A DNA stretch of 64,000 nt from Streptomyces acidiscabies. Its GTDB lineage: Bacteria > Actinomycetota > Actinomycetes > Streptomycetales > Streptomycetaceae. Position 1 is the stretch's first letter, and every line of letters begins with the position of its first letter. This document shows positions 1-64,000 of the stretch, in pieces. The stretch lies in the NCBI RefSeq assembly GCF_020010905.1, contig NZ_JAGJBY010000002.1, positions 4,216,001 to 4,280,000 on the forward strand, in the 5' to 3' direction. A program made the position numbers and the translations under genes. The notes below the pieces were generated by a model. That model was given only the letters and a program-made list of their open reading frames with translations, searched no databases and was not told the origin of the DNA.

Positions 1-305
1 TAGGGGCCACCACCCTGGCGGGGGTAGACGGGCCGGGGCGGCGCGGACACGGAGGACGATGCTGCGTACATGGGCGAGACAGATCCCTTCGTGTGCCTGC
101 GAACTAGGTGCGCCGCCCGGCCCGGTCACCCAGGTGCACCCTGGGGAGTGTCCCGGGACGACCGGGTCGGGGTGGCGCTTTCCTACCTGACACCCGATCG
201 GCCGTGGCACACCACGTGGCGGACCCTGGCGAAGCCTGGCGAATAGTCGCCCGGCAACCACGGCGCGGCTACTGTCGACCTCAGCCGAGAACCTGGGGGC
301 TTGAC
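1..305. other. Upstream region of the nsdB-like gene
   Basis: I see no gene I can support here. A 58-codon frame from an ATG at 69 to a stop at 246 and a 43-codon frame at 59-190 are open, but neither has a convincing ribosome site or a recognisable product. The segment probably carries the promoter and 5' leader of the regulator that starts at 306. A run of Gs (294-300) just before that start may serve as its ribosome site. Confidence 0.4.
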
Positions 306-1799
306 GTGAGCGGAGAACCCAACACCCGACTGTCGGACCTGTTCGGCCTGGCCGGCTGGTCCAAGGGGGAACTCGCGAGACTGGTGAACCGGCAGGCGGC
401 GGCCATGGGCCACCCCCAACTGTCCACCGACACCTCGCGGGTGCGGCGCTGGATCGACACGGGAGAGATCCCGCGCGATCCCGTACCGCGGGTGCTGGCG
501 GCCCTGTTCACCGAGCGTCTCGGCCGTGTCGTGACCATCGAGGACCTCGGTCTGGTCCGGCACGGGCGCCCGGGGAAACGGCAGAGCGGCGGGAGCACTG
601 AGCGTCCCGACGGGGTTCCGTGGACGCCCGACCGGACGGTCGCGTTCCTCACCGAATTCACGGGAATGGACCTCATGCTCAACCGACGCGGCTTGGTGGG
701 CGCGGGCGCCGCGCTCGCCGCGGGCTCCGCACTCAGCAGCGCCATGTACGACTGGCTGCACACCGACCCGATCCTGTCCGCCGACGCTCCCGTCCTCGAC
801 CACCCCCTGAACGCCGACCCCATCGGGTTCGACCGCTACGAGGCCGCCCCCATCGGGGCCGAGGAGATCGAGGCGCTGGAGCGCTCCGTGGAGGTGTTCC
901 GCGCCTGGGACGCCGCCCGGGGCGGGGGACTCCAGCGCAAAGCGGTGGTGGGACAGCTCAACGAGGTGGGCGGCATGCTCGCCTACCGCCATCCGGCACA
1001 CCTCCAGCGCCGCCTGTGGGGTGTCGCCGCCAACCTCGCCGTCCTCGCGGGCTGGATGTCCCACGACGTCGGCCTCGAACCCACCGCCCAGAAGTACTTC
1101 CTGATCGCCGCTCACGCCGCCCGCGAGGGCGGGGACCGGCCCCGCGCCAGCGAGGCGCTGTCGCGTGCGGCGCGGCAGAAGGTGCACCTGGGCGAGCCCG
1201 GCGAGGCGCTCGACCTGATGCGGCTCGCCCAGTCCGGCGCGGGTCCCGAGACCCTGCCGCGCACCCGGGCCATGTTCCACACCGTCGAGGCGTGGGCGCA
1301 GGCCGCCGAGGGCAAGGGGCAGGCCATGCGCCGCACCCTCGGCAAGGCGGAGGACCTGTTCGCCTCCGCCCGGGACGACGGGCCCACGCCGAGCTGGATG
1401 CAGCTCTTCAACGAGGCCGACCTGTACGGCATGGAGGGCCTCGCCTACCGCACCCTCGCCGAGCACGATCCGAGCGCGGCGGCCCAGGCGCAGTACTTCG
1501 CCGACAAGGCCCTCGCGCTGCGGGACGACACCCAGCAGCGGTCCAGGATCTTCGACCACCTGTCGATGGCCTCGGCGCTGTTCATCGCGGGGGACGCGGA
1601 GCACGCCCACTACTACGCGCGGGAGGCGCTGTCGTCCATGGGCGCGAACTCGTCGCTGCGGACGTGGGACCGGCTGGGCGACATGTACCGGCTGACCGGG
1701 CCGTACGCGAAGGTGCCGAAGATCGCGCAGCTGCGGGAGGAGATCAAGTCGGCGTTGCCGAGGGCGAGGGGCGGGAGGGGGGCGGTGGTGTCGACGTGA
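306..1799 (+). CDS. nsdB: NsdA/NsdB-type developmental repressor
   Basis: This 497-residue protein belongs to the Streptomyces NsdA/NsdB family, repressors of sporulation and antibiotic production. The N-terminal third (residues 1-90) carries the family signature GWSKGELARLVNRQ and the segment DTSRVRRWIDTGEIPRDP, which together look like a helix-turn-helix-type region. The rest is rich in amphipathic Ala/Leu helices and resembles tetratricopeptide repeats. The frame is open further upstream, but I chose the GTG at 306. It follows a G-rich stretch, and the family begins with this MSGEPNTRLSDLFGL-type sequence. I prefer NsdB over its paralogue NsdA because a long chaplin gene lies 4.6 kb downstream, as I recall for the S. 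coelicolor nsdB region; this is memory, not alignment. The family assignment is firm, the paralogue less so. Confidence 0.75.
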   Translation: MSGEPNTRLSDLFGLAGWSKGELARLVNRQAAAMGHPQLSTDTSRVRRWIDTGEIPRDPVPRVLAALFTERLGRVVTIEDLGLVRHGRPGKRQSGGSTERPDGVPWTPDRTVAFLTEFTGMDLMLNRRGLVGAGAALAAGSALSSAMYDWLHTDPILSADAPVLDHPLNADPIGFDRYEAAPIGAEEIEALERSVEVFRAWDAARGGGLQRKAVVGQLNEVGGMLAYRHPAHLQRRLWGVAANLAVLAGWMSHDVGLEPTAQKYFLIAAHAAREGGDRPRASEALSRAARQKVHLGEPGEALDLMRLAQSGAGPETLPRTRAMFHTVEAWAQAAEGKGQAMRRTLGKAEDLFASARDDGPTPSWMQLFNEADLYGMEGLAYRTLAEHDPSAAAQAQYFADKALALRDDTQQRSRIFDHLSMASALFIAGDAEHAHYYAREALSSMGANSSLRTWDRLGDMYRLTGPYAKVPKIAQLREEIKSALPRARGGRGAVVST

Positions 1800-1828
1800 G
1801 GGTCATTCCCGGTGTGATGATCTGACCG

Positions 1829-3181
1829 TCACGGCAATATCCTCGCCGCCAGTACGCACGCCGAGTCCTCGCCGGTGTGGGGTTCGGCCGCCGCCTCGGC
1901 CGCCTGCTGTGCCGTCCTCGCCTCCACGAGCCGGGAGGTGAGGACGGGGCGGGCGTCCGGGTCGGTGTGCAGGAGGAGGAGGTCGCCCGGTTCGAGGAGT
2001 ATCTCGGACGGGCGGTGCACAGCGCCCGGCGCGGCGCCGAGGAGGGCGCCGCCGGGCCCGGTCAGGCGCCGCCCGGCGCCGCCCCGGACCAGCAGCGGGG
2101 CGCAGGGGCCCGCCTGGGCCCAGGTGAGGGTGCGGGTCGCGGGCCGGTAGCGGCAGTAGACGACACCGGCGAGCGCGGGCCGTTCCCCCGCGCCGAGGAG
2201 CTGCCCGAGTAACCCGAGCAGCCGCCCGGGCTCGGTGCCGGCCAGCGCCATCCCGCGCAGCGCGCCCAGCAGCATCGTCGCCGTGGACTCCAGCGTCTCG
2301 GCGTTCCCGGTCAGCGAGCCGACCGTGAACACCGTGTCGCCGCCCGGCAGTTGGACCGAGTCGAACCAGTCCGCGCCGATCGGGACACCGTTCGCCGCGG
2401 GCAGGTGCAGCCCGGCGACATCGAGTACGGCGGGTGCCTGGCGCGGGAGCCGCAGGGAGCCGCACCAGGGCGGTGAGGCGGCTCCCCGCGACTCGACCGC
2501 GAGCCGTGCCTCGGTACGCGGACGCGGCCCGCCGCGGCGGAGCGAGTCACGGGTCTCGGTCACCGCCCGCTGGCTGCGCCGCAGTTCGCTGACGTCCCGC
2601 AGCACCGCCCACATCGAGGCGGTGCACCCGTCAGCGCCGAGCACGGGCTCGCCCATCAGGTGCACGGTCCGCACCTCGCCGCCCGGCCGTACGACGCGGA
2701 ACTCGCCGTCGATGGGCCGTGAGTCGATGAGGCAGTCCGTCACCATCGCCGTCAGCTTCGGCCGGTCCTCCTCCAGGACGAGCGACGGAAGCTCGTCCAG
2801 CGTCAGCGCCGGGGCCGCCGGATCGCGGCCGAGGATGCGGTGGAACTCCGCCGACCACACCGCCTCGTCCGCCATCAGGTTCCACTCCGCGCTGCCGACC
2901 CAGCTGAGCAGGGAGGCGCGCCGGGGAGCGGTCGGCGCGGCCTCCGCTGCCCCGGGAGGCCCGTCCCGCAACTGGGCCAAGTGCTCGTCCAGGTCGCTGA
3001 GTTGGTGCAGCGCCAGGTCGTACAGCGCGCGCTGCCACAGGTCCGCAGGATCGCAGCCGGTGGGGCGGGTGCCCCGGCGTACCGCGGCCACGTCCCCGCG
3101 CAGCTGTCGCGCCTGCGATATCAGCGCGTCGACCGGTCCTGGCCGGTCGGCTGGATGGTCCGCGGAGAGAGGGGACGGCAT
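1829..3181 (-). CDS. PAS domain / SpoIIE-type PP2C-like protein, degenerate metal site
   Basis: The protein has 450 residues. Residues 1-90 are helical and acidic, about 92-205 form a PAS-like sensor domain (ending MWAVLRDVSEL), and about 255-450 resemble the PP2C/SpoIIE phosphatases that act on anti-anti-sigma factors. The first metal motif is retained as GADWFD (269-274). The second, normally GDVxGHG, reads GSLTGNA (288-294), so its Asp is missing. An acidic EDSAC motif lies near 441. It may therefore bind partners rather than dephosphorylate them. The ATG at 3181 was chosen because GGAG sits 7 bases upstream; a longer frame upstream lacks such a site. A TTA leucine codon (plus-strand 2210-2212, about residue 324) predicts bldA-dependent translation. 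No partner Ser/Thr switch gene is adjacent. Confidence 0.8.
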   Translation of the reverse strand: MPSPLSADHPADRPGPVDALISQARQLRGDVAAVRRGTRPTGCDPADLWQRALYDLALHQLSDLDEHLAQLRDGPPGAAEAAPTAPRRASLLSWVGSAEWNLMADEAVWSAEFHRILGRDPAAPALTLDELPSLVLEEDRPKLTAMVTDCLIDSRPIDGEFRVVRPGGEVRTVHLMGEPVLGADGCTASMWAVLRDVSELRRSQRAVTETRDSLRRGGPRPRTEARLAVESRGAASPPWCGSLRLPRQAPAVLDVAGLHLPAANGVPIGADWFDSVQLPGGDTVFTVGSLTGNAETLESTATMLLGALRGMALAGTEPGRLLGLLGQLLGAGERPALAGVVYCRYRPATRTLTWAQAGPCAPLLVRGGAGRRLTGPGGALLGAAPGAVHRPSEILLEPGDLLLLHTDPDARPVLTSRLVEARTAQQAAEAAAEPHTGEDSACVLAARILP

Positions 3182-3448
3182 GACGCACTCCGATGCGGGG
3201 ACGGTTCGGCCGGGGTTGCCGAACGGAAAGGCCGTTACGACTGTTGCACAGCGCGCGACGTCGTGTAAGGGATTTGGCAACACACCTTGAGGTGATGCGC
3301 TCGGCATATGCCACCGGCCTCCCGGACGCCTTTCCGGGCTACCGGCGGGTACACCTCACGCCCTTCAAGTCGTAGACGCGGCACGGGAGTTGCCGGTTGC
3401 ATCGCGGCAGCACAAGGGCCTCACCCGGGTGTTCGAACCCCGTACGCC

Positions 3449-4474
3449 CTATCCCGTCGCACCGGCGTACAGCTCCGGCCGCGCGGCGAGTTCCACGGCC
3501 ACCCGCCCGCCCCCGCGCAGCGACCGCACCCCCGCCTCGGCGACCGCCGACGCCGCGTACCCGTCCCACACCGAAGGCCCGGTCACCCGGCCCCGCCGGG
3601 TCGCGTCCACCCACGCGCGCACCTCACGGTCGTACGCGTCCGCGAATCGCACCACGTAATCCTGCGGCACCTCCGTCGCCGCCGCGCCCGACACGGTGAG
3701 CAGCGGGCCCTGGTCGTCGCCGATGCGGGCGCTGCCGTGCTCGCCGACCGCCTCGCAGCGGACCTGGTAGCCGGAGCGGCAGTTGACGAACACCTCGACG
3801 TCCACGAGGGCGCCGCCGGACGTCTCGAACACCACGAACTGCGGGTCGACCAGGCCCTCGGGAGCCTGCGCCGACGGGCGCGGGCGCAGCACCGTCACCG
3901 CCGTCAGCTCCTCGCCCAGCAGCCAGCGAGCCGCGTCGATCTCGTGCGCCACCGAGTCCTCGACCAGCATCTCGCTCGTGAAGAACGACGGGGAGGCCGC
4001 GTTGCGGTGCACGCAGTGCAGCATCAGCGTCCGGCCCAACGTGCCTGCGTCCAGTACCGACTTGAGCCGCAGGTATCCGGCGTCGTAGCGCCGCATGAAC
4101 CCCACCTGGGCCAGCCTGCGCCCGAGCCGCGCCTCCGCCTCGACGACCCTGAGGGCGCCCGCCGGGTCCGGCACCATCGGCTTCTCGCACAGCACCGGCA
4201 GGCCGCGTTCGAACGCCGCGAGCAGCGCCGCTTCGTGCGCGGGGCCGGGGGAGGCGATCAGGACGGCTTCGACGCCGGGTGCCTCGACAGCTGCCTCGGC
4301 CTCCGCGTGGACGGTGACGCCGTCGATCCCGGCCGCCGCGTCCTTCGCGCGGTCCGTGTCCGGGTCGGCGACCGCGACGACCCTTGCGCCGCTGACCACT
4401 TGGTCCAGCCGCCGTATGTGGTCCGCCCCCATGTGACCGGCTCCTAGCACGGCGACACCCAGCAACTCCGACAC
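3449..4474 (-). CDS. Gfo/Idh/MocA family oxidoreductase (inositol 2-dehydrogenase-like)
   Basis: This 341-residue NAD(P)-dependent sugar or polyol dehydrogenase has an N-terminal Rossmann fold with GAGHMG near residue 10 and the family motif CEKPMVPDP near residue 95. The SVAHEID segment near residue 165 supplies the conserved catalytic Asp/His region. The C-terminal half is the alpha/beta dimerisation domain. Its nearest named relatives are myo-inositol 2-dehydrogenases, but the substrate cannot be read from sequence and no other inositol genes are nearby. I chose the GTG at 4474, about 8 bases after GAGAGGAG. A GTG two codons earlier (4480) is too close to that site. It probably stands alone. 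Confidence 0.8.
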
Positions 4475-4533
4475 GTCCACGGCTCCTCTCGCAGCGATGG
4501 TCACCAGGGTGTCACGCGAGGTCAAGAGGCCGT

Positions 4534-4561
4534 TCTTACGGTTCCTCTCTTACGGTTCCTC
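4534..4561. repeat. Perfect 14-bp tandem duplication at a gene end
   Basis: The 14-mer TCTTACGGTTCCTC occurs twice back to back, at 4534-4547 and 4548-4561. Read on the minus strand, it spans the last codons and TAA stop of the secreted hydrolase, and the second copy repeats the same Glu-Pro-stop coding potential just beyond it. It looks like a recent slippage duplication with no effect on the protein. Confidence 0.85.
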
Positions 4562-6133
4562 GTCCGCCCCGCACGAACTCCCGCTCGGCGGCAGCGATCC
4601 GTCCAGCAGGAAGTCGTCCACCTTCCGCCGCACGCACCGCGAGGAGGCGTAACCGGTGTGCCCCTCACCGCGGTTGTCGAGGACGACGGCCGCGCTGCCG
4701 AGCCGCGCCGCGGTCTCCGTCGTCCAGCGGTACGGCGTCGCCGGATCGCCCCGCGTCCCGACGAGGAGCAGCTTCGGCGTACGGAGGTTCTTGACGTCCT
4801 CGCGGATGAACTCCGTGCCCTTGGGGCGGCCGTGGCACATCAGGGTCTCGGCGAGGCGGTACGGGCCGAAGACGGGGGACGCCTGCTGGAAGGAGGCGCG
4901 CAGGGCGGGGAGGGCGTCGGTGATCTGGCGGGGGGTGGGGCGGTCGGGGTCGTCGGCGCAGTTGATGGCCATCAGGGCGGCGGGCATGTTGTCGAGGGGG
5001 ACGTCGGCGGGGTCGGTCAGGGGGGTGTGGATGCCTTTCGGGGGCGGGGAGTTGGGGTGCCGGGTGGGGGGAGTCGGCTTCTTGTGGGCGGAGTTGAGGG
5101 GGTGCGGCGAGTAGAGGCCGCCCGCCGCGAACGACTGCACCCCGCTCGGGTCCCCGTCCCGGGTCAGCCGGGTCAGCCCGACCTGGAGCGACGGCCACCA
5201 GTCCTTCCGGTACAGCGCCTGGCCCAGCGCGCCCACGAGGTCCTGGCCCGTGAACTCCCCGCTCAGATAGGACTGCACGGGGTGCGCGTCCAGCGACCGC
5301 ACCAGCCGTACGACCTCCTCCCGGGCCGCGCGCGGCTCCTTGCCCAGCGGGCAGGCCGGGCCCCGCGCGCACCAGGACGTGAAGTCGTCCAGCGCCAGCT
5401 GCTGTCCCCGCGCCCCGGCGATGCCCTGCTCGGCGACCGGCTCGGTCAGCGTGTCCACCCCGTCGAGCGCCAACCTGCCGACGCGGTCCGGGAATTGCGC
5501 CGCGTACACCGCGCCGAGCCGTGAACCGTACGAGAAGCCGAGGTAGTTGAGTTTCCGCTCGCCCAGCGCGGAGCGGATGACATCGAGGTCGCGCGCGGCG
5601 AACACCGTTCCCACGTACGGGAGTACCGGACCCGAGTGCTTCGTGCAGAGCCCGGCGATCTTCCGGAGCCGCTCCAGCAGCGCCTGCGGGTCGTCTCCGG
5701 TCACCTCGCCCTCGCCCTCGTCCTCGTCCTCGTTCGAGGCCCAGTCCCCGCAGCTCACCGGCGAGGAACGGCCGACGCCCCGGGGGTCGAAGGAGACGAC
5801 GTCGTAGTGGTTGGTGAGATCGGCGAACGTCCGGCGGCTGTAGGCGAGTTCGGGTACGCCCGCCGCGCCGGGCCCGCCGAAGTCCAGGACCACCGAGCCG
5901 TGTTTCTCGCCGGTGGCCCGGTACCGGGCGAGCGCGAGTTCGAGGGTCCCGGCGCCGGGGTGCGCGTGGTCGAGGGGGACGGTGACCTTGCCGCACTCCA
6001 GATCCTTCGGCACGTCCTGGTCCTCGCACGCCGACCAGGCGACCTTCTGCCGGTCGAAGCGGGCGGGATCCGGGGCGGGCGCGGCCGTCCCGGCGCCGAG
6101 CAGGGAGACCGCGACGACCAACGTGACCAGCAT
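4550..6133 (-). CDS. Secreted alpha/beta hydrolase, tripeptidyl aminopeptidase (SlpD/TAP-like) family
   Basis: This 527-residue serine hydrolase of the S33 (TAP-like) family probably trims peptides outside the cell. The start at 6133 has GGGAGG 5 bases upstream. It gives a short signal peptide, hydrophobic over residues 1-15 and ending in a GTAAPAP-like region. The nucleophile elbow is GFSYGSRLG near residue 225. The C-terminal TAP domain carries TRGDPATPY (Asp region) and RGEGHTGY (catalytic His region). A Pro- and Lys-rich stretch near residues 350-375 looks like a disordered insertion. A longer upstream frame exists but would bury the signal peptide. Expected role is extracellular peptide hydrolysis; the substrate is unknown. 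Confidence 0.82.
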   Translation of the reverse strand: MLVTLVVAVSLLGAGTAAPAPDPARFDRQKVAWSACEDQDVPKDLECGKVTVPLDHAHPGAGTLELALARYRATGEKHGSVVLDFGGPGAAGVPELAYSRRTFADLTNHYDVVSFDPRGVGRSSPVSCGDWASNEDEDEGEGEVTGDDPQALLERLRKIAGLCTKHSGPVLPYVGTVFAARDLDVIRSALGERKLNYLGFSYGSRLGAVYAAQFPDRVGRLALDGVDTLTEPVAEQGIAGARGQQLALDDFTSWCARGPACPLGKEPRAAREEVVRLVRSLDAHPVQSYLSGEFTGQDLVGALGQALYRKDWWPSLQVGLTRLTRDGDPSGVQSFAAGGLYSPHPLNSAHKKPTPPTRHPNSPPPKGIHTPLTDPADVPLDNMPAALMAINCADDPDRPTPRQITDALPALRASFQQASPVFGPYRLAETLMCHGRPKGTEFIREDVKNLRTPKLLLVGTRGDPATPYRWTTETAARLGSAAVVLDNRGEGHTGYASSRCVRRKVDDFLLDGSLPPSGSSCGADEEP

Positions 6134-6430
6134 CGATGCCTCCCGGAGCGCAGTGCCCACGGTCACGATAGGCGGGGTGCGCGGGGTGCGCCCGCCGAGG
6201 TGCGGGGGGTGCGGGGCGGGGTTACCCTGCGCGCTTCTCTGTCTGTCCGGCATGACCCTCGCGGCCGGCTCGACGGCTTTACTGCCAGTTCGACAAGCGG
6301 GTCACTCGATGGGGTGGAAGGACGATGAGCCATAACTCCGATGGTTCGCCCGCGTTTTAACCGGTGCGGGTGGAGACGCCCGTGTCCGGTGCGGGGAACG
6401 CCCGCGCCCCGACTGGAAGGCAGGGACCCC

Positions 6431-7096
6431 ATGAGACGGGTGACCCGAACCGGCGTGATCGCCGTCTTCGCCGCGTCCGGTGCGATGGCCGTGACGATGC
6501 CCGCCCACGCCGACTCCGTGGCGGACGGCTCCACTGTCGACTCGCCCGGCGCGGTCTCCGGGAACACGGTCCAGCTCCCCGTGCACATCCCGGTGAACCT
6601 GTGCGGCAACACGGTGGACGTCGTCGGGCTGCTGAATCCGGCGATGGGCAACAAGTGCGTGAACTCCTCGTCGGGACCGGTGAGTTCAGGGTCTGGGTCT
6701 GCCACCGGCGGTGGCGCCCACGCCGACGGGAGTGCGCACGACTCGCCGGGCGTCCTGTCCGGCAACGGCATCCAACTGCCCGTGCACCTCCCCGTGAACG
6801 TCAGCGGGAACAGTGTGAACGTCGTCGGCGCGCTCAACCCGGCGTTCGGCAACGAGGCGGTCAACACCTCGCACGAGGACCCGCCGGCCCGCCCCGTCGA
6901 CCCGGCGCCGCAGCATCCGCAGCCGCATCGGCCGGTCGACCCCGTGCCGCGCGCCGAGGCGCCCACCCCGGGGATGAACGTGACGCTGGCCAGCACCGGG
7001 GCCGACGGGCAGGGCGCGCTGCTCGCGGGAAGCGCCGCGCTCGTCCTCGGCGGGGCCGCGCTGTATCGGCGGGCCCGGGCGAGGGTGGTGCGCTGA
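6431..7096 (+). CDS. chpB: Long chaplin with two chaplin domains and sortase signal
   Basis: A 221-residue long chaplin, a hydrophobic surface protein that assembles as amyloid fibrils on aerial hyphae. It has a signal peptide (residues 1-27, ending PAHA) and chaplin domain 1 (about 28-78) with Cys58 and Cys76. Domain 2 (about 96-146) matches domain 1 in its GNxVQLPVHxPVN and VVGxLNPAxGN motifs. A Pro/His-rich spacer follows, then a cell-wall sorting signal with LASTG (186-190, the LAxTG type used by class E sortases), a hydrophobic stretch and an Arg-rich tail. Domain 2 lacks both cysteines. The ATG at 6431 follows a GGAAGG site. The symbol chpB is suggested by proximity to the nsdB-like gene and is tentative against chpA and chpC. 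Confidence 0.85.
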   Translation: MRRVTRTGVIAVFAASGAMAVTMPAHADSVADGSTVDSPGAVSGNTVQLPVHIPVNLCGNTVDVVGLLNPAMGNKCVNSSSGPVSSGSGSATGGGAHADGSAHDSPGVLSGNGIQLPVHLPVNVSGNSVNVVGALNPAFGNEAVNTSHEDPPARPVDPAPQHPQPHRPVDPVPRAEAPTPGMNVTLASTGADGQGALLAGSAALVLGGAALYRRARARVVR

Positions 7097-7114
7097 AGGG
7101 TGTGACGCTGCGTT

Positions 7115-7147
7115 GAGGGCCGTACCGGCCGAGCCGGTGCGGCCCTC
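7115..7147. terminator. Bidirectional hairpin terminator after the chaplin gene
   Basis: A 15-bp stem (7115-7129 with 7133-7147) closes a 3-base CGA loop, with a single non-Watson-Crick position that can form a G-U pair in one transcript. It lies 18 bases after the chaplin stop and reaches into the stop codon of the small minus-strand frame. There is no T-run, as usual in Streptomyces. Confidence 0.75.
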
Positions 7148-7322
7148 AGCGTGTGTGGAAACGGCGGTGTAACTCCCGTACCTCACCGGCCAGTTCCGGT
7201 ACCGGCCCCTCGACCGCCACGCCGGGTGCGACCTCGTGGACCGGGAGCGTGCGCACTGGTGGCGCGGGGACGCCCAACTCTGCGAGCCAGGCGCCGAGTT
7301 GCTCGGACGAGGCGACGTACAC
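7146..7322 (-). CDS. Small hypothetical protein with a TTA codon
   Basis: I do not recognise this product. The frame has strong GC bias at third positions and a protein-like composition (VYVASSEQLGAWLAELGVP at the N-terminus, HRRFHTR at the C-terminus). The GTG at 7322 is the only in-frame start I could find, giving 58 residues. The coding-like character extends some 20 codons upstream (ITLYDSRRR), so the true start may be nonstandard or lie further up. One leucine is TTA (plus-strand 7170-7172), which suggests bldA-dependent translation. It is convergent with the chaplin gene and divergent from the GNAT gene 70 bases away. It could be a chance frame. Confidence 0.4.
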   Translation of the reverse strand: MYVASSEQLGAWLAELGVPAPPVRTLPVHEVAPGVAVEGPVPELAGEVRELHRRFHTR

Positions 7323-7391
7323 GTGCCTTCGCCGCGAGTCGTACAGGGTAATTGCGTTGTGGGCGGCGTGGCGGGGTGCTGGAGTGACCGT

Positions 7392-8168
7392 ATGAACAAT
7401 GCCGACATCCTCGCCCTGTACGACCGTGAGATGCGCCGGGGTGCCCGCCCCGACAGCTCCGACGCCCGCATCGAACGCACCGGGCAGGTCGTCCGGCAGA
7501 TCGCCTCCGTCGAGGGGTGGAACGGGATTCTGTGGTCCGGGTTCGAGGCGGGTGACGCGGACGCGGTGATCGCCGAGCAGGTCGCGCTCTACACGGGGCT
7601 CGGGCGTGAGTTCGAGTGGAAGACGTACTCCCATGACACGCCTGCCGACCTGGGGGAACGCCTTCAGGCCGCCGGGTTCGTGCCCGACGACGCCGAGAGT
7701 CTCCTCATCGCCGAGACGAAGACCCAGCTCACCGGGGCCGAGCCGCCCGAGGGGGTCCGGATCGAGCCCGTCACGGACATGGCCGGGGTCGAGCTGATGG
7801 TCCGCGCCAACGAGCGCGCCTTCGGGCGGGACGGCTCCTGGCTGCGGGATCTGCTGCGCCTGCGTCTCGTGGAGGACCCCGACCTCCTCGTCGCCGTCGT
7901 CGCCCTCGCCGGGGACGAGCCGGTCAGCTCCGCCCGCATGGAGCTGATCCCGGGCACCCGGTTCGCCGGGCTCTGGGGTGGGGGGACGGTTCCCGAGTGG
8001 CGGGGGCGGGGGATCTACCGGGCGCTGATCTCGTACCGGGCGCGTATCGCCGCCGAGCGGGGGTTCGAGTTCCTCCAGGTCGACGCGACGGAGGACAGCC
8101 GACCGATCCTGGAGGGGCTGGGGTTCGCGAAGTTGGGGACGACTACGCCGTATATGTATACGCCGTGA
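7392..8168 (+). CDS. GNAT family N-acetyltransferase
   Basis: This 258-residue protein carries a C-terminal GNAT domain. The acetyl-CoA pyrophosphate loop is WRGRGIYRAL near residue 205. The preceding beta strand GLWGGGTVPE and the following FEFLQVDATEDSRPILEGLGF segment complete the fold. The N-terminal half (residues 1-115) is a degenerate GNAT-like domain, as in many two-domain actinobacterial members. The substrate is unknown. The ATG at 7392 has GGAG 7 bases upstream and is the first good start; longer upstream extensions overlap the divergent small frame. It is transcribed alone, and the gene-free repeat region follows. Confidence 0.8.
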   Translation: MNNADILALYDREMRRGARPDSSDARIERTGQVVRQIASVEGWNGILWSGFEAGDADAVIAEQVALYTGLGREFEWKTYSHDTPADLGERLQAAGFVPDDAESLLIAETKTQLTGAEPPEGVRIEPVTDMAGVELMVRANERAFGRDGSWLRDLLRLRLVEDPDLLVAVVALAGDEPVSSARMELIPGTRFAGLWGGGTVPEWRGRGIYRALISYRARIAAERGFEFLQVDATEDSRPILEGLGFAKLGTTTPYMYTP

Positions 8169-8736
8169 GGGGGTTGGGGTGCTGGGGTTCTGCGGGCTGG
8201 GGTAGGTGTGTCGGCGGGGGCGCGCCGCGCGGTGAACGCGCCTTCGGCGGGGGCCGCTTGGGCGGGAGGTGGGGCAACTTCTGGAACGGGGGAGCCCTGC
8301 GGGTGGGGCAACCTCTGGAACGCAGGGAGTCCTGTGGGCGGGGCCTCTGGAACGGGGCGCTTCCGGACGGGGGAACCCTCTAATCGCCGGACCCGTGTGC
8401 ACGTTCCGTCCGAGTGGGCCCGCCGTGCGTTGAGGGGAGCCGAGGCGGCGGGCCCGGTGCCGGACCTTTGTGTATCCGTCCAGCGTAGACCTCGGGGACC
8501 GAGGGGGGAACGGCGCGCGGGGGCGCCGTACGGGCGCGCGGGGCAGTTTGCTGTATGGAGGCTGCGCGGGGTGGCGTACGGGGGGTGGGCTTGGGGACGG
8601 TTGGGGTGGGGGTCGGTGGGGGACAGGCGCGGGCTCTGCTGCCGGGCTTTGCTGACTGCGAGGGGTCTGCCGCCGGGCCTCCCTGACTGAACAGGGGCGA
8701 CGAACAGGGCGCCCCTGCTTGGCAGGGCTGATGCCT
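8169..8736. other. Gene-free region with short direct repeats
   Basis: No convincing gene. Open frames here have no recognisable product and abnormal composition. Three imperfect direct repeats ending in CTCTGGAACG or TTCTGGAACG lie at 8269-8288, 8303-8322 and 8334-8354, spaced 31-34 bases apart. The segment borders the eroded CRISPR-like array, so it could contain the remains of a leader, but I see no AT-rich leader. Confidence 0.45.
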
Positions 8737-9505
8737 GGCCTCCCCGCGAGCGCGGGGGCGTTGCGGACCATGGCCTGGACGGCGTCGACTTCCCCGCATG
8801 TGCGCAACGAACTCCCGGCGCCCAGCCTCGACATGAGACCGCCAACTTCCCAGCGCGCATGGGGCAAGCACGAGCGCCTCGGAGACGAGGGGGAGCCGAC
8901 TTCTCCGCGTGCGTAACAGCTCGGGGCGGGGCCCAGGGGCGAGACCGCCGTCAGCCCTCCGCGTCCGTGTGGGCAACAGATAGGGGACCGCCGCGAGGCG
9001 TGAGGCTGGCCGAGTCAGCCTCCCCGTGTGCGCGTGGGCAACAGCCCTCGCGGTACAGGGCTGCGGCAGGGCGCCCAGCCCCCCGCGTGCATAACGGCTC
9101 GGGGCGTGGCCGGAGGGCGGGCCGAGACCGCCGTCAGCCCCCCCGCGTGCGCGGGGACGTTGAGTTCGGCGAGGGACAACCCTCGCGTGCGCGGGACCAC
9201 CAGATCCGCGACCCGCTCTACGCGAGTGAGCGGGCCACCCCCGCGTGTGCGCGGGCAACAGATGGAGGGCCGCCGCGAGGCATGAGGCTGTGTCAGCCTC
9301 CTGCGTGCGCGTGGGAACTTGCCGCGCGCGCCCCGCGAGGGGGTGGACGGCATGAGCCCTCCCGTGTGCGCGTGGGTAACGGCTCGGGGCGTGGCCGGGC
9401 GGGCCGAGATCGTCGTCAGCCTCCTCCCGCGTCCGTGTGGGCAACAGATGGGGGCCGCCGCGAGGCATGAGGCCGCGTCAGCCTCCCGCGTGCGCGTGGG
9501 TAACC
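8737..9505 (+). CRISPR. Eroded type I-E-like CRISPR array without cas genes
   Basis: About 14 divergent copies of a roughly 28-base repeat recur every 54-64 bases. The best copies are 8737-8764, 9016-9044, 9135-9163, 9294-9321 and 9478-9505, with cores like CTCCCCGCGTGCGCGGGGAC followed by GTTG or GCAAC. Weaker copies begin near 8787, 8844, 8897, 8951, 9075, 9178, 9235, 9353 and 9417. The core resembles the hairpin repeats of actinobacterial type I-E arrays. Several copies have lost one arm of the palindrome, and one interval is only about 40 bases. Two inter-repeat segments recur three times each in diverged form (near 8919, 9097 and 9382; near 8977, 9257 and 9447). That indicates segmental duplication and long decay. 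No cas gene occurs anywhere in the window. The array is probably non-functional. Confidence 0.65.
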
Positions 9506-9510
9506 TCCCG

Positions 9511-9545
9511 CGACGCCCGACGCCCGACGCCCGACGCCCGACGCC
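9511..9545. repeat. Five tandem CGACGCC heptamers
   Basis: Five exact copies of the 7-base unit CGACGCC run head to tail directly after the last CRISPR-like repeat. No gene overlaps them convincingly. They look like a slippage-prone microsatellite. Confidence 0.9.
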
Positions 9546-9619
9546 CCGCAGGCCCTCCGTTCAGGCAGGGCCCGCGTCGTACGGCGTATGCGCGGGCAGC
9601 GTCCGCCCCAACACCCCCC

Positions 9620-9883
9620 TCAGCGGCGCGACTTCGCGCGGTCCAGTGCCGTCACCCCCACCGCCGCCAAGCCGATCTGGATGAGCCACTCGATCCAGTC
9701 GACGCCGTTCGTGTCCTGGACGTCGAGGCCGTTCGCGATGGCCGAGCCGATGAGCGCCGCGGCGATGCCGACGAGGATGGTCCACAGGACGCCGATGCGC
9801 TGGCGGCCGGGGACGACGAGGCGGCCGAGTACGCCGATGACGCAGCCGATGACGACCGCGCTGATGATTCCGGAGATCTCCAT
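9620..9883 (-). CDS. GlsB/YeaQ/YmgE family membrane protein
   Basis: An 87-residue integral membrane protein of the transglycosylase-associated (GlsB/YeaQ/YmgE) stress family. Three hydrophobic segments span roughly residues 3-20, 31-50 and 66-82. The family hallmark GxxxGxLGRLVVPGRQ lies near residues 17-30, followed by ILVGIAAALIGSAIA. Members are widespread, often stress-induced and of unknown biochemical role. The ATG at 9883 has an AAGGGG site about 7 bases upstream. The C-terminus (DRAKSRR) is basic and probably cytoplasmic. It is divergent from the secreted-protein gene at 10127. Confidence 0.85.
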   Translation of the reverse strand: MEISGIISAVVIGCVIGVLGRLVVPGRQRIGVLWTILVGIAAALIGSAIANGLDVQDTNGVDWIEWLIQIGLAAVGVTALDRAKSRR

Positions 9884-10126
9884 CTTCGCCCCTTCGAGTC
9901 GGAATCCCGTCGATGTACGGATGCCCTTCCCGGCGTCGAACAGTCCGGTCAGGTTCATTGCCCGGGCTTGGGGGTCTCCTCGCCAGCGCTTGATGGTTTC
10001 CGCGCCGTCGTGCCATGTACCTTTCAAGCGGTCGATGCGCGTAGACCCGTCCGACCTGGACCTACGCGTACACGGCCCGTACCCGCACCCGCCTCTTTCC
10101 CCCCATCCTTCACGGAGGTTCGCCGG

Positions 10127-11065
10127 ATGCCCGGTATCGCACGTCCCCGCGCAACAGCCACACTCGCCGCACTCGGTCTGCTCGCCGCGGGCGTCACGCT
10201 CCAGGTCACCGCCGCCACGCCCTCGCACGCGGCCACCCCCCACCGCGTCCTCTTCGACAACGCGCACGCCGAGACCGCCGGCAACGCGGACTGGATCATC
10301 TCCACGAGCCAGCCCGACCCGCTGGGCGAGGACTCCTCGCCGTCCGACGAGACGGACTGGACGGGGGCGCTGTCCTCCTGGGGCGTGGCGCTCCAGCAGA
10401 CCGGCGACTACAGCCTCAAGACGCTGCCGTCGGGTTCCAGCCTCAGCTACGGCGGTTCCTCGGCGACGGACCTGAAGAACTTCGACACCCTCGTCCTGCC
10501 GGAGCCGAACACGCTGTTCACGGCCGCCGAGAAGACCGCGATCATGACCTTCGTGAAGAACGGCGGCGGCCTCTTCATGATCTCCGACCACACGGGCGCC
10601 GACCGCAACAACGACGGCGAGGACGCGGTGCAGATCCTCAACGACCTGATGACGAACAACACGGTCGACTCGACGGACCCCTTCGGCTTCTCCATCGACT
10701 CCCTGAGCATCAGCTCCGACTACCCCGCCGCCATCACGGACTCCACGAACCCGGTCCTGCACGGCGGCTTCGGCACGGTCACGAAGAGCCTCATCGCGAG
10801 CGGCACGACGGCGACGATCAAACCGGCCGACAACTCCACGGCCAAGGGCCTTCTGTACCGCTCCGGCTACTCCGGCAACACGGGAGCCTTCTTCCTCACG
10901 TCCACCTTCGGCTCCGGCCGCATCGCCTTCTGGGGCGACAGCAGCCCGATCGACGACGGCACGGGCCAGTCCGGCAACACTCTCTACGACGGCTGGAACG
11001 ACACGAACGCCACGAACGCGGCTCTGGCCCTGAACGCGACGGACTGGCTCTCGAAGGCGTCCTGA
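10127..11065 (+). CDS. Secreted protein with a glutamine-amidotransferase-like (ThuA/DUF4350-like) fold
   Basis: A 312-residue exported protein. Residues 1-36 form a signal peptide (Arg-containing n-region, LAALGLLAAG core, ending PSHA). The mature part begins HRVLFDNAHAETAGNADW, followed by FDTLVLPEPNTLFTAAEKTAIMTFVKNGGGLFMISDH near residues 125-160. That pattern is typical of flavodoxin-like, amidotransferase-type domains such as ThuA and DUF4350. The late GRIAFWGDSSPIDDGTG segment fits the same class. Catalytic residues are not evident, so hydrolase activity is only an inference from the fold. The ATG at 10127 follows GGAGG by 8 bases. Asn, Thr and Ser are unusually abundant, as in secreted proteins. 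Confidence 0.65.
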   Translation: MPGIARPRATATLAALGLLAAGVTLQVTAATPSHAATPHRVLFDNAHAETAGNADWIISTSQPDPLGEDSSPSDETDWTGALSSWGVALQQTGDYSLKTLPSGSSLSYGGSSATDLKNFDTLVLPEPNTLFTAAEKTAIMTFVKNGGGLFMISDHTGADRNNDGEDAVQILNDLMTNNTVDSTDPFGFSIDSLSISSDYPAAITDSTNPVLHGGFGTVTKSLIASGTTATIKPADNSTAKGLLYRSGYSGNTGAFFLTSTFGSGRIAFWGDSSPIDDGTGQSGNTLYDGWNDTNATNAALALNATDWLSKAS

Positions 11066-11141
11066 CCTCCACTTCCCCCCGTCGATGGCGCATCGAGGTG
11101 CCGGGGATGCGGCGTCGGCGGGGCCGTGGGAGCGTGGCGTG

Positions 11142-11582
11142 ATGGAGTACTCGTACGTCCTCTACCTCGGCGCCTCCGCCGAGCAGGTCTGGGACGCGCT
11201 CACCGATGCCGAGCAGACCGCCGCCTACTGGGGTCACCGCAACGTGTCGGACTGGGCCGAGGGGTCCCGTTGGGAGCATGTACGGGTCGACGGGTCCGGG
11301 GTCGTCGATGTGGCCGGCGAGGTCGTGGAGAGCCGTCGGCCGGAGAAGCTCGTGACGACCTGGGCCGATCCCGCCGAGCCGGCGACCGCGTCCCGGGTCG
11401 CCTTCGGCATCACCGAGTACCAGGGGATCGTCCGGCTCACCCTCACGCACACCGACCTCCGCGACGCCCGCGAACTCGACGACGTGTCCAGGGGCTGGCC
11501 CGCCGTCCTCTCCAACCTCAAGACGGCGTTGGAGACCGGGCGGCCCCTGGCGACGGAACCCTGGACGGTTCCGGAGGGCTGA
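11142..11582 (+). CDS. SRPBCC (AHSA1/polyketide-cyclase-like) domain protein
   Basis: A 146-residue single-domain START/AHSA1 protein. It opens with the diagnostic MEYSYVLYLGASAEQVWDAL, has the mid-domain VVESRRPEKLVTTW, and ends with the long C-terminal helix (GWPAVLSNLKTALETG) that closes the ligand cavity. Such proteins bind small hydrophobic ligands; the ligand here is unknown. The ATG at 11142 has GGGAG upstream. It is convergent with the SPW-repeat gene, whose stop is 28 bases away. Confidence 0.8.
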   Translation: MEYSYVLYLGASAEQVWDALTDAEQTAAYWGHRNVSDWAEGSRWEHVRVDGSGVVDVAGEVVESRRPEKLVTTWADPAEPATASRVAFGITEYQGIVRLTLTHTDLRDARELDDVSRGWPAVLSNLKTALETGRPLATEPWTVPEG

Positions 11583-11609
11583 GGCGGCCCGGTCGGGTCG
11601 GGGCGGGGT

Positions 11610-12050
11610 TCAGGACTTCGTGCTGCTCTTCGCCGCCGTGAGGGCGCACATCACCCCCAGTATCACGGCCAGCGCGCCGATGATGATGTTGTTCAGCTTC
11701 ACCCCGTTGTCCGGGCTGCTGCCGACGACCCACGGGGCGATGACCATCCACACGCCCAGCGCGCACATGGCCCAGCTGAGGCCGTACATGCGGGCGGGCG
11801 CCACCGTGAAGCCGACGCCGAGGAGGGCGATCGCGATGCCCACGATCAGGTTGTGGGTCAAGAGCGGGGGCTGGCTGGTGGTGTAGTGGAGGATCCAGGG
11901 GGATATGGCGCAGTACAGACCGAGCAGGAACACCGGCCCGTCCACGAGCGCCACATCACGACCGCCGAGCATGCGGGCATATCGGTCCCGCATCTCGGAG
12001 ACATCGGGGTGAGTCGACAGGTCACCTCGGGTGTGCGAGACGTTGGCCAT
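11610..12050 (-). CDS. SPW-repeat membrane protein
   Basis: A 146-residue protein with four predicted membrane segments and two copies of the SPW motif, ISPW near residue 52 and IAPW near residue 104. This is the usual two-repeat architecture of the SPW family. The function of the family is unknown. Residues 1-35 are hydrophilic and probably cytoplasmic (TRGDLSTHPDVSEMRDRYAR). The C-terminus (AAKSSTKS) is polar. The ATG at 12050 is preceded by GAAGGAG at good spacing. It stands alone. Confidence 0.85.
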   Translation of the reverse strand: MANVSHTRGDLSTHPDVSEMRDRYARMLGGRDVALVDGPVFLLGLYCAISPWILHYTTSQPPLLTHNLIVGIAIALLGVGFTVAPARMYGLSWAMCALGVWMVIAPWVVGSSPDNGVKLNNIIIGALAVILGVMCALTAAKSSTKS

Positions 12051-12130
12051 GATTCGTCTCCTTCGACGTGATCGCGGTGATAACGCCGCTTTATCTCCAT
12101 TCTGCTCTTATTTTCCCTTTATGTGTAGTG

Positions 12131-13069
12131 CTACGGGACGATCGACCGAGCCGTGCGGACGAACGCGTCATGCAGATCCCGCGCCGCCTGAGGCGCCGCC
12201 TCCGCCCGACGCCGCCGCAACATCAGCAGCACCTGCGGCGTACGCCCCTCCAGCGGCCGGTACGTGATCGCCCCCAGCCGCGAGCGCAGCGAATGGGGGT
12301 CCCCCCGGCCGAAGGCTGGGGGAGGATCCCCTACGACGCTGAACTCCGGCAGCACCGTCACCCCGAGCCCCTCCGCGACCATCAGCTTCCCCATCTCCGC
12401 CCCGTCCGTGGAGTACGAGAACGACGGCCCGCTCCCCCCGAGCAGCCGATGGACGTAGCGGTGCATGACGTACCCCGACCGCATCCCGATCAACGGCACC
12501 TCCGCCAGCTCCCGCACCCCGACCGCCTCCCGCGACACCAGCGGACAGCCGGGATGCATCACCACGACCGGCCGCCCCCGCAGCAACTCCGTCGACGCGA
12601 ACTCGGCCGGCATGTCGTCCCCTTCGAGATGGTTGACGAGCCCGAGGTCGAACCCCCCTTCCAGCAGGGCCCGTTGGACGTCGGACTGCTGCGCCCCCAC
12701 CCCCTCGACCTGCGTCAGCGGATGGGCCCGCCGGAACTCCCGCACGGTGGGGATCAGCAGCGGCACGGTCGCCGCGTTGACCGTCCCGACCCGCACCATC
12801 CGGCTGATCCGATGCTGCTCACCGGCAGCCGACCGCAGCCGGTCGACCGCGTCCAGCACCCCGATGATGTGCGGCAGCAGCTCCCGCCCGGACGCGCTCA
12901 TCGTCGCCCCCGACCGCTTGCGCTCCAGCAGATCGACCCCGAGCTCCCGCTCCAGATTCCGCACCGTCTCGCTCAACGCGGGCTGGGAGAGCCGCAGTTC
13001 CTCGGCGGCCCGGCGCAGCGAGCCGAGCCGGGTGACCGCCGCGATGTATTCGAGCTGTTCCGTCCGCAT
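12131..13069 (-). CDS. LysR-family regulator, probable regulator of the sulfone operon
   Basis: A 312-residue LysR-type transcription factor. The winged helix-turn-helix at the N-terminus includes RRAAEELRLSQPALSETVRNLE near residues 19-40. An effector-binding domain covers about residues 90-290. It is divergent from the sulfone/sulfonate operon starting at 13208, the arrangement typical of LysR control of a neighbouring operon, so I infer it senses sulfur status or a pathway intermediate. Oddly, about a dozen residues (PPPAFGRGDPHS, near 248-260) are encoded by a palindromic repeat inserted in frame between conserved motifs (VTVLPEFSVV and GAITYRPL). The TTCGTGAA stretch at 13124-13131 lies in the shared promoter region and could be part of its operator. 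Confidence 0.82.
   Translation of the reverse strand: MRTEQLEYIAAVTRLGSLRRAAEELRLSQPALSETVRNLERELGVDLLERKRSGATMSASGRELLPHIIGVLDAVDRLRSAAGEQHRISRMVRVGTVNAATVPLLIPTVREFRRAHPLTQVEGVGAQQSDVQRALLEGGFDLGLVNHLEGDDMPAEFASTELLRGRPVVVMHPGCPLVSREAVGVRELAEVPLIGMRSGYVMHRYVHRLLGGSGPSFSYSTDGAEMGKLMVAEGLGVTVLPEFSVVGDPPPAFGRGDPHSLRSRLGAITYRPLEGRTPQVLLMLRRRRAEAAPQAARDLHDAFVRTARSIVP
12295..12331. repeat. REP-like palindromic element inside the LysR coding sequence
   Basis: The element runs from GGGGGTCCCCCC through GGCCGAAGGC to TGGGGGAGGATCCCC. Inner arms CCCCGGCC/GGCTGGGG close on a GAAG loop, and outer GGGGTCC/GGATCCCC arms extend the stem imperfectly. I recall near-identical palindromes scattered in Streptomyces genomes. 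Here it sits in frame in a gene and adds a dozen residues without breaking translation. Confidence 0.65.
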
Positions 13070-13170
13070 GACCGGCAGAATGCGGGCCGATTCCCGCCGC
13101 GTTCAAGGGTTTCCCTGTCACACCTTCGTGAAATTCAATGGTCCGCGATCCGAGACCGGTCGGGTTCTCC

Positions 13171-13200
13171 TTGACGGCCCCGACGGACGGCTGTCACGAT
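13171..13200 (+). promoter_or_regulatory. Promoter of the sulfur operon leader
   Basis: TTGACG (13171-13176) and CACGAT (13195-13200) are separated by 18 bases and make a plausible vegetative promoter. The expected start of transcription 7-8 bases after the second hexamer coincides with the ATG of the leader peptide at 13208, so the transcript would be leaderless. Confidence 0.55.
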
Positions 13201-13207
13201 CGACGGC

Positions 13208-13291
13208 ATGAAGATGCGACTGGACCTCACGCGGCGACGCCATGTCGACCTCGCGCGCGTCTCCAGCGCCTCCTGTCGCGCCGCGGCCTGA
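13208..13291 (+). CDS. Putative leader peptide of sulfur-assimilation operon
   Basis: A 27-residue peptide with the pattern LTRRRHVDLARVSSASC followed by Arg and three Ala. The same pattern (LTRR.H.DL.RV.SA.C) is known to me from short actinobacterial leader peptides placed in front of sulfur-metabolism genes. The single Cys codon near the end would let ribosomes sense cysteine-tRNA supply, by analogy with the leaderless Cys-rich upstream frames described in mycobacteria. The stop at 13291 lies 115 bases before the sfnG start. The peptide probably has no function beyond controlling the downstream operon. The ATG at 13208 has no ribosome site, which fits leaderless initiation. Confidence 0.75.
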   Translation: MKMRLDLTRRRHVDLARVSSASCRAAA

Positions 13292-13406
13292 TCGACTCCC
13301 CGCAGATCCGCCGCAGTTCCCTTTCCTGAAGCCTGAATTCCCCGCGCCTTTCGCGCCCCCTGAATTCGGCATGCCTGAAAACGCTTCCCCGCCACAGGAG
13401 TTCCGC

Positions 13407-14495
13407 GTGCCCGCACCCGTGAAATTCGCCTACTGGGTCCCCAACGTCAGCGGTGGACTCGTCACCAGTTCCATCGAACAACGCACCGACTGGAGTTACG
13501 ACTACAACCGCGAACTCGCCGTACTCGCCGAGAACAACGGCTTCGAGTACGCCCTCAGCCAGGTCCGCTACATGGCCAGCTACGGCGCCGAGTTCCAGCA
13601 CGAGTCCACCAGCTTCTCCCTCGCCCTGCTCCTCGCCACCGAGCGCCTGAAGGTCATCGCCGCCGTCCACCCCGGCCTGTGGCACCCCGGCGTCCTCGCC
13701 AAACTCGGCGCCACCGCCGACCACTTGTCCCAAGGCCGGTTCGCCGTCAACGTCGTATCCGGCTGGTTCAAGGGCGAGTTCACCGCCCTCGGCGAACCCT
13801 GGCTGGAGCACGACGAGCGCTACCGGCGCGCCGAGGAGTTCATCACCGCGCTGCGCCGGATCTGGACCGAGGACCACACCGAACTCGCCGGAGACTTCTA
13901 CCGGTTGAGGGACTTCACGCTCAAGCCGAAGCCGCTCAACACGCCCGAGCGCCCGCACCCGGAGATCTTCCAGGGCGGCAACTCCACCGCCGCCCGCGCG
14001 ATGGCCGGCCGGGTCTCCGACTGGTACTTCTCCAACGGCAAGGACTTCGACGGCGTCACCGAGCAGATCGAGGACGTCCGCAAGTCCGCAGCCGAAGTCG
14101 GCCGCAGCGCACCGAAGTTCGGCCTCAACGGCTTCCTCATCGCCCGCGACACCGAGGCCGAGGCCCGCGACACCCTGCACGAGATCGTCGCCAAGGCCGA
14201 CCGCGAAGCCGTAGAGGGATTCGGCGCGGCCGTGAAACAGGCCGGACAGTCCACCGCCGACAAGAAAGGCATGTGGCAGGACTCCACCTTCGAGGACCTG
14301 GTCCAGTACAACGACGGCTTCCGCACCGGCCTGATCGGCACCCCCGAGCAGATCGCCGAGCGGATCGTCGCCTACAAGAAGCTCGGCGTCGACCTCTTCC
14401 TCCTCGGCTTCCTCCACTACCACGAGGAGGTCGAGTACTTCGGCAAGAAGGTGCTCCCGCTGGTGCGCGACCTCGAAGCCCAGCAGACCGCCTGA
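13407..14495 (+). CDS. sfnG: FMNH2-dependent dimethyl sulfone monooxygenase SfnG
   Basis: A 362-residue luciferase-like (LLM) flavin-dependent monooxygenase that oxidises dimethyl sulfone to methanesulfinate and formaldehyde using FMNH2 from a partner reductase. SfnG-type features are VKFAYWVPNVSGGLVTS at the N-terminus, GRFAVNVVSGWFKGEF near residue 110 and YFSNGKDFDGV near residue 205. The LIGTPEQIAERIVAYK and LLGFLHYHEEVEYFG segments near the end also fit. The frame is open further upstream, but AGGAG ends 6 bases before the GTG at 13407, and the resulting length matches the family. It is the first enzyme gene after the leader peptide and heads a compact operon whose msuE product can supply its reduced flavin. 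Confidence 0.88.
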   Translation: MPAPVKFAYWVPNVSGGLVTSSIEQRTDWSYDYNRELAVLAENNGFEYALSQVRYMASYGAEFQHESTSFSLALLLATERLKVIAAVHPGLWHPGVLAKLGATADHLSQGRFAVNVVSGWFKGEFTALGEPWLEHDERYRRAEEFITALRRIWTEDHTELAGDFYRLRDFTLKPKPLNTPERPHPEIFQGGNSTAARAMAGRVSDWYFSNGKDFDGVTEQIEDVRKSAAEVGRSAPKFGLNGFLIARDTEAEARDTLHEIVAKADREAVEGFGAAVKQAGQSTADKKGMWQDSTFEDLVQYNDGFRTGLIGTPEQIAERIVAYKKLGVDLFLLGFLHYHEEVEYFGKKVLPLVRDLEAQQTA

Positions 14496-14531
14496 CCCTC
14501 CCCCCCCACCCGCCGAAAGGTCGTACCCGCC

Positions 14532-15737
14532 ATGAGCACCGCAACCCGCTGGACCACCACCCCCGCCACCGCCGAGGAATGGATCGCCCGCGCCGCCGAG
14601 GCCGCCGCCGTTCTCGCCACCGACGCCGCCGCCCGCGACAAGGCCGGCGCCACCCCGCACGCCGAAGTGCGCCTCCTCAAGGACGCCGGCCTCGTCACCC
14701 TGCTCGGCCCCACGGAGCACGGCGGCGCGGGCCAGGACTGGCCGACCGCCTACCGCGCCGTCCGCGAGATCGCCAAGGCCGACGGCTCCATCGGCCAGCT
14801 CCTCGGCTACCACTACCTGTGGTTCTGGGCCGCCCGCCTGGTCGGCACCCGCGAGCAGTGGCAGCGCCTGGAGGCCGAGGCCACCCGCGAGGCGTGGTTC
14901 TTCGGCGGCGCCGTCAACCCCCGCGACCACGACGTGACGGTCACCGAGGACGGCGACGACCTCGTCTTCACCGGCGCCAAGACCTTCTCCACCGGCAGCA
15001 GGGTCTCCGACGTCACGGTCCTCGAAGGCGTCCTGGACGGCACGGAGTTGCACGTCTTCGCCGTCGTCCCGTCCGCGAGCCGGGGCCTGACCTTCCACGA
15101 CGACTGGGACAACATCGGCCAGCGCCTCACCGAGTCCGGCAGCGTCACCATCGACGCGGTCCGCGCCCCCTGGACCGACGCGCTCGGCTACGTCGGCAAG
15201 GAGTTCCGGCCGCGCACGTACAACACCCTCAACGTCCCGACCATCCAACTCGTCTTCGCCAACTTCTACTTGGGCATCGCGGCCGGCGCCCTGGAGACCG
15301 CCGCGACCTACACGCGCACCAAGTCCCGCTCCTGGCTGCACGGCGGCCACGACCGCGCGGTCGACGAGCCGTACGTCATCGACGTCTACGGCGATCTCAC
15401 CGCGAAGCTCTGGGCGGCCGAGGCGCTCGCCGACGCGGTCGCCCTGGAGGGGCAGCGGCTGCACGACGACCCCGACGCGGTCACCCCCGAGACGCGCGGC
15501 GCGTTCGAGGTACGGGTCGCGGCGGTCAAGGCGCGCGCCACGGACGTCGCCCTGGAGGCCACGAACCGCATCTTCGAGGTCACCGGCGCGCGGGCGACCG
15601 CCGCCTCCGAGGGCCTGGACCGGTTCTGGCGCAACGTCCGCACCCACACCCTCCACGACCCCGTCGCCTACAAGCGCCGCGAGGTCGGCCGCTGGGTCCT
15701 GGACGCCGAACTCCCCGAACCGACCTGGTACTCCTGA
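14532..15737 (+). CDS. Acyl-CoA dehydrogenase-fold monooxygenase (MsuC/DszC-like)
   Basis: A 401-residue flavin enzyme with the acyl-CoA dehydrogenase fold but related to the FMNH2-dependent monooxygenases DszC and MsuC. It has the N-terminal helical domain (residues 1-120, LGYHYLWFWAARLVG), the beta-barrel (FTGAKTFSTGSRVSD near 148, FHDDWDNIGQRLTESG near 190) and the C-terminal helices ending RTHTLHDPVAYKRREVGRWVL, which are hallmarks of the DszC/SfnB branch. In this setting the likely reaction is methanesulfinate to methanesulfonate, bridging SfnG and SsuD; this is an inference. It lies 36 bases after sfnG, with GAAAGG before its ATG. Confidence 0.8.
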   Translation: MSTATRWTTTPATAEEWIARAAEAAAVLATDAAARDKAGATPHAEVRLLKDAGLVTLLGPTEHGGAGQDWPTAYRAVREIAKADGSIGQLLGYHYLWFWAARLVGTREQWQRLEAEATREAWFFGGAVNPRDHDVTVTEDGDDLVFTGAKTFSTGSRVSDVTVLEGVLDGTELHVFAVVPSASRGLTFHDDWDNIGQRLTESGSVTIDAVRAPWTDALGYVGKEFRPRTYNTLNVPTIQLVFANFYLGIAAGALETAATYTRTKSRSWLHGGHDRAVDEPYVIDVYGDLTAKLWAAEALADAVALEGQRLHDDPDAVTPETRGAFEVRVAAVKARATDVALEATNRIFEVTGARATAASEGLDRFWRNVRTHTLHDPVAYKRREVGRWVLDAELPEPTWYS

Positions 15738-15763
15738 CCGCTCCCATCCGAAAGAGGCCCCGC

Positions 15764-16318
15764 ATGGCCACCGTCCTGTCCGTCTCCGGCAGCCCCTCCC
15801 CCTCCTCCCGCACCGGCCGCCTCCTGCGCCACCTCGACCAGCGTCTCACCGCGCACGGCCACCGCGTCATCCCCCTCGACGTCCGCACGATCCCCGCCGA
15901 GGCGCTCCTCGGCGCCGACTTCCAGCACCCCGCGATCGTCGAGGCCACCGACCTCTTCGCGAGCGCCGACGGCGTCGTCATCGGCACGCCGATCTACAAG
16001 GCGTCCTACTCCGGCGTCCTCAAGTCCCTCCTCGACCTGCTCCCGCAGTACGCGCTCACCGGCAAGACCGTCCTCCCCCTCGCGACCGGCGGCTCCACCG
16101 CGCACGTCCTCGCCCTGGACTACGCGCTGCGTCCCGTCCTCAATTCGATGGGCGCCGCGCACATCGTGCAGGGCTGGTTCACCCTCGACAAGGACATCAC
16201 CGCCCACGACGACGGCACGGTCACCGTTGCCCCCGCCTCCGCCGAGGCCCTCGCGCAGATCGTCGACCAGTTCTCGGCCGCCCTCGGCCGCACCCCGTAC
16301 CTGGCGGCGGCGAGCTGA
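15764..16318 (+). CDS. msuE: NADPH-dependent FMN reductase MsuE/SsuE family
   Basis: A 184-residue flavodoxin-fold FMN reductase. It opens with ATVLSVSGSPSPSSRTG, the phosphate-binding loop of the family, and has GVVIGTPIYKASYSGVLKSLLDLL near residues 66-88, the usual SsuE/MsuE motif. TVLPLATGGSTAHVLALDYAL follows near residue 105. It provides FMNH2 to the monooxygenases encoded on both sides, which have no reductase domain of their own. AAAGAGG lies 7 bases before the ATG. Its stop overlaps the next start by one base (TGATG), indicating translational coupling with sfnB. Confidence 0.88.
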   Translation: MATVLSVSGSPSPSSRTGRLLRHLDQRLTAHGHRVIPLDVRTIPAEALLGADFQHPAIVEATDLFASADGVVIGTPIYKASYSGVLKSLLDLLPQYALTGKTVLPLATGGSTAHVLALDYALRPVLNSMGAAHIVQGWFTLDKDITAHDDGTVTVAPASAEALAQIVDQFSAALGRTPYLAAAS

Positions 16319-17502
16319 TGACAGCGCACGTGATCGCCGACGCCGCCGAGGCGCTCACGGTCGCGCGGGCGCTCGCGGACGAATTCCGTCCGGACGCCTC
16401 CGTGCGCGACCGTGAACGCCGCCTGCCCCGCGCCGAGTTGGACCGCCTCTCGGACTCGGGCCTGCTCGCCGTCACCGTCCCCGCCGGCCACGGCGGCGCC
16501 GACGTCGACGCGGTGACCCTCGCCGAGATCTTCCGCCTCCTCGCCACCGCAGACGGCAGCCTCGCGCAGATCCCGCAGAGCCACTTCGTCTACGTCAACG
16601 TCATCCGCCGCCAAGGCACCGAGCAGCAGCGGAAGTTCTTCTACGACGAGATCCTCGCCGGCCGCCGCCTCGGCAACGCCCAGTCCGAGGCCGGCACGAA
16701 GCACGTCCAGGACATCCGCGCCCGCCTCGACCGCCGACCCGACGGCTCGTACACCCTCACCGGCACCAAGAACTACTCCACCGGCGCCCTGTTCGCCCAC
16801 TGGATCCCGGTCCTGGCCCGCGCCGAGGACGACAAGCTGTACGTCGCGTACGTCCCCGCCGGCGCACCCGGCGTGACGATCGACGACGACTGGGACGGCC
16901 TCGGCCAGCGCACGACCGCCAGCGGAACCGTCCACCTGGACGCCGTACCCGTCCCGGCGGACCGCGTCTTCCCGCACCACCTCACCTTCGAGGGCCCTCA
17001 ACTCCACGGCGCCGTCGCCCAGTTGCTGCACGCCGCCATCGACGCCGGGATCGCGGGCGGCGCGCTCGCCGAAGCCGTCGACTTCGTGCGGACCAAGAGT
17101 CGGCCCTGGTTCGAGAGCGGATACGAGACGGCCGCCGAAGACCCCCTGCTGATCCAGCGGTTCGGGGAACTGGCGATCCAAGTCCGCGCCTCCGACGCCC
17201 TGTTGAAGGAAGCGGCACGCGCGGTCGACGCGGCGCGTGCCGAGTTGACCGACGACACCGCCGCCGAGGCGTCGATCGCGGTCGCCGCCGCGAAGGTGAC
17301 CGCCGCACAGGCCGCCGTCGATGTCGCCGCCGCCCTCTTCGAGGTCTCCGGCACCCGTTCCGCCCTCAACTCCCTCAACCTGCACCGGCATTGGCGCGAC
17401 GCCCGCACCCACACGCTGCACGACCCGACGCGCTGGAAGGTGCAGCACATCGGCCGGTACGTGCTGGGTGGCACCCGGCCGCCCCGCCACGGCCTGCTCT
17501 GA
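16318..17502 (+). CDS. sfnB: SfnB family sulfur-acquisition oxidoreductase
   Basis: A 394-residue acyl-CoA-dehydrogenase-like protein of the SfnB family, required in pseudomonads for growth on dimethyl sulfone. The N-terminal helical region precedes DGSLAQIPQSHFVYVNVIRR near residues 80-100. The middle barrel carries LTGTKNYSTGALFAHW near residue 145 and DDDWDGLGQRTTASGTV near residue 190. The C-terminal RTHTLHDPTRWKVQHIGRYVLG is the DszC/SfnB signature. It is paralogous to the protein at 14532, so the operon holds two members of this branch with presumably different substrates. The ATG overlaps the msuE stop. The precise reaction is unknown. Confidence 0.85.
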   Translation: MTAHVIADAAEALTVARALADEFRPDASVRDRERRLPRAELDRLSDSGLLAVTVPAGHGGADVDAVTLAEIFRLLATADGSLAQIPQSHFVYVNVIRRQGTEQQRKFFYDEILAGRRLGNAQSEAGTKHVQDIRARLDRRPDGSYTLTGTKNYSTGALFAHWIPVLARAEDDKLYVAYVPAGAPGVTIDDDWDGLGQRTTASGTVHLDAVPVPADRVFPHHLTFEGPQLHGAVAQLLHAAIDAGIAGGALAEAVDFVRTKSRPWFESGYETAAEDPLLIQRFGELAIQVRASDALLKEAARAVDAARAELTDDTAAEASIAVAAAKVTAAQAAVDVAAALFEVSGTRSALNSLNLHRHWRDARTHTLHDPTRWKVQHIGRYVLGGTRPPRHGLL

Positions 17503-17520
17503 CCTCCCGAGGAGACCCCC

Positions 17521-18666
17521 ATGTCGTCCCTGACCTTCCACTGGTTCCTCCCGACCAACGGCGACAGCCGCCATGTCGTCGGCGGCGGCCACGGCACCCC
17601 GGCGACCGCCTCCGGACGCGACCGGCCGCCCACGGTCGGCTATCTGAGCCAGATCGCCCGCGCGGCCGAAGACCTGGGGTTCGTGGGCGCGTTGACCCCG
17701 ACCGGCGCGTGGTGCGAGGACGCGTGGCTCACCACGGCCATGGTCAGCCAGCACACCGAGCGGCTGAAGTTCCTCGTCGCCTTCCGGCCCGGGTTCGTCT
17801 CGCCGACGCTCGCCGCGCAGATGGCGTCCACGTTCCAGCGGCAGACCGGGGGGCGGCTCCTGCTCAACGTCGTGACGGGCGGGGAGAGTCACGAGCAGCG
17901 GGCGTACGGGGACTTCCTCGGCAAGGACGACCGGTACCGGCGCACCGGTGAATTCCTCGACGTCGTACGGGGGTTGTGGGAGGGGAAGTCCGTCGACCTG
18001 AAGGGGGAGCATCTGCGGGTCGAGGACGCGAAGCTGGCGCGCCTTCCCGATCCGGTGCCCGAGGTGTACTTCGGCGGGTCCTCACCGATCGCCGGGGAGA
18101 TCGCCGCCAAGTACGTGGACGTGTACCTCACTTGGGGCGAGCCGCCGGCGCAGGTCGCGGAGAAGATCGCCTGGATCAAGGGGCTCGCCGCGCGGCACGG
18201 CCGTACGCTGCGGTTCGGGATCCGGCTGCACGTCATCACGCGCGACACGTCCGAGGCGGCCTGGGCGGAGGCGGACCGCCTGCTCGCCGGATTCGACCCC
18301 GAGACGGTCGAGTCCGTCCAGGCGGGGCTGGCGAAGAGCGAGTCCGAGGGGCAGCGCCGGATGCTCGAACTGCACGGCGGCGACCGCAACGGGCTGGAGA
18401 TCCACCCCGGCCTCTGGGCCGGCATCGGCCTCGTACGGGGCGGCGCGGGGACGGCCCTCGTCGGCTCCCACGAAGAAGTCGCCGCCCTCATCAAGGAGTA
18501 CGCGGCCCTCGGCATCGAGGAGTTCGTCCTCTCCGGCTACCCGCACCTGGAGGAGGCGTACTGGTTCGGCGAGGGCGTCCTCCCGAAGCTCGCGGAGGAC
18601 GGCCTGTGGACCCACCCCGCAGGGACGGCACAGACCCCTTCGGCTCAGGTGCCGTTCACCTCCTGA
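17521..18666 (+). CDS. ssuD: FMNH2-dependent alkanesulfonate monooxygenase SsuD
   Basis: A 381-residue LLM-family enzyme that desulfonates alkanesulfonates to sulfite and an aldehyde using FMNH2 and oxygen. SsuD-type motifs are FHWFLPTNGDSR at the N-terminus, the active-site region ALTPTGAWCEDAW near residue 60, RPGFVSPTLAAQMAS near 92, and LLNVVTGGE near 117. A conserved late segment reads FVLSGYPHLEEAYWFGEGVLP near 340. It completes the route from dimethyl sulfone to sulfite set out by the upstream genes. The ribosome site GAGGAG lies 7 bases before the ATG. No SsuABC transporter genes follow; the next gene is convergent, 10 bases away. Confidence 0.9.
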   Translation: MSSLTFHWFLPTNGDSRHVVGGGHGTPATASGRDRPPTVGYLSQIARAAEDLGFVGALTPTGAWCEDAWLTTAMVSQHTERLKFLVAFRPGFVSPTLAAQMASTFQRQTGGRLLLNVVTGGESHEQRAYGDFLGKDDRYRRTGEFLDVVRGLWEGKSVDLKGEHLRVEDAKLARLPDPVPEVYFGGSSPIAGEIAAKYVDVYLTWGEPPAQVAEKIAWIKGLAARHGRTLRFGIRLHVITRDTSEAAWAEADRLLAGFDPETVESVQAGLAKSESEGQRRMLELHGGDRNGLEIHPGLWAGIGLVRGGAGTALVGSHEEVAALIKEYAALGIEEFVLSGYPHLEEAYWFGEGVLPKLAEDGLWTHPAGTAQTPSAQVPFTS

Positions 18667-18676
18667 GCCCGCTCGC

Positions 18677-19744
18677 TCAGGGACGCAGCTCGGTCAGCAC
18701 GTCGAAGTCCAGCCCGTCCGCGCGCGCCAGGTAGATGCGCTGGCGGACGTGGCTGCCCTCCAGGTGGAGCAGCCCGCGCGGCCCCTCGTACGACACCGAC
18801 GGCGCCGTCGCCCCGATCCGCGTGACGTCTCCCGTGCCCGCCCGCCGCAGCAGCGCCGCCAGCAACAGCACCCCCTCGTAGCAGGACTCGCCGAGGCTGC
18901 CGGGGGACGGGGCGTCGAGGCCGTAGCGGCGGGCGTAGAGGCCGTGGAAGTCCAGGGTGTCGGGGGTCGCGAGGGACGTGAAGAAGCCGGCCGTGCTGTA
19001 GAGGTCCGCCGTGGCGGCCGGGCCGCTGGCCAGGAGCATGTTCTCGTCCATCAGCGTGCTCAGGCGCAGGGCGCGCGCGTCCAGGCCGTACGCCGCGAAC
19101 GCCCGGTTGAAGCGGACCGCGTCGCTGCCGACGAGCAGCATGAGGACGCCGTCCGCGTCGGAGCGTTCGATACGGCGCAGCACGGGCGCGAAGTCGTGCG
19201 TGCCCAGGGGGAGATACGCCTCGCCGATGACCCGGGAGCCGGTCCGCCGGGCGTACGTGTGCGCCGCGCGGGCCGTACGCCGGGGCCAGACGTAGTCGTT
19301 GCCGACGACGAACCACCGCCGCACCCGGCGTTCCCCCGCGAGCAGGACCATCGCCGGGCAGAGCTGGTCGCGCGGCGTCTCGCTGGTGAGGAAGACCCCG
19401 GCGCGGTCCTCGCCGCCCTCGTACAGCGCGGTGTACACGTACGGCACCCGGTGCGCGACGCGCGGCGCGAGGGCCTGGCGTACGGAGGAGATGTGCCAGC
19501 CGGTGACGCCCTGGACGGCCCCGAGGTCGACGAGGGTCTCGACGCGGTCGGCGACCTCGCGCGGCGGCGCGCCCCCGTCGACCGGCACGAGCCGCAGCTC
19601 ACGGCCGAGGACCCCGCCCGCCCGGTTGACCTCCTCGGCGGCGAGCCGCGCGCACAGCTCGCAGGCGGGCCCGAAGATCCCGGCGGGCCCCTGGAGCGGA
19701 AACACGAGGGCGACGCCGAACACGGAAGGGTCGGGGCGGGACAT
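18677..19744 (-). CDS. AmiC-like periplasmic-binding-fold protein without signal peptide
   Basis: A 355-residue type I periplasmic-binding protein related to AmiC and the short-chain amide or urea receptors. Motifs include VALVFPLQGPAGIFGPACELCARLAAEEVNRAGG at the N-terminus (read in parts), QGVTGWHISSVRQA near residue 78, and RRWFVVGNDYVWPRRT near residue 140. No signal peptide or lipobox is present, since the fold starts at about residue 8, so it is probably a cytoplasmic ligand sensor, as AmiC is. It is divergent from a MarR-type repressor 77 bases away. The two may form a sensing pair, but no AmiR-type antiterminator is present. The ligand is unknown. Confidence 0.7.
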   Translation of the reverse strand: MSRPDPSVFGVALVFPLQGPAGIFGPACELCARLAAEEVNRAGGVLGRELRLVPVDGGAPPREVADRVETLVDLGAVQGVTGWHISSVRQALAPRVAHRVPYVYTALYEGGEDRAGVFLTSETPRDQLCPAMVLLAGERRVRRWFVVGNDYVWPRRTARAAHTYARRTGSRVIGEAYLPLGTHDFAPVLRRIERSDADGVLMLLVGSDAVRFNRAFAAYGLDARALRLSTLMDENMLLASGPAATADLYSTAGFFTSLATPDTLDFHGLYARRYGLDAPSPGSLGESCYEGVLLLAALLRRAGTGDVTRIGATAPSVSYEGPRGLLHLEGSHVRQRIYLARADGLDFDVLTELRP

Positions 19745-19821
19745 GGCGCCATGGTCCAGGGTCCCTGCCCCGAACTCCAGTCCGTCTCATACCATGTACA
19801 CCTCTCGGAGCTAGGAGCAGG

Positions 19822-20259
19822 ATGTCCACCTCGTCCGCCCGCCGGCCCAACGACCTGATACGCCTCCTCACCAGGGCCGAACGGCTGGCCGCCCGCCGCC
19901 TCCAGGCCGCCCTGGACGAGGAGGGCTGCTCCCTGGACGCATGGCGGGTACTGACCCTGCTCGCCGACGACACCGGCCACCACATGTCGGCGATCGCGGA
20001 AGCCGCCTTCCTGCCCCCGCCGACGCTCACGAAACTCGTCGACCAGCTTGTGGACCAGAACCTCGTCCACCGCCGCGTCGACCCGCACGACCGGCGCCGC
20101 ATCCTCGTCCACCTCACCCCGCGGGGCCGCGACCACTGGCGCCGCGTCGACCGCGCCGTACGCCAGGACTGGCCCGCCCTCGGCGAGGGCGACGAGGAGA
20201 TGCTGAAGGCCCTGCTGGAGCGCCTCGCGGAGACGGTGGACGGCTCCACGCGCGTGTGA
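19822..20259 (+). CDS. MarR-family transcriptional regulator
   Basis: A 145-residue winged-helix regulator. The recognition region reads HHMSAIAEAAFLPPPTLTKLVDQLVDQNLV (residues about 53-82, given here as one stretch of the helix-turn-helix and wing entry in two parts). The MarR wing motif DPHDRRRILVHLTPRG lies near residue 88. GGAGCAGG lies just before the ATG. It is divergent from the AmiC-like gene and upstream of an aldehyde dehydrogenase 120 bases away. The intergenic TATATA stretch near 20325 could be the target promoter region. It probably responds to a small aromatic or amide compound; this is inferred only from the family. Confidence 0.85.
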   Translation: MSTSSARRPNDLIRLLTRAERLAARRLQAALDEEGCSLDAWRVLTLLADDTGHHMSAIAEAAFLPPPTLTKLVDQLVDQNLVHRRVDPHDRRRILVHLTPRGRDHWRRVDRAVRQDWPALGEGDEEMLKALLERLAETVDGSTRV

Positions 20260-20379
20260 TCGCGCCATGGCGCAAAGTAGTCGTACGGCCCGGGAATGTT
20301 GGCCCGCAGCCGATAGTTGCTATATACATCTGATCGAGCACCGTCAGACCAGCACCGTCTATCCGAGCGAGGCACCCCC

Positions 20380-21693
20380 GTGACCACCGAGCGACCCGCC
20401 GACGTCGTCACCCGCCTGCGGACCACCTTCCGCACCGGCCGCACCCAGCCCGTCGAGTGGCGTACGGCGCAACTGCGCCGCCTGCGCGACCTGCTCACGG
20501 AGAAGGGCGCCGACCTCGCCGCCGCCCTCCACGCCGACCTCGGCAAGAGCGAAGCCGAGTCCCAGCGCACCGAGATCGGCTTCACGGTCCGCGAGATCGA
20601 CCACACCCTCGACCACCTCGACACCTGGCTGACCCCCGAGCCCGCCCCCGTCCCCGCGCACCTCGGCTCCGACGCGACCGCCCGCACGCAGTACGACCCG
20701 CTGGGCGTCGTCCTCGTCATCGCCCCCTGGAACTACCCGGCCCAGCTCCTGCTGACCCCCCTCGTCGGCGCGCTCGCCGCCGGCAACGCGGTCGTCGTCA
20801 AGCCCAGCGAACTCGCCCCCGCGACCTCCGCCGCGCTGGCCCGCCTGCTCCCGGCCTACCTCGACACCGACGCCGTCGCCGTCGTCGAGGGCGGCATCCC
20901 GGAGACCACCGCGCTGCTCGCCGAGAAGTTCGACCACATCTTCTACACCGGCAACGGCGCCGTCGGCCGGATCGTCCTGCGCGCCGCCGCCGAGCACCTC
21001 ACCCCGGTCACCCTCGAACTCGGCGGGAAATCCCCGGCGTTCGTCGACTCCACGGCCGACCTCAAGGCCGTCGCCGGCCGCCTCGCGCGCGGCAAGTTCC
21101 TCAACGCCGGCCAGACCTGCGTGGCCCCCGACTACATCCTCACCGACCCGGAGACCGCCGCCGCGCTGGAACCCCTCCTCGCGAGCGCCGTCGAGGACAC
21201 GTACGGCGCCGACCCGCAGCAGTCCGGCGAGTACGGGCGGATCGTCAACGAACGCCACTTCGACCGGCTCACCGGCCTCCTGGACTCCGGCCGCACGGTC
21301 GTCGGCGGCGTCCACGACCGCGCCGACAAGTACATCGCGCCGACCGTCCTCGCCGACGTCGACCCCGCGTCCCCGGTCATGGGCGAGGAGATCTTCGGCC
21401 CGATCCTGCCGATCGTCACGGTCGCGGACCTGGACGAGGCGCTCGCGTTCATCAACGACCGCGACAAGCCCCTCGCGCTGTACGTCTTCTCCGAGTCCGT
21501 CGAGGCCCGTGACCGCATCGCCGCCGAGACGTCCTCCGGCGCGATCGGCTACGGCCTGCCCCTCGCCCATCTCACCGTCTCCGACCTCCCGTTCGGCGGC
21601 GTCGGCGAGAGCGGGATGGGCAACTACCACGGCCGGTACTCCATCGAGACGTTCAGCCACCGCAAGGCGATCCTGGACAAGCCGCTCGGCTGA
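20380..21693 (+). CDS. NAD(P)-dependent aldehyde dehydrogenase (ALDH3-like)
   Basis: A 437-residue aldehyde dehydrogenase of the ALDH3/YwdH type, about 50 residues shorter than classical ALDH1 enzymes because it lacks the N-terminal extension. Key motifs are VIAPWNYPAQLLLTPLVGA near residue 108, FYTGNGAVGRIV near 188, the glutamate loop LELGGKSPAF near 210, and the catalytic Cys in NAGQTCVAPDY near 245. EEIFGPILPI follows near 328. It oxidises small or aromatic aldehydes to acids. The GTG at 20380 follows GCGAGG. It may form a unit with the upstream MarR regulator. An AT-rich stretch at 20318-20330 is the likely promoter. Confidence 0.88.
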   Translation: MTTERPADVVTRLRTTFRTGRTQPVEWRTAQLRRLRDLLTEKGADLAAALHADLGKSEAESQRTEIGFTVREIDHTLDHLDTWLTPEPAPVPAHLGSDATARTQYDPLGVVLVIAPWNYPAQLLLTPLVGALAAGNAVVVKPSELAPATSAALARLLPAYLDTDAVAVVEGGIPETTALLAEKFDHIFYTGNGAVGRIVLRAAAEHLTPVTLELGGKSPAFVDSTADLKAVAGRLARGKFLNAGQTCVAPDYILTDPETAAALEPLLASAVEDTYGADPQQSGEYGRIVNERHFDRLTGLLDSGRTVVGGVHDRADKYIAPTVLADVDPASPVMGEEIFGPILPIVTVADLDEALAFINDRDKPLALYVFSESVEARDRIAAETSSGAIGYGLPLAHLTVSDLPFGGVGESGMGNYHGRYSIETFSHRKAILDKPLG

Positions 21694-21731
21694 GGCGCCG
21701 GCGAGTGACGGGCCTGTGCGAGACTCCGCCG

Positions 21732-22640
21732 ATGACCTCAGAGAAGATCACGGCGGCAGACTCCGGCACCTGGACCCTCGGTGACCTCACCGTCAACCGC
21801 ATCGGCTTCGGCGCGATGCGGCTGACGGGGAGCGCCGCCTTCCACCTCGGCACCCCCAGCGACCGGGACCGCTCGATCGCCGTCCTGCGCAAGGCCGTTG
21901 AGCTGGGCGTCAACCACATCGACACGGCCGCCTTCTACTTCTCCGCCCTGCGCTCGGCCAACGAACTCATCAACAGCGCGCTCGCGCCGTACGCCGACGA
22001 CCTGGTCATCGCCGTGAAGGTCGGCCCGTTCCGCAACTGGGCGGGGGAGTGGGACACGTCGGCCCGCCCCGAGGACCTGCGCGCCCATGTCGAGGAGAAC
22101 CTCCGCCAGTTGGGGCGCGACCACCTCGACCTCGTCTACCTCCGCCGGATGGGCCAGGACTCGATCGCCGAACACTTCGGCGCCCTCGCGGAGTTGAGGG
22201 ACGCGGGCCTGATCCGCCACCTCGGTGTCTCCGACGTGGAGCCCCGACACCTCGCGGAGGCACGGGAGATCGCGCCCGTCGTGAGCGTCCAGAACCGCTT
22301 CGGGCTCGGCAGCCGCAACGAGGCCACGGCCGAAGTCCTGCGCCTGTGCGGCGAGTCCGGCATCGCGTTCGTGCCGTTCTTCGCCATCGCGGGCGACGCC
22401 GGACCCCAGGGCGCGACCGCCGACCACGACGACGCCGTGCGGGACATCGCCGCCGCCCACGAGGTGGGCCCCGCACAGATCCGGCTCGCCTGGAGCCTCG
22501 CGCAGGGCGACCACGTCCTTGCCATCCCCGGCACCGGCAACCCCGGTCACCTCGCCGAGAACGTCGCGGCGGGCGCCCTGCGGCTGACCGACGGGGAGCT
22601 GACCCGACTCCAAGGGGCCCACCGTAAAGTAGCGGGGTGA
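21732..22640 (+). CDS. Aldo/keto reductase, altered active-site His
   Basis: A 302-residue TIM-barrel aldo/keto reductase. The Asp and Tyr of the tetrad are in HIDTAAFYF near residue 65 and the Lys in VIAVKVGPF near residue 97. The usual LH(R/W) histidine position reads VYLRRM near residue 138, with Arg in place of His, so substrate preference or activity may differ. The NADPH-binding end (LAIPGTGNPGHLAEN) is normal. The ATG at 21732 was chosen from several possible starts because the family pattern begins right after it. Its last bases overlap the GTG of the next gene, and the downstream promoter lies within its 3' end. Confidence 0.82.
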   Translation: MTSEKITAADSGTWTLGDLTVNRIGFGAMRLTGSAAFHLGTPSDRDRSIAVLRKAVELGVNHIDTAAFYFSALRSANELINSALAPYADDLVIAVKVGPFRNWAGEWDTSARPEDLRAHVEENLRQLGRDHLDLVYLRRMGQDSIAEHFGALAELRDAGLIRHLGVSDVEPRHLAEAREIAPVVSVQNRFGLGSRNEATAEVLRLCGESGIAFVPFFAIAGDAGPQGATADHDDAVRDIAAAHEVGPAQIRLAWSLAQGDHVLAIPGTGNPGHLAENVAAGALRLTDGELTRLQGAHRKVAG

Positions 22641-23158
22641 ATGGTGACTCCGTGACGCTGCGACCGGTCCGCGAGGACGACCTCCTGGTCCTGGAGGCGT
22701 TCCTGGTCGACGCCGAACTCACCGGCCCCTTCCAGTGGTTCGGCTGGGCCGACCCCGCGCGGTTTAGGCGCCGCTGGGCCGAGAACGGGATGCTCACCGA
22801 CGACGGCGGCCACCTCACCGTGGCCGCCGACGAGGACCCCGTCGGCTTCGTCGCCTGGCACAAGACCGGCGTCACCCGTGCCGCGCACTACTGGAACATC
22901 GGCATCCAGCTCCTGCCCGACGCCTGCGGACGCGGCATCGGGACGCAGGCCCAACGGCTCCTGGTGCGCTACCTGTTCGCCCACAGCACCGCCCAACGCG
23001 TCGAAGCGGACACCGACATCGGCAACCTCGCCGAGCAACGCGCCCTGGAGAAGCTCGGGTTCACCCGCGAAGGTGTCCTGCGCAGCGCCGCGTTCCGCGA
23101 CGGGCACTGGCGCGACCTCGTCCGCTACAGCATCCTGCGCGACGATCCGACGCCCTGA
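22637..23158 (+). CDS. GNAT acetyltransferase (RimJ/RimL type)
   Basis: A 173-residue GNAT enzyme of the RimJ/RimL ribosomal-protein-acetyltransferase type. It begins VTLRPVREDDLLVLEAF, has the strand-loop IGIQLLPDACGRGIGTQAQRLL (acetyl-CoA loop near residue 103), and the family motif NLAEQRALEKLGFTREGVLR near residue 130. The substrate may be a protein N-terminus or an antibiotic; sequence cannot tell. The GTG at 22637 overlaps the previous stop by four bases. TAAAGT at 22625-22630 ends six bases before it, so a leaderless transcript is also possible. Confidence 0.85.
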   Translation: MNGDSVTLRPVREDDLLVLEAFLVDAELTGPFQWFGWADPARFRRRWAENGMLTDDGGHLTVAADEDPVGFVAWHKTGVTRAAHYWNIGIQLLPDACGRGIGTQAQRLLVRYLFAHSTAQRVEADTDIGNLAEQRALEKLGFTREGVLRSAAFRDGHWRDLVRYSILRDDPTP

Positions 23159-23619
23159 TCCGTCAGCCACACCCCGTCCCGCATCAGGTGCCGACGCGGC
23201 AACTCTCGCTGCTCGCACCAGGCCTGCACCTCCAGCGGACGGACCCGGAAGAACCCGTACGACGCGGCGTCCTGGCGTGGGTCCCACCCCGTCTTCGCCT
23301 CGAATGCCCGCGCCGCGTCCTCGGGCACGGACTCCCGCGTGTACGAGGTCGTCTCGCCGTCCACGAGCACGACGTCCCGCGTATCTCCGAGCGCCAGCCG
23401 CACCTTGCCGCCGCCCTGGAGATTGCGCCCCGTCGGATTGGTGAACCGCGTCGCCAGCCACAGCGCGTCCCCGTGCCACACGAACCAGAGAGCCACAAGA
23501 CACGGCACCCCGTCCGGCCCCGCCGTGGCCACCCAGATGTCCATCTCCCGTTCGAGACGGGCCAGGGTGTCGTGCTTGCGTTGCGCGAAGTCGCGGATGG
23601 GGCCGGGGGTGATCGTCAT
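23125..23619 (-). CDS. Pyridoxamine 5'-phosphate oxidase-fold (PPOX) protein
   Basis: A 164-residue split-barrel flavin-binding protein of the PPOX or F420-dependent class. It begins with a helix (RDFAQRKHDTLARLERE), then DIWVATAGPDGVPCLVALWFVW, the first strands of the barrel, and NLQGGGKVRLALGDTRDVVLVDG near residue 80. These small enzymes reduce or bind flavin cofactors; the substrate is not predictable. Its 3' end overlaps the end of the convergent GNAT gene by 34 bases. It is divergent from the VOC gene across a 509-base gap holding a minisatellite. Confidence 0.78.
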   Translation of the reverse strand: MTITPGPIRDFAQRKHDTLARLEREMDIWVATAGPDGVPCLVALWFVWHGDALWLATRFTNPTGRNLQGGGKVRLALGDTRDVVLVDGETTSYTRESVPEDAARAFEAKTGWDPRQDAASYGFFRVRPLEVQAWCEQRELPRRHLMRDGVWLTDQGVGSSRRML

Positions 23620-23798
23620 GGGCGGAACGTATCCGGGGCCGGGGTGCGGGCGCCTCGGGCGCGGGGTGGGGTACGGGTCGGTCTCGGGGCCTAGAACCGG
23701 GGGAGGGTGGGCGTCAGGGGACGGGGAGACCAGGCGCCCGGGAACAAGGGCTGAGGGCATCGGGCTGCCGGGAAGCCGCCCGGCGTCGCCCCGTCGAT

Positions 23799-23990
23799 AC
23801 CGCCCGGCATCGACCCGGGGAGTCTGCCTGGCGTCGCGTCTTCGGTACCGCCCGGTATCGACCCGGGGAGTCCGTCCAGCGTCGCGTCTTCGGTACCGCC
23901 CGGCGCCGGCCCGGGGAGTCTGCCCGGCACCGCCCCGTCGATACCGCCCGGCACCGACCCCCCTGGAATCCGCCCGGCACCGCCCTTGGG
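23799..23990. repeat. 48-bp minisatellite, four tandem units
   Basis: Units run 23799-23846, 23847-23894, 23895-23942 and 23943-23990, each starting ACCGCCCGG, with a diverged partial unit before them (about 23767-23798). Units 1 and 2 are nearly identical; unit 4 is degenerate. The unit length is a multiple of three and leaves both strands open, giving Gly/Pro-rich 16-residue repeats on the minus strand. No start, ribosome site or homology supports a gene. It fills the 509-base gap (23620-24128) between divergent genes. Confidence 0.85.
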
Positions 23991-24128
23991 AGCAGGCCCA
24001 CCCCGGCCCCCGGAAACCACCCCGCGCCGCCCCCTCCAAGCACCCCGGAAATAGGATTGGCATCGAGTGGGTTTTACGTATAACCTCTTCCGCTAACCAG
24101 CCCCGCCGATCTTCCCCGAAAGGCCCCG

Positions 24129-24521
24129 ATGTCACGCATCGCCCTGGTCACCCTCGTCGTCGACGACTACGACGAGGCGATCCGCTTCTACACCGAGGCT
24201 CTCGGCTTCCGCCTCGCCGAGGACGAGCCCCGCCCCGACGGCTCGCGGTGGGTTGTGGTGGAACCCGGCGGAGCGGGCGGCGGCACCGGACTCCTGCTGG
24301 CCCGCGCCAAGAACGACACCCAGTCCGCCCACGTCGGCGACCAGACCGGCGGCCGGGTCGCCTTCTTCCTGCACACGGACGACTTCACCCGCGACCACAC
24401 CCGCATGACCGAGGCGGGCGTGACGTTCCTGGAGGCCCCCCGCCATGAGCCGTACGGCTCGGTCGCGGTCTTCCAGGACCTGTACGGAAACAGGTGGGAC
24501 CTGCTGCAACCGTCGGACTGA
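24129..24521 (+). CDS. VOC family (glyoxalase-like) protein
   Basis: A 130-residue single vicinal-oxygen-chelate domain. The two beta-alpha-beta-beta-beta modules are visible: IALVTLVVDDYDEAIRFYTEALGF at residues 3-26 (described in parts), and AFFLHTDDFTRDHTRMTEAGVTF near residue 78, ending with the hallmark FQDLYGNRWDLLQ. The metal-binding pattern is partial, so catalytic type (glyoxalase, dioxygenase or resistance) cannot be assigned. GAAAGG lies 5 bases before the ATG. It appears to be a single gene. Confidence 0.85.
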   Translation: MSRIALVTLVVDDYDEAIRFYTEALGFRLAEDEPRPDGSRWVVVEPGGAGGGTGLLLARAKNDTQSAHVGDQTGGRVAFFLHTDDFTRDHTRMTEAGVTFLEAPRHEPYGSVAVFQDLYGNRWDLLQPSD

Positions 24522-24988
24522 GCGGGACGCGAGCTTGACCGGCGACGGCGGCGAGGCGGGGGAGTACCGCACGAACTCCGCAGCCGACCCCCCGGAGGAG
24601 GCCCCCGCCGACTTATCCCGGCGGCGGACCGGGCCGACTCGCAGTCACGGAAGCCGCACCCGCTGATCGCCCCCCGAGCACCACCGGCGAACCCGCCTCC
24701 CGGCGGGACTTCGCCGAGCCGGACGGACCTGCTGACCGACCCGCCAAAGCGCTAGCCGCCGAAGCACGACCCACCGGCAAAGACGCCGCCAGAATCCCGC
24801 TGACCCCGCCCCCCTGACCCGCCCCCGGCGTCACCCCCTGATCGACCCACCCGAGCACGACCCACCAGAAACGGCCCCGGCAACACCCCGCCGAACCCGC
24901 CCCGCCCCGCCGAAAGCCCCCAGCAGCCCCCCACCCCAGGCCCCCGGCGAACCACCACCACCCACCCCACCCAAGGAAGCCCCACCCC
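24522..24988. other. Gene-free C-rich region upstream of adenosine deaminase
   Basis: I see no gene here. The plus strand is strongly C-rich from about 24780, with many short CACCC and CCCCG runs. Long open frames exist only because of this composition. No inverted repeat or promoter stood out. It may carry the 5' untranslated region of the adenosine deaminase gene. Confidence 0.5.
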
Positions 24989-26059
24989 ATGACCACTACG
25001 CGCGTAGACACCGAAACCCTCCGCCGCCTCCCCAAAGCCGTCCTCCACGACCACCTCGACGGCGGCCTCCGCCCCGCCACCCTCGTCGAACTCTCCGCCG
25101 AGGTCGGCCACACCCTCCCCACCACCGACCCGGAAGAACTCGCCGCCTGGTTCTACGACGCTGCCAACTCCGGTGACCTGGTCCGCTACATCGCCACCTT
25201 CGACCACACCCTCGCCGTCCTCCAGACCCGCGAGGGCCTGCTGAGGGTCGCCGAGGAGTACGTCCTGGACCTGGCGGCGGACGGCGTCGTGTACGCCGAG
25301 GTCCGCTACGCGCCGGAGCTGAACACGCGCGGTGGCCTCGCGATGCGGGAGGTCGTCGAGACCGTCCAGGAAGGGCTCGCCGCCGGCATGGCGAAGGCCG
25401 CTGCCGCCGGCACCCCGGTCCGCGTCGGCACGATCCTGTGCGGCATGCGCATGTTCGACCGCGTCCGCGAGGCCGCGGACCTGGCCGTCGCCTACCGCGA
25501 CGCGGGCGTCGTCGGCTTCGACATCGCCGGCGCCGAGGCGGGCTTCCCGGCCGCCGACCACGCGGACGCGTTCGCGCACCTGCGCAGCGAGAACGTCCCG
25601 TTCACGATCCACGCGGGCGAGGCGGACGGCCTGTCCAGCATCCATCAGGCGCTCCAGACCTGCGGAGCGCAGCGCATCGGCCACGGCGTCCGCATCACCG
25701 ACGACATCGTCGACGGCAAGCTCGGCCGCCTCGCCGGCTGGGTCCGCGACCGCCGTACCGCCCTGGAGATGTGCCCCACCTCCAACCTCCAGACCGGCGC
25801 CGCCACTTCGATCGCCGAGCACCCGATCACCGCGCTGAAGAACCTCGGCTTCCGCGTCACCCTGAACACCGACAACCGCCTGGTGTCGGGTACGACGATG
25901 ACGCGCGAGATGTCCCTCCTGGTCGAGCAGGCCGGCTGGACCACCGCCGACCTGCGCGACGTGACGGTGAACGCCCTGAAGAGCGCGTTCATCCCGTTCG
26001 ACGAGCGCGAGAAGCTGATCGAGGACGTCGTCCTGCCGGGCTACTCCTCCGCGCTCTGA
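24989..26059 (+). CDS. add: Adenosine deaminase
   Basis: A 356-residue metal-dependent deaminase converting adenosine to inosine in purine salvage. The zinc-binding motif HDHLDG lies near residue 20. The substrate and zinc residues follow in TIHAGEADG (His and catalytic Glu, near 208) and IGHGVRI (near 230), and LNTDNRL (Asp pair, near 290) completes the site. The [11 protein letters not shown] segment is typical. The ATG at 24989 is preceded by CCAAGGAAG. The gene stands alone, and its last 19 bases overlap the convergent DinB-like gene. Length and motifs match the bacterial family fully. Confidence 0.95.
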
Positions 26060-26556
26060 ATCATCCCGCGCAGATAGGCCGCCTGGCCGGCGTGTTCGAG
26101 GTCGTCCGCGAGCACGCTCACCAGGCGCACCCCGAGGCTGACCGGCGGGTCCCAGCGGATGTCGACGATCCGCTGAAGATCCTCGGCGGTGACCGCGACC
26201 AGCGCCTCCAGCGTCTGTTCGTGGACGGCGTCGTAGTACCCGGTGAGCAGGTTCGCCCCGGCGACCCGGACCGCGGCGACCTGCTCGGGCCCGTGCCCGT
26301 ACCCGGTGTCGTGCGGCGGCAGATCGAGGCCGAACAGCTTCTCCCAGCCCTGCGCGTGCCACACCTGCTCCAGGCCGAACGCGTCGGCGACATGGTCGTC
26401 CTGGACCCGGGTGAGGTGCCAGATCAGCCAGGCCACCGAGTTGGCCTGGGGGGTCGGCCGGTGGTTGAGCCCGTCCGCGTCGAGGCCGGCGACCGCCGCG
26501 TGGACCTCTTCCCGGATGCGGCCGTACCCGTCGATGAGAATGTCCTTCGCATGCAT
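26041..26556 (-). CDS. DinB-like (DUF664) metal-binding protein
   Basis: A 171-residue four-helix-bundle protein of the DinB/DUF664 family. In Actinobacteria many members are mycothiol- or bacillithiol-dependent transferases. The metal-coordinating histidines appear in [19 protein letters not shown] (near residue 47), and further His residues occur near 132-136 in a [14 protein letters not shown] motif. That matches the three-His pattern of the family. The specific substrate is unknown. The start ATG at 26556 fits the family length. It is convergent with adenosine deaminase, with a 19-base overlap. Confidence 0.82.
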
Positions 26557-26581
26557 ACGACCACCATGCCCCGCGCGCGGC

Positions 26582-27466
26582 TCAGGCGCCCCCGGTTTCG
26601 AGCAACCCCATGAGCGCCCGCGCCGCAGGGCTTCTCGCCCCGTCCGGCGGAAGCAGCGCCACCGTCTCGTAGCCCTGCTCCCCGGACCCCTTCAGCGGCA
26701 GCGCGGCGAGCGCGGGACGCTTGTGCCGGAAGTGCCGGGGGACGACGGCGACGCCGAGGTTCTCGTCGATCAGGTCGAGCAGGCTGTGCACGTCGTTGAC
26801 CTCCAGCGCGACCGTCCGCCGCACCCCCGCCTCCGCGAACGCGGCATCGGTCGCCCGGCGAGGACCCCAGTCGGGATGGAAGTCCACGAACACCTCGTCC
26901 CCGACGTCCTCGCAGCTCAGCGCGGCCCCCGCGCCCGCCAGCCGGTGCTCGGGGTGGCACAGCACGTACATCGGCTCGACGGCCAGCGACACCGACCTCA
27001 GCTGATCCGTGTCGTCCTGCGTCCGGTACGCGAACGCCAGGTCGAGACGCCCCGCCGCGACCTCCTCCGCGAGCGTCCCCGACCCGAACTGCCGAAGCCG
27101 CACCTCCACGTCCGGGTGCGTACGGCGGAACGCGGCGAGCAGCCCCGGCGGGTGCACCCCCGCGATGCACTGCTCGGCGCCGACCGCGAGGGTCCCGCGC
27201 AGGACGCCCTGCACGGCGGCCACCGCCTCGTGCGCCGACCTGACCTGCGCGAGGATCCGCTCGGCCTCGGTCAGCAGCGCGCGGCCCGCCTCGGTGAGGG
27301 TCACCCTGCGGGTCGTCCGCACGAACAGCGGGGCGCGCAGCTCCCGCTCCAGGGCGCGGATCGACGCGGACAGGCCGGACTGGGACACCATGAGGCGTTC
27401 GGCGGCCCGGGTGAAGTGCTGGTCCTCGGCGACCGCGACGAAGTGCTGGAGATGGCGCAGTTCCAT
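26582..27466 (-). CDS. LysR-family transcriptional regulator
   Basis: A 294-residue LysR regulator with MELRHLQHFVAVAEDQHFTRAAERL at the N-terminus and the HTH core VSQSGLSASIRALERELRAPLFVR. The effector domain starts near residue 90 (LRGTLAVGAEQCIAG) and includes an acidic pocket region (VFVDFHPDWGPRR). It is divergent from the aldo/keto reductase at 27598, so that gene is the likely target, along with its own promoter. The 131-base gap between them should hold the operator. The effector is unknown. Confidence 0.88.
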   Translation of the reverse strand: MELRHLQHFVAVAEDQHFTRAAERLMVSQSGLSASIRALERELRAPLFVRTTRRVTLTEAGRALLTEAERILAQVRSAHEAVAAVQGVLRGTLAVGAEQCIAGVHPPGLLAAFRRTHPDVEVRLRQFGSGTLAEEVAAGRLDLAFAYRTQDDTDQLRSVSLAVEPMYVLCHPEHRLAGAGAALSCEDVGDEVFVDFHPDWGPRRATDAAFAEAGVRRTVALEVNDVHSLLDLIDENLGVAVVPRHFRHKRPALAALPLKGSGEQGYETVALLPPDGARSPAARALMGLLETGGA

Positions 27467-27597
27467 GACTGAGAAGCGTAGTCGCTGAATTCCATCGGAT
27501 TCTTCTGTTGGACCTCTGTGCGCAGGTCGGGAAAGGTGGATATCGCTCGAAAGCTGTGCCTCACCCCCTCTGCCTCACCCCTCGTGATGGAGTCGCG

Positions 27598-28593
<996 letters not shown>

Positions 28594-28654
28594 AGCGTCC
28601 GGTCGCTGCGCTCCCGCCTGCTGCGGCGGTGGCGCGGAGGCCGTTGACGTGACG

Positions 28655-28692
28655 CTCTGCCTGTCCGGTTCCCCGTCGCCGGACAGGCAGAG
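28655..28692. terminator. Perfect 14-bp hairpin between convergent genes
   Basis: CTCTGCCTGTCCGG (28655-28668) pairs exactly with CCGGACAGGCAGAG (28679-28692) around a 10-base loop. It sits between the aldo/keto reductase stop at 28593 and the minus-strand stop at 28699 and should terminate both transcripts. Confidence 0.85.
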
Positions 28693-28698
28693 GTGTTC

Positions 28699-29082
28699 TC
28701 AGACCCCGTCCGGCACCCGGTCCAGGAAGCCGAGGACGGAAACGATTCGGCCGTCCTCGTCCAGAGTGACGACGTCCGATCCGGCCACCGGAGCCGAGCT
28801 GTCCGCCTCGTTCACCAGCTCCCAGGAGAAGCGGGCCGTGTCGTGGTGGCCGTCGACCGTTCCGGTGGGACGGAAGGCGAAACCCGGGAACTGCTCGTGC
28901 GCCGCCGCGATCACGGCCGTGATCCCCGCGTGCCCGCTCACGTCCGCCAGCGGGTCGGTGTAACTGCCCGTCTCCGTCCAGGCCGCCGCGACCGCCTTCG
29001 CGCGGGCCTCGGGGTCACGGGCATTCCAAGCCTCGAAGTAACGGGTGACGGCGTTGTCGTGACGCTCGGTGTGCGTGGACAT
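28699..29082 (-). CDS. SnoaL-like / NTF2-fold protein
   Basis: A 127-residue single-domain protein of the NTF2/SnoaL-like superfamily, a cone-shaped fold that binds or converts small hydrophobic ligands. The pattern AVTRYFEAWNARDPEARAKAVAAAW, then YTDPLADVSGHAGITAVI, FPGFAFRPTG and a late DEDGRIVSVLGFLDR is typical. No specific cyclase or isomerase residues can be assigned. A G-rich stretch lies before the ATG at 29082. It is a single gene and is terminated by the hairpin at 28655. Confidence 0.82.
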   Translation of the reverse strand: MSTHTERHDNAVTRYFEAWNARDPEARAKAVAAAWTETGSYTDPLADVSGHAGITAVIAAAHEQFPGFAFRPTGTVDGHHDTARFSWELVNEADSSAPVAGSDVVTLDEDGRIVSVLGFLDRVPDGV

Positions 29083-29271
29083 GGGTGATCGGCCCCCAAT
29101 GAGGTCGTCGTGGCTGGTCGGGACCCGGATCGTGCTCCGGTGTCCTCAACTCTGCCCGCGCGGCTCCCCGGGGTCGATTACCTCCGAGGTCATGAAGAGA
29201 GGCTTCGGTGCCGGGTGCAATCCGGCCAAGCCGGGCGCTGGATATGCCAAGAGACTGGCCGGAAAGACATG

Positions 29272-29336
29272 GTGACAGTGTTTTAGAAGTGAACATACTC
29301 GTCGTCATGGGTAGCTCACTCTCAGGTACCGCATAG
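29272..29336 (+). promoter_or_regulatory. Promoter with leaderless 9-codon micro-frame
   Basis: GTGACA (29272-29277) and CATACT (29294-29299), 16 bases apart, form a plausible promoter in a patch less GC-rich than its surroundings. Seven bases later a 9-codon frame (MGSSLSGTA, 29307-29336) begins, which would be translated from a leaderless transcript. The hypothetical gene at 29382 follows. A further frame, 29191-29274, could encode a 27-residue cationic peptide ending in Trp; I cannot support it as a gene. Confidence 0.4.
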
Positions 29337-29381
29337 AAAGCGAGGCCGCCCGCCCGGCTGCGATCGACGGGGGAGAGAGAC

Positions 29382-29792
29382 GTGCACGACGAATTCCTGT
29401 GCCATGTCACCGCGTACGGTGTCTGCGACGGCCGCCGCATCGGCGTACCGCTGGGCACCTACCGCGCACCCACCCTCGCGCTCGCCCTGTGGTGGTTACG
29501 CGACCGCGCCTCCTGGATCGCCGAACGCCTCGACCCCCAGCCGGAGAGCGGCCCGTGCCCGCCCGGCGCGCTCGTCCCGGTCGGTCACACCGTCCCCGAC
29601 GTACCCGGCGCACTGCGCGCGTGGTGCGCCGACATGGGCCAACAGGAGCTGGTCGCCGACGAGTTGGCGGTCGGACGGCTCGTACGGATCGCGCTGAGCG
29701 ACGAGACGACGGAGTACGAGCTGCTCGCGGAGTCGGTGGACGCGCTGAGGATGCAGCGGACGATCCCGGCCCTGGTGCTGCCGGTCGGCTGA
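29382..29792 (+). CDS. Conserved-looking hypothetical protein, TTA codon
   Basis: I do not recognise this 136-residue protein. It is acidic, soluble, without membrane segments or known motifs. It begins HDEFLCHVTAYGVCDGRRIG, has a Trp-rich helix ALALWWLRDRASWIAERL (near 29-46), and ends in a beta-like EYELLAESVDALRMQRTIP. The GTG at 29382 has GGGGGAG upstream. Codon 39 is TTA (29496-29498), so translation should need the bldA tRNA, which ties it to development or specialised metabolism. It lies 54 bases before the FHA-ABC gene, which has its own promoter-like TAGAAT, so it may be transcribed separately. Confidence 0.7.
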   Translation: MHDEFLCHVTAYGVCDGRRIGVPLGTYRAPTLALALWWLRDRASWIAERLDPQPESGPCPPGALVPVGHTVPDVPGALRAWCADMGQQELVADELAVGRLVRIALSDETTEYELLAESVDALRMQRTIPALVLPVG

Positions 29793-29846
29793 AGACCTCG
29801 CGGGCCCCGCCAGGCGCACACCTGAACGAATCGATAGAATTCCGGC

Positions 29847-32123
29847 ATGGCGGAGCCGTCGGTCCTCCCGACCGCACCCGACCTGGTCCTGGAGACCGAG
29901 ACGGGCTCCACCGTGATGACCCCGGCCCACGCGTACCACGTCGGCCGCGACCCCCTCAGCGACATCGTCCTCGACGACTCCCGCGTCTCCTGGCACCACG
30001 CGGTCCTGCGCCCCGAGGGCGACCACTGGACGGTCGAGGACGAGCACAGCACCAACGGCACGTTCACCGACGGTCACCGCGTCCACGCCGAGGACGTCGG
30101 CCCCGGCAGCGTCCTGTGCTTCGGCAGCCCCGACGACGGCCCCCACGCCCGCCTCAAGGCCGCCCGCACCGGCGCCTTCCGCAGCCCCACCGCCGTACAC
30201 CGCCTCCCCGCCACGACCGTCCGCATCGGCCGCGCCGCCGACAACGACCTCGTCCTCGACGACCTCACGGTCTCCCGGCACCACGCCGAACTGCGCGCGC
30301 TGCCCGACGGGACGCACGAGATCGCCGACCTCGGCAGCCACAACGGCACGTATCTGAACGGCGGTCCGGTCACCCGCGCCCGGGTCGGCCCCGAGGACGT
30401 CGTGGGGATCGGGCACTCCGCGTTCCGGCTGGAGGGCGGCAGGCTCCAGGAGTACGTCGACACCGGCGAGGTCTCCCTCGACGTCCAGGACCTCACCGTC
30501 ACCCTCGACCACGGCCGCCGGGTCCTGCTCGACCACGTCTCCTTCCCCGTCGGCGAGAAGTGCCTCCTCGCGGTCGTCGGCCCGAGCGGCGCGGGCAAGT
30601 CGACGCTGCTCGGCGCCCTCACCGGCCAGCGCCCCGCCGACCACGGCACCGTCGGCTACGACGGCCGCGACCTGTACCGCGACTACGCCGAACTGCGCCA
30701 GCGCATCGGCCTCGTCCCCCAGGACGACATCCTGCACGCCCAGCTGACGGTCCGCGCCGCCCTCACCTACGCCGCCGAACTCCGCTTCCCCCAGGACACC
30801 GCGAAGGAGGAGCGCCGCGCCCGGGTCACCGAGGTCATCCACGAACTCGGCCTCGACCAGCGCGCCGACCAGCCCGTGCACAGCCTCTCCGGCGGCCAGC
30901 GCAAACGCGTCAGCGTCGCCCTGGAACTCCTCACGAAACCCTCGCTGCTCTTCCTCGACGAGCCGACCTCGGGCCTCGACCCCGGCATGGACCGCTCGGT
31001 GATGCACATGCTGCGCGGCCTCGCCGACGACGGCCGCACCGTCATCGTCGTCACCCACTCGGTCCTCAGCCTCGACGTCTGCGACCGCCTCCTCGTCCTC
31101 GCCCCCGGCGGCCGGACCGCCTACTACGGCCCGCCCGAGGACGCCCTCGCCTACTTCGGCGCCGAGCAGTGGCCGGAGGTCTTCGAGTCCCTCGAACAGG
31201 ACCGGGACTGGGCGGGGGAGTACCAGCTCTCCCCCCTGCACCGCCGGTACGTCCGCGACGCCACCGCCCAGCCCCGGCTGCCCCGCCAGGACCGGGTCAC
31301 CGTCCCGCCCCCACCGCGTCCACGCGGCCGGACCGCCCAACTCGGCACGCTGGTGCGGCGTTACACCGCCGCCCTCTCCTCCGACCGGACCTTCCTCGCC
31401 GTGATGATCGCCCTCCCGTTCGTCATGGGCGGCATGGCCCGCGCCCTCGCGGGCGGGCGGCTCACCGAGAAGACGGCGATGAACGCGCTGCTCATCCTGT
31501 GCGTCGGAGGCGTCCTGACCGGCGCCGCGAACGCCGTACGCGAACTCGTCAAGGAACGCGGCATCTACCGGCGCGAGCGGGCCGTGGGCCTCTCCCGGGG
31601 CGCCTACCTGATGTCCAAGGTGGTCGTCCTCGGCGCGGTGACCGTCCTCCAGGCCGTCGTCCTCACTCTCGTAGGGCTGCTCGGCGTCGACCTCGGCGCG
31701 CCCGGCGGCAAGGGCGTCCTCACGCATCCCCTCGTCGAGATCACCCTCGCCGTCGCCCTGCTCTCCTTCACCGCGATGACCCTCGGCCTGCTCGTCTCCG
31801 CGCTGGTCCGCAAGGAGGAGGTGACCATGCCGCTGCTGGTGCTCCTCGCGATCGTCCAGGTCGTGTTCTGCGGCGCGCTGCTGGAGCTGGACGGCGTACC
31901 CGTCCTGGAACAGCTCGCCTGGCTGATCCCCTCCCGCTGGGCGCTCGCCGCGATGGCCTCGACCCTCGACCTCGGCCGCATCGTCCCCGCCGACCCGCTC
32001 TACGAACACAGCACCGGCGTCTGGCTCCTGGACATCGCGATGCTGGCCGTCCTCGCGGTGGTGTTCCTGTACGGGGTCTCCCGCCTCCTGCGCCGGCACG
32101 AACCGGCGATCATGCGGAAGTAG
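29847..32123 (+). CDS. Double-FHA ABC transporter (ATPase-permease fusion, Rv1747-like)
   Basis: A 758-residue half-transporter with a phospho-threonine-reading N-terminus. FHA domain 1 (about 25-95) has GRD33-35, SWHHA and STNGT. FHA domain 2 (about 120-195) has GRA128-130, SRHHA and SHNGT. The ABC ATPase (about 212-440) has Walker A GPSGAGKST (245-253), signature LSGGQ (347-351), Walker B LLFLDEP (367-373) and His404. A permease of six segments (about 515-748) follows. The layout matches Mycobacterium Rv1747, an exporter controlled by Ser/Thr kinase phosphorylation; here a kinase gene lies 541 bases downstream. TAGAAT (29835-29840) ends 6 bases before the ATG, suggesting a leaderless transcript. 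The cargo is unknown. The next gene starts 3 bases after the stop. Confidence 0.9.
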   Translation: MAEPSVLPTAPDLVLETETGSTVMTPAHAYHVGRDPLSDIVLDDSRVSWHHAVLRPEGDHWTVEDEHSTNGTFTDGHRVHAEDVGPGSVLCFGSPDDGPHARLKAARTGAFRSPTAVHRLPATTVRIGRAADNDLVLDDLTVSRHHAELRALPDGTHEIADLGSHNGTYLNGGPVTRARVGPEDVVGIGHSAFRLEGGRLQEYVDTGEVSLDVQDLTVTLDHGRRVLLDHVSFPVGEKCLLAVVGPSGAGKSTLLGALTGQRPADHGTVGYDGRDLYRDYAELRQRIGLVPQDDILHAQLTVRAALTYAAELRFPQDTAKEERRARVTEVIHELGLDQRADQPVHSLSGGQRKRVSVALELLTKPSLLFLDEPTSGLDPGMDRSVMHMLRGLADDGRTVIVVTHSVLSLDVCDRLLVLAPGGRTAYYGPPEDALAYFGAEQWPEVFESLEQDRDWAGEYQLSPLHRRYVRDATAQPRLPRQDRVTVPPPPRPRGRTAQLGTLVRRYTAALSSDRTFLAVMIALPFVMGGMARALAGGRLTEKTAMNALLILCVGGVLTGAANAVRELVKERGIYRRERAVGLSRGAYLMSKVVVLGAVTVLQAVVLTLVGLLGVDLGAPGGKGVLTHPLVEITLAVALLSFTAMTLGLLVSALVRKEEVTMPLLVLLAIVQVVFCGALLELDGVPVLEQLAWLIPSRWALAAMASTLDLGRIVPADPLYEHSTGVWLLDIAMLAVLAVVFLYGVSRLLRRHEPAIMRK

Positions 32124-32126
32124 GCG

Positions 32127-32675
32127 GTGACGGTGGACGTCCCCACGGTGAACGCGTCCGGCGCCTTCCGCCCGACCCACGTCGTCCCGCCCCACGGCAT
32201 GCCCGCCTGGCAGACCCCCGACCCCGCGCGCCCCACGGTGCCGCTCGACCCCCTCCTCCCCGTCCAGCTCCTCGAACTGCGCGGCGACTGGGGCCACGTC
32301 CTGTGCGCCAACGGCTGGAACGCCTGGGTGGACGGCCGCTACCTGGTCGCCGTACCCCAGGACCCACCCGTACCGCCCGGCGACCCGGCCTCCGCCGACG
32401 ACGCCCGCCCCCTGCTGGCCCGCGCGGAGCGTGCCCTCGCCGAATACCGGGCTGCGCTCCAGGAGTTGGCGGGCGGACTGGACGGGGAGGCGTTCCGGCG
32501 GCGTACGCGGGGGCTGCGGATCGGGGTCGTCGTGGACGGCGAGTCGGTGTGGCTGTACGACCAGGAGCGGGGGAGGTGGGTGTACGCGGAGGGGACGCGG
32601 GTCAGCACGTACGCCGCTGAGGGGGCCCCGGAACAGCACGCCCCCACCCGAGTGGTGACCCCCGATGACCGATGA
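32127..32675 (+). CDS. Hypothetical SH3-like protein between exporter and kinase
   Basis: A 182-residue soluble protein without a named family that I can assign. Residues about 45-75 (LLELRGDWGHVLCANGWNAW then VDGRYL) look like a small SH3-type beta barrel. A helical segment (100-125, LARAERALAEYRAALQEL) follows. The C-terminal part has another Trp/Tyr-containing beta pattern (VWLYDQERGRWVYAEGTRV). The GTG at 32127 comes 3 bases after the exporter stop, and its last 11 bases overlap the kinase start, so the three genes form a translationally coupled operon. It may be an adaptor of the kinase-exporter system; this is inferred from position alone. Confidence 0.7.
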   Translation: MTVDVPTVNASGAFRPTHVVPPHGMPAWQTPDPARPTVPLDPLLPVQLLELRGDWGHVLCANGWNAWVDGRYLVAVPQDPPVPPGDPASADDARPLLARAERALAEYRAALQELAGGLDGEAFRRRTRGLRIGVVVDGESVWLYDQERGRWVYAEGTRVSTYAAEGAPEQHAPTRVVTPDDR

Positions 32676-33567
32676 CACCGGCCGCTTGATCGGCGGCTTC
32701 CGCATCGAGCGCGAGATCGGGCGCGGCGGCATGGCCGTCGTCTACCGCGCCCGTGACCTGGCCCTGGACCGGACGGTCGCCCTCAAGCTCCTCGCCCCCG
32801 AACTCGCCCGCAACGACACCTTCCGGCAGCGCTTCGCCCACGAGTCGAGGGTCGCGGCGGGGCTCGACCACCCGCACATCGTGCCGGTCTTCGCGGCGGG
32901 GGAGGCGGACGGCGTGCTCTACATCGCCATGCGGTACGTCGAGGGCAGCGACCTGCGCCGACTGCTCGACCGCGAGGGCCCGTTGCCGCTCACGACGACC
33001 GCCAGGATCGCCGTACAGATCGCCTCCGCGCTGGACACGGCGCACGCGCACGGGCTCGTGCACCGGGACGTGAAACCCGGGAACGTCCTGATCGCCCCCG
33101 GCCCGGACGACGAGCACCCCGAGCACGCCTACCTCACCGACTTCGGGCTGACGAAGAAGTCGCTGTCGCTGACGGGGTTCACGACGGTCGGGCAGTTCGT
33201 CGGGACGCTGGACTACGTCGCGCCCGAGCAGATCGCCGGGAAACCGGTGGACGGGCGGTGCGACGTGTACGGGCTCGCCTGCGTCGTCCACGAGTGCCTC
33301 ACCGGCCGGCCGCCGTTTAGGCGCGACGACGACATGGCGCTGCTGTGGGCCCACCAGTACGACGAACCGCCCCCGCCGACGTCCCTGCGCCCCGACCTGC
33401 CCGCCCGTCTCGACGCCGTGTTCGCGAAGGCGCTGGCCAAGGACCCGGCGGACCGGTACGCCTCCTGCCTCGCCTTCGCGGGGGAGCTGAGGGGCGGCGA
33501 GGTCAGGGGCGTGCGCCGGCCGCCGGAGTGGGCCGCCGTGATGTTCGCGGCAGACACCCCGCGATGA
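32665..33567 (+). CDS. Soluble Hanks-type serine/threonine protein kinase
   Basis: A 300-residue catalytic kinase domain with no membrane segment or extracellular sensor, unlike PknB. All key motifs are present: Gly loop GRGGMAVV (19-26), Lys41 in VALKLL, HRDVKPGN (133-140), DFG (159-161), and the activation segment with GFTTVGQFVGT and APEQ. The C-terminus stops soon after the kinase lobe. It overlaps the upstream gene by 11 bases. It is the obvious candidate to phosphorylate threonines read by the two FHA domains of the exporter at 29847. Its 3' end overlaps the convergent streptophobe gene by 65 bases. Confidence 0.9.
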   Translation: MTDDTGRLIGGFRIEREIGRGGMAVVYRARDLALDRTVALKLLAPELARNDTFRQRFAHESRVAAGLDHPHIVPVFAAGEADGVLYIAMRYVEGSDLRRLLDREGPLPLTTTARIAVQIASALDTAHAHGLVHRDVKPGNVLIAPGPDDEHPEHAYLTDFGLTKKSLSLTGFTTVGQFVGTLDYVAPEQIAGKPVDGRCDVYGLACVVHECLTGRPPFRRDDDMALLWAHQYDEPPPPTSLRPDLPARLDAVFAKALAKDPADRYASCLAFAGELRGGEVRGVRRPPEWAAVMFAADTPR

Positions 33568-34771
33568 ACCCGGCGAGGAACCCCCACAGCGCCGCGAGCG
33601 CGAGCCCCGGCCACCACTGCGGGCGCAGGAGCAGCGTCCCGCCCAGACCGCCGCCGAGGTCGCCGATGCCGAGGAGGGACAGGCCGTAGTGGGCCTCGGT
33701 GCGGCACAGGAGGAAGACCGCGAGGACGGCGAGCGTCAGCCCGACGGCCAGGTGCAGCCCGTGCCGCCAGGCTGGCGTCCCTTCCGGCGAGCGCCGGACC
33801 ATGACCCGGGCCGCCGCCAGCAGTAGCACCGCCTCCACCGCGACCAGCCACCATACGCGCCCGTCCTGCTCGGCCAGCGTGCGCAGGTTCAGGTCCGAGA
33901 TGTCCGGCGTGCGCAGCACCTCGTCCAGCACCTGAGGCATCGGTAGCCCGAACGGCCCCTGCACACGCCCTTCCCAGGTCGCGCCGAGGCCGAGCGCCAG
34001 GGTCAGCCACATCAGGTTCGGCATCCCGAGCAGGACGACGGCGACCGTCTCGGGGCGGTGCCCCTTGCCGATCACCACCCCGAGCGCGGCGAGCACCCCG
34101 AGGGCGACCCACGCGAGAAGCAGCACGAGCACCGCGTGCGACACCGGCCGTACCGTCTCCTGCGCGCGCAGGAGCCTGCCGGGCAGCGGGGCGCCGCGCG
34201 CGACCAGCAGCGCGAGCAGGAGCACGCCCGCCAGCCACACCAGGCCCACCGACAGGGTCAGCGGCAGGTCGGTGGTGAAACCGACCTCCGGATTGACGCC
34301 GAACAGGTCGCCGAGGTCGCCCAGCGTGCCCTCGCCGAGCGAGATGCGGAACGTGTGCCGGGCGGCGAGGGCGATCCCCAGCAGGGCCAGCAGCCACACG
34401 GCCGCGAGCCGCGCCGCCCAGCCCGCCAGCTCCGCCGCCCCGGCGACCGCGCGGCGGCGCAGCGGCCTGAGGAACCCGGCGCCGATCACCAGCGCCCCGG
34501 CCAGCGTCACCGACAGCGGGATCACGGTCATCCCGGCCCGGCTGCCCGCGAGATCCCCCGCCGCGCCGGACAGCTTCACCGTGCCGCCGACCGCCGTCAC
34601 CACGGACGCCGCGACGACACTCGGGAACGCGCCGCCGGGCAGGTCCGTCGCCCCGGCCGTCAACAGCCCCAGCGCGGCCACGAGCCCCATCGAGAACACC
34701 CCGGCGAGCACGGCGGCGAGCGCCTGGGGCCAGCCGTGCCGGGAGGGGAGGGAATCGATCACGCTTGCCAC
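33503..34771 (-). CDS. Streptophobe-family polytopic membrane protein
   Basis: A 422-residue very hydrophobic protein with about ten membrane segments, matching what I know of the streptophobe family of Streptomyces. Typical features are the N-terminal SLPSRHGWPQALAAVLAGVFSMG and the TVKLSGAAGDLAG motif, plus the late FGLPMPQVLDEVLRTPDISDLNLRTLAEQDGR region (described in parts). Function is unknown. I chose the GTG at 34771; the GTG at 34762 is equally possible, and neither has a clear ribosome site. It is convergent with the kinase and divergent from the DUF6777 gene, so all five genes may belong to one system. Confidence 0.78.
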   Translation of the reverse strand: MASVIDSLPSRHGWPQALAAVLAGVFSMGLVAALGLLTAGATDLPGGAFPSVVAASVVTAVGGTVKLSGAAGDLAGSRAGMTVIPLSVTLAGALVIGAGFLRPLRRRAVAGAAELAGWAARLAAVWLLALLGIALAARHTFRISLGEGTLGDLGDLFGVNPEVGFTTDLPLTLSVGLVWLAGVLLLALLVARGAPLPGRLLRAQETVRPVSHAVLVLLLAWVALGVLAALGVVIGKGHRPETVAVVLLGMPNLMWLTLALGLGATWEGRVQGPFGLPMPQVLDEVLRTPDISDLNLRTLAEQDGRVWWLVAVEAVLLLAAARVMVRRSPEGTPAWRHGLHLAVGLTLAVLAVFLLCRTEAHYGLSLLGIGDLGGGLGGTLLLRPQWWPGLALAALWGFLAGFIAGCLPRTSRRPTPAAGARP

Positions 34772-34895
34772 GCTAAGCAGGCATGCCCGGGCCCGCCTGC
34801 CGGGTGCGCCGTCGGTGTCGGCTTGCGAGGGACACCCATTCGGAGCACACAATGGGGATGTTCCATGACATAACGAACCCACTTCGGGAGGGTGC

Positions 34896-36116
34896 GTGAG
34901 CGTCGAACCGCCGTCTTCCGGCAACCCCACCGGACCGCCTTCGGGCCCCCTCTCCGGCCCCTCCCAGCCGGCCTCGGGACCGCCGGACGAGCCGCACCGC
35001 CCCTGGTGGAGATCCGCGCCCCGCATCGCCCTCGCCACCACCGCCGTCGTGGCCGTCACCGCCGTGACCCTCCTCCTCACCCGCTCCGGCGGCGACTCCG
35101 GCGACAAGAGCGGCAGCGGCGAGGTCTTCCTCCAGGCCGCCGCGAAACCCGGCCCCGACCCGTTCACCGAGTCCACGGCCGCGCACAGCTCCGCCCCGCC
35201 CACCACCCCGGCCCCCTCGCAGGCCCCCGAGGGCACGCTCCGCAGCGTCGACGGCGGCTCCGCCGGTCTCTACGGCGGCAGCCGCGACGTCGCCGCCTGC
35301 GACGTCCAGAAGCAGATCCGCGCCCTCGGCGCCGCCCCCGCGAAGAACCGGGCCTTCGCCACGGTCGCCGGCGTCCAGCCCGCCGAGGTCCCCTCGTACC
35401 TCCGCTCCCTCACCCCCGTACAGCTCAGGACCGACACCCGCGTCACCAACCACGGCTTCCGCGACGGCGCCGCGACCAGCTACCAGTCCGTCCTCCAGAC
35501 CGGTACGGCCGTCCTCGTCGACGGCCACGGCGTCCCGCGCGTGCGCTGCGCCTGCGGCAACCCCCTCACCCGGGCCCAGGCCCAGTCCGGCGCGCCCCGC
35601 CCCACCGGCGACACCTGGCCGGCGTACCGGCCCGCGAACGTCGTCGTGGTGGCGCCCTCGGTGACGGTCATCAACATCTTCGTGCTGTACGACCACGACG
35701 ACCACGGCTGGATCGCGCGCCACCGGGGCGACTCGGGCCACGGCGACCGGCCCACGACACCGCCCGTGACCCCGACGCCCACCCCTACACCGAGCCCCTC
35801 GCCCTCGCCGTCGGTGACACCCAGCCCGAGCACGAGCCCCAGCGAGAGCCCCAGCCCCAGCCCAAGTCCCAGCCCTAGTACGAGCCCGAGTTCCCCTTCG
35901 CCGTCCCCCGAGTCGGCGAGCCCCTCGGCCTCCCCGTCGCTGAGCCCATCACTGAGCCCGGCGCTGAGCCTGTCACCCAGCCCATCACCGCCGACGCCGC
36001 TGTCCGCGTCCCCGCTCGAACCCTCTCCGCTCACCGCCACCCCCAGCCCCACCGGCACCTCGACCGGCACGCCGTCCCCCTCTTCCGGGGAGCCCCCGTC
36101 TTCCCCTGGCGTATGA
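34896..36116 (+). CDS. DUF6777-like membrane-anchored protein with Ser/Pro tail
   Basis: A 406-residue type II membrane protein: a short Pro/Ser-rich cytoplasmic head, one membrane segment (about 44-62, ALATTAVVAVTAVTLLL), and an extracytoplasmic domain (about 75-285). The domain contains the DUF6777-like start VFLQAAAKPGPDPFTESTA and two Cys-containing motifs (VAACDVQKQIRALG, RVRCACGNPLT). From residue 290 to the end is a low-complexity tail dominated by Ser-Pro-Ser repeats, likely a wall-spanning or O-glycosylated region. The GTG at 34896 has GGGAGG upstream. It is divergent from the streptophobe gene. The domain name is from memory. Confidence 0.65.
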   Translation: MSVEPPSSGNPTGPPSGPLSGPSQPASGPPDEPHRPWWRSAPRIALATTAVVAVTAVTLLLTRSGGDSGDKSGSGEVFLQAAAKPGPDPFTESTAAHSSAPPTTPAPSQAPEGTLRSVDGGSAGLYGGSRDVAACDVQKQIRALGAAPAKNRAFATVAGVQPAEVPSYLRSLTPVQLRTDTRVTNHGFRDGAATSYQSVLQTGTAVLVDGHGVPRVRCACGNPLTRAQAQSGAPRPTGDTWPAYRPANVVVVAPSVTVINIFVLYDHDDHGWIARHRGDSGHGDRPTTPPVTPTPTPTPSPSPSPSVTPSPSTSPSESPSPSPSPSPSTSPSSPSPSPESASPSASPSLSPSLSPALSLSPSPSPPTPLSASPLEPSPLTATPSPTGTSTGTPSPSSGEPPSSPGV

Positions 36117-36193
36117 GGGGACTGCCCGGCCCGGCACGGGGTACGAGCACAGGTGCAGCGGCGTCCGCCCGGTCGGACCTGACAGGGGGACGC

Positions 36194-36655
36194 TTGAGGA
36201 CGAGAACGACCGAGCATCTGGACGGGGCAGTGATACCTACTCGTTTCGACGTACCGGTGGAACCGCTTCGGCGGGCGGCGCACTACACGGGGGACCCCGG
36301 CTGCATCGGCGAGGCCCGCGCCTTCGCGGCAGTCTTCGTCGACCAGCTGAGAACCGAGTGGTGCGCAGCCATCGACGACGGCACGGTGAACGAGGTGATG
36401 CTCGTGGTCAGCGAACTGGTCACCAACGCCGACCGGCACAGCAACGGCCCCTACATCCTGGAGCTGGAGGGCACCGAGGAGTCCGTCGCGGTCTGCGTGT
36501 ACGACAGCAGCGACGCGCTCCCGCTGCGCTTCCCCCGCGACCCCGAGCGCGTCGGCCGCCACGGACTGGAGATCGTCCACGCCCTGGCGCGGGAGGTCAG
36601 CGCCGAACGCGTCCCCGTCGGGAAACGCGTCCGGGCCGTCGTCCCGTTCGGCTAG
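36194..36655 (+). CDS. RsbW/SpoIIAB-like anti-sigma ATPase
   Basis: A 153-residue HATPase_c_2 domain of the anti-sigma-factor kinase class. The N-box reads MLVVSELVTNADRHSNGP (Glu and Asn of the ATP/Mg site near residue 75-80), and a late glycine box reads GRHGLEIVHALA near residue 127. The G1-type Asp is replaced by YDSSDALP, as in many Streptomyces members. The start is uncertain. I chose TTG 36194, 3 bases after AGGGGGA; GTG 36231 would shorten the protein. It is convergent, 3 bases away, with a SigB-type sigma factor, the arrangement of an anti-sigma partner. Confidence 0.78.
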   Translation: MRTRTTEHLDGAVIPTRFDVPVEPLRRAAHYTGDPGCIGEARAFAAVFVDQLRTEWCAAIDDGTVNEVMLVVSELVTNADRHSNGPYILELEGTEESVAVCVYDSSDALPLRFPRDPERVGRHGLEIVHALAREVSAERVPVGKRVRAVVPFG

Positions 36656-36658
36656 AGG

Positions 36659-37531
36659 CTAGGCCAGCATGCCCTCCCGCAGCCGCGTGATGATCCGCTT
36701 GATCAGCCGGGAGACGTGCATCTGGGAGCACCCCAGCTCGGCGCCTATCTCCGCCTGCGTCGCCTCCTGCACGAACCGCAGATGCAGGATCCGCCGGTCG
36801 CGCGCGCTCAGTTCGGCCATCAGCGGCGCCAGCGTGTGGAAGTCCTCGACGAGCCGCAGCGCGTGCTCCTCGACGCCGATGAAGTCGGCCAGGACCGCCT
36901 CCCCGTGCTCGGAGCCGTCCCCGGTGAGGGCCGCGTCCAGCGAGGACGACGTGTAGCCGTTGGCGGCGATCTGCGCCTCGACCACCTCGTCCTCGCCGAT
37001 GTTCATCAGCGTCGCCAGCTCAGCGACCGTCGGCTCCCGGTCGAGCCGGCCCGCCAGCTCGTCGCGCGCCTTGGCCAGCTCGACGCGCAACTCCTGGAGC
37101 CTGCGCGGCACATGGACCGCCCAGGTGGTGTCCCGGAAGAACCGTTTGATCTCGCCGACGATGTACGGCAGCGCGAACGACGTGAACTCCACCTCGCGCT
37201 CGGGCTCGAACCGGTCGATCGCCTTGATCAGCCCGATCATCCCGGTCTGGACGATGTCCTCCATGTCGTCGCCGCGCCCCCGGAAGCGGCCGGCCGCGAA
37301 CCGGACCAGCGACATGTTCATCTCGATCAGCGTGTTGCGGGCGTACTGGTAAGCGTGTGTGCCCTCCTCCAGCTCGTTGAGCCGCCGCAGGAACTGCCGG
37401 GACAGTTCGCGCGCGTCTCGCGGAGCCACACTGCGGGGGTCCTCGATCCCCGGCAGCCCGGCGGTCGTGGTTGTGCCGGACGTCCTGTCGACGACCGGTC
37501 CTGCCTGCGAGCCGATCACGGCGGTACGCAT
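36659..37531 (-). CDS. sigL: SigB/SigF/SigG-family sigma factor, SigL-like
   Basis: A 290-residue group 3 sigma-70 factor. Region 2 contains YARNTLIEMNMSLVRFAAGRF and DIVQTGMIGLIKAIDRFEPE (near residues 65-115) and FTSFALPYIVGEIKRFFRD. Region 3 covers RRLQELRVELAKARDEL. Region 4 has LSARDRRILHLRFVQEATQAEIG and the HTH GCSQMHVSRLIKRII. This is the stress and development sigma family of Streptomyces. The ATG at 37531 has GGGAGAGGG upstream. The facing anti-sigma gene (stop 3 bases away) is a likely regulator. I suggest sigL because I recall sigL close to clpP3/clpP4 in S. coelicolor, without alignment. Confidence 0.8.
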   Translation of the reverse strand: MRTAVIGSQAGPVVDRTSGTTTTAGLPGIEDPRSVAPRDARELSRQFLRRLNELEEGTHAYQYARNTLIEMNMSLVRFAAGRFRGRGDDMEDIVQTGMIGLIKAIDRFEPEREVEFTSFALPYIVGEIKRFFRDTTWAVHVPRRLQELRVELAKARDELAGRLDREPTVAELATLMNIGEDEVVEAQIAANGYTSSSLDAALTGDGSEHGEAVLADFIGVEEHALRLVEDFHTLAPLMAELSARDRRILHLRFVQEATQAEIGAELGCSQMHVSRLIKRIITRLREGMLA

Positions 37532-37637
37532 GCCCTCTCCCTCGCACGTCACGTGGTGCCGGTCCTCGGGGCGGGGCGAAAGCCACGAGGCACTCTCGGG
37601 GCGCCTACCCCCAGCCGCGCGGCGCATGCGCCCCCGC

Positions 37638-38417
37638 TCACCCCAACGTGCGCCGAGCGGTGACGAGTTCGTGGAGATAGCGTTTGGTGACCGTGCCCCC
37701 GTACCGCGTGTCGATCAGCTCCCGCAGCGCCGCGAACAGCCCGTCACGTGACGGTTCGTCGAGCGCGAGGTGCCCGGAGTAGGTCAGCAGCACCTCCAGA
37801 TAGCCGTCGGCGGTGTACGTGACGTCCTGGGTGAACCGGCGTACGGCCACGTCCTCGTAGCCCGGTTCGCGCTCGAACTCCGTGAGGTCCGCGCCGACTT
37901 CGGCGGCGTCCTTGAGGAGGAGGCCCGGCGGGGTCGCGGGGTCCCAGTGTTCGTAGTGGGGCTGCGAGTCGTGGAAGAACTCGGTGGTGCCGCCCGCGAC
38001 ATGCTCGGTCACCACCACCGCGAGCAGCCCGCCGGGCCTCAGCGCCGCCGCCGTCCGGGCGGCCCGCGTCGCCGGGTCGAGCCAGTGGAACGCGGTCGCG
38101 CACGTCACCAGATCGAAGGACGCGGCGGAGGGCTCCCAGGTGTCGAAGTCGGCGACCACGACCTCGGCTTCGGGGCGGTCCGCGAGATTGCGGCGGGCCA
38201 CGGCGGCGAGGGAGGCGCCGAGTTCCACGGCGGTGAGACGGCAGCCGGTCGCGGCGAGCGGGACCGTCAACTGGCCGGTGCCAGGACCGATTTCGAGGAC
38301 CCGGCTGCCTCGGCCGAGACCGGCTTCCGTGACGATCGTGTCGACCAGCGCCGAGGGGTAGCGGGGGCGCACCCGGTCGTAGCGCTCCGCCACGGTGTCG
38401 AAGGTCTCGCGCAGCAT
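37638..38417 (-). CDS. Class I SAM-dependent methyltransferase
   Basis: A 259-residue methyltransferase of the Methyltransf_11/25 type. It begins FDTVAERYDRVRPRYPSALVD, has motif I VLEIGPGTGQLTVPLA (near residues 40-55), the acidic end of strand 2 (TAVELG), and FDLVTCATAFHWLDP (near 101-115), characteristic of small-molecule methyltransferases in this class. The remainder forms the cap region with many aromatic residues. Substrate unknown. The ATG at 38417 gives the standard start. It is divergent from popR, with 137 bases between. Confidence 0.85.
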   Translation of the reverse strand: MLRETFDTVAERYDRVRPRYPSALVDTIVTEAGLGRGSRVLEIGPGTGQLTVPLAATGCRLTAVELGASLAAVARRNLADRPEAEVVVADFDTWEPSAASFDLVTCATAFHWLDPATRAARTAAALRPGGLLAVVVTEHVAGGTTEFFHDSQPHYEHWDPATPPGLLLKDAAEVGADLTEFEREPGYEDVAVRRFTQDVTYTADGYLEVLLTYSGHLALDEPSRDGLFAALRELIDTRYGGTVTKRYLHELVTARRTLG

Positions 38418-38554
38418 GGATGGTCCGCCTTTCGGGCTTTCGGGGTTTCGAGAGGACCCCGCAGTCTGCCGCCGCCCCCGGCACCCCCGCCTCCGGTTTT
38501 TCGCCGATGGCGGAACGCCGGGCCCAACAGGACCAGGACTCCTAGGCTGGGAAG

Positions 38555-38911
38555 GTGAGCAACCACGACGAGGCCCGAGTCATCCCCCTGGCCCCGCCCC
38601 GCGAGCCCCTCTGGCGGGACCTGGTCGGAGACGTCCTGCGGCGCGAGCGCCAGGCGCAGGAGCGCACCCTCAAGGACGTCGCCGACGCGGCCCGGATCTC
38701 CATGCCGTACCTCTCCGAGGTCGAGCGGGGCCGCAAGGAGGCCTCCTCCGAGGTCCTCGCCGCCGCCGCGCACGCGCTGGGCCTGTCCCTCGGCGACCTG
38801 CTCTCCCTGACGCGGGACGAGCTGGTCAGGGTCACCGCGCGGCGCACCCCCGTGCACCGTCGCGCGGCGACCACCTCCTCCTCGTACAACGGCCTCTGCC
38901 TGGCCGCGTAA
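38555..38911 (+). CDS. popR: PopR, XRE-family activator of clpP3/clpP4
   Basis: A 118-residue regulator with a helix-turn-helix domain in residues 20-85 (LVGDVLRRERQAQERTLKDV then ISMPYLSEVERGRKEASSEVL), the ClgR/PopR type. It ends in Leu-Ala-Ala, the degradation tag by which S. lividans PopR is known to be removed by ClpP1/ClpP2. PopR activates the clpP3 clpP4 operon when the main Clp protease fails. Here it is convergent with a two-gene clpP operon, only 3 bases from its end. That operon has two PopR-type palindromes upstream. TAGGCT (38543-38548) ends six bases before the GTG, so the transcript is probably leaderless. Confidence 0.88.
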   Translation: MSNHDEARVIPLAPPREPLWRDLVGDVLRRERQAQERTLKDVADAARISMPYLSEVERGRKEASSEVLAAAAHALGLSLGDLLSLTRDELVRVTARRTPVHRRAATTSSSYNGLCLAA

Positions 38912-38914
38912 GGC

Positions 38915-39505
38915 TTACCGGCGGCTGAGCACCTCGTCCGCCAGCCCGTACGCCACCGCCTCCTGGGCCGTGAACACCTTGTCGCGGTCCATGTCGGCGT
39001 GCAGCGTCGCCGTGTCGTGGCCGGTGTGCCGGGCGAGGACCTCCTCGACCTGGGCGCGGATGCGGACCATTTCCTTCGCCTGGAGCGCGAGGTCCGACAC
39101 CATCCCGCGCTGGCCGCCGCTCGCGGGCTGGCCCAGCAGGACGCGCGCGTGCTCCAGCACGAACCGGCGCCCCGGGTCGCCGCCGGCCAGCAGGACGGCC
39201 GCCGTCGACGCCGCCTGGCCGACGCAGAACGTGGAGACCGGGGCCTTGACGTACGACATCGTGTCGTAGATCGCCATCAGCGAAGTGAACGAGCCCCCGG
39301 GCGAGTTGATGTACAGGGCGATCTCGTTCTCCGGGGCCGCCGACTCCAGGTGCAGGAGCTGCGCGATCACCACGTTCGCGACGCCGTCGTCGATCTCCGT
39401 GCTGAGGAAGATGATCCGCTCCGACAACAGCCGGCTGTAGATGTCGTACGACCGCTCGCCCTGCGGGGTGCGCTCGACGACGTACGGAATCGTGTAGCTG
39501 CTCAT
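38915..39505 (-). CDS. clpP4: ClpP-family peptidase subunit lacking the catalytic His (ClpP4 position)
   Basis: A 196-residue ClpP. The nucleophile Ser100 is present in CVGQAAST, and the catalytic Asp region [18 protein letters not shown] near 173-190 is retained. The His that normally follows RVxxHQP is replaced: the motif reads RVLLGQP with Gly125. Its proteolytic centre should therefore be inactive or strongly impaired, and it may serve as a structural ring partner of the intact ClpP encoded upstream. The frame has normal codon use, so decay is unlikely. It starts 2 bases after the upstream clpP stop. The name clpP4 follows operon order and the popR linkage; I recall clpP3 as first. Confidence 0.85.
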
Positions 39506-39507
39506 CG

Positions 39508-40134
39508 TCACAGTCCCATCCGTCGTGCCGGGGCCGCCGGGCGCAGGTCCGCCAGCGAGCGGACGATCCGGTCGACCATGCCGTACTCCTGGGCCTCCTC
39601 GGCCGTGAACCAGCGGTCGCGGTCGCCGTCGCGGGACACCGTCTCCTGGGGCTGGCCCGTGCGCTCGGCGATGAGGCGTTCGATGGTCCGCTTGGTGTGC
39701 TCCAGGTTCTCCGCCTGGATCTCGATGTCCGCGGTCGTGCCGCCGATCCCGGCGGACGGCTGGTGCATCATCACGCGGGCGTGCGGCAGCGCGTACCGCT
39801 TGCCGGGCGCGCCCACGGTCAGCAGGAACTGGCCCATGCTGGCCGCGAATCCCATGGCGAGCGTCGCCACGTCGTTCGGGACGAGCTGCATCGTGTCGTG
39901 GATCGCCAGCCCCGAATGGACCTCGCCGCCGGGGCTGTTGATGCACAGGACGATGTCCGTGCGCGGGTCCTCGGCGGCGAGGACGAGGAGCTGCGTGCAC
40001 ACGCGCTGCGCGGACACCTCGTCGACCTGCGTCCCCAGGAACACCATGCGCTGGGCGAGGAGCTGGTTGGCGAGGTGGTCGTCGAAACGGGTCGGCTGGG
40101 TGTCGCCGTCGGCGAGCGTGATCGGTGGAGTCAT
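39508..40134 (-). CDS. clpP3: ClpP-family protease subunit with intact triad (ClpP3 position)
   Basis: A 208-residue ATP-dependent protease subunit with a complete triad: Ser99 in [10 protein letters not shown], His124 in [10 protein letters not shown] and Asp about 173 in [18 protein letters not shown]. The hydrophobic handle helix ([17 protein letters not shown]) is normal. It is the first gene of the two-gene operon, with GGGAGAGG before its ATG and the PopR-type palindromes 71-107 bases further up. In S. lividans the equivalent operon is silent unless ClpP1/ClpP2 activity drops and PopR accumulates. It would form the proteolytic partner of the His-less subunit. Confidence 0.88.
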
Positions 40135-40204
40135 GGCCTCTCCCTGAGTGGGGCGGGTTCCGGTGACTCCACTCTTGACCGGGAACGGCCCCGGCCAGCG
40201 GTTT

Positions 40205-40241
40205 CTCTGCCGTGGGCAGAGCGGCTCTGCCGAGAGCAGAC
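40205..40241. promoter_or_regulatory. Two PopR-type operator palindromes upstream of clpP3/clpP4
   Basis: CTCTGCC-GTG-GGCAGAG (40205-40221) is a perfect 7-3-7 inverted repeat. CTCTGCC-GAG-AGCAGAC (40225-40241) is a weaker copy whose centre lies 20 bases away, two helical turns. Both match the published PopR site TTCTGCC-N3-GGCAGAA as I recall it. They lie between the epoxide hydrolase stop (40242) and the clpP3 start (40134), on the promoter side of the operon. Confidence 0.82.
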
Positions 40242-41423
40242 TCAGCCCTCCCGCAACTGCCGGAAGAACGCCCGCACATCCCCGACCAACAGATCCGGCT
40301 CCTCCATCGCCGCGAAGTGCCCGCCCCGGTCGTACTGCGTCCACCGCACGACCGTGTCCGTCAGCGCGGCCCGGTGCCGCAGCGGGATCTGCGGGTCGCC
40401 CGGGAAGACGGCGAGCCCGGTGGGCGCGGTCGAGAACGCGGTGGGCCGGGCGATACGGCCCGTCGTGGTGTGGGCCCGCTCGTAGTACACGCGGGACGCG
40501 GAGTTCGCCGTGCCGGTCAGCCAGTAGACCATCACGTTCGTCAGCATCAGATCCCGCGCCACCGCCTCCTCCGGCACCTCCCGCGCGTCCGACCACTCCC
40601 GGAACTTCTCGACGATCCACGCGAGTTGGCCGACCGGCGAGTCCGTGAGCCCGTACGACAGGGTCTGCGGGCGGGTCGCCTGGAGCGCGGCGTACGCGGA
40701 CGCGTCGGCCATCCACGCGGACCACTCCCGCCAGGAGGTCAGCGTCCGCTCCCGCTCGGCCGGGGGCAGCGCGGCCAGTTCCTCCTCGGTGGGTTCCGTC
40801 GTCGCCTGCGCTCCCGGCAGCAGGTTGAGGTGGACGCCGACGAGCCGCTCGGGGTGCGCGCGCCCCAGCTCCCGGGAGATCGCGGCCCCCCAGTCACCGC
40901 CCTGCGCGCCGAACCGCTCGTACCCGAGGCGCGTCATCAGCTCGGCCCACGCGTCCGCGATCCGCCCCGCCTCCCAGCCGCTCTCGGTGGTCGGCCCCGA
41001 GAACCCGAACCCCGGGATGCTCGGGACGACGACATGGAAGGCGTCGGCCGCGTCACCGCCGTACGCCACGGGGTCGGTGAGCGGGCCGACGACCTCCAGG
41101 AACTCCACGACCGACCCGGGCCAGCCGTGCGTGAGGATCAGCGGCGTCGCGTCGGGCTCGGGGGAGCGGACGTGCGCGAAGTGGACGCGGGCGCCGTCGA
41201 CGACGGTCGTGAACTGCGGCCACTCGTTCAGCCGCGCCTCGGCCGCCCGCCAGTCGTACACGTGCCGCCAGTGGTGCGCCAGCTCCCGCAGATAGTCCAC
41301 CGGAATGCCGTACGACCAACCGGAACCCGGGATCTGGTCGGGCCAGCGGGTGCGGTCGAGGCGGGCGTGGAGGTCGTCCAGATCGGCCTGCGGGACGGCG
41401 ATGCGGAACGGGTGGATCGTCAT
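40242..41423 (-). CDS. Epoxide hydrolase family protein (alpha/beta hydrolase)
   Basis: A 393-residue protein with the epoxide hydrolase N-terminal domain (residues 1-95, [20 protein letters not shown] and [14 protein letters not shown]) followed by an alpha/beta hydrolase core. The oxyanion motif HGWPGS lies near residue 100, the catalytic Asp in [13 protein letters not shown] near 175, and a C-terminal catalytic His in [13 protein letters not shown] near 370. Tyr residues of the lid that protonate the epoxide are plausible (YWLTG, near 292). It opens epoxides to diols. The substrate is unknown. The stop codon directly abuts the second PopR-type palindrome. Confidence 0.88.
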
Positions 41424-41549
41424 GACCGGGATGCTAGTTCGGGGCGCCCGGGGAACCCGCCGAATATTTTTCGCGCGGGAGCGATGAGTTCGCGGCGGCG
41501 GTCCGGTCGATATCCATGACCGTGTCGTCCACGACCTTGGGGAGCACCC

Positions 41550-42032
41550 ATGACCACCGACGGATTCACCACCTGCCTCTGGTTCGACGACCAGGCGGAG
41601 GACGCCGCGCACTACTACGTCTCGGTCTTCAAGAACTCCAGCATCGGCAAGGTGTCCCGCTACCCCGAGGGCGCCCCGCAGCCCGCCGGCACCGTCCTGA
41701 CCGCGGAGTTCACCGCGAACGGCCAGCGGTTCGTGGCCCTCAACGGCGGACCCGAGTTCACGTTCAACGAGTCGATCTCCTTCCAGATCCTGTGCGCGGA
41801 CCAGGAAGAGGTCGACTACTACTGGAACAAGCTGACCGAGGACGGCGGCGAGCCCGGCCCCTGCGGGTGGCTGAAGGACAGGTTCGGGCTCTCCTGGCAG
41901 GTCGTCCCCACCCGGTTCATGGAGATCTTCCAGGGCTCCGACGAGGGCCGCTCCGCCCGCGTGATGGCGGCCATGCTGAAGATGGGCAAGCTCGACATCG
42001 CCGCCCTGGAGAAGGCGGCCGACGGGGAGTGA
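41550..42032 (+). CDS. VOC family protein, PhnB/3-DMU9_3-MT-like
   Basis: A 160-residue protein of the PhnB-like VOC branch often mislabelled as 3-demethylubiquinone methyltransferase. Typical motifs are FTTCLWFDDQAEDAAHYYVSVF at residues 5-26 (in parts), FVALNGGPEFTFNESISFQI near residue 66, and YYWNKLTEDGGEPGPCGWLKDRFGLSWQVVP near residue 92 (in parts). It ends with a helix containing MLKMGKLDI. Function unknown in this branch. The ATG at 41550 has TTGGGGAG upstream. It is divergent from the epoxide hydrolase and is closed by the hairpin at 42054. Confidence 0.85.
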   Translation: MTTDGFTTCLWFDDQAEDAAHYYVSVFKNSSIGKVSRYPEGAPQPAGTVLTAEFTANGQRFVALNGGPEFTFNESISFQILCADQEEVDYYWNKLTEDGGEPGPCGWLKDRFGLSWQVVPTRFMEIFQGSDEGRSARVMAAMLKMGKLDIAALEKAADGE

Positions 42033-42053
42033 CCCGGCGCGCGGCACGGAGAA

Positions 42054-42085
42054 GCCCCGGCCGGACCGTACGGCCCGGCCGGAGC
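42054..42085. terminator. GC-rich hairpin between convergent genes
   Basis: Arms 42054-42068 and 42071-42085 pair at 13 of 15 positions around a 2-base TA centre. It lies between the VOC stop (42032) and the GPP methyltransferase stop (42099), so it can end both transcripts. Confidence 0.75.
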
Positions 42086-42098
42086 CCCGCGCGGTACG

Positions 42099-42977
42099 TC
42101 AGATACGGTCCGCGACGATCATCAGGTACTGGAAACTGCCGTTGCGGTACGCCGTCAGGAACGTTTCCTCGATCCCGGTGACCAGATGGTCCGCCTGCGC
42201 GCGCAGCTCCCAGTAGGGGAGCGCCGCCTGCGTGAGATCCTCGACGTGGACCGGCACGAGCCGGTTCTTCGCCATCGCCCGGAAGTACTCCGAACGCGGG
42301 TGGATGTCGCAGATGTAGTGCGCGTTGATCAGCGACACCTCGCGCGAGGCCTGCCCGTACGTGTCGTTGTAGCAGCCGGTGATCGTGACGTACCGGCCGC
42401 CCCGGCGCAGCAGCCGCGCGTGCTCGGCGAAGAGCAGGTCCAGCTCGACGTACATCGTCGACTCGTTGTTCCAGGACGCCGCGTACGCGCCCGTCTCGAA
42501 GCCGGTGTCCAGCATGTTGCGGGTGTGGTAGGCGACCTTGTCGTCGATACCCCGCTTGCGGGCCTGCGCGTTGGCGAACTCCGCCTGCTTCGTGGAGAGC
42601 GTCACGCCGTCCGCGCCGCAGCCGTACCGCAGGTGCGCGGTGACGCTGCCGCCGCCGCGCCCGCAGCCCGCGTCGAAGACCCGGTCCTCGGCCGTCAGCG
42701 GGCCCAACTTGGCCGCCAGCAGCTCGGCCTGCGCGTGTTCGAGGCGGTGCAGCTCGGCCGTGAGGCGCTCGCGGCGCTGGAGAGGATCGGGGTCGTCGAG
42801 GACGCTCCAGTCGGCGTCGCCGATGCCGTAGTGGTGGTGGTACAGGTCGTCGATCCGGCCCAGGTCGAGGTTGACCGGGTTCTCCTCGGCGTTCCAGTAG
42901 TCCGCGATGCGGGTCTGGTAGACGGACTGGGTGGGCACCGAGGCGAGACGGGGTCCGGCGTCGTGGGCAGTGGTCAA
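42099..42977 (-). CDS. gppmt: Geranyl diphosphate 2-C-methyltransferase
   Basis: A 292-residue SAM-dependent enzyme that methylates C2 of geranyl diphosphate, the first step to 2-methylisoborneol. It carries motif I VFDAGCGRGGGSVTAHLRYG (near residue 100), GVTLSTKQAEFANAQARKRG (near 122), and a GPP-binding, acidic and aromatic pocket region (SWNNESTMYVELDLLF near 165). These are the marks of the GPPMT family, which is related to cyclopropane fatty acid synthases. The TTG at 42977 was chosen because GGAG lies 7 bases upstream. It is the last gene of the encapsulin/2-MIB operon, separated by 76 bases from the cyclase. Confidence 0.92.
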   Translation of the reverse strand: MTTAHDAGPRLASVPTQSVYQTRIADYWNAEENPVNLDLGRIDDLYHHHYGIGDADWSVLDDPDPLQRRERLTAELHRLEHAQAELLAAKLGPLTAEDRVFDAGCGRGGGSVTAHLRYGCGADGVTLSTKQAEFANAQARKRGIDDKVAYHTRNMLDTGFETGAYAASWNNESTMYVELDLLFAEHARLLRRGGRYVTITGCYNDTYGQASREVSLINAHYICDIHPRSEYFRAMAKNRLVPVHVEDLTQAALPYWELRAQADHLVTGIEETFLTAYRNGSFQYLMIVADRI

Positions 42978-43053
42978 CGGTTGCTCCTCTGTCGTGCGGT
43001 GAACGTCGTGCGGTGAACAGGTCGTGCCGCGGCCGGCCGGAGCCGGCCGGGTC

Positions 43054-44088
43054 TCACCAGTAGTCGGGCAGGTAGTAGCGGTGGGTGTTGGTGGCGTGCC
43101 ACTCGTGGTTGCCCGCCACCCAGTCGTCCAGGCTGCGCGCATAGCGCTCCGCGAGCGGGGACAGTGCCCCGAGCAGGGCGGACTCCGCCTCGAACTCCTC
43201 CATGATCCGGTTGTGGATCTCGACCGCCTTGAGATAGGCGGCCTTCAGGCCCCGCTTGTCGTTCGCGGCGATGACCTGCGGGAGGTTGAGGTGCTCGGGG
43301 TCGGTGGCCAGCTCCTTGGTGAAGGAGTACAGGTCGTTGACGAGGGTCGTCGCGTTCGACGCGAGCGCGGTGATCCGCTGGATCTCGGGCCGGACGTAGA
43401 TCTGCTCCGGCAGCTCGTACCCGTCGACCGCGTCCACGATCGACAGACAGGGCCGGAAGTTGTTGAACTGGCGCATCACCAGGTACTCCCACACCTTCGG
43501 GACGTACCCGGTCTGCGCCCAGGCCGCCTCGCCGAGGTAGCCGAGGTGCAGCCGCGCCATGTCGTGCACGAACCGGTCCGCCTGGCTCGGGGTGGAGAGC
43601 GCCGCGTAGTCCTTCATGGCCCAGAAGTAGGAGCGCAGCGGGCTGTCCGCCTGCATCCCCGCGTGCCACTCCTCGGTGAGGTCCGCCGGGCCGTGGAAGG
43701 GGTCGAGGGCCGACTGCGCGATGACGAGCCGCCCGCCGAGCCCGGCCGCCGAGCCGCCCCGGCCCTCGGCCTCCTCGCAGTAGCAGTCGTCGACGATGTT
43801 CTCGGCGAGCAGCAGCTTCCCGGCCGCCACCAGCCGCTCGACGTCGAGGGCGTTCGGATGCTGGAGGACGACGGCCCGGCCGAACTGGAAGCCGGAGAAG
43901 TCGCCGTGCCACTCCGGCGGGAACAGCTCCAGCTCGTTGGCCCACTCCTCCAGCCGGCGGTCCACCTCCGCGGCCTTCACCGGGTCGGCGGGTTCCACCT
44001 GGCGGTACTTGAGGCCGGGGACGACACCGGTCCGCCTGGCGTTCAGCGGCCGGAAGGGGGCGGGGGGCCCGGGAGGCGCGTAGCTCAT
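43054..44088 (-). CDS. 2-Methylisoborneol synthase (terpene cyclase, encapsulin cargo), short form
   Basis: A 344-residue class I terpene cyclase converting 2-methyl-GPP to 2-methylisoborneol, the earthy odorant. The metal motif is DDCYCEE (near residue 102) and the second is NDLYSFTKE (near 253). The aromatic [20 protein letters not shown] region (near 197) and C-terminal RYYLPDYW also match. Known synthases such as that of S. coelicolor carry a long disordered Pro-rich N-terminus thought to load them into the shell; here only about 30 residues ([19 protein letters not shown]) precede the folded part. The start is fixed by an ATGA overlap with the encapsulin stop, so translation is coupled. 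Downstream GPPMT supplies its substrate. Confidence 0.9.
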
Positions 44089-45479
44089 TCCGACCGTCCG
44101 ATCTGTACGTTCTCCAGGATTCCGACCGCGTCCGGCGTCAGCACCGCCATCGAGTAGTACGCGGTGACGAGGTAGCGGATGATCGCGTTCTGGTCGATGC
44201 CCATGAACCGCACGTTCAGGCCCGGCTGGTACTCCTCCGGGATGCCGGTCTGGTACAGGCCGACGACGCCCTGGTCCTCCTCGCCGGTGCGCAGCGCGAT
44301 GATGCTGGTCGTCAGGTCCTTGCCGACCGGGATCTTGCCGCACGGGAAGATCGGCACCCCCCGCCACGCGGGCACGTGATGGCCGTTCACCTCGGCCGGG
44401 GCCGGCATCAGACCGCGCCGGTTGAGCTGCCGGAAGAACGCCACGATCGCCTTGGGATGCGCCAGGAACAGCGTCGTCCTGCGCCGCATCGACAGCAGCT
44501 CGTCCATGTCGTCCGGCGTCGGCGGCCCACCGGACGTGGGGATGCGCTGGTCGTAGTCCGTGGCGTGCAGGAGCCCGAACTCCCGGTTGTTGACCAGCTC
44601 CCACTCCTGGCGCTCCCGGATCTCCTCCACCGTCAGCCGCAGCTGCTGGTGGGTCTGGTCCATCGGCTCGTTGTAGAGGTCGGCGACCCGGGTGTGGACC
44701 TTCAGGATCGTCTGGGTCAGCGACAACTCGTACTCGCGCGGCGAGAGTTCGTAGTCCACGAACCCGGCGTCGATCGTCGGCTCCCCGACGTGCCCCGCCT
44801 GGAGCGGGATCGCCGCCTCGCCCTTGCGGTTCACCGGCAGCCGCTGTCTCGCCGCGTACGCCACGAAGTGCGCCGCCAGCGACGGCACACGCGCGGTCAG
44901 CTCCCGTACGGCGTCCGACGGCAGCGTCAGCACCACGCCCGCCGTGTCCGCGCGCACCGACGCGCCCCACAGCGCGTCCGGCGTCCCGATGTCCCCCAGC
45001 TGGTCGCCCCCGGAGACGATCCCGACGACCTCCTCCTCGCCGTACGCCCCCGCCGTGAACCGCGTGAACCGGCCGTGCGCCACCACGTACGCCTCGGCGG
45101 CCGGCTGCCCCGCCTCGCACAGCACCTCGCCCGCGCGCACCTCGCGCGCGGTGAACCGGCCCGCCAGCTCCCGCAGCACCCCGGCGTCGCCGTAGCCGCG
45201 CAGCGGGGCGAGTTCGGTGAGGGTCTCGGGGATGATCCGGACGTCGTCCGCGCCGTTCTGCTCGAACCGGACCCGGCCCCGCCCCACCGTCAGCTGGAGC
45301 CGCCGGTTGACGCGGTAGGTGCCGCCCCGCACGTCGATCCAGGGCAGCGAGCGGATCAGCCAGCGCGAGCTGATGCCCCGCATCTGCGGTTCGGACTTGG
45401 TGACGGTGGCGAGCTGACGCGCGGCCCGGGTGCCGAGACTGGTGAGCGGGGCGGTGGTGACACCGTCCGGTGTGGACAC
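44085..45479 (-). CDS. Family 2B encapsulin shell protein with cNMP-binding domain
   Basis: A 464-residue HK97-fold shell protein with an inserted cyclic-nucleotide-binding-type domain, the family 2B encapsulin found in 2-methylisoborneol operons. The N-terminal arm ([20 protein letters not shown]) precedes the CNB domain (about residues 85-190, with [20 protein letters not shown] and the [14 protein letters not shown] stretch). The shell core follows ([66 protein letters not shown]), ending in [21 protein letters not shown]. The GTG at 45479 has GGGAG upstream. It is the first gene of the operon and would form the compartment enclosing the cyclase next to it. Confidence 0.9.
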
Positions 45480-45788
45480 ATTCACTCCCGTGAGCTGGAC
45501 AGAGCAGGCTCCCGCCGTCGCCGGCCGGATGCGTACGAGCAGCCAACCCGGTCGTACGACGACCGCGCACCGGCGTTCGGGGGTGGCGCCATCGCATGGC
45601 GGTCGCACGGACGGATCGACGGAAGCAGAAACCGTGATCCACCACGCTCCCGCGTCACCCTCAAGGGGAATATGTGGAACGTCCGGTTCTGTGTTAGAGG
45701 TTTTGTCGACAGCGTTCGCGGTGCGGCCCGGCGGGTGCGTGGCTAGCGTGGGACCCAGACCTGTCGGCCGATCGGAAGGGGCGCGGTC
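45480..45788. other. Divergent promoter region of the 2-MIB operon and a VOC gene
   Basis: No gene. This 309-base gap holds the start regions of the minus-strand encapsulin operon and the plus-strand VOC gene. TAGCGT at 45752-45757 could be a plus-strand -10 element. The stretch around 45670-45715 is less GC-rich than average and is the best place for the opposing promoter. No inverted repeat of operator quality was seen. Confidence 0.5.
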
Positions 45789-46586
45789 ATGGCCGTGCAG
45801 CCCGAGGGAACGCCCTGCTGGGCGGATGCGATGTTCACGGACGTCGAAGGCGCGAAGAGTTTCTACGGCGACGTCCTCGGCTGGACCTTCGGCGAGGCGG
45901 CGTCGGAGTTCGGCAGCTACACGCAGGCGTACGTGGGCGGCAAGGCGGTCGCCGCCGTCGTACCGCCCATGCCCGGCCAGGAGGGCGTCTCGCAGTGGTG
46001 CTTGTACCTCGCCTCGGCGGACGCCGCCGCGACCGCCGCGAAGGTCCGCGAGCACGGCGGGGAAGTGCTGATGGAGCCCATGCAGGTCGGTGACTTCGGC
46101 AGCATGTGCCTGGCGCGCGACCCCAGCGGCGCCGTCTTCGGGGTCTGGCAGGCCGGGACCCACGAGGGCTTCGAGGCGGTCGCCGTCCCCGGCGCGTACT
46201 GCTGGGCCGAGGTCTTCACGCGGGAGCCCGAGAAGGCGGACGCGTTCTTCCCGGCCGTCTTCGGCTACCGGGTCAAGGAGATGGCCGACGACGCGGTCAA
46301 CTTCCGCATCTACCAGCTCGGCGACACCATGGTGATGGGCCGCATGCAGATGGGGGAGGAATTCCCGCCGCAGGTCCCGTCGTACGTCAACGTCTACTTC
46401 ACCGTCGACGACTGCGACGCCGCCGTACAGCGCGCTGTCGACGGCGGCGGCATCCTCCGGTTCGGGCCGATGACCATGCCTTTCGGGCGGTTCGCGGCAC
46501 TCAGCGACCCCCAGGGCGCGAGCTTCTCCGTGATCGACGTGACGACGACGGAGGGGGAACAGCCGACGCTCACCGACGTGGCATGA
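45789..46586 (+). CDS. Two-domain VOC (glyoxalase-like) protein
   Basis: A 265-residue protein with two tandem VOC modules. Module 1 (residues about 8-120) begins [20 protein letters not shown] and ends [13 protein letters not shown]. Module 2 (about 128-255) begins [20 protein letters not shown] and ends [12 protein letters not shown]. This duplicated arrangement resembles mycobacterial CFP30B and related hydroxylase-like proteins; activity is unknown. The last codons overlap the start of the RNase H gene (ATGA), indicating coupled translation. The ATG at 45789 is preceded by GGAAGGGG. Confidence 0.87.
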
Positions 46587-47287
46587 TCGAGTCCATGCGT
46601 GAACGACTGGTGGCCGCGTGCGACGGTGCTTCGAAGGGCAATCCTGGACCTGCGGCCTGGGCGTGGGTGGTCTCCGACGACGCCTCGACCCCGGTCCGCT
46701 GGGAGGCGGGGCCGCTCGGCAAGGCCACCAACAACGTCGCCGAACTCACCGCGCTGGAACGGCTGCTGACCGCCACCGACCCTGACGTACCCCTTGAGGT
46801 GCGGATGGACTCGCAGTACGCGATGAAGGCGGTCACCACCTGGCTGCCCGGCTGGAAGCGCAACGGCTGGAAGACGTCCGGCGGCAAGCCCGTCGCCAAC
46901 CAGGAACTCGTCGTCCGCATCGACGAACTCCTCGGCGGGCGCACCGTCGAGTTCCGCTACGTCCCCGCGCACCAGGTCGACGGGGACCCCCTGAACGACT
47001 TCGCGGACCGCGCCGCGAGCCAGGCGGCGATCGTGCAGGAGGCGGCGGGGAGCGAACTCGGCTCGCCGGAGCCGCCGCCGTCGTCGATGACGCCGTCGTC
47101 CGGGGGCGGTGCGCGACGCGGTGGGAAGCCCGCCGCGCGCAAGACGGCCGGTTCCTCCTCCCGCACCCTCAAGGCCAAGTTCCCCGGCCGCTGCCTCTGC
47201 GGACGCTCCTACGCGGCCGGCGAGGACATCGCGAAGAACGCTCAGGGCTGGGGTCACCCGGAGTGCCGCGCGGAGGCTACCGGCTGA
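46583..47287 (+). CDS. rnhA: Ribonuclease HI with C-terminal zinc-ribbon-like tail
   Basis: A 234-residue protein. The RNase H domain (residues 8-150) has the four acidic catalytic residues: Asp in [11 protein letters not shown], Glu in NNVAELTAL, Asp in RMDSQYAM and Asp in NDFADRAAS. It degrades RNA of RNA-DNA hybrids. A low-complexity linker (about 160-195) leads to a basic C-terminal motif with [16 protein letters not shown] and a final HPEC, probably a small zinc-binding element for nucleic-acid contact. This tail is not in classical RnhA. The start at 46583 overlaps the VOC stop; an ATG four codons later is also possible. Confidence 0.88.
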
Positions 47288-47380
47288 CAGCACCTCGTGT
47301 CGCACGTGCGCTGAACGACGCCCACCGGCTGCTACCCTGCGTCGTCACTTGCCCACGTTCGGTCAATTTCAGAGGTGTGC

Positions 47381-48565
47381 GTGAAGGTCGCCTGCGTCGG
47401 TGGCGGGCCCGCCGGCCTGTATCTCTCGATCCTGCTCAAGAGACGGAACCCGTCGTACGACATCACCGTCCACGAACGCAATCCGGAGGGCTCGACCTAC
47501 GGCTGGGGCGTCACGTACTGGCGTGAACTCCTGGAGAAGCTCCACCGGTACGACCCCGAGTCCGCCCGCGAGATCGACGCCGCGTCCGTCCGCTGGACCG
47601 AGGGCGTCGCCCACATTCGCGGCACCGCCACCCGCCAGCCCGGCGACGAGGGGCACGGCATCGGCCGCCACCGCATGCTGGAGATCCTCGCGGCCCGCGC
47701 CCGCGAACTGGGGGTCCGGCTGGAGTTCGAGTCCGAGATCGACGGCCTGCCCGATGCCGACCTGGTCGTCGCGGCCGACGGCGTCCACAGCTCCTCGCGC
47801 ACCCGGCACGCCGCCGGCTTCGGCGCCGAACTCGTCGACGGCCGCAACGCCTACGTCTGGCTCGGCACCACCAAGGTCTTCCCCACCTTCACCTTCGCGT
47901 TCGTCGAGACCGAGCACGGCTGGGTCTGGTGCTACGGCTATCCCTACGACGACGGCCACAGCACCTGCGTCATCGAGTGCGCCCCCGAGACGGTCGCGGG
48001 CCTCGGTCTCGACGGGGACGACAGCCTTCCGGTGCTGGAGAAGCTGTTCGCGCACATCCTCGACGGGCACGGGCTGATCGGCCGCGAACCGGGTCCTTGG
48101 CCGGTGTTCCGCACGCTCACGAACCGGACCTGGCACCACGGGAACGTCGTCCTGCTCGGCGATGCCGCGCACACGACGCACTATTCCATCGGCGCGGGGA
48201 CGACTCTCGCGCTGGAGGATGCGATGGCGCTTGCCGATGCCCTCGGCTCCGGTGCTGACCTGCCGTCCGCGCTCGCCGCGTACGAGGGGGAGCGCAAGGC
48301 GGCGCTCTTGTCGACGCAGAGCGCCGCCCGGTACAGCGCCCAGTGGTACGAGAACCTCGCGCGGTACATCGATCTGCCGCCGGAGCAGATGTTCGCGCTG
48401 CTGGGGCAGCGGCACTCGCCGTTGCTGCCGTATGTGCCACCGCAGTTGTACTACCGGCTGGACCGGGCGGCGGGGTCGCTGGAGGCGTTGCGGCGGTTCA
48501 AGCGGTGGCTGGGGCCGGTGGTGGCTCGGGGGGTGCACGCGCGGGTGCTGACGTCGAAGAAGTGA
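47381..48565 (+). CDS. FAD-dependent monooxygenase (salicylyl-CoA/kynurenine hydroxylase-like)
   Basis: A 394-residue group A flavoprotein monooxygenase. The dinucleotide motif is [20 protein letters not shown] (residues 2-21), the DG motif is DLVVAADGVHSSSRTRH (near 127), and the second FAD motif is VVLLGDAAHTTHYSIGAGTTLALEDA (near 255, in parts). It resembles the N-terminal half of salicylyl-CoA 5-hydroxylase and other aromatic hydroxylases. The substrate is not known, and no ring-cleavage genes lie next to it. A GTG at 47375 is also possible; 47381 fits AGAGG spacing better. It is followed closely by the TetR-type operators. Confidence 0.85.
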   Translation: MKVACVGGGPAGLYLSILLKRRNPSYDITVHERNPEGSTYGWGVTYWRELLEKLHRYDPESAREIDAASVRWTEGVAHIRGTATRQPGDEGHGIGRHRMLEILAARARELGVRLEFESEIDGLPDADLVVAADGVHSSSRTRHAAGFGAELVDGRNAYVWLGTTKVFPTFTFAFVETEHGWVWCYGYPYDDGHSTCVIECAPETVAGLGLDGDDSLPVLEKLFAHILDGHGLIGREPGPWPVFRTLTNRTWHHGNVVLLGDAAHTTHYSIGAGTTLALEDAMALADALGSGADLPSALAAYEGERKAALLSTQSAARYSAQWYENLARYIDLPPEQMFALLGQRHSPLLPYVPPQLYYRLDRAAGSLEALRRFKRWLGPVVARGVHARVLTSKK

Positions 48566-48574
48566 GCGGCTTGC

Positions 48575-48615
48575 GGTGAATGGCGATTCACCCCTACGGT
48601 GAATCGCCATTCACC
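48575..48615. promoter_or_regulatory. Two TetR-type operator palindromes before the MFS/TetR operon
   Basis: GGTGAATGGCGATTCACC (48575-48592) and its exact reverse complement (48598-48615) are separated by CCTAC. Each half is itself an inverted repeat GGTGAAT-N4-ATTCACC. They lie 26 bases before the exporter start and are the obvious target of the TetR-family protein encoded by the same operon. Two dimers could bind 23 bases apart. Confidence 0.85.
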
Positions 48616-48641
48616 ATATTTTCGCCGCCGCTGGAGACCCC

Positions 48642-50111
48642 ATGGCCTCGCCCGTCCCGATACCCGTCACCAGGCCGGACGGTCCGCGCAGCCGGTTCAC
48701 CGTCCCGGTCCTGGCCTACGGCGGCATCCTCATGGCCGTCATGCAGACGGTCGTGATCCCCCTCCTGCCCGACCTGCCCCGCCTGACGCACTCCTCCCCG
48801 GCCGCCGTGTCCTGGATGGTCACCGCCTCCCTCCTCTCCGGCGCCGTCCTCACCCCGGTCCTCGGCCGCGCCGGCGACATGTACGGCAAGCGGCGCGTCC
48901 TCCTGCTGTCGTTCGCGCTTCTCGCGATCGGCTCGGTGATCTGCGCGCTCACCTCCCAGATCGGCATCCTCATCGCGGCGCGCGCTCTCCAGGGCGCCGC
49001 CTCCGCGGTCGTTCCGCTCTCCATCAGCGTCCTGCGCGACGAACTCCCGGCGGAGAAGCGGGGATCGGCCGTCGCCCTGATGAGTTCCACCGTCGGCATC
49101 GGCGCCGCGCTGGGCCTGCCGGCCGCCGCCGTCGTCATCCAGTACGCCGACTGGCACGTCATGTTCTGGGTCACCGCGGCGCTCGGCGCGCTCGGCGTCG
49201 TGCTGATCCTGTGGGCGGTGCCGGAGTCGCCGGTGCGTGAGCCGGGGCGGTTCGACGTGATTGGCGCGCTCGGGCTCGCGGCGGGGCTCGTGTGCCTGCT
49301 GCTCGGGGTGTCGCAGGGCGGTCAGTGGGGGTGGGGGAGCGGACGGATCGTCGGCCTGTTCGTCGCCGCCGGGGTGATCCTCGCGCTGTGGTGGTGGCAG
49401 CAACTGCGGGGCGAGCGACCCCTGGTGGACCTGCGGCTCGTGAGCCGCCCCAGTGTGGGCCTCTCCCATGTCGCCGCGCTGCTCACCGGGTTCGCGTTCT
49501 ACGCCAACTCCCTCGTGACCGCGCAGCTCGTCCAGGCGCCGAAGGCCACCGGGTACGGGCTCGGCCTCACCATCGTCGAGACCGGCCTCGTCCTGCTGCC
49601 CGGCGGCATCATCATGCTGCTGATCTCCCCGCTCTCGGCCCGCTTCTCGGCGGCACGCGGACCCCGGCTCACCCTCGCGCTCGGCGCGGCGGTCATTGCC
49701 TGCGGGTACGCCGTGCGGATCGCCGACAGCCACTCCCTGTGGATGATCATGATCGGCGCTGCGGTGGTGTCGGTCGGTACGACGCTCGCGTACTCGGCGC
49801 TGCCGTCGCTGATCCTGCGCGCGGTCCCCGCGAACCAGACGGCGTCCGCGAACGGGGTGAACGTCCTGATGCGGACCATCGGGCAGGCGGTGTCGAGCGC
49901 GGCGGTCGCGGCGGTGCTGGTCCATCACGCGGGGACGGTGGGCGGGGTGCCGGTGCCTACGCTGCACGGGTATCTGCTCGCGTTCGGGGTCGCGGGGGTG
50001 GTGGCGTTGGGGGCGAGTGCGGTGGCGCTGACGATTCCGGGGGACGAGAAGTCCGAGCCCGAGCCGCAGGAGAACCCGCAGACGCGGGACGAGATCAGGG
50101 AGGGAGCATGA
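48642..50111 (+). CDS. MFS multidrug exporter (DHA2-like)
   Basis: A 489-residue major facilitator with about 14 membrane segments, the drug:H+ antiporter-2 arrangement. Motif A is near residues 75-90 (GRAGDMYGKRRVLLL), and the motif C region near 150 (STVGIGAALGLPAAAVV) is typical of exporters. The loop between the halves is short. It ends in a polar tail (EKSEPEPQENPQTRDE). Substrate unknown. GGAG lies 5 bases before the ATG. The stop overlaps the TetR start (ATGA), and operator palindromes precede it, the standard design of a ligand-induced efflux operon. Confidence 0.9.
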   Translation: MASPVPIPVTRPDGPRSRFTVPVLAYGGILMAVMQTVVIPLLPDLPRLTHSSPAAVSWMVTASLLSGAVLTPVLGRAGDMYGKRRVLLLSFALLAIGSVICALTSQIGILIAARALQGAASAVVPLSISVLRDELPAEKRGSAVALMSSTVGIGAALGLPAAAVVIQYADWHVMFWVTAALGALGVVLILWAVPESPVREPGRFDVIGALGLAAGLVCLLLGVSQGGQWGWGSGRIVGLFVAAGVILALWWWQQLRGERPLVDLRLVSRPSVGLSHVAALLTGFAFYANSLVTAQLVQAPKATGYGLGLTIVETGLVLLPGGIIMLLISPLSARFSAARGPRLTLALGAAVIACGYAVRIADSHSLWMIMIGAAVVSVGTTLAYSALPSLILRAVPANQTASANGVNVLMRTIGQAVSSAAVAAVLVHHAGTVGGVPVPTLHGYLLAFGVAGVVALGASAVALTIPGDEKSEPEPQENPQTRDEIREGA

Positions 50112-50722
50112 GGGACGTGACGACTCCACCCTCGGCCACAGAACCCGCCGCCCCCCGCCGCGACGCCGAAGCCACCCGCGCCGCCATCCTCCGTGCCGCC
50201 CGCTACCTCATGGCCCGCCGCTCGCACACCGACATCACCCTCAAGGCCGTCGCCGAACGCGCGGGCGTCAGCGCGCCCCTGGTGCTCAAGTACTTCGGCA
50301 ACAAGGACGCCCTCTTCGCCCGCGTGATGTCCTTCGAGGCCGATGTCGAGGCCCTGCTCGACGCGCCCCTGGAGGACCTCGGCCCGCACATGGTCCGCCA
50401 CATCGTCACGGGCCAGCGCGAGCGCGGTGCCGATCCGGTCCTCCGGATCGTGTTCGCCTCCTACCAGGGCGACGACGGCGACGTCCTGCGCGCCAACTTC
50501 CGCGCCCAGGTCACCGGCCGCCTCGCCGCCCGCCTCCCCGGCCCGGACGCCCCCCTGCGCGCGGAACTCGCCCTCGCGACCCTCCTGGGCCTCGGCGTCA
50601 TGAACGGCATCGCGCGCGGCGCCGCCGTCCGTGCCACCCCGGTCGAGGAGATCGTCGCCCGCTACGGCCCGACGGTCCAGGCGCACCTCACGGGAACAGC
50701 CGCTGATGCAGGGGCGCCCTGA
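50108..50722 (+). CDS. TetR-family repressor of the efflux operon
   Basis: A 204-residue TetR-family repressor. The DNA-binding part (residues about 25-70) reads RAAILRAARYLMARRSHTDITLKAVAERAGVSAPLVLKYFGNKDALF (in parts), with the recognition helix at APLVLKYFG. The C-terminal ligand domain is Ala/Leu-rich and resembles the TetR_C_ (17/18) type. It is coupled to the exporter by overlapping start and stop, so autoregulation through the palindromes at 48575-48615 is likely. Its 3' end overlaps the convergent oxidase gene by 35 bases. The ligand is unknown. Confidence 0.88.
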   Translation: MRDVTTPPSATEPAAPRRDAEATRAAILRAARYLMARRSHTDITLKAVAERAGVSAPLVLKYFGNKDALFARVMSFEADVEALLDAPLEDLGPHMVRHIVTGQRERGADPVLRIVFASYQGDDGDVLRANFRAQVTGRLAARLPGPDAPLRAELALATLLGLGVMNGIARGAAVRATPVEEIVARYGPTVQAHLTGTAADAGAP

Positions 50723-52361
50723 ACACCCCGTGCGGATCGAGCCGTTGGAGCGTCCCGGCGGCCTCGCCCCACGCGGCGCCGTACGACGCGGGAACGGCCG
50801 TCCCCAGCACCTCGGGGTCGGCCCACGCGGCTGTGTCCGTGTACGCCCACCCCTTGGACCACTCGACCCGCGCCAACGCGTCCGTCCCGTCGAACGAGTC
50901 CAGCAGGAACCGCTCCAGCTCCCGGTAGAACTCCTCGGCGTGCGGAGTCCCCGGCAGCGTGAGGATGTCCAGCCAGACGGCCGTGTCCCACTCGGGCCGG
51001 CCGGGGGCGGGACTCAGCGCGGAGACCAACGGCGCCCGCGCGCCCGCGTGTTCGGCGTCGGCGGGGTCGTCGAGGCCGGTCACGCGGATCTCGACGGCCC
51101 CGTTGACCGGGAACTTCCCCTGCGCGGCGTACGCGTCGAGCTGCTTCCGGTAGAAGTCCGCGAACTCCCGCACCACGCGCTGTATCCGATCCCGTGAGGT
51201 GAGGATCGCGTACCCGTTCGCGTGCACCCGCAGAGTCGTCGGCCGGACGTACAGCAGCGTGTTCTTCGACGGCCCCCACAGGTCCGCCGACAGCGTCGCC
51301 GTGAGCCCCAGCACCGCCGCGTCGAGCTGCGCGTTGCCGAGAACCGGCGCGAGATACCAGGCCGCGTCCGCGACGAGCCGCCCGGCGAGGTCGGCGACGA
51401 GGGTCGGGAGGTTGTCGGAGAAAGGGTAGTTGTACGGGGAGTTGACCCGACGCGACAGGAGCGGCTTGACCGGCTCCACGCTCCACGTCTTGAGCCACGG
51501 GAACTCGGTGAACGGGAACCAGATCGCCTCCACGCGCCCTGCGGAGTCCACGAAACCCGCGAACGTCCGCCCGCTCTCCCCGAACAGCTCCTTCGCCGGG
51601 ATGTCCGTCCGGCTCACGCACCGCAGATTGCTGTTCGCCTCCACCCGGAGCACGGCCTCGACGACGAGCACCCGCCCCAGATGCGTCAACAGCGCGGCGC
51701 AGTCCGCTTCGTCACGGCTGAAGGTCCGCAGCGCGTACGCCTGTCCGTCCCACACGACCGCCGTCAGCGACAGCACCCGGTTGCTCAGCGACCCGTACGT
51801 CTGCCCCGGCGACCGGCTCTCCCCGCGCGCGGGAACGGCCGTCCCGTGCCCGTCGATCGCGAGGACCCCGCCCAGCGTCAGATCGCCGGGAGCCGGCGCG
51901 GCCGTCACGCCGAGGCCGTGGTCCTCCAGGAACCCCAGCAGCGTCTCCATGCGGACGCCGGTCCCCGCGCGGACGGAGGTGGGGGAGTCGAGGGCGAGGC
52001 CGGTGAAGCGGGAGGTGTCGAGGAGCAGGATCTTCGCGTCCGCCGGGGTGTCCTCGGCGAGCGTCAGCGGCGCCCAGCCGTGCGAGGCGCCCCGGGCGCG
52101 GACCGTCCAGCCCTGCGCGTGCGCCCAGTTGACGGCGGCGACCGCCTGCGCGGGGGTCTCGGGGACGCAGGCCCACAGGCCCACGGCGACGATCGTGCCG
52201 TCCCAGTTGCGGTAGGCGGTGCGGCGCAGGTCCACCTCGGACGGGAAGCCGGGCAGCTCCGAGGAGGCGGCGGCCGGATCGGCGGCCAGCAGCACCAGGA
52301 CGGCGGCGGCACCGCCGAGGAAGCCGCGGCGGCTGGGGAGGTTCACGAGGCGATCAGTCAC
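50688..52361 (-). CDS. Tat-secreted cholesterol oxidase-like flavoprotein (VAO type)
   Basis: A 557-residue flavoprotein of the vanillyl-alcohol-oxidase fold. It has a twin-arginine-type signal (SRRGFLGG at residues 10-17, then a hydrophobic stretch). The FAD-binding domain contains RARGASHGWAPLT near residue 93, whose His is the expected site of covalent FAD attachment in type II cholesterol oxidases, and GDLTLGGVLAIDGHGTAVPA near residue 160. The substrate domain (CTRDIP-like start at about 245) is rich in aromatics. Cholesterol oxidase activity is inferred from the family; other sterols are possible. It is convergent with the TetR gene. Confidence 0.82.
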   Translation of the reverse strand: MTDRLVNLPSRRGFLGGAAAVLVLLAADPAAASSELPGFPSEVDLRRTAYRNWDGTIVAVGLWACVPETPAQAVAAVNWAHAQGWTVRARGASHGWAPLTLAEDTPADAKILLLDTSRFTGLALDSPTSVRAGTGVRMETLLGFLEDHGLGVTAAPAPGDLTLGGVLAIDGHGTAVPARGESRSPGQTYGSLSNRVLSLTAVVWDGQAYALRTFSRDEADCAALLTHLGRVLVVEAVLRVEANSNLRCVSRTDIPAKELFGESGRTFAGFVDSAGRVEAIWFPFTEFPWLKTWSVEPVKPLLSRRVNSPYNYPFSDNLPTLVADLAGRLVADAAWYLAPVLGNAQLDAAVLGLTATLSADLWGPSKNTLLYVRPTTLRVHANGYAILTSRDRIQRVVREFADFYRKQLDAYAAQGKFPVNGAVEIRVTGLDDPADAEHAGARAPLVSALSPAPGRPEWDTAVWLDILTLPGTPHAEEFYRELERFLLDSFDGTDALARVEWSKGWAYTDTAAWADPEVLGTAVPASYGAAWGEAAGTLQRLDPHGVFRAPLHQRLFP

Positions 52362-52488
52362 AAGATCACGGTAAGCGCATACGTCCGTATATCGGCCGTC
52401 TGGCCGAACAGATCACCCGTACGAGTGACGGACCTTCACCTGGCGCCCCCGTTACCGCCCCGACCGGCCCTGATGACAGACTGCGCCC

Positions 52489-53472
52489 ATGGAGCAGCGC
52501 GCATTCACACGGGCCGGACGGTCCGCATCCGTCATCGGCCTCGGTACCTGGCAGCTCGGCGCCGACTGGGGCGATGTCGACGAGAAGGAGGCCCTCGCGG
52601 TCCTGGACGCGGCCGTCGAGTCCGGCGTCACCTTCTTCGACACCGCCGACGTCTACGGCGACGGCCTCAGCGAACAGACCATCGCGACGTACCTGCGCTC
52701 CCGCCCGGAGCAGGACATCTTCGTCGCCACCAAGATGGGCCGCCGCGTCGAGCAGCTCCCCGAGAACTACGTACTCGACAACTTCCGCGCCTGGAACGAC
52801 CGTTCACGCCGCAACCTGGGCGTCGACCGCCTCGACCTGGTCCAGCTGCACTGCCCGCCCACCCCCGTCTACTCCACCGACGAGGTCTTCGACGCCCTCG
52901 ACACCCTGGTCGCGGAGGAGCGCATCGCGCACTACGGGGTCAGCGTCGAGACGTGCGCGGAGGCGCTCACCGCGATCGCCCGCCCCGGTGTCGCGAGCGT
53001 TCAGATCATCCTCAACCCGTTCCGCCTCAAGCCCCTCGCCGAGGTCCTCCCGGCCGCCGAGAAGGCGGGGGTCGCGATCATCGCGCGCGTACCGCTCGCC
53101 TCCGGCCTGCTGTCCGGGAAGTACACCAAGGACACGGTGTTCCCGGCCAACGACCACCGCACCTACAACCGGCACGGCGAGTCCTTCGACCAGGGCGAGA
53201 CCTTCTCCGGCGTCGACTACGCGACCGGCGTCGAGGCCGCCGTCGAGTTCGCGGGCCTCGCCCCCGAGGGTGTCACCCCCGCCCAGCTCGCCCTGCGCTG
53301 GATCCTCCAGCAGCCCGGCGTCACCACCGTCATCCCCGGCGCCCGCACCCCCGGACAGGCCCGCGCCAACGCGAGCGCCGCGGACCTGCCCGAACTGGAC
53401 GCCGCCACCCTGGCCTCGATCCGGGACCTGTACGACCGCCGGATCAAGGACCAGGTCGAGAACCGCTGGTAG
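52489..53472 (+). CDS. Aldo/keto reductase
   Basis: A 327-residue aldo/keto reductase. The tetrad is complete: Asp and Tyr in FFDTADVYGDG near residues 45-55, Lys in VATKMGRRV near 83, and His in LVQLHCPPTPVY near 120. The NADPH end reads VIPGARTPGQARANA. It resembles the AKR11/12-like reductases of Actinobacteria with unknown natural substrate. CAGACT (52477-52482) ends six bases before the ATG, so a leaderless transcript is plausible. It is divergent from the oxidase gene and convergent with the next gene, with 3 bases between stops. Confidence 0.88.
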   Translation: MEQRAFTRAGRSASVIGLGTWQLGADWGDVDEKEALAVLDAAVESGVTFFDTADVYGDGLSEQTIATYLRSRPEQDIFVATKMGRRVEQLPENYVLDNFRAWNDRSRRNLGVDRLDLVQLHCPPTPVYSTDEVFDALDTLVAEERIAHYGVSVETCAEALTAIARPGVASVQIILNPFRLKPLAEVLPAAEKAGVAIIARVPLASGLLSGKYTKDTVFPANDHRTYNRHGESFDQGETFSGVDYATGVEAAVEFAGLAPEGVTPAQLALRWILQQPGVTTVIPGARTPGQARANASAADLPELDAATLASIRDLYDRRIKDQVENRW

Positions 53473-53475
53473 CGG

Positions 53476-54510
53476 CTACTCGGCGCTCCGTGCCTTGCGC
53501 AGGGAGGAGATGCAGCTTCCGATCGCCTCCTGCAACTCCTCCAGCTGCTTGACCATGTCGTCCTCGTAGAAGTCCTGCGCGTCGTCGAAGGTCAGCTCCT
53601 CGAAGACCTTCGTGGCCCGCTGGAGGCTGCTGTAGAACTTCGTGCGCCGCTCCTGGACCCGCAGTTCGGGATCGGCCTCGACGGTCTCCACGACGAGGTT
53701 CTTCATCGTGTCGTACGCCTCGGTCGCCCACTCGCCGGCGTCCTCGTCGTCGCTCAGCTCGTCGATGAGGGACAGGTGCCGCTCGGCCTCCTCGCGCAGC
53801 GACACCGGCGCGTCGATCATCTGCCCGGCCGGGGTCTTCACCTGGCCGGACTCGGCGATCTGCCGGACGTACCCGATCCGGTCGGCGGAGCGGCTCTCGG
53901 TGGCGACGGCCTTCTTCAGGTCGTCGGTCCGTACGACGTCCCGGGCCAGCTCGGCCTGGAGCGTCGGGTCCTCCTTGATGCGGTCCAGGAGGGCGGCGCG
54001 GGCCGCGCGCGCGGTGGAGGGGTCGGCGAGGATCGCGGCGCGCAGGGCGGTCGGGTTCTCGGCGACCTCCAGGGCCTTCGTCGGCCGGATGCCCTCCGCC
54101 TCGGCCGCCTCGGAGATCGCGGTGCCGCGCTCGGAAGTGGCGCTGGAGCGGGAGACGTAGTAGCTCAGCCAGACGTCCGCGTCCGGGAGCTGGATGTCCT
54201 GGCCGGGTTCCAGCTCCTCGAACTGCGGGACGAGACCGTCGTCGGCGGCCTTGTCCCACGCCTTGTAGTAGCGCATCACGCGCTCGGGCGAGCACTCGGC
54301 CAGCTCGGCGAACTCCTTCGCCGACACCTTGTCGCTCTCGCCCGCGGCCTGACCGCCGGGCCGCACACTGCGCGCCACCTTCAGGCCGAAGGCCCACCCG
54401 CCGGTGCGCGCGTACGCGCCGAACTCCCGCGCGTCCCGCACCACGGCATCGGCGAGCGGGGCGAACTCCACCTCGGCGGGCATCTCGGACGGGTCGATCG
54501 CCAGGGTCAC
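53476..54510 (-). CDS. Uncharacterised helical protein with a ParB-like HTH region
   Basis: A 344-residue soluble, acidic, mostly helical protein. Residues about 60-130 (KVSAKEFAELAECSPERVMRYYKAWDKAADDGLVP, in parts) look like a helix-turn-helix, similar to the HTH of ParB-like or KorB-like DNA-binding proteins. The rest is charged, with many Glu and Ala residues and a possible coiled coil near 300-340 (DDMVKQLEELQEAIGSCISSL). I cannot assign a family. The GTG at 54510 has GAGGAG 9 bases upstream. It is convergent with the aldo/keto reductase. A DNA-binding role is a guess from the HTH. Confidence 0.6.
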   Translation of the reverse strand: MTLAIDPSEMPAEVEFAPLADAVVRDAREFGAYARTGGWAFGLKVARSVRPGGQAAGESDKVSAKEFAELAECSPERVMRYYKAWDKAADDGLVPQFEELEPGQDIQLPDADVWLSYYVSRSSATSERGTAISEAAEAEGIRPTKALEVAENPTALRAAILADPSTARAARAALLDRIKEDPTLQAELARDVVRTDDLKKAVATESRSADRIGYVRQIAESGQVKTPAGQMIDAPVSLREEAERHLSLIDELSDDEDAGEWATEAYDTMKNLVVETVEADPELRVQERRTKFYSSLQRATKVFEELTFDDAQDFYEDDMVKQLEELQEAIGSCISSLRKARSAE

Positions 54511-54642
54511 GGAAGACTCCTCAAGAGAACGGAACGTGCAGACCGGCAGCCTATATCGACCCGTTGATACGGCTTTGGCAAGACCCGCGCGGTCACGCCA
54601 GGACCGGCCGAAACGTCACCTCAACTCGGCCGGAAGGTCCGT

Positions 54643-56247
54643 TCAGTTCGGGCGGAACGTCCGGAAGAACGTCTTGAGCGCCTCCACGTTGGCCGGCTTC
54701 TCCCAGTCCGCCTCCGGCGTCGTCCAGCGCAGCGAGAACCCGGAGTGCTCACCGGTCAGGAACCCCCGCCCGAAGGTCCGCAGCGACATGCCGTGCGCGT
54801 CCTTCACGACCCACTCCATGTCGGCCGCCTTGAACCCCTGGTACGTCGTCGCCCGGATCTCCCCGATCCGCCGGAACCCCTCCTCCTGCCGCAGCTCCGG
54901 CTCGACCGTGTCGCGCCACACCTCGACCGGGTCGGGGCCGAGCTGCGTGCTGTAGGTGACGGCGAGCGTCCGGCCGTCGCCCTTCGCGCCGAAGGTGATC
55001 CGGTACGCCAGATCGCCCTGCTTCGAGACCTCCTGCCGCTTCCACCCCTCCGGCAGGTCGATCGTGAAGCCCTCGGGCGCGCGGTACCGCTGGAACTCGG
55101 GGGCGGGCGGGGCGGACGCGGACGGGGGCGCCGACGGGGACGGCGGGGGCGCGGACGGAGAGGCGGGCGCCGTGGGGGTCGGGGAAGGCGCGGGAGGGAC
55201 GGTCTGTCCGACTTCGTTGTCCGTAGGGGCCGCCGCGGTCGCCGAGGGCCGGGGCTGCGCGTCCGTGCCCGCGTCCTGCGTGCCCGGCAGCTGGTGCGTC
55301 GCCGCGAGCGCCGCGACGGCCACCGTCACGACCGCGAGCGCCGTTCCCGCCGCCATCGCCCGGCCGCGCCACGCCGGCGCCGCGTGCAGCACGGCGTACG
55401 CGCGCCGCAGCCGGGGCGCCGGGGTGAGGTGCGGGTTCTCGTCCAGCGTCCGGGTCAGGGACTGCCGCAGCACCGACCGCGTCAGCCGCTCCCGGGAGTC
55501 CTTGCGCAACAGGCCCTGTACGGTCCCGGCGAGCGGACCGGCGCGCAGGGGCGCGCGCAAGGGCAGCCGGTCCACGCCCCGCAGGGTCGCGTCGGTCCGG
55601 TCGCGGTCCCGGAACGGGGGCCGCCCCTCCAGCAGCGTGTACAGGATCGCGCCCAGCGCCCACAGGTCCGCCGCCGGGCCGATCCGCTCGTCGCGGGCCT
55701 GCTCCGGCGAGGCGTACGACGGGGCCGCGACCCGGGGCGCGAGCGTCGCGCCGACCAGACCGAAGCCGGTGAGGACGACGGGGCCCCGGTCCCGGACGAA
55801 GATCTGGCCCGGGCTCAGCTCGCCGTGCGTGATGCCCTCGCCGTGCGCCACCTCCAGGACGTCAAGGACCTCCAGGACGATCGCCGCCGCCCGCGCGGGG
55901 TGGAACGAGCCCTGCTGCTCGATCAGCTGCCCCAGCGGCAGGCCGTCGATCCACTCGGTGACCGTCCACAGCGAGCCGTCCTCCGCGACCGCGTCGAGCA
56001 CCGCCGCGATCCGTCCCGGGCACAGCCGGGTCATCGTCGCCGCCATCCGCCGCACCCCCCGCGCGGCGATCCGCCCGTCCTCCTCCGCCGTCCCCTCCGG
56101 CAGTCCGATCCGCGTCACCAGGCAGGGCCTGCCGTCCTGCGCGTCCTGGCCGTACCAGCTGACGCGGTTCGTCTCCCGTTGGACGACGTCGAGGAGGAGG
56201 TATCTGCCGGCGATCAACTCGTGCGTGGAGACGTGCGCCTTGACCAT
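54643..56247 (-). CDS. Membrane pseudokinase with extracytoplasmic Pro-rich linker and sensor domain
   Basis: A 534-residue protein. The kinase-like domain (about 10-270) has lost catalytic motifs: the glycine loop is absent (VVQRETNRVSWYG), the Lys strand is CLVTRIGLP, HRD is replaced by THGELSPGQ near 138, and DFG reads TGFGL near 158. The ASPEQ and ADLWALGAILYTLLEGRPPF segments remain, so the fold is kept. One membrane segment (about 322-342) and a Pro/Ser-rich linker lead to an extracytoplasmic C-terminal domain (about 415-534, FTIDLPEGWKRQEV). The ATG at 56247 was chosen for its GAGGG spacing; one at 56253 is also possible. It probably acts as a scaffold or sensor. Confidence 0.82.
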   Translation of the reverse strand: MVKAHVSTHELIAGRYLLLDVVQRETNRVSWYGQDAQDGRPCLVTRIGLPEGTAEEDGRIAARGVRRMAATMTRLCPGRIAAVLDAVAEDGSLWTVTEWIDGLPLGQLIEQQGSFHPARAAAIVLEVLDVLEVAHGEGITHGELSPGQIFVRDRGPVVLTGFGLVGATLAPRVAAPSYASPEQARDERIGPAADLWALGAILYTLLEGRPPFRDRDRTDATLRGVDRLPLRAPLRAGPLAGTVQGLLRKDSRERLTRSVLRQSLTRTLDENPHLTPAPRLRRAYAVLHAAPAWRGRAMAAGTALAVVTVAVAALAATHQLPGTQDAGTDAQPRPSATAAAPTDNEVGQTVPPAPSPTPTAPASPSAPPPSPSAPPSASAPPAPEFQRYRAPEGFTIDLPEGWKRQEVSKQGDLAYRITFGAKGDGRTLAVTYSTQLGPDPVEVWRDTVEPELRQEEGFRRIGEIRATTYQGFKAADMEWVVKDAHGMSLRTFGRGFLTGEHSGFSLRWTTPEADWEKPANVEALKTFFRTFRPN

Positions 56248-56407
56248 GGTCATCCCTCGCTGAACCCCCGGAGTTTCGCTCCCTTTCCCAGTGGTACGGC
56301 GCGCGGGGCGCGGTGCGTTCAAAGCATCCGCGATTTCCGGGGGGAATCTGTCTTTCATTCAAAAGCGGCGGGGTGTGCGGGGAAACGTATGTGCGAGGAA
56401 AGGGGAT

Positions 56408-57766
56408 TCAGGCGCCGAATAGCTGCGTCCAGTACGTCCCCGAGGGGCCGCCGCCTGCGAAGCCGACACCGAGGTGGGTGAAATCCGCCTTGAGGATGTT
56501 GGCCCGATGTCCCGGACTGTTCATCCAGCCTTCCACCACCTCTGCCGCCGAACGCTGGCCGCAGGCGATGTTCTCCCCGATCGACCGTTTCACCGAACCC
56601 GCCGCCTTGGCCCGGTCCCAGGGCTGAGTGCCTTCGGGGGAGGTGTGCGAGTAGAAGGCGCGGGCCGCCATGTCGACGCAGTACGCGCGCGCCGCACGCG
56701 CGAGGGGGCCGTCGGGGGCGAGCGGCCCGAGGCCGGCGCGTATCCGCTCGCGGTTGGTGAGTTCGAGCACCTCCGCCTCCACCCGGTCGAGCCCGGCCGG
56801 GGTGAGGGGGCTCGCCCAGACGGCGGTCCAGTACGCGTCGGCCCGCGCCACACCCACGTGCGTGAACACCGGGTCCTGAACCGTACGGCGGGTGTCCCCG
56901 CCGCTCAGGCAGTACTCGACGAACTCGGCATGCGTCCGGGGCCCGGACACCAGGTGCTCCCCGACAGCGAGGTACGCGAACCCGGCCGCCGTGACCCGCT
57001 GGAACACGGAGACCCCGTCCCGCCCCTCGACCCCGAGCTTCCCGGCGGCGGCCATGGCGGCGGCGTGCGCGCGGGCGGCGGAGGTGAGACGGGGGTCGAG
57101 GACGACGGGGGGTGAACCGGCTTGCGCGCGGGCGGGGTTGACGAGGGCGAGGAAGCCGTCGGGGTCGGGGGCGTGGGCGGAGGAGGCCGGGCGGGGTGGG
57201 GCGGCGGACACGGGAGCCGCCGGTGCTCGGCGTGCGCCGCCTGCCGTGCCGGTCCTGGTGACCGCCTCCGTGTGGTCCTCCGCTCCGTCGTCCGTGACGT
57301 CCACGCCGAAGTCCCGTGCCAGGCCCGCCAGTCCGTCCGCGTACCCCTGTCCCAGCGCGCGGACCTTCCAGGTGCCCGCCCTGCGGTAGACCTCCGCGAG
57401 CAGAAGGACCGTCTCCGTGCGGACGGGGGCCGGGGTGAAGCGGGTCAGGACGTGGCCCCGGGGGTCGGTGACCTGGAGGGTCGGGGTGGGGAGGCGGGCC
57501 AACTGTGTGCCGGGGTCCGCCGGGCTGACGACCAGCGTCACGCGCGAGGCCCCGGTTCGCAGCCTCGCCGGGTCCAGGGTCAGGGTGTCGCCGTGGAGGC
57601 GCGCTCCGGGGGCCGTCGGCTGGTTGAAGAACACGAAGTCCGCGTCGCCGCGGACCTTGCCGTCGTCGTCGGTGATCAGGGCGCTCACGTCGAAGGGTCC
57701 CGGTACCCGGAAGGTCCACGCGCCGCTCGGGAGGGCCGTGTTGCCCCCGGGTACCAGTTCGCTCAT
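56408..57766 (-). CDS. TerD-CAP-CAP fusion protein
   Basis: A 452-residue protein joining an N-terminal TerD domain (about 1-160; ELVPGGNTALPSGAWTFRV and the calcium-site-like segment ITDDDGKVRGDADFVFFNQP) to two CAP/SCP domains. CAP1 (about 205-315) is degenerate (FLALVNPARAQAGSPPVVL then YLAVGEHLV). CAP2 (about 325-450) is well preserved (LELTNRERIRAGL, FYSHTSPEG, SIGENIACG, SPGHRANIL). No signal peptide is present although CAP proteins are usually secreted, while TerD proteins are cytoplasmic tellurite and stress factors. The ATG at 57766 is the canonical TerD start. Single gene; activity unknown. Confidence 0.82.
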   Translation of the reverse strand: MSELVPGGNTALPSGAWTFRVPGPFDVSALITDDDGKVRGDADFVFFNQPTAPGARLHGDTLTLDPARLRTGASRVTLVVSPADPGTQLARLPTPTLQVTDPRGHVLTRFTPAPVRTETVLLLAEVYRRAGTWKVRALGQGYADGLAGLARDFGVDVTDDGAEDHTEAVTRTGTAGGARRAPAAPVSAAPPRPASSAHAPDPDGFLALVNPARAQAGSPPVVLDPRLTSAARAHAAAMAAAGKLGVEGRDGVSVFQRVTAAGFAYLAVGEHLVSGPRTHAEFVEYCLSGGDTRRTVQDPVFTHVGVARADAYWTAVWASPLTPAGLDRVEAEVLELTNRERIRAGLGPLAPDGPLARAARAYCVDMAARAFYSHTSPEGTQPWDRAKAAGSVKRSIGENIACGQRSAAEVVEGWMNSPGHRANILKADFTHLGVGFAGGGPSGTYWTQLFGA

Positions 57767-57831
57767 CGTGCCGCCCCGCCGTCGTTCCGTACCCCTTCCA
57801 ACGGGCGGCCCGGCGTGACGGTTCCCGCCGG

Positions 57832-59049
<1,218 letters not shown>

Positions 59050-59189
59050 TCACCACTCCGAGGCCGACGCACAGATGACGTTCCGTCACCCGGTGTGCGT
59101 CGCTGACGCGCCTCAGTATTGCCCCGGAGGGCGAGGAAACCGATGACCCGCGCGCGGGCGGACCCGTCGGGTTATCTCACCGGTTCATC

Positions 59190-59543
59190 TCACCGGTGCA
59201 GGGAGTGGGCCCAGTCCTCGGGCACCCGTCCCGCCGGACCCGGCACCGCCTGGTCCTCGGGACGGTTCACCGGCGGCGCCAGCTCCGGCCCCGTCTCGTA
59301 CAGCTCGTCGCGCGCGTAGTCCCAGAACCAGCCCTCCCCGGGCTCGTAACTGCGCACCACGGGATGCCCGGTCGCCTTGTAGTGACCCGTCGCGTGCTGA
59401 GCGGGCGAGGAGTCGCAGCAGCCGACGTGCCCGCACTGTGCGCACCGCCGCAGGTGGAACCACCACCCGCCCGCCGCGTCGCAGTCCACGCACCCGGGTC
59501 CGCTGGGCGGCACGCCCGGGTCGACACCGGCGAGTTCGGTCAT
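59190..59543 (-). CDS. UBP-type zinc finger protein
   Basis: A 117-residue protein with a UBP-type zinc finger: paired Cys at GCVDCDAAG and CAQCGHVGC, then CDSSPAQHATGHYKATGHPVVRSYEPGEGWFWDY (residues about 37-75, in parts). In eukaryotes this domain binds ubiquitin C-termini; in bacteria its ligand is unclear and it often sits beside sensor kinases and thioredoxin reductase-like genes, as here. It is the last gene of a three-gene operon. Its ATG overlaps the kinase stop by four bases. Confidence 0.87.
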   Translation of the reverse strand: MTELAGVDPGVPPSGPGCVDCDAAGGWWFHLRRCAQCGHVGCCDSSPAQHATGHYKATGHPVVRSYEPGEGWFWDYARDELYETGPELAPPVNRPEDQAVPGPAGRVPEDWAHSLHR

Positions 59544-60988
59544 GACGGGTCCTCCTCGGGGAGCGGGAGCGGTGCGGTCAGCGGCAGCAGCACCTGGAAC
59601 CGGGTGTCCCCGGGGACGGACTCCACCTGCAGGCTGCCGTGGTGCTTGTTGACGACGATCCGCCACGAGATGTCAAGACCGAGCCCGGTGCCCTCGCCGA
59701 CCGGCTTGGTCGTGAAGAACGGGTCGAAGATCCGGTCGCGGATGTCGGCGGGCACCCCGGCGCCGGTGTCGCGGAACTCCACGAGCAACTGCTCGCCCTC
59801 GCGCGCGGTGCGGATCGTCAGGGTGCCCTCGCCGTCCATCGCGTGGACGGCGTTGTCGATGAGGTTCGTCCACACCTGGTTGAGTTCCGCCGGATATGCG
59901 GGAACTTCTGGGAGTGTCCGGTCGTAGTCCTTCACAACGGCGACGAGTCTGCCGAGTTTGCCGGAGAGCATGAGGAGGGTGCTGTCGAGAAGCTCATGGA
60001 CGTCGACGTCGCGGTAGGAAGCGCGGTCGAGCTGCGAGTACTGCTTCGCGGCGTCGACCAGATGCGAGATGCGGGTGGTGGAGTCCTCGATCTCGGACAT
60101 CAGCAGCTCGGTCTCGACCGTGTAGTTGAGCCAGCCTACCGCCCCAGGGAGGATCTCCTCGCCGACGGCCACCGCGACCTGCTCCAGCCAGTCCACGTCG
60201 AGCCCGGCCTGCACGAAGGTCGGCGCGAGCCGCCACCCCTCGGTCACGCCGCGCTCGTCGAGCCAGTCGGCGATCTCGTCCTCCCGGTCGGACGCCTCGA
60301 TCGGGCTCAGCGCGGGCGCCTTGCCGACCCGCTCGGCCGTCCGCTCCTGGATCTCGATCAGCCGCGTCAACGCCTCGCGGTCGTACGGCCCGGAGGCGAT
60401 CACGGCGAGCTTGTGCCGCATCTTCGCCACCCGCTCCCGCAGCGACGCCGTCGCGCGCACGGCAGCCGCCGCCGGGTTGTTCAGCTCGTGCGTGAGACCC
60501 GCCGACAGCGAGCCCAGCGCGAGCAGCCGCTCCCGCTGGGCGACCGTCCGCTGCGTGTTGCGGGAGCCGAAGAACATGCCCTCCAGCATGTGCACGGCCA
60601 TCGGGAACCAGTCCCGCATCATCGCCGCGAACGCCTCGGACGGCAGCACGAAGAACCGGGACGGCTCGGTCACCCGCATCGACCCGGCGTACACCTGGGG
60701 CACCCGGTCCCCGAGGAACGCCTGCATCGACCCCGAGTACACGCCGCGCTGCGAGGTCCGGTTGATCTCCACGTCGTCCACGCCGACCCGCCGCGACAGC
60801 ACGACGGTGCCCTGGATCATCACGTAGAAGCAGGTCGCCGGCTCGCCCTCGGCGTACACCGGGCCCGGCTCGAACTTCTCGACCCGGCCCACCGCGCACA
60901 GCCGCCCGAGCTGCTCCGGGGTCAGGTCCTCGAACAGGAACAGCGACCCGATCTCCGCCGGGTCGCAGGGCAGCACGACCCCGCTCAC
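59540..60988 (-). CDS. Histidine kinase with N-terminal cyclic-nucleotide-binding domain
   Basis: A 482-residue soluble sensor kinase. An N-terminal cNMP-binding-type domain (about 13-130; FEPGPVYAEGEPATCFYVM then GTVVLSRRVG, SGSMQAFLG) precedes the dimerisation helix with phospho-acceptor His167 in LSAGLTHELNNPAAAA. The ATPase has an N-box near 370 (NQVWTNLIDNAVHAMDGEG) and G-boxes FRDTGAGVP and GEGTGLGLDISWRI. It phosphorylates or senses in the same operon as a response-regulator fusion, so the two are probable partners. The GTG at 60988 overlaps the upstream stop by four bases. No membrane segment is evident. Confidence 0.88.
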   Translation of the reverse strand: MSGVVLPCDPAEIGSLFLFEDLTPEQLGRLCAVGRVEKFEPGPVYAEGEPATCFYVMIQGTVVLSRRVGVDDVEINRTSQRGVYSGSMQAFLGDRVPQVYAGSMRVTEPSRFFVLPSEAFAAMMRDWFPMAVHMLEGMFFGSRNTQRTVAQRERLLALGSLSAGLTHELNNPAAAAVRATASLRERVAKMRHKLAVIASGPYDREALTRLIEIQERTAERVGKAPALSPIEASDREDEIADWLDERGVTEGWRLAPTFVQAGLDVDWLEQVAVAVGEEILPGAVGWLNYTVETELLMSEIEDSTTRISHLVDAAKQYSQLDRASYRDVDVHELLDSTLLMLSGKLGRLVAVVKDYDRTLPEVPAYPAELNQVWTNLIDNAVHAMDGEGTLTIRTAREGEQLLVEFRDTGAGVPADIRDRIFDPFFTTKPVGEGTGLGLDISWRIVVNKHHGSLQVESVPGDTRFQVLLPLTAPLPLPEEDPS

Positions 60989-62661
60989 GACTGCTCCAGG
61001 TACCGGTGGACGAGCATGACGGCCATGGCTCCCTCTCCTACGGCGGACGCGACCCGCTTCGCGGACTCCGCGCGCGCGTCCCCGGCGACGAACACGCCGG
61101 GCACGCTGGTCTCCAGGTGGTACGGCGGCCGGTCCAGCTCCCAGCCCGCCGGGGGCCGCCCGTCCGGCGTCAGGTCGGGCCCGGCGAGAATGAAGCCGCG
61201 CCCGTCGCGCTGCACCGTCTCGTCGAGCCAGTCCGTCAGGGGCGCCGCCCCGATGAACACGAACAGCCACTGCGCGTCGACCAGTTCACTCGCCCCGCCC
61301 GCCACGTCCCGCAGCGTCAGCTGCTCCAGGTGGTCGGTGCCATGAGCCGACTCGACGACCGTGTGCGGGCGCACCGAGATGTTCGGCGCCTGCTCGATCT
61401 GCTGGATCAGGTAGTGCGACATCGACGCCGACAGGTCAGGACCGCGCACCAGCAGCGTCACCGACTTCGCGCCCTTGGCCAGGTACATCGCCGCCTGCCC
61501 GGCCGAGTTCGCACCGCCCACGATGTACACGTCGTGCCCCTGGCAGGACGGCGCCTCCGTCAGCGCCGACCCGTAGAACACCCCGCGCCCGGTGAGGTCC
61601 TGCGCCCCGGGACACTCCAGCTGCCGGTACGACACGCCCGTCGCGAGGATCACGCTGTGCGCGGCGACCGACGAGCCGTCCGCGAACCGCACCACCCGCG
61701 CGGAGCCGCTCGCGTCCAGGCCCGTCACCTCGCGCGCGGTGAGGATCTCCGCCCCGAACTTCGCCGCCTGACGGCGCGCCCGCTCGGTGAGCTGACCGCC
61801 GGACACCCCGTCGGGGAAGCCCAGGTAGTTCTCGATGCGCGAACTCTGCCCCGCCTGCCCGCCGGTCGCCGACCGCTCCACGAGCACCGTCCGCAGCCCC
61901 TCCGACGCCCCGTACACGGCCGACCCGAGCCCCGCCGGGCCGCCGCCGATCACCACCAGGTCGTAGAAGTCGGCCGCCGGCGTCGTCGCGAGGCCCACGC
62001 GCGCGGCCAGCTCCGCGTCACCCGGCTCGACCAGCGCAGCGCCCTCCTCGGTGACCACCAGCGGCAGCCGCTCGCCGTCCGCGCTGGCCGCCGCGAGCAG
62101 CCGCCGGCCCTCCGGCTCGTCCGAGGAGTACCACCGGTAGGGCACCTGGTTGCGCGCCAGGAACTCCCGCACCTCCGAGGAGCGCGCCGACCAGCGGTGC
62201 CCGACCACCTTCGTCGTCGGCACCGGCCGGTGGTCGCTGCGCCGCCATGCCTCCAGCAGGTCGTCCAGGACCGGGTAGAGCTTCTCCTCCGGCGGGTCCC
62301 ACGGCTTCAGCAGGTAGTGGTCCAGATCGACCACGTTGATCGCGTCGATCGCCGCGTTCGTGTCCGCGTACGCCGTCAGCAGCACCCGGCGCGCACCCGG
62401 GTACACGTCCAGTGCCTGCTCCAGGAACTCGATGCCGTTCATCTGCGGCATCCGGTAGTCCGCGAGGATCACCGCGACCAGATCGCCGCGCAGCTTCAGC
62501 TCCCGCAGCGCCTCCAACGCCGACTCACCGGACTCGGCGCGCACGATGCGGTGCCCGGCGCCGTAGCGGCGCCTCAGATCACGGGCGACGGCGCGGGAGA
62601 CCCCCGGGTCGTCGTCCACGGTCAGGATGACGGTCCGCGCTGTTTCGGCGGCCTGTGTCAT
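60985..62661 (-). CDS. Response regulator fused to a thioredoxin-reductase-like flavoprotein
   Basis: A 558-residue fusion. The receiver domain (1-130) has DDD16-18, phospho-acceptor Asp68 in ILADYRMP, Thr96 and Lys119. A linker (about 130-225) with a thioredoxin-like hint (SSEVREFLARNQVPYRWYS) precedes the reductase-like part. That part has FAD motif GGGPAG (239-244), TGGQAGQSSRIENYLGFPDG, and NADPH motif VGGANSAGQA (381-390). The usual CxxC redox pair is missing; only Cys373 (EAPSCQG) lies there, so disulfide reductase activity is doubtful. It is the first gene of the operon and likely the response partner of the kinase. The ATG at 62661 is the family start. Confidence 0.88.
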   Translation of the reverse strand: MTQAAETARTVILTVDDDPGVSRAVARDLRRRYGAGHRIVRAESGESALEALRELKLRGDLVAVILADYRMPQMNGIEFLEQALDVYPGARRVLLTAYADTNAAIDAINVVDLDHYLLKPWDPPEEKLYPVLDDLLEAWRRSDHRPVPTTKVVGHRWSARSSEVREFLARNQVPYRWYSSDEPEGRRLLAAASADGERLPLVVTEEGAALVEPGDAELAARVGLATTPAADFYDLVVIGGGPAGLGSAVYGASEGLRTVLVERSATGGQAGQSSRIENYLGFPDGVSGGQLTERARRQAAKFGAEILTAREVTGLDASGSARVVRFADGSSVAAHSVILATGVSYRQLECPGAQDLTGRGVFYGSALTEAPSCQGHDVYIVGGANSAGQAAMYLAKGAKSVTLLVRGPDLSASMSHYLIQQIEQAPNISVRPHTVVESAHGTDHLEQLTLRDVAGGASELVDAQWLFVFIGAAPLTDWLDETVQRDGRGFILAGPDLTPDGRPPAGWELDRPPYHLETSVPGVFVAGDARAESAKRVASAVGEGAMAVMLVHRYLEQS

Positions 62662-62792
62662 ACGTTTTCCACCCCGAGTGCTCAGGTCCAGGGCGTGCGG
62701 CCCTGGGCGACACCGGCCATCGTAGGGTCGGAAGGGAACAAACGCTCGGCCTCGCGGCCACCGCGCGGGGCCACGACCGGGAAGGCGGCACC

Positions 62793-63647
62793 ATGACGGC
62801 CCCGATCACGGCAGGCTTCGACGGCACCGACGAGAGCCTCGCCGCCCTGTCCTGGGCGGCCCGCGAGGCCGTACGGCAAGGCGCGGCGCTCAGGATCGCG
62901 CACGCCTGGCAGGTCCACCCGGACGCCACCGTCGACCATGCCACGCAGGAGGGCTGGGCGCGCGACGCCGTCACGAAGGCCGCCCAGGAGATCACCGCAC
63001 GCCACCCCGGCCTCCCGGTGACCTGGGAAGCCGTCGAGGGCCCCGTCGTCGAGACGCTGACCGCCGCCGAAGACCTCCTGGTGCTCGGCTCGCGCGGACA
63101 CGGCGCCGTCGTCGGCTTCCTCCTCGGCTCGGTCGGCCAGCAGGTCATCGCCGACGCCGGCCACCCCGTCGTCCTGGTCCGCGCCGACGACGACCCCGCG
63201 CACGAGGCCGCCGGGCGCGACATCGTCGTAGGACAGGAGGGCGAGCCCGAGGACAGCGCCGGCGCGCTGGAGTTCGCGTTCCGGACGGCCGCCGCACGCG
63301 GCGCGCGCGTACGGGTCGTCCGCGCCTGGACGCTGCCCCCGGTGTTCGCCTACAGCCCCGGCTCGATCATGCTCCTCGACGAGGCCGGCGGACCCGAACC
63401 GTTCGAACAGAAGGCCCTCGCCGACGCCGTACGCCCCTGGCGCGAGCGGTTCCCGAAAGTGCCCGTCGTCGAGCACATCGAGATGGGCAGCGCCGGACAG
63501 GTGCTTCTCTCGGCGGCCGGTGAGGCTCAGTTGGTGGTCGTCGGGCGCAGGGCGCGGCGTACGGCCGTCGGCGCGCGCATCGGGTCCGTCGCGCACGGCG
63601 TGCTGCACCACGCGCCCTGCCCGGTGGCGGTGGTACCGCACGCCTGA
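62793..63647 (+). CDS. Universal stress protein, tandem domains
   Basis: A 284-residue protein with two UspA domains (about 1-138 and 152-284). The ATP-binding motif of domain 1 is GSRGHGAVVGFLLGSVGQQV near residue 100. Domain 2 has the altered form GRRARRTAVGARIGSVAHGVL near residue 250. Each starts with a beta strand motif such as ITAGFDGTDESLAAL. Tandem Usp proteins are common in Actinobacteria and act in dormancy, hypoxia and stress. GAAGG lies 6-9 bases before the ATG. It is divergent from the redox operon and convergent with the DUF4032 gene. Confidence 0.9.
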   Translation: MTAPITAGFDGTDESLAALSWAAREAVRQGAALRIAHAWQVHPDATVDHATQEGWARDAVTKAAQEITARHPGLPVTWEAVEGPVVETLTAAEDLLVLGSRGHGAVVGFLLGSVGQQVIADAGHPVVLVRADDDPAHEAAGRDIVVGQEGEPEDSAGALEFAFRTAAARGARVRVVRAWTLPPVFAYSPGSIMLLDEAGGPEPFEQKALADAVRPWRERFPKVPVVEHIEMGSAGQVLLSAAGEAQLVVVGRRARRTAVGARIGSVAHGVLHHAPCPVAVVPHA

Positions 63648-63659
63648 GGCTCACCCGGG

Positions 63660-64000
63660 TCATTCCGGGATCGTCGGCTCCAGGGTCTCGCGGGCCTTGG
63701 GGAGGATGTTCTCGATGTAGTCCTTGACGGCTTCGTCGAGACCGATGTCGTGCTGTGCGCGCTCGGACAGGTACCAGCGGTGCTCCAGCAGCTCGTGGTA
63801 GATCTCCGCCGGGTCCATCTGACCGCGCACCTCGAACGGCACCTCGCGCACGGTCGGCCGGAACACGTCCCGCACCCAGCGGTGCGCCAGCACCTCCGGG
63901 CGGGCTGCCAGGGGGTCGCCGGGCGCGTAGTCGTCCTGGGTCGCCATCCACGACTCCAGGTCGCTCAGCAGCCGCCTGGCCTGATTCTCCTCCGTGTCAA
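63660..64000 (-). CDS. DUF4032-family protein, 5' end beyond the window
   Basis: The visible part encodes the C-terminal region of a DUF4032 (lipopolysaccharide-kinase-like) protein: RRLLSDLESWMATQDD, then WVRDVFRPTVREVPFEVRG, ELLEHRWYLSERAQHDIGLDEAVKDYIENILP (in parts), and the stop at 63660. The frame continues open to the last base of the window, so the ATG at 63947 is internal and not the start. DUF4032 proteins resemble protein-kinase-like folds, but the catalytic part lies outside the window. The function is unknown. Confidence 0.8.
   Translation of the reverse strand, partial: DTEENQARRLLSDLESWMATQDDYAPGDPLAARPEVLAHRWVRDVFRPTVREVPFEVRGQMDPAEIYHELLEHRWYLSERAQHDIGLDEAVKDYIENILPKARETLEPTIPE

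Follow-up and report, generated by a model that had tools for sequence, protein, structure and literature searches.

We propose that a 27-codon ORF, MKMRLDLTRRRHVDLARVSSASCRAAA, located upstream of the dimethylsulfone monooxygenase gene sfnG, acts as a leaderless upstream ORF which responds to cysteine and would control the translation of sfnG, a reading to which we give a probability of roughly 0.6. That the ORF is real and under selection is almost certain, and it probably responds to cysteine; concealment of the sfnG SD by the end of the leader is, judging from the modelled folds, somewhat favoured as the principal step here. The locus belongs to a genome of 11.0 Mb, and "the window" denotes the whole 64-kb stretch of DNA that was analysed.

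Leader ORF, promoter and operon

The leader ORF occupies 13208-13291 of the forward strand, on which all features described below lie unless stated otherwise, and terminates with TGA (13289-13291), 115 nt before the GTG start codon of sfnG at 13407. Its product matches the NCBIfam family NF042934 ("putative leader peptide") with 32 bits (curated cut-off 27). A Pfam scan of the peptide returned no match, and a riboswitch or other RNA family was rejected on an Rfam scan of the window, which gave no match at the gathering score.

SfnG (13407-14495) is identified by TIGR04021 with 632 bits (cut-off 383). It is followed by a DszC/SfnB-like flavin monooxygenase (14532-15737; best NCBIfam match NF043015, 303.5 bits, below the cut-off of 850), an SsuE-type NADPH-dependent FMN reductase (15764-16318; TIGR03567, 227.5 bits, cut-off 164), an SfnB family sulfur acquisition oxidoreductase (16318-17502; TIGR04022, 560.9 bits, cut-off 430.9) and an SsuD-like alkanesulfonate monooxygenase (17521-18666; NF001939 with 465.5 bits and TIGR03565 with 457.2 bits, both below their cut-offs of 510 and 518.2). 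A LysR-type regulator gene is divergently oriented on the reverse strand (12131-13069); it matches LysR families, none of the 25 matches listed out of 48 reaching its own cut-off. The sfnG frame is open upstream as far as an ATG at 13242, within the leader, and a gene caller could choose that start. This longer sfnG was rejected: the SD and the start at 13407 are conserved, and an in-frame stop occurs at most 40 codons upstream in 54 of 87 loci.

The leader ATG (13208) is preceded, at a distance of 7 nt, by the -10 element CACGAT (13195-13200), which an 18-nt spacer separates from the -35 element TTGACG (13171-13176). In an alignment of 75 sfnG loci, from which 10 of 85 sfnG leaders were omitted for having no ATG at the expected place, each base of TTGAC is kept in 69-70 loci and the final A and T of the -10 element in 69 and 71, respectively, at fixed positions before the leader ATG, the bases ahead of that A and T being more variable. 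We base the promoter claim on this conservation rather than on a sigma-70 consensus scan, which found no promoter at the leader start because CACGAT agrees with the consensus at only three of six positions. Just 5' of the -35 element (about 13160-13170) a TCGGG...TCC stretch is also conserved in the aligned sfnG loci, and is perhaps a regulator site. What most supports a leaderless start, on sequence grounds, is the fixed spacing between promoter and ATG. The initial annotation had placed a leader of this length, starting where transcription should begin, in front of a sulfone operon; its coordinates and the nature of the operon are confirmed, and the leaderless start is probable, the distance between promoter and ATG being kept in most of the aligned loci.

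Association of the leader with sfnG

We collected 110 sfnG loci, 80 of them named (the closest relatives by rank) and 30 from the genus, the latter taken from 36 genomes having sfnG; 88 of the 110 are from Streptomycetaceae. The nearest named relatives are Streptomyces, with S. niveiscabiei at the top (97% protein identity). An NF042934-type leader is situated upstream of sfnG in all 88 Streptomycetaceae loci, 66 having been found by pattern and 22 by HMM (13 of the latter in loci stored in reverse orientation). The link to sulfone use is therefore the rule in this family among the loci examined, contrary to the earlier statement that such leaders are seldom connected with dimethyl sulfone. 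Leaders of 85 loci were re-read (L051, L077 and L121 being the remaining three), 78 of which are distinct once duplicates between the two collections are discounted; in these, the gap between leader and sfnG ranges from 109 to 264 nt.

Among the 22 sfnG loci outside Streptomycetaceae, two from Nocardia have a weak upstream candidate (9.2 and 20.1 bits), and 16 have no leader at the HMM threshold in the DNA examined. In four of six Actinomadura loci (L097, L101, L102 and L103) a leader is found 3' of sfnG, about +1106 to +1123 from the start of the sfnG match. A plasmid search yielded five records, all with 60-80% identity and matching the sfnG part only.

A leader family in front of sulfur genes

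At E ≤0.0001, NF042934 was detected in all 31 genomes of the genus, in 79 of the 118 class genomes (the cut-off being exceeded in 78) and in none of 14 control genomes; at E 10, 10 of the 14 controls gave matches, none over the cut-off. The host genome has nine matches over the cut-off. From their translations, we take the genes that follow these leaders to be a cysteine dioxygenase-like gene, two LLM monooxygenases, sulfite reductase, alkanesulfonate monooxygenase, sfnG, a sulfonate ABC permease and rhodanese. The gene behind leader L019, which has no Cys at the end of the motif, is presumably glutathione-transferase-like, and below the cut-off there is, among others, a leader in front of what appears from the translations to be a CysO/CysM-like pair. 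The leader of this pair (L022, C1:1799215) ends in ATC TGA, and leaders of similar motif in other genomes read ATC TGT; in L022 the conserved Cys codon has been swapped for a stop. In two class genomes, two leaders are located close together on opposite strands (G169:C251:3248-3485 and G216:C172:14727-14898).

For comparison within the family, 100 hand-picked regions of genus and class matches were joined with the loci already at hand. From these 173 loci, L201 (no match) and L154, L186, L189, L200 and L248 (low-scoring wrong matches) were dropped, which left 167 loci, 153 of them distinct and 147 with a Cys at the end of the motif. Those without it are L019, L022, L025 (Cys one codon later, TGT), L303, L304 and L305.

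The motif R..[HA]VDLxR....C is common to the studied leader and NF042934, a family classed as cis_reg_atten. The one-line description of NF042934 names no mechanism, whereas for the studied leader a target, sfnG, can be given and a helix that hides its SD is predicted. Similarity to two Cys-rich leader families, Ms4527A (NF042936, 25.3 bits) and Ms5788A (NF042933, 24.4 bits), is weak, and with scores under the cut-off of 45 bits that applies to both, the leader is a member of neither.

An invariant UGU at the end of the motif

The motif ends with codon 23 (13274-13276), the Cys codon that we consider regulatory. It is TGT in the window and in every one of the 147 distinct family leaders having Cys there. 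Other Cys codons of the family leaders are TGT in 12 of 122 cases within the motif and 18 of 66 in the tail, and the baseline in 34 ORFs of the window is 15 of 124. Taken separately, the sfnG leaders have TGT at the motif end in 87 of 87 parsed cases and in the three others, compared with 28 of their 82 other Cys codons. Exact tests on the use of TGT return very small values, which are descriptive only, the leaders being related. The base 3' of the motif-end UGU is nearly always a pyrimidine (C in 118 of the 147 leaders, T in 21).

Four amino acids of the motif are nearly or fully invariant, R4 in 152, D8 in 153, L9 in 146 and R11 in 153 of the 153 distinct leaders, with codons that vary (D8 is GAC in 118 and GAT in 35, and R11 has five codons). 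Sixteen peptides were seen more than once; seven of these carry synonymous differences at D8, and in all sixteen the Cys codon is constant. Fixed residues with variable codons, next to a fixed UGU, therefore indicate selection on the peptide at some sites and on the codon at one. This bears on the supposition that the divergent LysR regulator alone controls the operon and that the leader ORF is a translated, non-regulatory relic. The divergent LysR gene and the conserved TCGGG...TCC ahead of the -35 element would suit such an arrangement; however, leaders of different host genes and leaders across the class keep both the amino-acid motif and one codon, which is not expected of a relic, and we regard this alternative as very improbable.

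One tRNA-Cys gene was found, with anticodon GCA, among the loci scanned around 30 of 77 tRNA matches, so UGU and UGC are likely read by one tRNA. We infer that UGU is decoded more slowly, through wobble. If the leader merely counted Cys codons, UGC should do equally well, since the GCA tRNA would read both. Retention of UGU throughout the family for the sake of pairing with the SD was rejected, because sfnG clades with the SD GCCAGGAG or CCGGGAG offer no ACA partner.

An arrest peptide acting through its nascent chain is expected to conserve amino acids while its synonymous sites vary freely, and the family shows this pattern. In E. coli, the short leader tnaC senses free tryptophan via its nascent peptide. 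The studied leader resembles tnaC in being short with conserved residues, and a control of the Rho type, as in tnaC, is conceivable for it. Perhaps, although we hold this to be rather doubtful, the family acts as a cysteine sensor that is specific for one codon and works by nascent-peptide arrest, and it would coordinate sulfur scavenging across Actinomycetes: the nascent R..[HA][VIM]DLxR would slow the ribosome, and the single UGU, as opposed to UGC, would sense a shortage of Cys-tRNA with no need of a run of hungry codons.

Pairing of the leader end with the SD of sfnG

The regulatory Cys codon is located inside the putative anti-SD arm CTCCTGTCGCG (13270-13280), which is complementary at 10 of 11 positions, with one C-C mismatch, to CGCCACAGGAG (13390-13400), the arm that contains the SD of sfnG, AGGAG (13396-13400); the two constitute inverted repeat I2. 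Folding of the whole leader gives a minimum-energy structure in which 13270-13280 is paired with 13390-13400 and which overall is not unusual (z -1.26). In the clade of the studied locus, a register test of the helix with 44 distinct arm pairs found 422 of 484 cells (87%) paired, as against 31-55% when the helix was slid by 1-3 positions, a control that favours the arm-SD helix, since this was derived from the same sequences. At one position of the helix, four distinct arm pairs have C-G in place of T-A, two of the four lying in helices that are broken elsewhere, and the same position is mismatched as C-A in six arm pairs and as C-C in two, those of the window and of S. niveiscabiei. Over 76 distinct sfnG leaders the arm-SD duplex has a mean energy of -16.9 kcal/mol, compared to -14.6 for the synonymous null, and 35% of the leaders reach p ≤0.05; swapping arms and SDs between sfnG loci weakened the duplex only from -16.9 to -15.4.

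For the window, the computed probability of an open sfnG SD rises from 0.0055 when the leader is free to 0.078 when it is masked through UGU, and none of 12 synonymous versions of the leader was as closed as the native one. For 43 leaders of the window's clade, mean SD accessibility is 0.072 in the native and 0.129 in the synonymous sequences, the native being lower in 36. With a ribosome placed at UGU, as compared with 30 nt upstream, the SD in these leaders is 18-fold more open (median), and masking through UGU raises its opening at least 3-fold in 32 and lowers it at least 3-fold in two. In 35 sfnG leaders of other clades, this masking has little effect (median ratio 1.01; four up, three down), and the native SD is less open than in the synonymous versions in 24. 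The absolute change in SD opening is small over the 78 sfnG leaders, exceeding 0.2 as a rise in nine and as a fall in five.

SD hiding was rejected as a rule for the whole family, as duplex energies give no support and folds support it only weakly. Family-wide, the arm-SD duplex equals the synonymous null (-14.43 versus -14.40; 137 leaders with uncertain starts), and of 106 leaders with an assigned start, 26 showed an SD opened at least 3-fold by masking and one an SD closed by it, the others being unchanged by this measure; a downstream start could not be assigned for 55 of the 161 leaders. A different helix of similar design is encountered in the LWRRVH group, whose representative in the host genome (L012) precedes what, from its translation, we take to be a cysteine dioxygenase gene. 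Twelve of the 20 leaders in this group have both the tail CCGTCCTG and the SD region CAGGACGG. When starts were assigned in a motif-free manner (n=11), the native SD was less open than in the synonymous versions in nine, and masking opened it at least 3-fold in nine and closed it in none; among the 18 of 20 leaders holding CAGGACGG, a restriction that favours pairing and makes the motif-free test the freer one, the native SD was less open in 15 and masking opened it at least 3-fold in 14. In these models, the pairing between arm and SD thus suits the window's clade and the LWRRVH group but does not extend to the family at large.

When the leader is omitted from the fold, GACTCC (13294-13299), directly 3' of the leader stop, pairs with the SD. 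With this second possible anti-SD, a stalled ribosome need not fully free the SD of sfnG. Even with the leader masked, most of the SD remains paired at minimum energy, and only the centroid leaves it open.

Control of transcription or of translation

The initial annotation had suggested cysteine-dependent attenuation, with alternative hairpins in 13292-13406 as a possible switch. A cysteine-dependent mechanism that involves the ribosome remains the best reading, and control at the start of translation is more likely than classical transcription attenuation, because the informative pairing is one between the leader end and the SD of sfnG. The classical mechanism would call for an antiterminator and an intrinsic terminator hairpin within 13292-13406. 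A hairpin whose arms read GAATTC does occur at about 13335-13367, but the region folds no better than shuffled sequences (z -0.22), and 13208-13406 contains no terminator-like site, the two reported sites both being 5' of the leader. On these grounds, attenuation by an intrinsic terminator was rejected and the proposed hairpin switch was not supported; we find this mechanism scarcely credible here.

Rho-dependent transcription attenuation, for which E. coli tnaC provides a precedent, would operate differently. When cysteine is ample the ribosome would leave the leader, exposing a C-rich spacer on which Rho could stop transcription before sfnG, and when cysteine is short a ribosome stalled at UGU would shield the beginning of the spacer. 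The spacer (13292-13395) is C-rich and G-poor (46 C and 20 G in 104 nt) and may be a Rho loading site. Its C-G skew is 0.39, the mean of 80 sfnG spacers is 0.28, and in the first 60 nt after the stop the skew is 0.29 in 77 leaders of the genus Streptomyces and 0.21 in 84 leaders of other genera, with lower values in controls (0.04 in 25 regions of the window and 0.07 in 122 locus regions). The spacer being devoid of a terminator-like site and the location of UGU 2-4 codons ahead of the stop in 119 of 161 family leaders are likewise compatible with Rho. A role of Rho at the cys leaders of mycobacteria was suggested by Seliverstov et al. (2005, PMC1262725), who described their own prediction as rather weak. 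An excess of C over G is, however, not specific to Rho, the control regions may contain untranscribed DNA, and the 22 upstream regions of sfnG outside Streptomycetaceae are also partly skewed (mean 0.13, six at 0.25-0.34). Moreover, Rho leaves the complementarity between arm and SD unexplained. We consider it unlikely as the mechanism at this locus; SD hiding and Rho could also operate together.

Proposed mechanism

That the ORF exists, belongs to its family and is conserved, that the promoter keeps its spacing, that the two arms are complementary and that UGU is fixed are all properties read directly from the sequences. On the mechanism that we prefer, hiding of the SD, the transcript would start at or beside the AUG and ribosomes would load straight onto the leader. 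With ample Cys-tRNA, the ribosome would clear the UGU codon 23 and exit at the stop, whereupon 13270-13280 would pair with 13390-13400 and hide the SD of sfnG. With scarce Cys-tRNA, the ribosome would wait at UGU and cover 13270-13280, the SD would be freed and the sulfone-scavenging operon translated. Translation of the leader, stalling at UGU upon cysteine shortage and the direction of control are what we infer from these properties.

Comparison with known systems

The closest parallel is provided by mycobacteria, whose polycysteine leaderless short ORFs are reportedly the subject of a study by Canestrari et al. in Molecular Microbiology in 2020. The likeness to the leader of sfnG consists in a short ORF, probably leaderless in the case of sfnG, Cys codons and a sulfur operon downstream. 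The mycobacterial leaders have a run of Cys codons, whereas the window leader has one and its putative target is sfnG; many of its relatives upstream of sfnG have two or more consecutive Cys codons. Cysteine-rich leaderless uORFs were proposed as attenuators in mycobacteria in 2015 (PMC4633059, as excerpted), and the excerpts of later papers credit Canestrari et al. (2020) with showing cysteine-dependent (translation) attenuation in mycobacteria (PMC9031893, PMC9094748, PMC13236596). A survey of Streptomyces lividans describes eight attenuator leaders, none labelled cysteine-dependent in the portion consulted (PMC8079986). The uORFC-8-2 motif, which precedes cysS in Rhodobacterales, is, in the section of the report available, a cysteine-codon attenuator with two tandem Cys codons, mostly UGC, and a U run fitting an intrinsic terminator (PMC8632094); the sfnG leader, in contrast, has a single UGU and no terminator-like site. 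A literature search recognised no paper on the link between leader and sfnG or on the invariant UGU among the matches listed, most subscription journals being outside its range.

The leader is marked by its single UGU, by a predicted helix that would hide the SD and includes the Cys codon, and by the general link with sfnG in Streptomyces. That UGU never varies while other synonymous sites do so freely speaks pointedly against the plain counting of Cys codons. The scavenging of dimethyl sulfone in Streptomyces is under a probable cysteine-sensing leader that is common to other sulfur genes, and the supply of sulfur may largely respond directly to the speed of the ribosome at a single codon.
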